From positions 1 through 22,696 of IMG/VR virus record IMGVR_UViG_3300022848_000893: a DNA stretch of 22,696 bases; one strand, given 5' to 3'. The notes below the pieces were generated by a model that was given only the letters and a program-made list of their open reading frames with translations, was not told the DNA's origin and ran no database searches. Both the position numbers and the translations under genes were made by a program. Positions 1-22,696 of the stretch are shown one piece after another; the stretch's first letter is position 1, and the number at the start of each line of letters is the position of its first letter. The DNA is from a virus.

Positions 1-1099
1 GAAGATAGTCAAGCATACTCCCGTTCGATGGAAGATGTCTCAAGGTGACACGTTCTGCGAGTTCTCAAATGGCTCAAGAATCTACTTCAAGAGTGAGGGG
101 TACAATAGCGACAAGGACTTGAACAAGTTCAAGGGGCTTGAAACAAACGGGGTCCTTCTCGAGCAGCTTGAGGAGCTTCAGGAGGAAACTTGGAAGAAGG
201 CACTTGAAAGGACCGGCTCTTGGTACGATTGCCACCCCATGGCTCCTGCATTAGTGTTCGCAACCTTCAATCCAACGTACAACTGGGTAAAGACATCGTT
301 TCACGATAAGTGGGATGAAGAGGGCTGCAAGCCACCGTTCTACTACGTTCAAGCACTGCCAAATGATAATGCGTTCGTAACACAAGACCAGTGGTTGGCG
401 TGGGAGCAGCTTGACGAGGAAACATATAACCGATTTATCAAAGGAATATGGGACATTAACGTCAAAGGCAAGTTTATGACTGCTTTCACCGAAGAACACA
501 TTAACACGGGCAGCAAAATAGACCCTAACCTTGAATTATGGCTGTCCTTTGACTTCAACGTGGACCCGATGACATGTTTGCTGGCTCAGACAGATGGGGA
601 AAGCTTCCTTCAAGTGATAAGAGAGTGGAGAATGCCCGATAGTGATACTCCTGCATTATGCGAACAGATTCTTAAAGACGTTCCAGAGCTTTACACAATG
701 CGAGTTCGAATAACAGGCGATGCAAGCGGGAATAACAGGAACAGCGGAACGATTGGCCACACTAACCAATATCAATGGGTTCAAGATATACTGCCCGTCA
801 ATTGGGATGATTTTAGAGTTCCCAAAGTGAATCCCGGTATTGCCGATTCAAGAACATATTGCAACTCTGTTCTACAGCGAATGAAGTATTGCAAGGTAGA
901 CGAAGACTGTGAGCACCTTATCAACGATTTGCGCTTTGTTTTGAAGGGAATTGATATTGATGGTCATGTTAAGATTATGAAGAGAGGAATGAACAAGTAT
1001 TTGAATATCGACAACTCGCAGCTTGGTCACCTTCTCGATTGTTATAGGTACTTGATACACAATGCAGTTCCAAACTTTGTTCAAGTGCCAAAATCTTGA
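1..1099 (+). CDS. terL: Terminase large subunit, 3' part (5' end outside window)
   Basis: This is the DNA-packaging motor, which pumps DNA into the prohead through the portal and cuts the concatemer. The frame is open from base 2, so the ATG at 35 is internal and the N-terminal Walker A region lies outside the window. Counting from that ATG, residues 39-47 resemble the end of the ATPase domain (a GLETNGVLLEQLEEL-like stretch, a degenerate Walker B/glutamate region). The C-terminal half looks like an RNase H-fold nuclease: FDFNVDP gives D173, ITGDASG gives D229 and LLDCYRYL gives D335, the three acidic metal ligands expected of terminase nucleases. The family call is secure from this motif set. 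The next gene is an unrelated small ORF and the portal gene is 10 kb away, although terminase and portal genes are usually close. Confidence 0.9.
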   Translation, partial: KIVKHTPVRWKMSQGDTFCEFSNGSRIYFKSEGYNSDKDLNKFKGLETNGVLLEQLEELQEETWKKALERTGSWYDCHPMAPALVFATFNPTYNWVKTSFHDKWDEEGCKPPFYYVQALPNDNAFVTQDQWLAWEQLDEETYNRFIKGIWDINVKGKFMTAFTEEHINTGSKIDPNLELWLSFDFNVDPMTCLLAQTDGESFLQVIREWRMPDSDTPALCEQILKDVPELYTMRVRITGDASGNNRNSGTIGHTNQYQWVQDILPVNWDDFRVPKVNPGIADSRTYCNSVLQRMKYCKVDEDCEHLINDLRFVLKGIDIDGHVKIMKRGMNKYLNIDNSQLGHLLDCYRYLIHNAVPNFVQVPKS

Positions 1100-1108
1100 T
1101 TATCTTTG
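1076..1108 (+). promoter_or_regulatory. Bacteroidota-type promoter at the end of terL
   Basis: TTTG (1076-1079) is followed after 21 nt by TATCTTTG (1101-1108). This matches the Bacteroidota sigma-A consensus TTTG-N19-21-TAnnTTTG. The box ends 4 nt before the ATG at 1113, so the predicted transcription start falls on or next to the start codon. The -33 element lies inside terL. Confidence 0.75.
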
Positions 1109-1112
1109 ACGT

Positions 1113-1406
1113 ATGAGCGAGTTAAACTACACCCCAGTCAAAGGGGAATCTTCGGTTGATAGATTCAAGCGGATACAGAAGCAGCTACAAAGCCACAAAC
1201 CAAAGGGCAACGGCTTCACGAATTTATTTCAGATTCAGAGAAAGCACTCTGCAATGACAGGAAGCCACTTTGAGATAGCTACAAACGAGGACGGTAGAAT
1301 GAAAATGATTTGGCGGTTTCATTCGTTTGCGACAATTGAAATTCCTGGAGGAAAAACAACCTTTCACCAAGGCAAAAATTTCGTTCATTTAATCTACTGG
1401 AACTAA
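1113..1406 (+). CDS. Small protein of unknown function (97 aa)
   Basis: I do not recognise a family. The protein is 97 aa, basic, and has no obvious membrane segment or signal peptide. The N-terminal half is polar and lysine/glutamine rich; the C-terminal half (IWRFHSFATIEIPGG, then FVHLIYWN) reads as beta strands with many aromatic residues. The start is supported by a TATCTTTG promoter box ending 4 nt upstream, which would make the mRNA leaderless. Its TAA shares one base with the ATG of the next gene, so the two are probably translationally coupled. Its position just upstream of the chaperone and tape-measure genes suggests a tail-assembly or virion role, but this is inference only. Confidence 0.7.
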   Translation: MSELNYTPVKGESSVDRFKRIQKQLQSHKPKGNGFTNLFQIQRKHSAMTGSHFEIATNEDGRMKMIWRFHSFATIEIPGGKTTFHQGKNFVHLIYWN

Positions 1407-2068
1407 TGACGGCAGTAATACTAAATATAGTTTTATCCGCGCTTCTTGTTGCGGCGGCTCTTGCGCTTGTGAATATCTACCACCAGCGAATAAAGGCGGC
1501 TAAGCACCTGGCAAATTGGTTCACCGAGAATGATAAGGACTTTCCACTTACGGAGCTACCGGTTTCGGTTGATGGCATTAAGTTTTATACTTTCGCAAAC
1601 CCCATTCAGATACCAGCAAGAAGGGCGCTCGCCGCGGAGGCCGCAACTAAGCAGGCCGAAATGAATGTCACCTCAGAGGACCTCAACGCATTTATTACCG
1701 AGGCCGTTTCATACGGTAACAAGGGGGAGATAAGCAAGATATTCTACCTGCTCGAAAGGCTGAAGGAAAGGCTTGACTGGGCCTGCGAGTATGAAACGCT
1801 CATGAAGCTTGCCACATGCTACTTTCTTATTGAGGGTGAGCCTATTCAAAGCGTGAGTAATGAATTCACAAAGAGAAAGCGCGCGCTCATACAATCCTCA
1901 CCCGAGGCGGAGGGTTTTTTTTTGGCCGCTGCATACAAACTCACGACCGAGTATTCGGATTTTTCAGAAACCGATATCCTGCAGTATTTGGCGATGAAAA
2001 GCACAAAAGAAGGAGGGAGAGGCTTAAGCTTGAAACGTCCTACTTCCAGCACACCAGCGTCCATATAG
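1406..2068 (+). CDS. Tail assembly chaperone-like protein (gpG-type), with N-terminal membrane segment
   Basis: The 220-aa gene lies immediately upstream of the tape-measure gene, where siphophages encode the tail assembly chaperones. Residues about 40-205 are mostly helical and charged, including the stretch IPARRALAAEAATKQAEMN. The supporting clue is a second open frame (-1) with no start codon of its own that continues from the 3' end to the tape-measure start: the lambda G/GT arrangement. In frame 0 the natural-looking sequence fades after about residue 201 and the last 19 residues look out of frame. Unusually, residues 3-23 are a strongly hydrophobic membrane anchor followed by basic residues; classical chaperones are soluble. 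A run of nine T (1915-1923) lies in the coding sequence. Base usage is GC-richer than in the preceding genes. The functional call rests on position and frameshift, not on a recognised motif. Confidence 0.62.
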   Translation: MTAVILNIVLSALLVAAALALVNIYHQRIKAAKHLANWFTENDKDFPLTELPVSVDGIKFYTFANPIQIPARRALAAEAATKQAEMNVTSEDLNAFITEAVSYGNKGEISKIFYLLERLKERLDWACEYETLMKLATCYFLIEGEPIQSVSNEFTKRKRALIQSSPEAEGFFLAAAYKLTTEYSDFSETDILQYLAMKSTKEGGRGLSLKRPTSSTPASI

Positions 2069-2220
2069 ACAACCTGAATAAGCAGAACTATATAGTAGCA
2101 AAGGAGGACAAGCAAAATGAAGAAATAATATTAAGCGGCACGGCAGAAGAGTACTATACAAGTCTGAATACCTTCATTCAGTGGGAGGAGGACAAAAAAA
2201 AATATAGGGATGCCAACTAA
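2008..2220 (+). CDS. -1 frameshift extension of the tail assembly chaperone (gpGT-type)
   Basis: The -1 frame is open from 1861 to the TAA at 2218-2220 and has no ATG, GTG or TTG from which it could be read alone. From about 1993 onward it encodes a natural-looking charged, helical sequence (RRRERLKLE, then NKQNYIVAKEDKQNEE, ending QWEEDKKKYRDAN), while frame 0 becomes implausible. The likeliest slip is at A-AAA-G (2005-2009, in ACA AAA GAA): the Lys tRNA can re-pair one base back, giving ...MKSTK then RRRERLK and a fusion of about 271 aa. A GGAGG tract (2012-2016) is adjacent. The T9 run at 1915-1923 (T TTT TTT) is a second candidate, but the -1 frame between 1924 and 1990 looks less protein-like than frame 0. 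The extension overlaps the tape-measure start by 11 nt. The coordinates give the extension only. Confidence 0.7.
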   Translation, partial: RRRERLKLETSYFQHTSVHIDNLNKQNYIVAKEDKQNEEIILSGTAEEYYTSLNTFIQWEEDKKKYRDAN

Positions 2221-5200
2221 GATAAACAAGGTAATTTGGGACTTAGAGTTTAATATCAAGGGTGAAGCTGAGAAGCTTGACTCACTCTCCAAGAAATTAG
2301 ATAAGGCTAAGAATACAATGGCCACCGCCAAGAAGGGCTCGCTTGAATATGCGGAGGCTCAAAAGGTTGTGGGGAATGTTTCAGCCCAGCTCGGCGCAAC
2401 AATGCCAAAGGCCACAAGCGCAGTCTCCGGATTCGGAAAAGCGGCCAAGGCTGCCGCGGCCTCATTCGGTGCCTTGTTTGCAATTGGATCACTGGCGGCC
2501 GTATTCAGAAGTGGTATCAACTCCGTTATAGAATTTGAGTCCGCGCTCGCAGAGTTATCGGCCATTACCGGAGCCACAGGTGGGGACCTTGAGTTCTTCC
2601 AAGAGCAGGCCCGTGAGATTGGAGCAACCACAACCATTGGAGCCCAAGAGGCCGTTAATGCATTCAAGCTTATAGGCTCAGCTCGGCCACAGCTGTTGGA
2701 GAATAAGGAGGCGCTGGCTGCCGTTTCAAAGGAGGCCATAATTCTTGCCGAGGCGGCGAAGATTGACCTACCGGCCGCGGCGTCTGCATTGACCACCGTA
2801 ATGAACCAGTTCAACCTCTCAGCGGACCAATCGAGGGGCATCATTGACGCGCTGGCTAATGGCTCCCTGAAGGGGGCGGCGGATATTCCTACCCTTACCC
2901 AAACTATCCAGAAGGCGGGCACGGTGCTTGCACAAAACAATGTAACATTTACCGAGGCCATCGCATTAACAGAAACACTTGCCGACAAGCAGCTCACGGG
3001 GGCGGAGGCCGGTACTGCACTAAGGGGAGTTATTCTAAAGCTCACAAAGGAGGGTAAGGGCTACGTTGATGGCCAGTTCAATATCAAGGCCGCGCTCGAG
3101 CAGGTTCGGGATGAATTCGCCGATATTGAGGATCCTGCAGAAAGGGCCGGTGCGGCAATGAAGCTTTTTGGAGAGGAGGGTATTACTGCAGGAAATATAC
3201 TCCTATCAAATATTGATAGATTCGATGAGCTGAAATCGGGGGTTGAAGAGTCCGGGGCCGCAATGATTCAGCAGGCAAAGAATACGTCCACATTAAAGGC
3301 CGCTCTCACAAGGGTTGGCAATGCCTACAACTCTCTTATTCTTCGCTTCACTTCATCAGCGGGGCCGGTTGCAAAGGCATTCACATTTATAGCGGATAAC
3401 TTTGAGCAGATTGTGAAAGCGATCGGAACCGGTATCAAGGTATTCATTGCTTACCGGCTAATATTGGCGGCTGTTGCAGCAAGGACTAAGTTATTGGCCT
3501 TTCTTAATCGTGGGGCCGCAACTTCTCAGGCGGGGCTTGGAGCGGCCACTGCATCAACTACCGGGAAGTTCAAACTATTTAATAAGGCCATCGCCTCCAA
3601 TCCTATTGGCCTTCTTGTTACGGTACTTTCAACGGCCATTGCCTTCCTTTGGGACTTTGCAGACGCGCAGACGGACGTAGCAACTGAAACGGAGAAAGCA
3701 AATAAGCAAATCGAGGAGCAGGCCCGACTTTTACGAAAGGGAAAGGATGACCTTATTTCTATTCTTGAGTTTATTCAGGACCCGAATTCAAGCTTCTCAT
3801 TTAAGGACCTGGCCAAGTTTTCAAAGGAGGATATCGCCGGTGCCGTTTCGCTTCTTGAAAAGGACATAGAAAGCGCGCTGGCAAATATTGATATTAGTGA
3901 TATTGACTTTCCCATCCTTATATCCGGAGAGACAGACCTTGAGTTTGCAAATAGAATTGGAGAGGAAACCGACCGACTATTTGGCGCCTTATCTAAGGAG
4001 TCAATTACTGCATCAAACGACTTATCCGGTATTAGGAAGGACCTGGTGGACCTTGACCTATTGAAGCAGGAAATAGCGCGTCGCGATAAGCTTGTGGCCG
4101 ACGCCTCGGACCCCGGAAAGAAAAGAGATAAGCCGAATGAAGATGTGGCCGAAATAATAAACCCCGGCACCATCGCTGAGCTACAGAAGAGAGCGGAGGC
4201 CCTGCGTAAGAGGCTTACTGAAGAGTTGAGGTTGGACGGCCCGGAGTTTCAATCGGTTAAGGATGAGTATAAGGTTGCCCTCGAAGAGCTTGCCGCGGGT
4301 AATGCATTGCTGGCCGGTGATAGTGAGGGGGCGATCGCCGGAAGTATTCGAGCATTGAAGGACTACGCCGGGGAGCTGCAGGCCGAGCTTGAGAATACCA
4401 ACTTAGAGGCCTCAAATTTCGAGGAACTACTGCAAAGGCTACGTGTGGCGCAGGCGGAGCTTGAAAGCGCACAGAACAGGCTAAAAGCCTCAGATAAGCA
4501 AAAGTCTACCCTTGACGAGGAGCTATCGGAGCAGGAAAGGCACCAGTTGAGGATGATGCAGCTTGAAAAGGCGAACAACTTGGCTCTACTGAAAGCAAGA
4601 AGGGAATTCTTGTTGAAGCGAATTGACTTGATGCGAGCTGCAGGGGACACAGAAGCGATTGAGTATAAGAAACTGGGGAATCAGCTTATTGAGATTGACA
4701 AAGAAATTGGAAACCAAGCTCAAGAGCAATCACAGGCCAATACCGATGTCATTCTTGAAGGAATACAGCAAGTTCTTGAAGCTACTTTCGAGCTATTCAA
4801 TACTCAGATTGAAATCAAGAAGCAGCAAGTTGAGCAGCTTATCGCACTGCAGCAAGAGCAAGTAAATGCAGCCCAAGAAATTGCCTCGGAAGGAAATGCG
4901 GAGCTTCTACAAGCAGAGGAAGAAAGGTTAAACGACCTCAACAAGAAGCGTGAAGAATTCGTTCGGAAACAGCAAGCATTGGCCGTGGCACAGCTTATCA
5001 TTGAATCAGCACTTGCAATCGCTAAGGCTGCAGCTCAGGGAGGTGTCGCAGCTCCTTTCACTATAGCAGCAACTCTAATCGCACTCGCTTCGGGATTGGC
5101 ACAAGCAAGAGCCTTGGCATCACAGCAGACGTTCTTTAAAGGTGGATATACTGGGGATGGAAGCATTTACAGCGAATCACATAACCTGGGGAATAAGCCG

Positions 5201-5485
5201 TACACGTATCACAAAGGAGAATTCGTGATGCCACATGAGATTGTGAGGACTGGGAACAATAGGGAGTGGTTCGAGAAGATACTTTCAAATAGAGTTAATC
5301 TTGACCATGTATTCGCAGGGCAGAATCAAGTATCTGTATCGGCACAACTTGACGGGGAGAAGCTTGATAGAATCTACAATGCGATTGTTGATAAACCTGT
5401 CACAGACTTCAAGATTTCAGAACGAGGAATTATGACATTGGTTGAGCGCAAAAAAAAGAAGATTAAAAGAATCGACACACGATGA
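2210..5485 (+). CDS. Tail tape measure protein
   Basis: This 1091-aa protein sets tail length and fills the tail tube. The N-terminus (to about residue 45) is charged and coiled. Residues about 75-330 match the phage minor tail/TP901 tape-measure core, with stretches such as FESALAELSAITGA, GAQEAVNAFKLIGSA and GAEAGTALRGVILKL. Hydrophobic segments lie at about 390-445. Residues about 660-930 are long coiled coils rich in E, K and Q. Residues about 930-975 are Ala-rich and hydrophobic, and the end has a typical GGYTGDG...YHKGEFVMP motif. The ATG at 2210 overlaps the chaperone extension by 11 nt. Codon use changes sharply inside the gene near residue 740-780: GCC/GAG/GGCC-rich before, GCA/GCT-rich after. 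This suggests an internal recombination joint. Its length implies a tail of about 160 nm by the usual 1.5 Å per residue rule. Confidence 0.93.
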   Translation: MPTKINKVIWDLEFNIKGEAEKLDSLSKKLDKAKNTMATAKKGSLEYAEAQKVVGNVSAQLGATMPKATSAVSGFGKAAKAAAASFGALFAIGSLAAVFRSGINSVIEFESALAELSAITGATGGDLEFFQEQAREIGATTTIGAQEAVNAFKLIGSARPQLLENKEALAAVSKEAIILAEAAKIDLPAAASALTTVMNQFNLSADQSRGIIDALANGSLKGAADIPTLTQTIQKAGTVLAQNNVTFTEAIALTETLADKQLTGAEAGTALRGVILKLTKEGKGYVDGQFNIKAALEQVRDEFADIEDPAERAGAAMKLFGEEGITAGNILLSNIDRFDELKSGVEESGAAMIQQAKNTSTLKAALTRVGNAYNSLILRFTSSAGPVAKAFTFIADNFEQIVKAIGTGIKVFIAYRLILAAVAARTKLLAFLNRGAATSQAGLGAATASTTGKFKLFNKAIASNPIGLLVTVLSTAIAFLWDFADAQTDVATETEKANKQIEEQARLLRKGKDDLISILEFIQDPNSSFSFKDLAKFSKEDIAGAVSLLEKDIESALANIDISDIDFPILISGETDLEFANRIGEETDRLFGALSKESITASNDLSGIRKDLVDLDLLKQEIARRDKLVADASDPGKKRDKPNEDVAEIINPGTIAELQKRAEALRKRLTEELRLDGPEFQSVKDEYKVALEELAAGNALLAGDSEGAIAGSIRALKDYAGELQAELENTNLEASNFEELLQRLRVAQAELESAQNRLKASDKQKSTLDEELSEQERHQLRMMQLEKANNLALLKARREFLLKRIDLMRAAGDTEAIEYKKLGNQLIEIDKEIGNQAQEQSQANTDVILEGIQQVLEATFELFNTQIEIKKQQVEQLIALQQEQVNAAQEIASEGNAELLQAEEERLNDLNKKREEFVRKQQALAVAQLIIESALAIAKAAAQGGVAAPFTIAATLIALASGLAQARALASQQTFFKGGYTGDGSIYSESHNLGNKPYTYHKGEFVMPHEIVRTGNNREWFEKILSNRVNLDHVFAGQNQVSVSAQLDGEKLDRIYNAIVDKPVTDFKISERGIMTLVERKKKKIKRIDTR

Positions 5486-7224
5486 AAATATACATTGACG
5501 GAACGGAAGTGAGCAGCCCTATTGACGGGGTTTCAAGTATCTCAATTCGGTATCGCATAAAGGACGAGCAAGGTGGTATTTCAAAAAGCTACTCCCAAGA
5601 GCTCACTTTCTACGGAGCGGGATATGAAGTGATACGTGCTGCATTCATTGACGACCCGTTGGGTAAGTTCAATGAGCTTTCTTTTGAACTGATAGAGGAT
5701 TGCTGTGGTGAGCCTTTTTCAGTGTTCCAAGGTGTGCTTCGAGGTGATTCTATAGATTGGTGCGAGGGCGAGTGCTTTGTTAAGGTTACGGCCTTTGAAA
5801 GAACGCCAGACACCATTAAAAGGGAGTGCATACAATCTACTCTCATTTACGATGACAGAAACGGCTTCCAATCTCAGCAGCATCCAAGAATGGTTTACTG
5901 CCTGGAGTGGAGGCCTTCTGCATTGCAAGACGTTGTGATGGTGCTTGGAATCATAGTGAACTTGATATTCATAATTCTGATTCCTGTGGCTCTTGTTATT
6001 GCGCTGGTCGTTGAAATACTGAATGTAATTATTGGAGTGATTAATGGAATTATTGACGCGATTAATACGGTGCCGGGTATCAGCATTGACAATATAAACT
6101 CGATCGATATTGACGGCGACCCCGACACGAATACCATTGAGACATTTACAAATATGATAGACCGTATCAATGAAAATATCATTGGCTGCGGCAGGAAGCA
6201 CCCCTCACCACTTGTGCGTTCATATATCAACAATGTGTGTGATATTTGCGACATCACCTTTGAAAGCTCAATTCTTAATTCACAGGCATCACAATACTAC
6301 AATACAGTTCTCTATAATAACCCGGTGGAGAAGGGCACCCGTGATGATAACGTGAAATACATCACGAAGAATAAACCAATTCTTACTTTAGAAGGATTTC
6401 TCGCCCAGCTTAAAACTGTTTTCAATGGTGATTACAGAATCACTAACGGGGTGCTGAGATTTGAAAGAAAAGACTTCTTCTATATTGGTGAGATTTGGAT
6501 TGACTACGAGCTATTGAAAGCCCAAAATAGAATAATAGAAAAGGTCTGCTATTCATGGAGGGATGAGGAGGCATACGCCCTCGGTAGATTCAGCTATACC
6601 GAGGACCCGGTTGATTGGTGTGGAAATGAAGCCCGGGAGAGGTATAATGATATTGTAGAATGGAACCAGCCATTCACCCCGCTTCAAAAGGGAATCTATG
6701 AGAATATTTTACCCTTCGCCCCCTGCCGCTTTCGTGATGATGGTATTGATAGAGATGTCCTCGCCGACTATGACTGGTTCCCAATATTCGGCGGCGTGAT
6801 CAATGACCACAACAAAGTGATAATTCAGAACAACGGAACAAACTTTCAAGGCAAGCTTTTGATATGGGATGGAAATATGAATTTCGGAAGGGTTGAAAGG
6901 TACGTGGCCCCTGGCTTTGAAGTTGGAACAAATGAAAACTTTAACTTTCCATACTTATTTAATGAATTCAACGTGGCCCCAATAACGGCCTATGATACGG
7001 ACGCCCCGTATATGGGCCTGTATGGAAGGTTTCACTCAATAGACCACCCAAAGCTGCTGGCCGATCAAGGAAAGGAGTTTGAGTTTACTTTCAAGATTCA
7101 ATGCGAGGATATCCTTAGCTTTGACATTACTAAGAACATAATGCTTCCCATAGGCGAGGGGAGAATTGACTGGGCGGAGATTGACTACGTAAAAAGAGAA
7201 TGCACCGTATTCGGTAAAGTTTAA
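5482..7224 (+). CDS. Tail tip/baseplate hub-like protein with a hydrophobic insertion
   Basis: The 580-aa protein is encoded right after the tape measure (ATGA overlap), where siphophages place distal-tail (Dit) and tail-associated (Tal) genes. The first 140 residues are beta-rich (MKIYIDGTEV, then a strand-turn pattern) and could be a tail-ring domain. Residues 150-197 are almost entirely I, V, L, A and N, long enough for two membrane spans, followed by an acidic stretch IDIDGDPDTN. The remaining 370 residues are beta-rich with aromatics and resemble a structural hub protein. No peptidase or lysozyme motif is visible. The hydrophobic block is unusual in a virion protein and could be a membrane-penetrating element used in genome entry; that is inference. 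Base usage turns GC-richer from about 5940, where this block begins. Confidence 0.6.
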   Translation: MKIYIDGTEVSSPIDGVSSISIRYRIKDEQGGISKSYSQELTFYGAGYEVIRAAFIDDPLGKFNELSFELIEDCCGEPFSVFQGVLRGDSIDWCEGECFVKVTAFERTPDTIKRECIQSTLIYDDRNGFQSQQHPRMVYCLEWRPSALQDVVMVLGIIVNLIFIILIPVALVIALVVEILNVIIGVINGIIDAINTVPGISIDNINSIDIDGDPDTNTIETFTNMIDRINENIIGCGRKHPSPLVRSYINNVCDICDITFESSILNSQASQYYNTVLYNNPVEKGTRDDNVKYITKNKPILTLEGFLAQLKTVFNGDYRITNGVLRFERKDFFYIGEIWIDYELLKAQNRIIEKVCYSWRDEEAYALGRFSYTEDPVDWCGNEARERYNDIVEWNQPFTPLQKGIYENILPFAPCRFRDDGIDRDVLADYDWFPIFGGVINDHNKVIIQNNGTNFQGKLLIWDGNMNFGRVERYVAPGFEVGTNENFNFPYLFNEFNVAPITAYDTDAPYMGLYGRFHSIDHPKLLADQGKEFEFTFKIQCEDILSFDITKNIMLPIGEGRIDWAEIDYVKRECTVFGKV

Positions 7225-7228
7225 AAAC

Positions 7229-9181
7229 ATGGCTTCAACTGCAGAATTAACAGTAACATCAATCTCCTTAAAAGAGGCGAACGGCAAATTACCAGTCACA
7301 TCGGTACCCGCCGACTTCTTTCCCAGTATTGGCGACGAAATTATAGTGAAGTGGGTAGTTGATTTAAGTGGCAACCACGGCGACCCTTCCTCAACTGCTT
7401 TCGAGATATACAATGCTGAACTGATGATTGACTTAGCTGCCTTTGTAGAGACGGGTAGGTACTTTCATCCAAGAGGCATAAAACCATGGACAGGATTCTT
7501 CGCGAAAATGCCTGCAGCCCCAGGAACGATTGACGCTGTATTACTGACTAATGAAGAGTCTTATTTTGGGGCTTTGAACGGTGTAATGAGCATAGAAGTA
7601 ATCAGCGCCACCCAGTTCGCGGCATCCCTTTCCTTCATGCTTACTGCAGACCAAGGGAATTACTTTGGAGGACAGCTATTCAAGAACAGTGCTCGAATGG
7701 TTAAGAACCATGTAATGAATGCGACAGAGTTCAATAATACATTCAACAGTGTTTACAATAATTCGCGCTCTTTAGGAGCGTATTTCTACGTTCGACAACT
7801 CAGCGAGAACATACTACTTGATTATCAGTTCCCCCTTCGTGCCGCTTGGTATAATGAGGCAATCACCGTTGGTGCCAATGGTCCAAACTGGGAATTGACA
7901 AGAGCAGCCGTTCCCGTTACGGGAATGAGTGAGTATGCCGACACTAAAATAGAATTCACTGTCGATGATAACGGTCACACATTGAATGCAGTGCGGGTGA
8001 TGCTGTTTAGGAAGAAAGAAGGAGCGAATGACTTGGGCTTTGTTTCTGATTTAATGCTTGAGCAAGATGCATTCGCGAACGTTCCTGTCGGCACAGCTCC
8101 CATAATCGGATTCCTCAAAGAACCTTCTATAGTGACACAAGCTGCAGGAGTAATCACATTGAGTTGTATCGCTGATAAAGACTTGCTTGATGTAGGAAAT
8201 CAGTATTACTTGGCATTCATCTTGTTTCTTGATATTGGTGGAGGTGACACTATCAGTCAGACCTTTATGCAGCCAACGCCTATTCCAGTGACTGGTGTTC
8301 CCGAGCCTGTGACACTTTCTTTCTTGGATTATATGGGGAATCTAAGGACAACCATTGCAGGGAAAGCAGTGGCATGTCCACAAGAGAGAATTCGATACAC
8401 ATTTCAAATCGATGTCGGCCAGTACAAGATTGATGCTCTTGCAAATAATCTTCCTTCACTTGGCTTCAAGAATGACATCAATATGATTGAAGTGAGCTTT
8501 GTGGATGCAGGAACGAACGAAGTATTGCACCAATTTACATCAAGCAGAGTTGGTGGAGGTCCATGGAGTGGCAATATTCTCGAATATTTTGAGGACGCTT
8601 CTACAGCGCGATATTGGTTCACCCACAGGATACCGTACTTCAACCTTCAAGGATTTCCCGATTGGACTGATAAGACTATCGAGATTCGCTGGAGATTTAT
8701 GTTCAGATACTTCCTTTCCTTCCCGTTCAATACGACTGTTTTCTACAATTACACTCAAGAATTGGAAGTGAAGAAATATGATGTTCTTGTCGCAGCGCCT
8801 ACCCGAATGATTCAGAATATCTTGTTTTATAATCCCGACAATGGATATCCACTGACTTCACTGTGCAACCTTGACTCAGTAAGAGTTCGGGTGCAATTAA
8901 CGGCAGACTGGATTGGTCAGAAAATCAAGCTTATTCCAATGATAGACCGTGCTGCTTATGGACTGCAGTATTTCGGCGCTGCATTCATTCAAGAGGAAGA
9001 CACAGCACCACCCGAATTCCCGTTTGCGAACAAGACAGAACAGGAGTTGAGTTCTATAATATTCGACGCTGACAATGAGTTTGACTTGGTAACGGGGCAA
9101 GGATATTTCTCGATAGATTTAACACAGCTTGACGATTACACTCAGTACATGGTGAGCGCACTTGCACAAAATAAATTCTAA
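7229..9181 (+). CDS. Large tail-tip/receptor-binding candidate (650 aa)
   Basis: No family is recognised. The 650-aa protein is beta-rich throughout, low in lysine runs, has no coiled coil or signal peptide, and has very few cysteines (CIADK, ACPQERI, LCNLDS). Repeating strand patterns with Tyr/Phe/Trp suggest several beta-sandwich domains, for example about 1-170, 180-350, 360-510 and 520-650. It starts 5 nt after the preceding stop, with ATG in an AAAAAC context and no Shine-Dalgarno. It lies between the hub-like protein and another tail protein, which points to a tail-tip, fibre or upper-baseplate component that may contact the host surface. The function is inferred from position and composition only. 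Base usage is AT-richer than in the tape-measure front half. Confidence 0.5.
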   Translation: MASTAELTVTSISLKEANGKLPVTSVPADFFPSIGDEIIVKWVVDLSGNHGDPSSTAFEIYNAELMIDLAAFVETGRYFHPRGIKPWTGFFAKMPAAPGTIDAVLLTNEESYFGALNGVMSIEVISATQFAASLSFMLTADQGNYFGGQLFKNSARMVKNHVMNATEFNNTFNSVYNNSRSLGAYFYVRQLSENILLDYQFPLRAAWYNEAITVGANGPNWELTRAAVPVTGMSEYADTKIEFTVDDNGHTLNAVRVMLFRKKEGANDLGFVSDLMLEQDAFANVPVGTAPIIGFLKEPSIVTQAAGVITLSCIADKDLLDVGNQYYLAFILFLDIGGGDTISQTFMQPTPIPVTGVPEPVTLSFLDYMGNLRTTIAGKAVACPQERIRYTFQIDVGQYKIDALANNLPSLGFKNDINMIEVSFVDAGTNEVLHQFTSSRVGGGPWSGNILEYFEDASTARYWFTHRIPYFNLQGFPDWTDKTIEIRWRFMFRYFLSFPFNTTVFYNYTQELEVKKYDVLVAAPTRMIQNILFYNPDNGYPLTSLCNLDSVRVRVQLTADWIGQKIKLIPMIDRAAYGLQYFGAAFIQEEDTAPPEFPFANKTEQELSSIIFDADNEFDLVTGQGYFSIDLTQLDDYTQYMVSALAQNKF

Positions 9182-9184
9182 GTC

Positions 9185-10405
9185 ATGCCAGAAATAATTG
9201 AAATTAATATTCCAAACGTACACTCAGCACTTCCCTTTAAAGTTGGTGTTGAAAAGAAAGTTTTGCCTTTGAAATATGACTGCCTTGAAACATGTGGTCA
9301 GGATAATTTCTGCACCGACTGTGACAACGATTTGCCTTTTGCTTACTCTGCAGTCCCGGGAGACACTTTGCACCTTCAATTCTTACTTGAGGACACGTTT
9401 AACCTTGACCCATTGAATCCGACTTATGGTTGGAATGTAGATGATACAACTCACTGGCTTGAATTGGACCTAATGAATGCAGACGGAACGGTTGCTCTTG
9501 CGGACATTACGAATGAGTCTTGGATGGGGCAATATGTGACTGGTTTTGCTGTAGGAAACACCGAAGGAATTTCTTGGCAGAATGTGAATATTCGCTTCAC
9601 TGATTTGATGCTTCTAAGGTTAAACTGTGAGGACTTCTATTTCAGAGTGAAAGTTTGTACCTCGTCACTGGACATTCCAGACGATAACCTTTGGCTGTTC
9701 ATTGCTTCCGCTCCTGTTCTTGCAGACATTACAGCACAAGCAAGTGATTGGACAGGGAATATGATTGTACTTACCGATTCGGGGATTGTTCTTGTTTCCG
9801 ACGGTGAAAATTGGGTTGTGAATCCGACACAGCCAGTGAACGGTGACTATGCTTGGTTCGTTTACCAAGGGCAGTGGCACGAATTAATCGCTGGAAACTG
9901 GGAGAAGGATGTAACCTATGAACCAGAGTACAATAATGTTTGCGAAGAATTTAGGTACTGTGCAAGTGTACCATTCAAGAAAGTTCGTTGTGAAGAAACT
10001 GTTCATGTTTGTTCAAATCCTGCTTCTGTTCCCGCTATTGATTGCAACGGTACAATCTATGGTACCGAGCCAACTCAAGAAGTAGGTGATTGGGAGTATT
10101 CTAATTGTTTCCGCTTCCCTGCTTGGTTCGAATTAACATGCCTCAGTCCTCAGAATGAAATCACAGACGGTGGCGCAGTGATCTCTGAAACATTAACAAG
10201 TGATTATGTCCTTCAAGCAGTGCTTCCAGAGGTGGTTGCTCGACGACTTGCCGCGGCCTTTATGATTCAAGGATTCACAGTTGAAGGAATGACTTTTGAC
10301 AGCGTTTCGGAAGTGTGTAAGAACAACGATGAGGGCAACGATTGGCACGTTAATATCAAGCTCGGTAAAGAGGAATGTCGAGGAATTGGAAACGAGTGTG
10401 AATAA
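9185..10405 (+). CDS. Cysteine-rich virion/tail protein (406 aa)
   Basis: No family is recognised. I count 16 cysteines in 406 residues, arranged mostly in pairs: CLETC and CTDC near residue 35, NCEDF/KVC, VCEEFRYC, RCEETVHVC, and CRGIGNEC at the C-terminus. There is no signal peptide, so the protein is made in the cytoplasm, where disulfides would not normally form; metal binding or disulfides formed after release are both possible. A central segment with GDYAWFVYQGQWHEL and GNWEKDV resembles the short beta-rich repeats of carbohydrate-contacting or fibre proteins. It begins 3 nt after the preceding stop and closes the tail-tip cluster, before a promoter and structured leader. A tail-tip or adhesion role is inferred from position. 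Confidence 0.5.
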   Translation: MPEIIEINIPNVHSALPFKVGVEKKVLPLKYDCLETCGQDNFCTDCDNDLPFAYSAVPGDTLHLQFLLEDTFNLDPLNPTYGWNVDDTTHWLELDLMNADGTVALADITNESWMGQYVTGFAVGNTEGISWQNVNIRFTDLMLLRLNCEDFYFRVKVCTSSLDIPDDNLWLFIASAPVLADITAQASDWTGNMIVLTDSGIVLVSDGENWVVNPTQPVNGDYAWFVYQGQWHELIAGNWEKDVTYEPEYNNVCEEFRYCASVPFKKVRCEETVHVCSNPASVPAIDCNGTIYGTEPTQEVGDWEYSNCFRFPAWFELTCLSPQNEITDGGAVISETLTSDYVLQAVLPEVVARRLAAAFMIQGFTVEGMTFDSVSEVCKNNDEGNDWHVNIKLGKEECRGIGNECE

Positions 10406-10412
10406 AATCACC

Positions 10413-10420
10413 TATATTTG
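10413..10420 (+). promoter_or_regulatory. Promoter -7 box for the candidate tail-tube gene
   Basis: TATATTTG at 10413-10420 matches TAnnTTTG. No good -33 TTTG lies at 19-21 nt; a TTG at 10386-10388 is 24 nt away. By the spacing seen at the other promoters here, transcription should start near 10425, which is the first base of a leader hairpin, leaving a leader of about 80 nt before the ATG at 10505. Confidence 0.6.
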
Positions 10421-10424
10421 AACC

Positions 10425-10446
10425 GTGCGACTTGCCAAGGGCGCAC
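10425..10446 (+). promoter_or_regulatory. 5'-end hairpin of the tail-tube leader
   Basis: GTGCG (10425-10429) pairs with CGCAC (10442-10446). Inside this, CTTG (10431-10434) is complementary to CAAG (10436-10439), so the arm can extend, with the innermost pairs probably open. Because the predicted transcript begins at or near 10425, the hairpin would sit at the extreme 5' end, a position that often protects mRNA from decay. That role is inference. Confidence 0.5.
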
Positions 10447-10454
10447 GTAGCCAC

Positions 10455-10488
10455 GAGGGTGAACGACCACCCTACAATTCAATGGTCG
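10455..10488 (+). promoter_or_regulatory. Candidate pseudoknot in the tail-tube leader (copy 1 of a two-copy element)
   Basis: CGACCA (10464-10469) pairs with TGGTCG (10483-10488) around a 13-nt loop CCCTACAATTCAA. AGGG (10456-10459) just upstream can pair with the loop's CCCT (10470-10473). This is a compact H-type pseudoknot with no bases between the two stems and a 9-nt A-rich last loop. Alternatively AGGGTG (10456-10461) can form a simple hairpin with CACCCT (10468-10473), which excludes the closing stem. The element ends 16 nt before the ATG. A second copy with the same loop start, but different stem bases, precedes the capsid gene. Confidence 0.55.
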
Positions 10489-10504
10489 ATTAAACATTCT
10501 TCAA

Positions 10505-11056
10505 ATGTCTTTTTGTAATTCAGAATGTGCGGATGATATTCTGCAAATCGCAGGGAGTGGTTGTGAAATCATCACTCGTCCTGCAGGAATTAAAAGAGTA
10601 ATTTTCGGAAGGTGTGACATTACGTTCTTAGACCTTCAGGACTTAGACGAATGGGCAGCGAAACTCACTGCAAATGAAATTCACGCTACAGGCGATATTC
10701 TTGGAAGCAAGCCGAAAGGCTCTACAACCAAAAAGAAACTCGCTTCATGCAGACCACAGCAAGTGACTGGTGGTACCAAGTCGATAGCATTCACAGACTC
10801 GAATTCAGACAATACAAATTTCACGGATTATGCTTTCTATAATTCAGTGCAATTGAATTCTGGTGGAATGGTCTTTGGATATATCACTTGTGACGACTTG
10901 TTCTACGGTTGGTTCAGTGATTTCAGTGCAGAGGTGGACGATGTTCGCTCTGAAAGTAACGAAGAGGAAATGGTATTTGATATGACATTGGAGTACAATG
11001 CAATTCAAATGATGGTTCCTGTTCTAATCCCAGGACTGGACGCAATCTTGAACTAA
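10505..11056 (+). CDS. Candidate major tail (tube) protein
   Basis: The 183-aa protein has the size and beta-rich, acidic C-terminal pattern of siphophage tail-tube proteins, including FGYITCDDLFYGWFSDFSAE and EEEMVFDMTLEYNA. It has its own promoter box and an 80-nt structured leader, as expected for a very abundant virion protein. The ATG context is CTTCAA-ATG without a Shine-Dalgarno. Position is unusual: tube genes normally lie between the tail terminator and the chaperones, whereas this one follows the tail-tip genes and directly precedes the portal (next ATG follows the TAA at once). Five cysteines occur in the N-terminal half and one in FGYITCDD. No specific family motif is visible. Alternative readings are a head decoration or a head-tail joining protein. 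Confidence 0.5.
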   Translation: MSFCNSECADDILQIAGSGCEIITRPAGIKRVIFGRCDITFLDLQDLDEWAAKLTANEIHATGDILGSKPKGSTTKKKLASCRPQQVTGGTKSIAFTDSNSDNTNFTDYAFYNSVQLNSGGMVFGYITCDDLFYGWFSDFSAEVDDVRSESNEEEMVFDMTLEYNAIQMMVPVLIPGLDAILN

Positions 11057-12763
11057 ATGTTCGACGACGAAAAATTCTTTAGAGAATTCTTTTCATACCC
11101 TTCGCCTGCAGCCTTGGAGCTGTGGGCGAATGAGTATGATGAAATGACCGTTCACACCCGTGGACGTGTGCCTGTTAAGCTTATAAAAGAGCGCAGACCT
11201 TACGAGGACGAGGTCATTCAAAAGTATCGACAACAAGCCTACGAGCCAATCACAAAGGACCCTATTGACAGGGCAATCAACAACCTTCAACGCATATTCA
11301 GCAAGTCTCAAGTGAACATCGAAGTTCCAGAGAATATTGACGAGTATCTAAGCGAAAACAATTTCAGCGGCTTGACCTTCAACGGCTTTATCCGGAAAGC
11401 AATTATTCGAAGAATGATTGAAGACCCGAATGGCGCACTGTGTTGGTTTCCTGCAGGAAAAGGATTGGAGCAAGGAAATGAAGCTGTTCAAGTGAAGCCG
11501 TATGTCGTTGTGTCAAAGAACATCTTGCACTTTGACGAGCATGTAATGACTTGGCACAGTCACGAAAAGTCCATTGTCTTAACGGACAAAGGCGAAGTCT
11601 ATGAAGGTGAAATCTACTATGTAATCACCGAAAATGCGTATTATCGATATGAGCAGTTCGGTAAGAAGGAAGACAAGAAATTCCGTCACATCCTAATCTA
11701 CAAGCACTCGTTAAATTTCCTTCCTGTCATTGTACTGGGAGGCGAATTGAGTGGAGAGATTAATGACAGAACGAACACCGAGATTCTATTTCTTACAAGC
11801 TACTTTTCCTCGTTTAAAGCATTCGCGAATGAAGCTATAAGGCAGTTCTCAGACCACCAGGGAGCTATGACCGTGTCGGGATTTCCTATTCGTGAAATGG
11901 ATTCTATTTCTTGCCCGAACAATTCTTGCAAGAATGGTTGGATTTACGATAACGACAGGAGAAAATCTGTTTGCCCCGATTGTGACGGGAACGGTATTAT
12001 TCTTCCTTCGGGAAGCCCCTACGGTGTATATCTCAGACCTCCAAGAAAAGGCCCTCTACAGGACAATAACTCCGACCCCGTTCCTGCAGTAAGATTCATC
12101 ACTCCACCTGTGGAGATTTTGAAATATATGGGGGAGCACACCAACAGCCTAATTGACAAAGCTGAAAAGGCTCTGAATCTGCTATTCATACAAGAGGCTC
12201 AAAGTGGAACGGCAAAGGAAATCGACAGGGAAGACAAGGTTGCTACTCTGGACAAGATTGGCGAGAACGTTTACATGAACATCGTCTTTAATTCGATGAA
12301 GATTATCAGCGGCCTTATCAATAACAACGAGGGTGATAAACCAATCATCAACCTTCCTCCAACCTTTACAGTTAAGTCCGAGCAGGAGTTGATTGATGAA
12401 CTGGGAACACTTCGAAAAGACGGAGCACCCGAGTTCATTGTTTCAGAGGCATCTATGGACTTGCTGCGTAGTAGGTACGGCTCAAATCCTAAAGTTCTTT
12501 TCAAAGCGAAGATTCTACGTGCTTACGACACATTCTTCACCTACAGCACCGAACAGAAGAACAACCTTCAAGCATCGGGAGCAATGACACAAGAAGAGTT
12601 CTTGAAGTCTGTTCACGCTCCTACAGTGTTGGCTAAGATTGCTCTTGAGATGGGCGACAAGTTCTATGAAGCTACTTATGAAGCTATCTTCACCAAGTTG
12701 AACGCTGGAATGGCTGAATATGTGGCGGGAAGAATTGTTGATGATAAAGGAAGGTTAGAATGA
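11057..12763 (+). CDS. Portal protein with a CX4C...CX2C zinc-ribbon-like insertion
   Basis: The 568-aa protein has portal-type size and position, next to a Mu-F/gp7-type minor head gene. Typical features are helical stretches flanking a central beta region (GEVYEGEIYYVITENAYYRYEQFG), the segment LPVIVLGGELSGE, a long helical stem region (EHTNSLIDKAEKALNLLFIQEA) and a helical C-terminus. Portals form the dodecameric DNA channel at one capsid vertex. A remarkable insertion at residues 286-313 has C286, C291, C306 and C309; the second pair is in CPDCDGNG, an exact match to the DnaJ-type CxxCxGxG zinc motif. I know of no standard role for such a motif in portals. It starts directly after the preceding TAA and overlaps the next ATG (AATGA). 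Confidence 0.82.
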   Translation: MFDDEKFFREFFSYPSPAALELWANEYDEMTVHTRGRVPVKLIKERRPYEDEVIQKYRQQAYEPITKDPIDRAINNLQRIFSKSQVNIEVPENIDEYLSENNFSGLTFNGFIRKAIIRRMIEDPNGALCWFPAGKGLEQGNEAVQVKPYVVVSKNILHFDEHVMTWHSHEKSIVLTDKGEVYEGEIYYVITENAYYRYEQFGKKEDKKFRHILIYKHSLNFLPVIVLGGELSGEINDRTNTEILFLTSYFSSFKAFANEAIRQFSDHQGAMTVSGFPIREMDSISCPNNSCKNGWIYDNDRRKSVCPDCDGNGIILPSGSPYGVYLRPPRKGPLQDNNSDPVPAVRFITPPVEILKYMGEHTNSLIDKAEKALNLLFIQEAQSGTAKEIDREDKVATLDKIGENVYMNIVFNSMKIISGLINNNEGDKPIINLPPTFTVKSEQELIDELGTLRKDGAPEFIVSEASMDLLRSRYGSNPKVLFKAKILRAYDTFFTYSTEQKNNLQASGAMTQEEFLKSVHAPTVLAKIALEMGDKFYEATYEAIFTKLNAGMAEYVAGRIVDDKGRLE

Positions 12764-13575
12764 ACCTTTGGGATGCGAACGAGAAAATAGCAAGCGACGC
12801 TGAAAAGAGATTCCTTCGCTCCTTGACTGCAGTACAAAAGGAAATCTTCAAGATAGTAATGTCTAAGCTGTATGACTTTCCTATTGAAGGAGGAAGGTTT
12901 GTGACTGGGAGAAACACAGCAGACCTAATCAATGAAATCACTCGTTTGCTTCGTGGTGTATTGGCTGATTCAGACTATCGAACAACGGTCACTGATATGC
13001 TTCTTGACCTTGATGGAATCGCAGAGAACACGGCTGCAGCACACAAAGAAATCAATGGTATTTCTATTTCAAAGAATCTATTAAATTCTCAAAAGTTAAT
13101 CGCTCGGGACCAAGTCATAAGCTCCTTGATTGATTCAAATGTAGACGGAAGATTCATAAGCCCCATGAAGCGGATAATCTACAGTCGTGTGAACTTTGGA
13201 ACAAGCATCACTGAAACCGAAAAGCTTCTAAGGGAATTCATACAAGGCGCTGATGGTGATTTGGGTATTCTTCAACGCTATGCAGGGCAAGTGGCTACTG
13301 ATACGTTCAATGGATTTGAGGGCGCTATTAATCAAAAAGTGAAGGAAGAGTACAACTTGACGGTGATAGCTTATGTGAACAGCTTGGTTGAGGACTCAAG
13401 AAAACAATGTATTCGATGGGTGAATATGGGTGAAATCTCTGACGATGTATTGGAAGATGAAATCGCTTGGGCTTATAACAACGGCTCTGGTATGAGGCCG
13501 TTTACTGTTCCCGAAAACTTCTGCGAGAACCGTGGGGGATTCAAGTGCCGGCACACAGCATATCCAATTCGATAA
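12760..13575 (+). CDS. Minor head protein (phage Mu gpF/SPP1 gp7 family)
   Basis: The 271-aa protein is mostly helical with a cysteine/histidine-bearing C-terminus: KQCIRW at C217, ENFCENRGG at C255 and FKCRHTAYP with C263 and H265. The C...N-R-GG-x-x-CRH...P pattern is typical of the C-terminal domain of Mu F-type head morphogenesis proteins. Members bind the portal and travel inside or next to the head; SPP1 gp7 affects DNA ejection. It overlaps the portal stop by 4 nt (ATGA), so the pair is translationally coupled. At 271 aa it is in the normal size range. The ATG is supported by the overlap and by a helical N-terminus with no alternative upstream. Confidence 0.85.
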   Translation: MNLWDANEKIASDAEKRFLRSLTAVQKEIFKIVMSKLYDFPIEGGRFVTGRNTADLINEITRLLRGVLADSDYRTTVTDMLLDLDGIAENTAAAHKEINGISISKNLLNSQKLIARDQVISSLIDSNVDGRFISPMKRIIYSRVNFGTSITETEKLLREFIQGADGDLGILQRYAGQVATDTFNGFEGAINQKVKEEYNLTVIAYVNSLVEDSRKQCIRWVNMGEISDDVLEDEIAWAYNNGSGMRPFTVPENFCENRGGFKCRHTAYPIR

Positions 13576-13580
13576 AATTC

Positions 13581-13588
13581 TATCTTTG
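13581..13588 (+). promoter_or_regulatory. Promoter -7 box for the spanin-like genes
   Basis: TATCTTTG at 13581-13588 lies between the minor head stop and the ATG at 13593. It ends exactly 4 nt before the ATG, as at 1113 and 21635, so a leaderless mRNA is predicted. No TTTG is visible at the -33 spacing. Confidence 0.65.
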
Positions 13589-13592
13589 ATTT

Positions 13593-13946
13593 ATGAAAAC
13601 GATTGAAAAAGTCATTTTGATAGCTGTGGTTCTATTGCTCGGGTTTCTGTCCTACATGCTATGGCAAAAGGATAAAGAGGTTCAAGTGCTGCAGGAAAGC
13701 AGGACGCAATTCATCAACCAATTATCAGTTCTCACAGAATCGAGAATCGAAGAATCTGACAAGGTTGTTCTGCAGCTAAGAAAAGAAGTCCAGGTTCTCG
13801 ACACAGAATACAAATCGCTTTTGATAGCATTGGAGAAATCCATGAAGTCCGGGGCACAAATTCCAAAGAAGTATGAAGACCAACTTAAGAAGCTTCGTGA
13901 CATGTCTGCTTTTGATGTTTACAGTATTATCACAGGCACAGATTGA
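13593..13946 (+). CDS. Inner-membrane spanin-like protein (i-spanin candidate)
   Basis: The 117-aa protein has one N-terminal membrane span (residues about 6-23, VILIAVVLLLGFLSYMLW) followed by a periplasmic coiled coil rich in E, K, Q and L (about 25-105). This is the architecture of i-spanins such as lambda Rz, which bridge to an outer-membrane partner and disrupt the outer membrane at the end of lysis. A second secretory ORF overlaps its last 74 nt in another frame, and an amidase gene follows: the classical lysis context. Sequence similarity to Rz is not apparent, so the call rests on topology and neighbours. An alternative is a small membrane-anchored protein unrelated to lysis. Confidence 0.6.
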   Translation: MKTIEKVILIAVVLLLGFLSYMLWQKDKEVQVLQESRTQFINQLSVLTESRIEESDKVVLQLRKEVQVLDTEYKSLLIALEKSMKSGAQIPKKYEDQLKKLRDMSAFDVYSIITGTD

Positions 13947-14322
13947 TACTTGCTCCTGCAATTACGGGGTGAACTTAAATGCCGCGGGTGATACTGTTTA
14001 TGTTCTAAGCTATTCGCAAGGATTGACGGTTGCAAAAATTCACATTGAAAAAGAGCAGTACAAAGAACAGTTTAAATCCTGTTCTTACAACCTTGAACTG
14101 ACTAAGAAGCTCATTCAAAACAGGCTCAATCAACTTAACAACTGCAGCGAGAGGGAAGACCAATACATGTTTCAAATATCGGAATTAAAGAACGTCATTG
14201 ATGCCTACGAAATAGAACAAGGCAGCTATGCACTAAGGGAAAGAAAGCACGAAAGGCAAAAATGGATGATTGGAGGAAGCGGAGTGATTCTGATTGTGGC
14301 CGCTTTATTTGTGCCAAATTAA
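13873..14322 (+). CDS. Exported coiled-coil protein, candidate spanin partner
   Basis: The 149-aa protein starts inside the preceding gene in the +1 frame (74-nt overlap). Residues 1-22 form a signal peptide (MKTNLRSF, hydrophobic LLLMFTVL, then SQA and a likely cut before Q). Residues about 55-125 are coiled-coil-like, and residues about 131-148 (WMIGGSGVILIVAALFV) form a second hydrophobic segment at the C-terminus. Cysteines at C27, C29, C57 and C81 lie in the exported part. An o-spanin should be a lipoprotein, but no convincing lipobox is present (neither FVTC nor DTC fits). So either the anchoring differs from lambda Rz1, with a C-terminal span, or the role is different. The overlap and lysis context support a spanin-type partnership. 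Confidence 0.55.
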   Translation: MKTNLRSFVTCLLLMFTVLSQAQIDTCSCNYGVNLNAAGDTVYVLSYSQGLTVAKIHIEKEQYKEQFKSCSYNLELTKKLIQNRLNQLNNCSEREDQYMFQISELKNVIDAYEIEQGSYALRERKHERQKWMIGGSGVILIVAALFVPN

Positions 14323-14386
14323 CCGAATAACAGACTTTCTACTTGATTGCACGGCATTATAAGCCCCAACCTTCAATCGTTTAAAA

Positions 14387-14965
14387 ATGCCCTCTAAAAA
14401 TCACGAGCTTGAGTTCTTGATGATACATTGCACCTATACCAAGAAATCGCTTCGGGTTTCGAAAGGTATGCTTCAACGTTGGCACATGGGCCCCAAGAAA
14501 CTCGCTGCAGGGAAATATCAATATCTCGATAAAGAGTTCAAGTCCTTAGCAGCTTTGCCAAATGACGTTATTGACGGGCAGAGCATAAAGACGTTCACTG
14601 GCCGTGGGTGGAATAGATTAGGGTATTCTGGAATGTGGACTCTTGAAGGAGGGTACTTAGAATTGACACCGTACAACGAAGACCCTTGGGTTGATGAAAA
14701 GGAAAAGACTTGGGGCGCTGCAGGGATGAACAGTTCTACTCGACATTTCGTTTACGAAGGTGGTCGGGGAGCAAAAGGAGCAGAGGACACAAGAACACCT
14801 CAGCAACTGTTGGCCATGGAAATTTGGGTACTGGACCATATCTCAAAGTTCCCCAAAATCAAGATTCTTGGTCATAACCAAGTCAGCTCAAAGGAGTGCC
14901 CTGCGTTCAATGTTCCTTCGTGGTGTCGTGAGATTGGTGTTTCTGAGGAAAACATCTATCTTTGA
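14387..14965 (+). CDS. N-acetylmuramoyl-L-alanine amidase endolysin (Amidase_2/T7 lysozyme type)
   Basis: The 192-aa enzyme cleaves the amide bond between N-acetylmuramic acid and L-alanine in peptidoglycan. Visible motifs are H14 in FLMIHCT (first zinc ligand), SSTRHFVYEGG, and GHNQVSSKECPAF with H163, K169 and C171. The H-x5-K-x-C spacing is that of T7 lysozyme (H122, K128, C130), so zinc ligands and the catalytic lysine are intact. There is no signal peptide or cell-wall-binding domain, so export depends on a holin; a holin candidate lies 4 kb downstream. The start follows A-rich TTTAAAA-ATG. The preceding 64 nt (14323-14386) show no promoter box, so the gene is probably read from the spanin promoter. 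Its TGA overlaps the next promoter box. Confidence 0.92.
   Translation: MPSKNHELEFLMIHCTYTKKSLRVSKGMLQRWHMGPKKLAAGKYQYLDKEFKSLAALPNDVIDGQSIKTFTGRGWNRLGYSGMWTLEGGYLELTPYNEDPWVDEKEKTWGAAGMNSSTRHFVYEGGRGAKGAEDTRTPQQLLAMEIWVLDHISKFPKIKILGHNQVSSKECPAFNVPSWCREIGVSEENIYL
14935..14964 (+). promoter_or_regulatory. Promoter overlapping the amidase stop codon
   Basis: TTG (14935-14937), then 19 nt, then TATCTTTG (14957-14964). The box overlaps the amidase TGA (14963-14965). The predicted start is near 14969, giving a leader of about 33 nt, rich in A and lacking a Shine-Dalgarno, before the ATG at 15002. It would drive the small unknown gene and the scaffold-like gene. Confidence 0.65.
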
Positions 14966-15001
14966 TACTCATTGTCAAACTATTATCAAAAAAACAATAC
15001 C

Positions 15002-15292
15002 ATGGTAAAAAATTCAGCGGTCAATATTAAAGACCTACACACTGGCAGGTTGTTCAAGCTTTCTGAAAAAGCCTACAGAACAAGCCTCGCAAAGCAAACA
15101 TTTGAGCAGAACGGCAAGAAGGTTCAGCGATATGTGATTGAGAGGGAAGAGAAGTTAAATGCTACAGAAATCATTGAGCTCATTGCGACTCTTGACGACA
15201 AGTTGAGAATTCAAGGTTACTTGAATGACCCTCGTGTGACTGTTAAGAAAGCAGCTCAAGAAAGACTTGAGGAAGTTTCAAAAAACGACTAA
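15002..15292 (+). CDS. Small protein of unknown function upstream of scaffold (96 aa)
   Basis: I do not recognise a family. The protein is about 96 aa, charged and K/E-rich. Its N-terminal part (VNIKDLHTGRLFKLSEKAYRTSL) looks beta-strand rich, and the C-terminal 50 residues are helical. I chose the ATG at 15002: a TTG in the same frame at 14972 would place the start only 3 nt after the predicted transcription start and has no translation signal. The upstream A-rich sequence fits Bacteroidota initiation. It is encoded directly before the scaffold-like gene, 21 nt apart, on the same transcript, so a capsid-assembly or decoration role is possible. Confidence 0.6.
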   Translation: MVKNSAVNIKDLHTGRLFKLSEKAYRTSLAKQTFEQNGKKVQRYVIEREEKLNATEIIELIATLDDKLRIQGYLNDPRVTVKKAAQERLEEVSKND

Positions 15293-15313
15293 GCCCTTGC
15301 AATAAATGTTGAT

Positions 15314-16123
15314 ATGGATAAATTAAAAGAGTTATTGATAGCAGCGGGCATGAAGTCTGAGACTATCGAAAAATTCCTTGATGCTGAAAAGGCAAAGGAT
15401 ATTGATGTTAAGGTTGAGACACAAGGGCTACTCGCAAATCTTCGCGAAAGATTTATGAACGATTCTTCTTTCATCGACCCAATCAAAAAGTCTGTTCGCG
15501 GTGAACTACTGTCATCGAAAGAAAACAAGCTGATGAAGCTTTTTGACGTTTCGAAAGAAGAATATGATGCGCTGCCCGAAAGCACAAAATTTGATTCTCT
15601 GATGGACTTGTGCAAAACAAAGTCGGGCAAGAGTTCGGGTGATGTGAATAAGGAGTTGGAAGCTTTGAATAAGAAGATGGCAACGTTGAAGGCAGAAAAC
15701 GAAACTCTTTCTCAAACAATTCCAGCGGAGAAGACTAAGCTTGAAGCGGAGAAGGAGAATTGGATTACCTCGAATCAGCTTGGTAAGTTGGTTGGAAAGC
15801 ATGAACTAATCGTTCCCCTTGAGTTCGCCGAAACCACAACTGTAAACATGCTACTTTCAAAGTACGATGTGAAGCGAGTTGATGGTAAGTTGAAGCTCCT
15901 GCAGAAAGGAACTGAACTTGATGCTTATGACGACAAGAACACGAAGATTGAGGCTGACACTGCAATCAAGTCAATTCTTGAAGAGAACAAGCTTATCAAG
16001 AAAAGCAATGCCAATCCTGACCCGAATAACCCACCACCCCCGACACCTCCTGCGAACACAAGCAAGCTCCCAGGACTGCAGAAAGCTCAGGCACATGCCG
16101 AGAAAATAAAGGCGGCAGAATAA
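15314..16123 (+). CDS. Scaffold-like capsid assembly protein (GP20-type)
   Basis: The 269-aa protein has the composition and layout of phage scaffolds: a helical, charged N-terminus (MDKLKELLIAAGM), a central coiled coil (about residues 115-150, LEALNKKMATLKAENETL), then a conserved-looking segment (about 160-235) with LLSKYDVKRVDGKLKLLQKG and DAYDDKNTKIEADTAIKSIL, which resembles phage minor structural GP20/scaffold proteins. A Pro/Asn/Thr-rich linker (DPNNPPPPTPPANT) leads to a basic helical tail that could bind the coat protein. It lies directly upstream of the candidate capsid gene, the usual place for a scaffold. A strong terminator follows its stop. Confidence 0.75.
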   Translation: MDKLKELLIAAGMKSETIEKFLDAEKAKDIDVKVETQGLLANLRERFMNDSSFIDPIKKSVRGELLSSKENKLMKLFDVSKEEYDALPESTKFDSLMDLCKTKSGKSSGDVNKELEALNKKMATLKAENETLSQTIPAEKTKLEAEKENWITSNQLGKLVGKHELIVPLEFAETTTVNMLLSKYDVKRVDGKLKLLQKGTELDAYDDKNTKIEADTAIKSILEENKLIKKSNANPDPNNPPPPTPPANTSKLPGLQKAQAHAEKIKAAE

Positions 16124-16140
16124 TATTCGATTCTATTTCA

Positions 16141-16148
16141 TATCTTTG
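16141..16148 (+). promoter_or_regulatory. Promoter -7 box at the capsid leader
   Basis: TATCTTTG at 16141-16148 matches the consensus used elsewhere in the window. No TTTG lies at the -33 spacing. The predicted start near 16153 falls inside the 5' arm of the following terminator stem, so RNA from this promoter would lack most of that arm. The leader to the GTG at 16278 would be about 125 nt. Confidence 0.55.
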
Positions 16149-16182
16149 AGCCATAGCATTAAATCTGTGGCTCATTTTTTTT
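16148..16182 (+). terminator. Intrinsic terminator after the scaffold gene
   Basis: GAGCCATAG (16148-16156) pairs with CTGTGGCTC (16165-16173; one G-U), with an 8-nt loop, and is followed by a run of eight T (16175-16182). The structure should stop transcripts arriving from the scaffold gene. Its 5' arm begins on the last base of the TATCTTTG box. Confidence 0.8.
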
Positions 16183-16193
16183 GCTTCTTGGCT

Positions 16194-16220
16194 GAGGGAT
16201 GCCCCCTACACTGAAAGGCA
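16194..16220 (+). promoter_or_regulatory. Candidate pseudoknot in the capsid leader (copy 2 of a two-copy element)
   Basis: TGCC (16200-16203) pairs with GGCA (16217-16220) around a 13-nt loop CCCTACACTGAAA. AGGG (16195-16198) one base upstream can pair with the loop's CCCT (16204-16207), giving an H-type pseudoknot like that at 10455-10488. Ten of 13 loop bases agree between the copies and the loop length is identical, while the closing stem differs in sequence but keeps its pairing. A further hairpin, GCTCA/TGAGC (16233-16237 with 16250-16254), lies downstream. Confidence 0.55.
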
Positions 16221-16277
16221 ACCGAAGGAACTGCTCACCTTACGTTCTATTGAGCACAATCAACAAAATTTAACGAC

Positions 16278-17315
16278 GTGGAATTAGCAGATTTTTGCAA
16301 AACCATGCAACAAGATTTGAACGACCTTGCGGGTAACAACTACCCAGCAATGAAAAGGGAGTCTACAGGTCTGTTGGATGCCATCGTGTCAAGTGAAAAC
16401 ACCTCTGGCACACCAGAAGCCGTTGCGGTTAATCCGGGAAACGGAAAAAGAAAAGATGTAATCGTTCGTTGGTTCACCCCAGGCCTTGAGTCTGAGACTT
16501 CTGACGAAGATGTCAATATTTGCACAGCAGATGGAATCTCCATCGTGCCGAATGAGGCCTTAGTTAGTATCGATTCCTTCCGTAGAAGTCCAGTGATGGA
16601 GTTTACGAAAGATGAACTTCGTAACTACTGTGAAGGTCCTGCCGAGTATCGTGCGAATGCGGCTGCATCGAGAATGAGTGCATTATTCCGCTCCATTAAT
16701 AAAGACCTTATCGCTCAGTACGTTGCACAGGCGGGAGGTTTCTACGGTGGAGTTGCTGCAGGGAAAGCAGTTAATTTCTTGGCTCAAGAGGGCTTAATCA
16801 TCCAAGCTGACCCGAATGGTGAGTTTGAAATGAATTCTGACTTCTCGAATCTTGGAGTTGATTCTCGACCAATAGTTGTTGGTAATGGAAACATTGACCG
16901 ATATACTCGTTTGCAGGGAATTGGATGCTGCAATAACTATGGTCAAGCAATCGACCAAACTTCACAGTTCGCATTCTTTAGAGATAAAGATATTGCGGCT
17001 GTCACAGCTGAGGCGAACCAATTCTTTGCATTTGCATCGGGAGCGAATCAGTTCTTGAAGTGGAATCTCAACAAAGGTGAGTTCGCTATGGTGGACGACA
17101 GAAGTGTTGAGAGCACGGTGGTTGACCCAGTGAATGGAATAGAGCTTGACTATGACGCTTACTATGACCGTTGTACCAAGACCTACAAAATTTACTTCTA
17201 CTTGAACTACAAGCTTTGGACAATGCCAGCAGGCATTTACCAAGTGGGTGATGATAGAGCTGGAACGAACAACTGCTTCATTTATGATGCAGAAATGGCG
17301 GTGCCAGCACCTTGA
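16278..17315 (+). CDS. Probable major capsid protein (HK97-fold)
   Basis: The 345-aa protein lies directly downstream of the scaffold-like gene, behind its own promoter and structured leader, and is followed by a strong terminator: the arrangement of a major capsid gene. The sequence has a helical N-terminus (ADFCKTMQQDLNDLAG), a mixed central part with FTKDELRNYCEGPAEYRANA and helical SRMSALFRSINKDLIAQYV, and a beta-rich end with WNLNKGEFAMVDD and YLNYKLWTMPAGIYQVG. This fits an HK97-type coat protein, although no diagnostic motif exists. The start is GTG at 16278 in an A-rich context; ATG at 16305, nine codons in, is the alternative. The protein should make up most of the virion mass. Confidence 0.75.
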   Translation: MELADFCKTMQQDLNDLAGNNYPAMKRESTGLLDAIVSSENTSGTPEAVAVNPGNGKRKDVIVRWFTPGLESETSDEDVNICTADGISIVPNEALVSIDSFRRSPVMEFTKDELRNYCEGPAEYRANAAASRMSALFRSINKDLIAQYVAQAGGFYGGVAAGKAVNFLAQEGLIIQADPNGEFEMNSDFSNLGVDSRPIVVGNGNIDRYTRLQGIGCCNNYGQAIDQTSQFAFFRDKDIAAVTAEANQFFAFASGANQFLKWNLNKGEFAMVDDRSVESTVVDPVNGIELDYDAYYDRCTKTYKIYFYLNYKLWTMPAGIYQVGDDRAGTNNCFIYDAEMAVPAP

Positions 17316-17321
17316 TAATCG

Positions 17322-17353
17322 AAAGGGGAGAGGTTCGCTTCTCCCCTTTTTTT
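17322..17353 (+). terminator. Strong intrinsic terminator after the capsid gene
   Basis: AAAGGGGAGA (17322-17331) pairs perfectly with TCTCCCCTTT (17340-17349), loop GGTTCGCT, followed by further T to 17353. No promoter box lies between this and the next gene at 17367, so downstream genes presumably depend on read-through, which would set them well below the capsid gene. Confidence 0.9.
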
Positions 17354-17366
17354 AATTCTTAAGAAA

Positions 17367-17687
17367 ATGCAGAACAAATCAAAAGTAATGTCCTTGAAGC
17401 CTCGATTAATGAGCGCAGCTCTTGCGGCATTAAATTCCAATCCTATTCTTTGTTTAGACACAAAATCAAGCGAGGACAAGGCTGATTTTTTCCTTCGAGG
17501 AAGTAATGGTAAGCCGACAGGAAGCGACAAGGAAGTGGAATCTATTTTAGCTCCTTTTGCGAAAAAGAACTGGCTTGAAGTAAGCGGCAAGTCTATCACT
17601 TTAATTGAAGTGAAGAAGGGCAAGAAAGAAGCTCCCAAATCAGCAACGAAAGAAGCTGCTAAAAAAGAAGATTCAGAACAAGCATAA
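17367..17687 (+). CDS. Small lysine-rich protein of unknown function (106 aa)
   Basis: No family is recognised. The 106-aa protein has a compact N-terminal part (about residues 8-75, with LAALNSNPILCLDT and FFLRGSNGKPTGSD) followed by a low-complexity K/E/A tail (KKGKKEAPKSATKEAAKKEDSEQA). Such charged tails are common on DNA-contacting or assembly proteins. It is the first gene after the capsid terminator, with ATG 14 nt after the T-run. A second in-frame ATG is at codon 8. Position between the capsid and connector genes suggests a head-completion role, which is inference. Confidence 0.55.
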   Translation: MQNKSKVMSLKPRLMSAALAALNSNPILCLDTKSSEDKADFFLRGSNGKPTGSDKEVESILAPFAKKNWLEVSGKSITLIEVKKGKKEAPKSATKEAAKKEDSEQA

Positions 17688-17705
17688 ATCGAAGAATCCC
17701 AAGAA

Positions 17706-18677
17706 ATGGACTGCCTCATTAATGCAATAGGAATAAGAAAATTGGTTCAAGAGTTAAAGACTGAGCCCAGTACGACTGGTCTTTACCTTGAAGACCTTGA
17801 AGGGATGACCTTGAAATCCGTGGCAAATATTGAGCCCGGCAAGGAGCAGTCAGGAGCAGCTTTATTCAACAGTATTGTTCTCAGGGCAGGTAATTTAATG
17901 GTTGAGGATATTCGTACTCACCTTATGGGATATCTGCGTGACTCTGGTAATGTAGAGTTCGGTGGATTCGGTGAATTCAAAGAAGACCACAAGATTGTGC
18001 CCGTGGGAATGACTGGGATAAAAGTGGAACTTCGAGGCAGTCACTTCATGGAGCTTGTTTGTACTTCAATATACATCAAGTCGTTTTCTGCAGTGCCTGG
18101 GACTCAGGTTCTTTTATCCGATGGAAACGGATTATCCAAGACCTATGAAATAGACACGACTAATCGCGTTATTGAGATTCCCACTCAATTCATTTCAAGA
18201 ACAGGATTGATTGAACTGCAGTGGATAACCAACGGCCAAACAGTTTACGAAACACAGCTAAAGAATACCATGCTCTTTTCGGGGTGCCACGGCTGCAATA
18301 GCGGGTATCAGTTTCTTAAAGCCACGGGCACGGTAGATGATGTAGAGAATCTTTCCTACACTTACGGCCTGTCCATGGACGTTCAAGCCGTTTGTAATAT
18401 GGAAAAGATTATCTGCTTTGTATTGCAAAGATTTAAGAACGCTCTACTGTATAAGGTAGGCATCGAAACACTCAAAGAACATGTATCGACTGATAGGCTC
18501 AATTTCCTTGCTATTCATCGTAGGGAGTGGGCAGAAGAAAAAATTGCAGAATGGCAAGAAGTAAATTATCCAAATTATCTCGACAACGGGATGAATGGAC
18601 TGGCTCACTACTTGCAACGAATTGATTCAAACTGTTTTAATTGCGGAGGAATATCGAATGCGAATTTACATCCCTAA
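17706..18677 (+). CDS. Virion protein of unknown function in the connector region (323 aa)
   Basis: The 323-aa protein is not matched to a known family by eye. Residues 1-80 are helical (IGIRKLVQELKTEP...), residues about 85-190 are beta-rich (VPVGMTGIKVELRGSHFMELV, then VIEIPTQFISRTGLIELQWI), and a helical C-terminal half follows (VCNMEKIICFVLQRFKNALLYKVG), ending in CFNCGG. Ten cysteines include the cluster SGCHGCNSG near residue 195. The gene lies between the capsid and the neck genes, where head-tail adaptors are encoded, so a connector role is the best guess. The ATG sits in CAAGAA-ATG with no Shine-Dalgarno. Base usage becomes GC-richer around 18220-18430. It overlaps the small basic ORF that follows by 20 nt. 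Confidence 0.55.
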   Translation: MDCLINAIGIRKLVQELKTEPSTTGLYLEDLEGMTLKSVANIEPGKEQSGAALFNSIVLRAGNLMVEDIRTHLMGYLRDSGNVEFGGFGEFKEDHKIVPVGMTGIKVELRGSHFMELVCTSIYIKSFSAVPGTQVLLSDGNGLSKTYEIDTTNRVIEIPTQFISRTGLIELQWITNGQTVYETQLKNTMLFSGCHGCNSGYQFLKATGTVDDVENLSYTYGLSMDVQAVCNMEKIICFVLQRFKNALLYKVGIETLKEHVSTDRLNFLAIHRREWAEEKIAEWQEVNYPNYLDNGMNGLAHYLQRIDSNCFNCGGISNANLHP

Positions 18678-18756
18678 ACCAAGGACAACTAAAAGAACTA
18701 CTTCAACAAAAGTCAAGACCCCAAAAGTCAAGAAATCTGGTTGTTCAAAATGCTAA
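18658..18756 (+). CDS. Candidate 32-aa basic peptide ending in CSKC
   Basis: This short ORF starts at ATG 18658 and is preceded by GGAGGA (18645-18650), the best Shine-Dalgarno in this region and rare in this genome. It overlaps the end of the 323-aa gene by 20 nt and the start of the holin gene (ATG 18750) by 7 nt, filling the gap exactly. The peptide begins MRIYIPKPRTTKRTT, is very rich in K, R and T, and ends SGCSKC. The CxxC end could bind metal or form a disulfide. Highly basic small proteins near head genes may bind DNA. Coding status is inferred from the start signal and the tight overlaps on both sides; chance is possible. Confidence 0.5.
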   Translation: MRIYIPKPRTTKRTTSTKVKTPKVKKSGCSKC

Positions 18757-19223
18757 CAATACTCAAGAAAATACAAGATTTGCAGTTGGCTGAAAAGCTT
18801 TTCGGAATCTCGATAACGATTCTGTCTGCACTTGTTGTCGCCATAGGTCCTTATCTTTTAGCTGTGTCATTGCTTGTGTTCGTTGATTTGCTAACCGGCA
18901 CGAAAGCGGCACGAAAGAAAGGGCATAAAATTCACTCTAAAGGATTAAGGCGTTCTATCTCAAAAATCATTGACTATTTCTTAGCTATTCTATTGAGTGA
19001 AATAATGTCAAGAGTATTCTTTCAAGGGCTCCCGATTACATACCTCACGGCAACCTTTATTGGATTAATCGAGTTCAAGTCGAATCTTGAAAACATTGGA
19101 GTAACGAGCGGCGCTGATATATGGAATCGAGTTAAGTTTGTTTTTCCCGAACGCTTGCGGTCACTAATTACGAAAAACAATGTCGAACCAGACTCCCGAG
19201 GAAGTGATAAAGAAGCTGAATAA
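18750..19223 (+). CDS. Phage holin (holin 4/TcdE-like family)
   Basis: The 157-aa protein has hydrophobic spans at about residues 18-45 (ISITILSALVVAIGPYLLAVSLLVF) and weaker ones at about 75-110 (FLAILLSEIMSRVFF and ITYLTATFIGLIE). It carries the DLLTGTKAARKKG-x-K-I-x-SKGLRRSISK signature characteristic of the TcdE/phi-LC3-type holin family. Holins form the membrane lesion that releases the amidase at lysis time. I chose the ATG at 18750 over an in-frame TTG at 18741; both overlap the upstream basic peptide. Its end overlaps the next gene by 44 nt. It lies far from the amidase and spanin genes, among connector genes, which is an unusual place. Confidence 0.85.
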   Translation: MLTILKKIQDLQLAEKLFGISITILSALVVAIGPYLLAVSLLVFVDLLTGTKAARKKGHKIHSKGLRRSISKIIDYFLAILLSEIMSRVFFQGLPITYLTATFIGLIEFKSNLENIGVTSGADIWNRVKFVFPERLRSLITKNNVEPDSRGSDKEAE

Positions 19224-19764
19224 GCTTTCAAGCATTCTCGCAAAAGAAATCGAAGGAATCAAGATAATCGCTGCTAATAACATCGAGGCAGACTTCAAGC
19301 GTAGAATTTTCGTGCAAGGGCAAGCAGTAAAGGGCAAGATTGGCGTTTATTCCACTTCTCCATACTATGTGTCCATCGCTGGCCAAAAGTCGTCCACAGG
19401 GTCGCAAATCAGCAATAAGAAATTGACTCCAAAGGGAAAGAATGGAAAGTCTAAATTCAAGAACGGAAACGCAAAGAAAAGCAGATATCTCAAAGAAGGA
19501 TATAAGGAGTTTAGAAGACTGGTTGGCAGACAGACGAAGTACGTTGATTTGAATCTCAGCAGCGGTTTATTCAGCACCGTTAAGGCAGGGAAAACAAAGA
19601 AAGGCGTTCAGCTTGGCTTCACGGACAATGACATGGCTAAAAGAGCAGAGCACCTTGAGGAGAAGTATGGAAAAGATATCTTTGTTGTACGGAAGGAAGA
19701 GGAAGAGAAAATCGAAAACCTTATCACTGACCGATTGAATAACACAATTCTCAAGAATCTATGA
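19180..19764 (+). CDS. HK97 gp10-like/neck (head-tail joining) protein
   Basis: The 194-aa protein starts inside the holin gene (44-nt overlap, different frame). Its layout fits the gp10/virion-morphogenesis group: an N-terminal helix (EEVIKKLNKLSSILAKEIEGIK), a long basic, poorly structured loop (about residues 70-105, KSSTGSQISNKKLTPKGKNGKSK), beta strands around GRQTKYVDLNLSSGLFSTV, and a C-terminal helix after IFVVRKEEEEKIENL. These proteins connect head and tail. The next gene overlaps by 4 nt (ATGA) and looks like a tail terminator, which supports a neck assignment. Confidence 0.65.
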   Translation: MSNQTPEEVIKKLNKLSSILAKEIEGIKIIAANNIEADFKRRIFVQGQAVKGKIGVYSTSPYYVSIAGQKSSTGSQISNKKLTPKGKNGKSKFKNGNAKKSRYLKEGYKEFRRLVGRQTKYVDLNLSSGLFSTVKAGKTKKGVQLGFTDNDMAKRAEHLEEKYGKDIFVVRKEEEEKIENLITDRLNNTILKNL

Positions 19765-21350
19765 ACCTGTATCAGATTGCTCAATCGATTAAGACGGCCA
19801 TTCAAAACAACTACGGAATTGAAGAGCTTCACTGCATTGCTCGAAAGGACGAGAAAGGACAAATCGTTTTTCAAGACCGATACGTTGGAATTGGCGACAT
19901 GCTTATTTCGAGCGGATACATGCGTTTCAGAGGTGACGACGATTACACGATTGACGAAGCAGAAAGACAGTTGAGCAGTGTGAAGCAGTGGGAGGCGCGA
20001 AGTGAAATGAGGTTAGTGCTGATGCACAGGGGGAATCAAACTCCCGAAGGATTTACTCTGTCATTGGTCAAGCTGCTCACAGGATTGCTCAATACTCCGT
20101 CCGCTTCTATCGTTCCTGTTTCAGTTTCAACGGACAGGAATTCGATTCTTGAAGAGGAAACCGATGGGGATGCTGCGAAGATTAATATGACCATGAACTT
20201 GATATTGTTCGACTTTGAAATTCGTTGGACATTCAAGGGTGAAGCTTGTGACATTATTTCTCTTTGTGGTGATATTTCAGAACCTGTGGTTGTGGATTGT
20301 TTACCGGTATCAATCTTTGACTTCGATGGCAATCTTCTTGCCACTGCTCAAAGCGGAACGTCATACAATGTAGCCGCGGTGAGTTTTGTGCTGAATGGAA
20401 GCCCTGCCGTTCTTTATGCTCCAGGGGATGAGATTATTCACAACGACCCTCTTTGTCAAGGAGTAACCATTTACAGGGAACAAAGAACAGGAGCCCCAGT
20501 GTTGGTTGATACGATTGCTGCAGGAGGAACATACTTAATTGTAGGCAGTCCAATTCTTGATATCAATGACGTTCTTCTTGAAGAGTTGTTTTTCACAGAG
20601 GGAGTGAAGATTATGCACGACGCAGCGGATATCACAATTGACAATATCACTGAACCGAACATTGTGCGTATTACAGTCGCTTCTGACTGCCCTGAAATAC
20701 CTATAATTCCTCACTATGTTAAGCCAGCGGTTCAGGACCAAGTAAGTTATTGGGCTGGTGATTTTATGGACCAGTGGAACAGCGGTATTTTCGATAGAGT
20801 TCAAGCGGATAACACCGGGAACAGAATGAGGCTTGTTGACCAGTACACGCTCCACGCAAGTACGCCAAATCATTTATCAGGGTTTGATAGATTCCTGAAG
20901 GACAACGGCACCCCAGCCTGGAATGGCTCGGCATTTGAGTACACTAATGGTGAGGGAACTGACTACATCATCATTGATGTATATTCGGGGCTTATGATTT
21001 ACTCCGCCGACCTTGGGCTGTTAAGTGATTACGCCGCGCAGGGTTTCGCAAACGCCCACGAATACGCCTGTCATAAATGTGACGTTTTAAATGTTGGAGG
21101 AGTAACCAATTGGCGTGTTCCTTGTATTGAAGAGTCCCTTCGCCTTTACTGTGATTTTACACAGACTTATTATCATGCTTCGAATCCATTCGACAGAACA
21201 ACCACGAGTTCTAATTTTTGGACTTCACTTGTGAAAGAAGGCGGAACATCTGCCTGGTTGATCATTTCGGCCGGTGACATAAGAAGGTTCGCAGCTACCT
21301 ATATTAGTTTAACCGTAGTTTACGCAGTCAAAAACTGGGACGCCCCATGA
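19761..21350 (+). CDS. Tail terminator-like protein with C-terminal DUF1566/lectin-like domain
   Basis: The 529-aa protein reads as three parts. Residues 1-165 (MNLYQIAQSIKTAIQ..., ending in strands MTMNLILFDFEIRW) have the size and alpha/beta pattern of tail terminator or tail-completion proteins, matching the position after a gp10-like gene. Residues about 170-320 are beta-rich (VDCLPVSIFDFDGNLLATA and similar). Residues about 400-526 match DUF1566 (Lcl C-terminal): DVYSGLMIY, a helix with NAHEYACHKC, GGVTNWRVPCIEESLRLY, SNFWTS, SAWLIISAGDIRR and YAVKNW. DUF1566 is related to C-type-lectin-like folds and often occurs in surface-binding proteins. If the N-terminal call is right, the domain would be displayed at the head-tail junction, like a collar. 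Base use is GC-richer from about 20,800, so the domain may have been acquired separately. Confidence 0.65.
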   Translation: MNLYQIAQSIKTAIQNNYGIEELHCIARKDEKGQIVFQDRYVGIGDMLISSGYMRFRGDDDYTIDEAERQLSSVKQWEARSEMRLVLMHRGNQTPEGFTLSLVKLLTGLLNTPSASIVPVSVSTDRNSILEEETDGDAAKINMTMNLILFDFEIRWTFKGEACDIISLCGDISEPVVVDCLPVSIFDFDGNLLATAQSGTSYNVAAVSFVLNGSPAVLYAPGDEIIHNDPLCQGVTIYREQRTGAPVLVDTIAAGGTYLIVGSPILDINDVLLEELFFTEGVKIMHDAADITIDNITEPNIVRITVASDCPEIPIIPHYVKPAVQDQVSYWAGDFMDQWNSGIFDRVQADNTGNRMRLVDQYTLHASTPNHLSGFDRFLKDNGTPAWNGSAFEYTNGEGTDYIIIDVYSGLMIYSADLGLLSDYAAQGFANAHEYACHKCDVLNVGGVTNWRVPCIEESLRLYCDFTQTYYHASNPFDRTTTSSNFWTSLVKEGGTSAWLIISAGDIRRFAATYISLTVVYAVKNWDAP

Positions 21351-21625
21351 AAATATTCACTCAATCAAATGATCATCTTCAGGGGCTTCTCCCTGAAATG
21401 GAGATTCAATACGACTCAATTGAACTTCGCCAAATTAATATCGACTATGCTAAGGACGAGGCCACTGGCATTGTTTTGATAAAGCATGGCGTGAACGAAA
21501 CTGAATTACCCTACACTATTGATATCAGTGATGCCAGTGGTTCTTATGCTTCTGCTTTGACATCGATTCGAAACCGAGTAAAAGACCAACTGAAACTTAT
21601 CAACGAGTTGTCTGAAATTGTATAA
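21347..21625 (+). CDS. Small protein of unknown function (92 aa)
   Basis: No family is recognised. The 92-aa acidic protein has strands (IELRQINIDYAKDEATGIVLIKHG and LPYTIDISD) followed by a C-terminal helix (ALTSIRNRVKDQLKLINELSEIV). It overlaps the upstream gene by 4 nt (ATGA) and so is translationally coupled to the tail-terminator-like protein. The TAA stop forms the first bases of the next promoter box (TAAATTTG). A virion accessory role is likely from context only. Confidence 0.6.
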   Translation: MKIFTQSNDHLQGLLPEMEIQYDSIELRQINIDYAKDEATGIVLIKHGVNETELPYTIDISDASGSYASALTSIRNRVKDQLKLINELSEIV

Positions 21626-21630
21626 ATTTG
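21623..21630 (+). promoter_or_regulatory. Promoter -7 box overlapping a stop codon
   Basis: TAAATTTG at 21623-21630 matches TAnnTTTG; its TAA is the stop codon of the upstream gene. The box ends 4 nt before the ATG at 21635, so a leaderless transcript is predicted. No clear -33 TTTG is present. Confidence 0.55.
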
Positions 21631-21634
21631 ACCT

Positions 21635-21928
21635 ATGAATTGTTCTCCTTGTGATTGCTTGAATATTGGATGCTTCCCTTTCTGTGATGAAGAGTACGCT
21701 TTCGAAGGGCTGTATGACACTGCGGCAGTATTAACTTATGTATATGAGTTCAATGGTAGTATTCACCAAAAGAAAGTGAAACCAACAATCGGCCAGCCTG
21801 TTGTAATTCCTTTCGAGGGCTTAAATGAAGACTACCAATACAAGGTAGAAATCTACGACGCTGACGGTGAGATTGTAGAAGTAGATGGTCAAACTTGTTG
21901 GACATTTCGATTAAAGACAATAGTATGA
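21635..21928 (+). CDS. Small Cys-rich N-terminus, beta-sandwich-like protein (97 aa)
   Basis: No family is recognised. The N-terminus MNCSPCDCLNIGCFPFCDEEY has five cysteines within 17 residues, followed by a beta-rich body with alternating strands (AAVLTYVYEFNGSIHQKKV, QPVVIPFEGL, YQYKVEIYDADGEIVEV, TCWTFRLK) that resembles a small Ig-like domain. It probably starts on a leaderless mRNA. The stop overlaps the next ATG (ATGA). The Cys-rich start resembles the pattern in the 406-aa tail protein, which suggests a virion or fibre-associated role, but this is inference. Confidence 0.6.
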   Translation: MNCSPCDCLNIGCFPFCDEEYAFEGLYDTAAVLTYVYEFNGSIHQKKVKPTIGQPVVIPFEGLNEDYQYKVEIYDADGEIVEVDGQTCWTFRLKTIV

Positions 21929-22386
21929 TATTTCAAATCCTCGAATCAATTTACATTTCATTTATTGCTGCATTCGGCACCATGTTCTTTTCGTTCATTA
22001 TTGGCGACCCTCAAAATGGGAATACAAACAGAACGAGGATTCTTAGTTGGTATGGACTATGGATTGAACGGAAGTACAACGAGAAAGAAGAGCTTGTTTC
22101 AACCCAGCTGTGTGACGCAGTTAAGGAAGCGGAGAATGAAATAGTGCAGATGAAAAAAGCTATTGGTGATATTCCCGTTCTTGAAATTGTTAAGATTCAG
22201 AACCGTCAAAAAAGAAAGGTTCGAAAGATGAACTGGTGGAAAGCTGCTGGCATGTGTCACCTTTGTTTCAATGTTTACTTCACTGCTGCTGTTTTTGGTG
22301 TTTGGCTGCTCCTTTCACAAATACATATTTTATTCATTCTCCCCTGCATCTTTATAAGCAATCAGATTCTTCGTCGCTTGTCGTGA
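21925..22386 (+). CDS. Membrane protein of unknown function (153 aa)
   Basis: No family is recognised. I chose the ATG at 21925, which overlaps the preceding TGA (ATGA), over an in-frame TTG at 21895. The protein has an N-terminal hydrophobic segment (residues about 2-26, IFQILESIYISFIAAFGTMFFSFII), a charged middle (about 27-110), and two hydrophobic C-terminal segments (about 117-150, including FTAAVFGVWLLLS and ILFILPCIFI). The topology and position at the end of the late genes could suit a second lysis or superinfection-exclusion protein, but there is no motif to support either. The 177 nt that follow hold no gene I can support. Confidence 0.6.
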   Translation: MIFQILESIYISFIAAFGTMFFSFIIGDPQNGNTNRTRILSWYGLWIERKYNEKEELVSTQLCDAVKEAENEIVQMKKAIGDIPVLEIVKIQNRQKRKVRKMNWWKAAGMCHLCFNVYFTAAVFGVWLLLSQIHILFILPCIFISNQILRRLS

Positions 22387-22509
22387 TTATCTCGCAGTGT
22401 TTTAAAGAACTGCCCTTGATGCACCCAAACATACTTCATTTCAATTATCGTCGCTTATTCGAAAGATTTTAAGAAATTAAGCTTTTCAGTAAGTTTTTTT
22501 CCTTAAATG

Positions 22510-22541
22510 TTTAGGATATTATACATTATTCATTACTATTG
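22510..22541 (+). promoter_or_regulatory. Possible promoter with AT-rich repeat before the last gene
   Basis: TTTA (22510-22513), then 20 nt, then TACTATTG (22534-22541), one mismatch each from the TTTG and TAnnTTTG elements. The spacer holds repeated CATTA words (CATTATTCATTACTATT) that could be an operator. The predicted start near 22546 gives an 18-nt leader to the ATG at 22564. The rest of 22387-22509 is AT-rich, with a T8-class run around 22492-22500 but no convincing stem. Confidence 0.35.
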
Positions 22542-22563
22542 CAGTGTAATAAACGACAAGACG

Positions 22564-22696
22564 ATGACATTTACAGAGCAAAAAATCAATAAAAACTTCC
22601 TTATTCGCTTCAAAGCCAGAGAGGAAGAATCCAACAAACTTATTCCTTTTTCATTATTCCAAGAGCTTGTTTCAAGCGAGCGACTTGAAAAGAAGC
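22564..22696 (+). CDS. Start of an unknown gene, cut by the window end
   Basis: ATG at 22564 opens a frame without a stop to the end of the window (44 codons: MTFTEQKINKNFLIRFKARE, then EESNKLIPFSLFQELV). The peptide is charged and mixed helical. It is preceded by a 177-nt non-coding gap with a candidate promoter, so it probably begins a new transcription unit. There is too little sequence to suggest a function. Confidence 0.55.
   Translation, partial: MTFTEQKINKNFLIRFKAREEESNKLIPFSLFQELVSSERLEKK

Follow-up and report, generated by a model that had tools for sequence, protein, structure and literature searches.

The window analyzed here is the whole 22,696-nt stretch of IMG/VR virus record IMGVR_UViG_3300022848_000893. 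Its two leaders of interest precede a candidate tail-tube gene and a candidate major capsid gene (Table 1), labels that are based on gene position. We could not confirm the upstream gene as a tail tube: its product has weak profile similarity to the "minor capsid protein" of Flavobacterium phage 1/32, and structure prediction gave no usable model (pLDDT 28). The capsid label is weakly supported structurally, as the model is poor (pLDDT 43) and its best PDB matches, to P22-type coat proteins, are only suggestive.

Transcripts are predicted to start at about 10425 (tube gene) and about 16153 (capsid gene), downstream of putative -7 elements; the Bacteroidota promoter consensus is TAHHTTTG at -12 to -5 (PMC6847099). 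A clear -33 TTTG is not present in the tube-gene leader promoter. The intrinsic terminator overlaps the capsid promoter, and RNA that starts at 16153 would be without most of the terminator's 5' arm.

Table 1. Features of the two leaders and their genes (positions in the window; S, stem; L, loop; L2 is 0 nt in all three pseudoknots).
Feature	Position	Strand	Details
-7 promoter element TATATTTG, tube-gene leader	10413..10420	+	Bacteroidota-type; putative
5' hairpin GTGCG/CGCAC	10425..10446	+	Predicted 5' end of tube-gene mRNA
Pseudoknot A	10456..10488	+	S1 AGGG/CCCU, 10456-10459/10470-10473; L1 UGAA, 10460-10463; S2 CGACCA/UGGUCG, 10464-10469/10483-10488; L3 ACAAUUCAA, 10474-10482
Small conserved virion protein gene (candidate tail tube)	10505..11056	+	Directly upstream of portal gene; homologs
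Scaffold-like gene	15314..16123		Precedes candidate capsid gene
-7 promoter element TATCTTTG, capsid leader	16141..16148	+	Putative
Intrinsic terminator	16147..16182	+	10-bp stem and T8; ends upstream transcription
Pseudoknot B	16195..16220	+	S1 AGGG/CCCU, 16195-16198/16204-16207; L1 A, 16199; S2 UGCC/GGCA, 16200-16203/16217-16220; L3 ACACUGAAA, 16208-16216
Pseudoknot C	16225..16256	+	S1 AAGG/CCUU, 16225-16228/16238-16241; L1 AAC, 16229-16231; S2 UGCUCA/UGAGCA, 16232-16237/16251-16256; L3 ACGUUCUAU, 16242-16250
Candidate major capsid protein gene	16278..17315	+	GTG start; conserved family; follows scaffold-like gene

Three compact H-type pseudoknots can form in these leaders. The 3' end of pseudoknot A is 16 nt upstream of the tube-gene start codon, and that of pseudoknot C is 21 nt upstream of the candidate capsid start codon. 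The initial annotation described A and B, and both are in the sequence, though each starts one base to the right of where it had been placed (at 10456 and 16195). Their geometry is as described: 13-nt loops that are identical at 10 of 13 positions, an L1 of 4 and 1 nt, an L2 of 0, and an L3 of 9 nt. Such copies were also said to lie only in the two leaders. In a strict scan of the + strand (4-bp Watson-Crick S1 containing GG, L1 of 1–5 nt, S2 of at least 4 bp, L2 of 0–1, L3 of 7–10), every match in the 22.7 kb was indeed inside the tube-gene or capsid leader, but there were three matches rather than two. The third, C (16225-16256), had been overlooked; its loop is also 13 nt, and it means that the capsid leader of the window has a tandem pair.

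Such matches might be folds that arise by chance in GC-rich spacers, or simple hairpins misread as pseudoknots. A loose search gives about 2 hits per kb on either strand of the window, so a single match carries little weight. This background was too high to be informative, and we relied on strict and conditional tests in its place. Among 27 dissimilar capsid leaders, 22 have at least one pseudoknot (36 in total), while shuffled sequences would be expected to give 3.4 leaders and 3.5 pseudoknots. When the three genomes that had prompted this geometry are left out, 32 matches remain, in 20 of 24 leaders. The density of pseudoknots is 7.63 per kb in capsid leaders, versus 0.98 per kb in coding sequence and 1.14 per kb in other gaps. 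Of 81 S2 hairpins, 29 are accompanied by the crossing S1, as compared to 5.0 if the flanks are shuffled (maximum 10) or 6.2 if they are swapped (maximum 16), so the crossing stem is about six times more common than expected by chance. (Across whole contigs, 3.9% of hairpins have a crossing S1.) In one homologous set, there are eight distinct S2 stems, all of which are paired, and none of 20,000 shuffles matched this. Finally, there were 36 matches in the sense orientation and 10 in the antisense orientation. Chance folds are already disfavored by these results, namely the enrichment of leaders relative to shuffles, coding sequence, and the remaining gaps, the excess of S1 in the conditional test, and the bias toward the sense strand; we consider such folds very unlikely.

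The sense bias also argues against a structured DNA site (for packaging, replication, or recombination) instead of an RNA, as do the short L1 with a longer A-rich L3 and the placement in leaders in gene orientation. For STAXI, a tandem-pseudoknot motif, a role as DNA has been considered (PMC2864571), but we think that it is extremely unlikely here.

In a simple energy model, the gain of the pseudoknots over nested folds is small, and among the six that the window and its nearest relative have between them, one (copy 2 of the relative's capsid leader) shows no gain. Folding z-scores from nested-only models are weak in three of four leaders because the crossing stem is invisible to such folding. 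MAFFT alignment of the pseudoknot segments misplaced the 3' strand of S1 in length variants, so we built the structural alignment element by element and checked it against the sequences. A competing nested hairpin (AGGGUG/CACCCU) had been noticed in copy A, and it is real; the minimum-energy nested fold of that copy includes it. The two-state switch that was proposed from it does not hold as a general feature, as an equivalent competition is not common to those six pseudoknots. Some relatives show a different competition, between the last pseudoknot and a terminator.

The nearest relative, IMG/VR 3300002137_000253 (G002), encodes a capsid protein that is 47% identical and a candidate tail-tube protein that is 52% identical. 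Its layout equals the window's: the tube gene is preceded by one pseudoknot and the capsid gene by two. In both genomes, 16–23 nt separate the last knot from the start codon, and the start region that follows is unstructured and A/U-rich. S1 has changed from AGGG/CCCU in the window to AGGC/GCCU and AGGA/UCCU in the relative, and the S2 stems are unrelated. The initial annotation had seen covariation between A and B, but their S1 stems are identical and their S2 stems are of unequal length; the covariation signal comes instead from the third copy and the relatives. Across the family, the more constant half is S1 (AGG- or GG-rich, 3–5 bp) together with the A-rich L3 (63% A), and S2 varies almost freely provided that pairing is kept. 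The pseudoknots recur before homologous genes in related phages with substitutions that preserve both stems, the opposite of the outcome that the initial annotation had named as a refutation. This supports its proposal that late structural mRNAs share an element that acts in cis.

Within a genome, the 3' strand of S1 and the first bases of L3 are common to the copies (CCCUACA in the window, GCCUAAGAA in the nearest relative) while S2 differs, and S1 in both of the relative's leaders differs from the window in step. This sharing could mean that a factor recognizes the element, as opposed to plain mechanical strength. If so, the pseudoknots might be an operator for a trans-acting protein (an autogenous or shared repressor or activator, as for gp32), with the common S1 and L3 start as its recognition site. 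However, one sequence would need to serve two unrelated genes, sequences are very free across the family, and recent duplication accounts equally well for the shared sequence. The element also tracks the transcript leader rather than one product. Overall, an operator seems unlikely.

The capsid gene is immediately followed by the tube gene in 34 of 37 distinct relatives, and a clear knot of the tube gene's own is seen only when the two genes are apart. The pseudoknot element goes with the mRNA leader and not with the gene. Promoter-like TAnnTTTG elements precede the knots in the window and in relatives L060, L083, L067, and L074. In many other relatives (for example, L069 and L100), we did not find a promoter directly before the knots, so the element may be intercistronic there.

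Could the element be a regulated attenuator? The last pseudoknot would be an antiterminator whose 3' half doubles as the 5' arm of a pre-capsid terminator, and capsid transcription would be switched by whatever stabilizes the knot (a ligand, a protein, or timing). Such an overlap is seen in L067 and L100, between the computed 5' arm of the terminator and the last knot's 3' half; in L083, a third knot, read by eye, overlaps that arm likewise; and L083 and L067 have the promoter-like elements upstream. In the window and its nearest relative, though, the terminator precedes the pseudoknots and there is none between the knots and the start codon, and most leaders lack a strong U-run after the knots. 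We consider attenuation improbable; in some relatives, the knot may serve as an antiterminator.

The pseudoknots are usually in tandem, they occur in Bacteroidota-type phages, and in the window's own lineage they are in the tube-mRNA leader as well. The tandem leader pseudoknots of this uncultured phage family look like an RNA control element that had not been described before. We give about an even chance to a compact H-type family in capsid-mRNA leaders that works in cis to increase the output of late virion protein. In this reading, the knots would fold during transcription of the leader from a promoter close upstream, and their rigidity at the 5' end would then increase yield in cis. The knots may shield the 5' end of the mRNA from nucleases, and they may hold leader sequence off the unstructured A-rich start region, which in the window and its nearest relative is 16–23 nt beyond the last knot. 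(Bacteroidota are without Shine-Dalgarno sequences (PMC6847099).) Between autorepression in the style of gp32 and a 5' element that acts in cis to raise late mRNA or protect it, we favor the latter. More tentatively, and with some doubt, a tandem-knot family that is selected for shape and not for sequence may set capsid mRNA output in a large uncultured Bacteroidota-type clade, either as the bacterial equivalent of viral RNA knots that resist nucleases or as a late-gene switch under pseudoknot control. With leader pseudoknots, mostly paired, on the candidate major capsid mRNA across a clade, whether phages stabilize or switch late mRNA by knotted 5' ends becomes directly testable. The leader knots also offer short, modular expression-control parts for Bacteroidota.

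Neither Rfam nor the searchable literature has an element like these tandem capsid-leader pseudoknots. Rfam scans of the window and 10 relative loci, and permissive scans of the capsid leaders of the window and L069, gave only sub-threshold chance matches, with no match to the STAXI covariance model (RF01728) or to riboswitch models; because the pseudoknot sequences are so free, Rfam is blind to them. Among cultured phages, we found no recognizable homolog of the candidate capsid or tube protein; scans of genome contigs gave no match; and Flavobacterium phage 1/32, which was matched through its portal only, shows no such leader when read.

Small H-type knots with an A-rich loop against one stem are known from the preQ1-I and SAM-II riboswitches, and the competition between knot and terminator in some relatives is reminiscent of these. 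Unlike the riboswitches, the leaders have no conserved ligand-binding core, are nearly free in sequence, and match nothing in Rfam. Exoribonuclease-resistant RNAs of RNA viruses, which are sometimes in tandem, are likewise compact, knotted, and structure-driven. These are known to act against Xrn1 in RNA viruses of eukaryotes, and such resistance in the phage leaders would be hypothetical. In the STAXI motif, a pseudoknot is repeated two or three times (PMC2864571), and the leaders share this tandem arrangement; STAXI differs in that it is an Enterobacteriales motif that often has UUCG tetraloops and lies close to genes for DNA-handling proteins.

The initial annotation's own comparison was to T4 gene 32, whose mRNA has a leader pseudoknot and an RNase E cut at -71 and is the most stable T4 mRNA (PMC3014915), which speaks for a protective role of leader knots. 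The analogy is not supported as to autoregulation: the gene 32 knot is single, precedes the gene for a single-stranded DNA-binding protein, and is bound by the product, whereas the leaders here are usually tandem, precede candidate capsid and candidate tail-tube genes, have no known binding protein, and track the transcript leader instead of one gene product. In form, they do resemble the gene 32 element of T4, T2, and RB69, as a compact H-type knot with coaxially stackable stems in a phage mRNA leader, tens of nucleotides before the start and with an A/U-rich start region downstream (PMC3014915).

Both pseudoknots described in the initial annotation are present in the window, with AGGG at 10456 and 16195, and a strict scan added a third (pseudoknot C), which begins 4 bases after pseudoknot B and likewise has a 13-nt loop and a last loop of 9 nt. 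As the initial annotation had it, the motif is confined to the leaders of the candidate tail-tube and capsid genes: all three strict-scan matches on the plus strand fall there. The minus strand gave two weaker matches of other sequence. A loose scan yields about 2 matches per kb on either strand, so single loose matches prove nothing, and later tests were made with controls.

The window, a virus record of 22,696 bases in IMG/VR, carries phage genes for the large terminase, tape measure, portal, and an amidase; gene names are tentative assignments from position and weak structural hints. The promoter type and a portal match to a Flavobacterium phage suggest a Bacteroidota-type host group. The capsid gene apparently starts with GTG at 16278, with no in-frame ATG close upstream. 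The product of 10505-11056 is one of a family of small virion proteins in which cysteines are conserved. It may be misnamed as "tail tube", because its N-terminus resembles a "minor capsid protein" that Flavobacterium phage 1/32 encodes upstream of its portal gene (hhalign E 0.0023). A 4-kb contig (L002, IMGVR_UViG_3300022851_001484) is 99% identical to the window's terminase and reaches upstream of the window's start.

Leader features in the window and in the nearest relative, G002 (L049 is its first 12 kb; hyphens separate successive pseudoknot segments)
Feature	Location	Sequence or remark
Candidate -7 element, tube leader	window 10413-10420	TATATTTG; predicted start 10425, exactly at a 5' hairpin
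Pseudoknot A, tube leader	window 10456-10488	
Candidate -7 element, capsid leader	window 16141-16148	TATCTTTG; predicted start 16153, within the intrinsic terminator stem
Intrinsic terminator	window 16147-16182	overlaps the capsid-leader -7 element
Pseudoknot B, capsid leader	window 16195-16220	
Pseudoknot C, capsid leader	window 16225-16256 (+)	
G002 tube-leader pseudoknot (single)	L049 2402-2434	AGGC-GAGC-CGCCG-A-GCCU-AAGAAAGAUA-CGGCG
G002 capsid-leader pseudoknot 1	L049 9240-9272	AGGC-CUC-UCUCUCG-A-GCCU-AAGAAAA-CGAGAGA
G002 capsid-leader pseudoknot 2	L049 9279-9311	AGGA-CAGC-GCCCG-C-UCCU-AAGAAGAAGC-CGGGC

G002 (IMG/VR 3300002137_000253) was reached through a terminase search; its proteins are 47% (capsid), 47% (portal), and 52% (tube) identical to those of the window. 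The motif recurs before its homologous genes in the same layout, one knot in the tube leader and two in the capsid leader, and both stems are kept: the two strands of S1, which crosses the loop of the S2 hairpin, have both changed, and the S2 stems bear no relation to those of the window. Among all six knots, S1 has G-C, C-G or A-U as its fourth pair and G-C or A-U as its second. Covariation, which the initial annotation read from two copies, is not demonstrable from those two and is shown by these S1 changes. From the end of the last knot to the start codon there are 16-23 nt in each of the four leaders.

Searching with an alignment of three tube proteins gave 48 loci, among them G002 and the contig of relative L060. 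At 34 of 37 distinct tube leaders, the capsid gene immediately precedes the tube gene (median gap, 36 nt); tube leaders in this position have no pseudoknot except for two weak matches, and the capsid leaders at those 34 loci are long and structured. We scanned 27 dissimilar capsid leaders for H-type pseudoknots with Watson-Crick pairs only, taking expectations from dinucleotide shuffles. Because the leaders are partly homologous, the counts are not all independent: at a summed stem energy of -12 kcal/mol or below, there were 36 matches (3.5 expected) in 22 of the 27 leaders (3.4 expected), and at -10 kcal/mol, 40 (6.6 expected). About 8 leaders, the L069-like set, share one ancestor; the remaining leaders differ in sequence. 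Since the parameters were fixed after the first examples had been seen, we recounted without the window, G002, and L060 (the source of the geometry), and 20 of 24 leaders had matches, 32 in total. Match density was 7.63/kb in capsid leaders, 0.98/kb within coding sequence, and 1.14/kb across other gaps, where the window and G002 tube leaders account for 2 of the 12 matches. On their antisense strand, the capsid leaders gave 10 matches, in 5 of them. Leaders often hold at least two knots (window, L049, L069, L077, L092, L065, L067, L083, L104, L074, and L098).

The S2 hairpin is supported by the L069-like set (S1 GGUU/AACC or GGU/ACC), because its four S2 positions hold eight distinct stems, every one fully paired, with both sides changing at three of the four pairs; in 20,000 shuffles of the 3' strands, this pairing was never equalled. 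For S1, we picked all 81 leader hairpins by S2 alone and scored the 5' flank for pairing with the loop start. Pairing at -4.5 kcal/mol or better occurred in 29 of the 81; shuffling the flanks gave an expectation of 5.0 (maximum 10 in 500), and exchanging them among leaders gave 6.2 (maximum 16). For hairpins over whole contigs, the rate was 3.9%. Selection thus appears to act on the pseudoknot, beyond the hairpin alone.

Other elements accompany the knots. The capsid leaders of L069 (about 6730-6900), L100, L068, and L078 have in common a first hairpin, with tetraloops of the GGAG/GGCG/GTCG type, and a further conserved element after it; the structured region, about 130 nt in all, had no Rfam match. 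The L060 capsid gene is preceded (about 8626-8690) by two AT-rich near-repeats in tandem (GGTTACnTTATTCC..AATAATTTGAGG), which can fold into two weak pseudoknots (S2 TTATT/AATAA).

The Bacteroidota -7 element, TAHHTTTG, lies at -12 to -5 (PMC6847099); no clear -33 element was seen with the window's two -7 elements. Because the predicted capsid-leader start falls inside the terminator stem, this terminator can stop upstream transcripts only: at 16141-16182, read-through RNA would be stopped and new RNA begun inside the stem. On the reverse complement of L053, the gene upstream of portal is preceded by a similar TATATTTG, then a hairpin (GGGGTG/CACCCC) and a T-run. L060, L083, L067, and L074 have similar -7 elements upstream of their knots; in other relatives, L069 and L100 among them, none was found, and the knots directly follow the upstream gene. 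L067 and L100 have a terminator after the last knot, and the 5' arm of this terminator overlaps the 3' half of that knot, as is typical of attenuators; the window and G002 lack this arrangement.

By gene order, the knots track the leader of a late virion transcript. A tube gene detached from the capsid gene, with its own promoter-like element, has one knot (window, G002). The rule is not absolute, because the L060 tube gene is detached too, yet its leader is short and lacks a knot. As the knots follow this leader and their sequence is so free, a structural role at the mRNA 5' end fits better than repression by one product, the T4 gene 32-style autoregulation first proposed. S1' (the 3' strand of S1) and the first bases of the last loop are common to copies within one genome (CCCUACA; GCCUAAGAA), which could reflect either a common binder or recent duplication. 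The structural role might be protective: the most stable of the T4 mRNAs is that of gene 32, which carries a pseudoknot in its leader and is cut at -71 by RNase E (PMC3014915), so it is a reasonable guess that the knots would protect the mRNA.

Rfam had no match for these leaders, and we found no account of capsid-leader pseudoknots in the full-text literature, a scope that leaves out most subscription papers and a 2017 survey of 224 candidate RNAs; that they are new to the literature is not certain. STAXI, the known tandem-pseudoknot motif (PMC2864571), differs in both host group and gene context.
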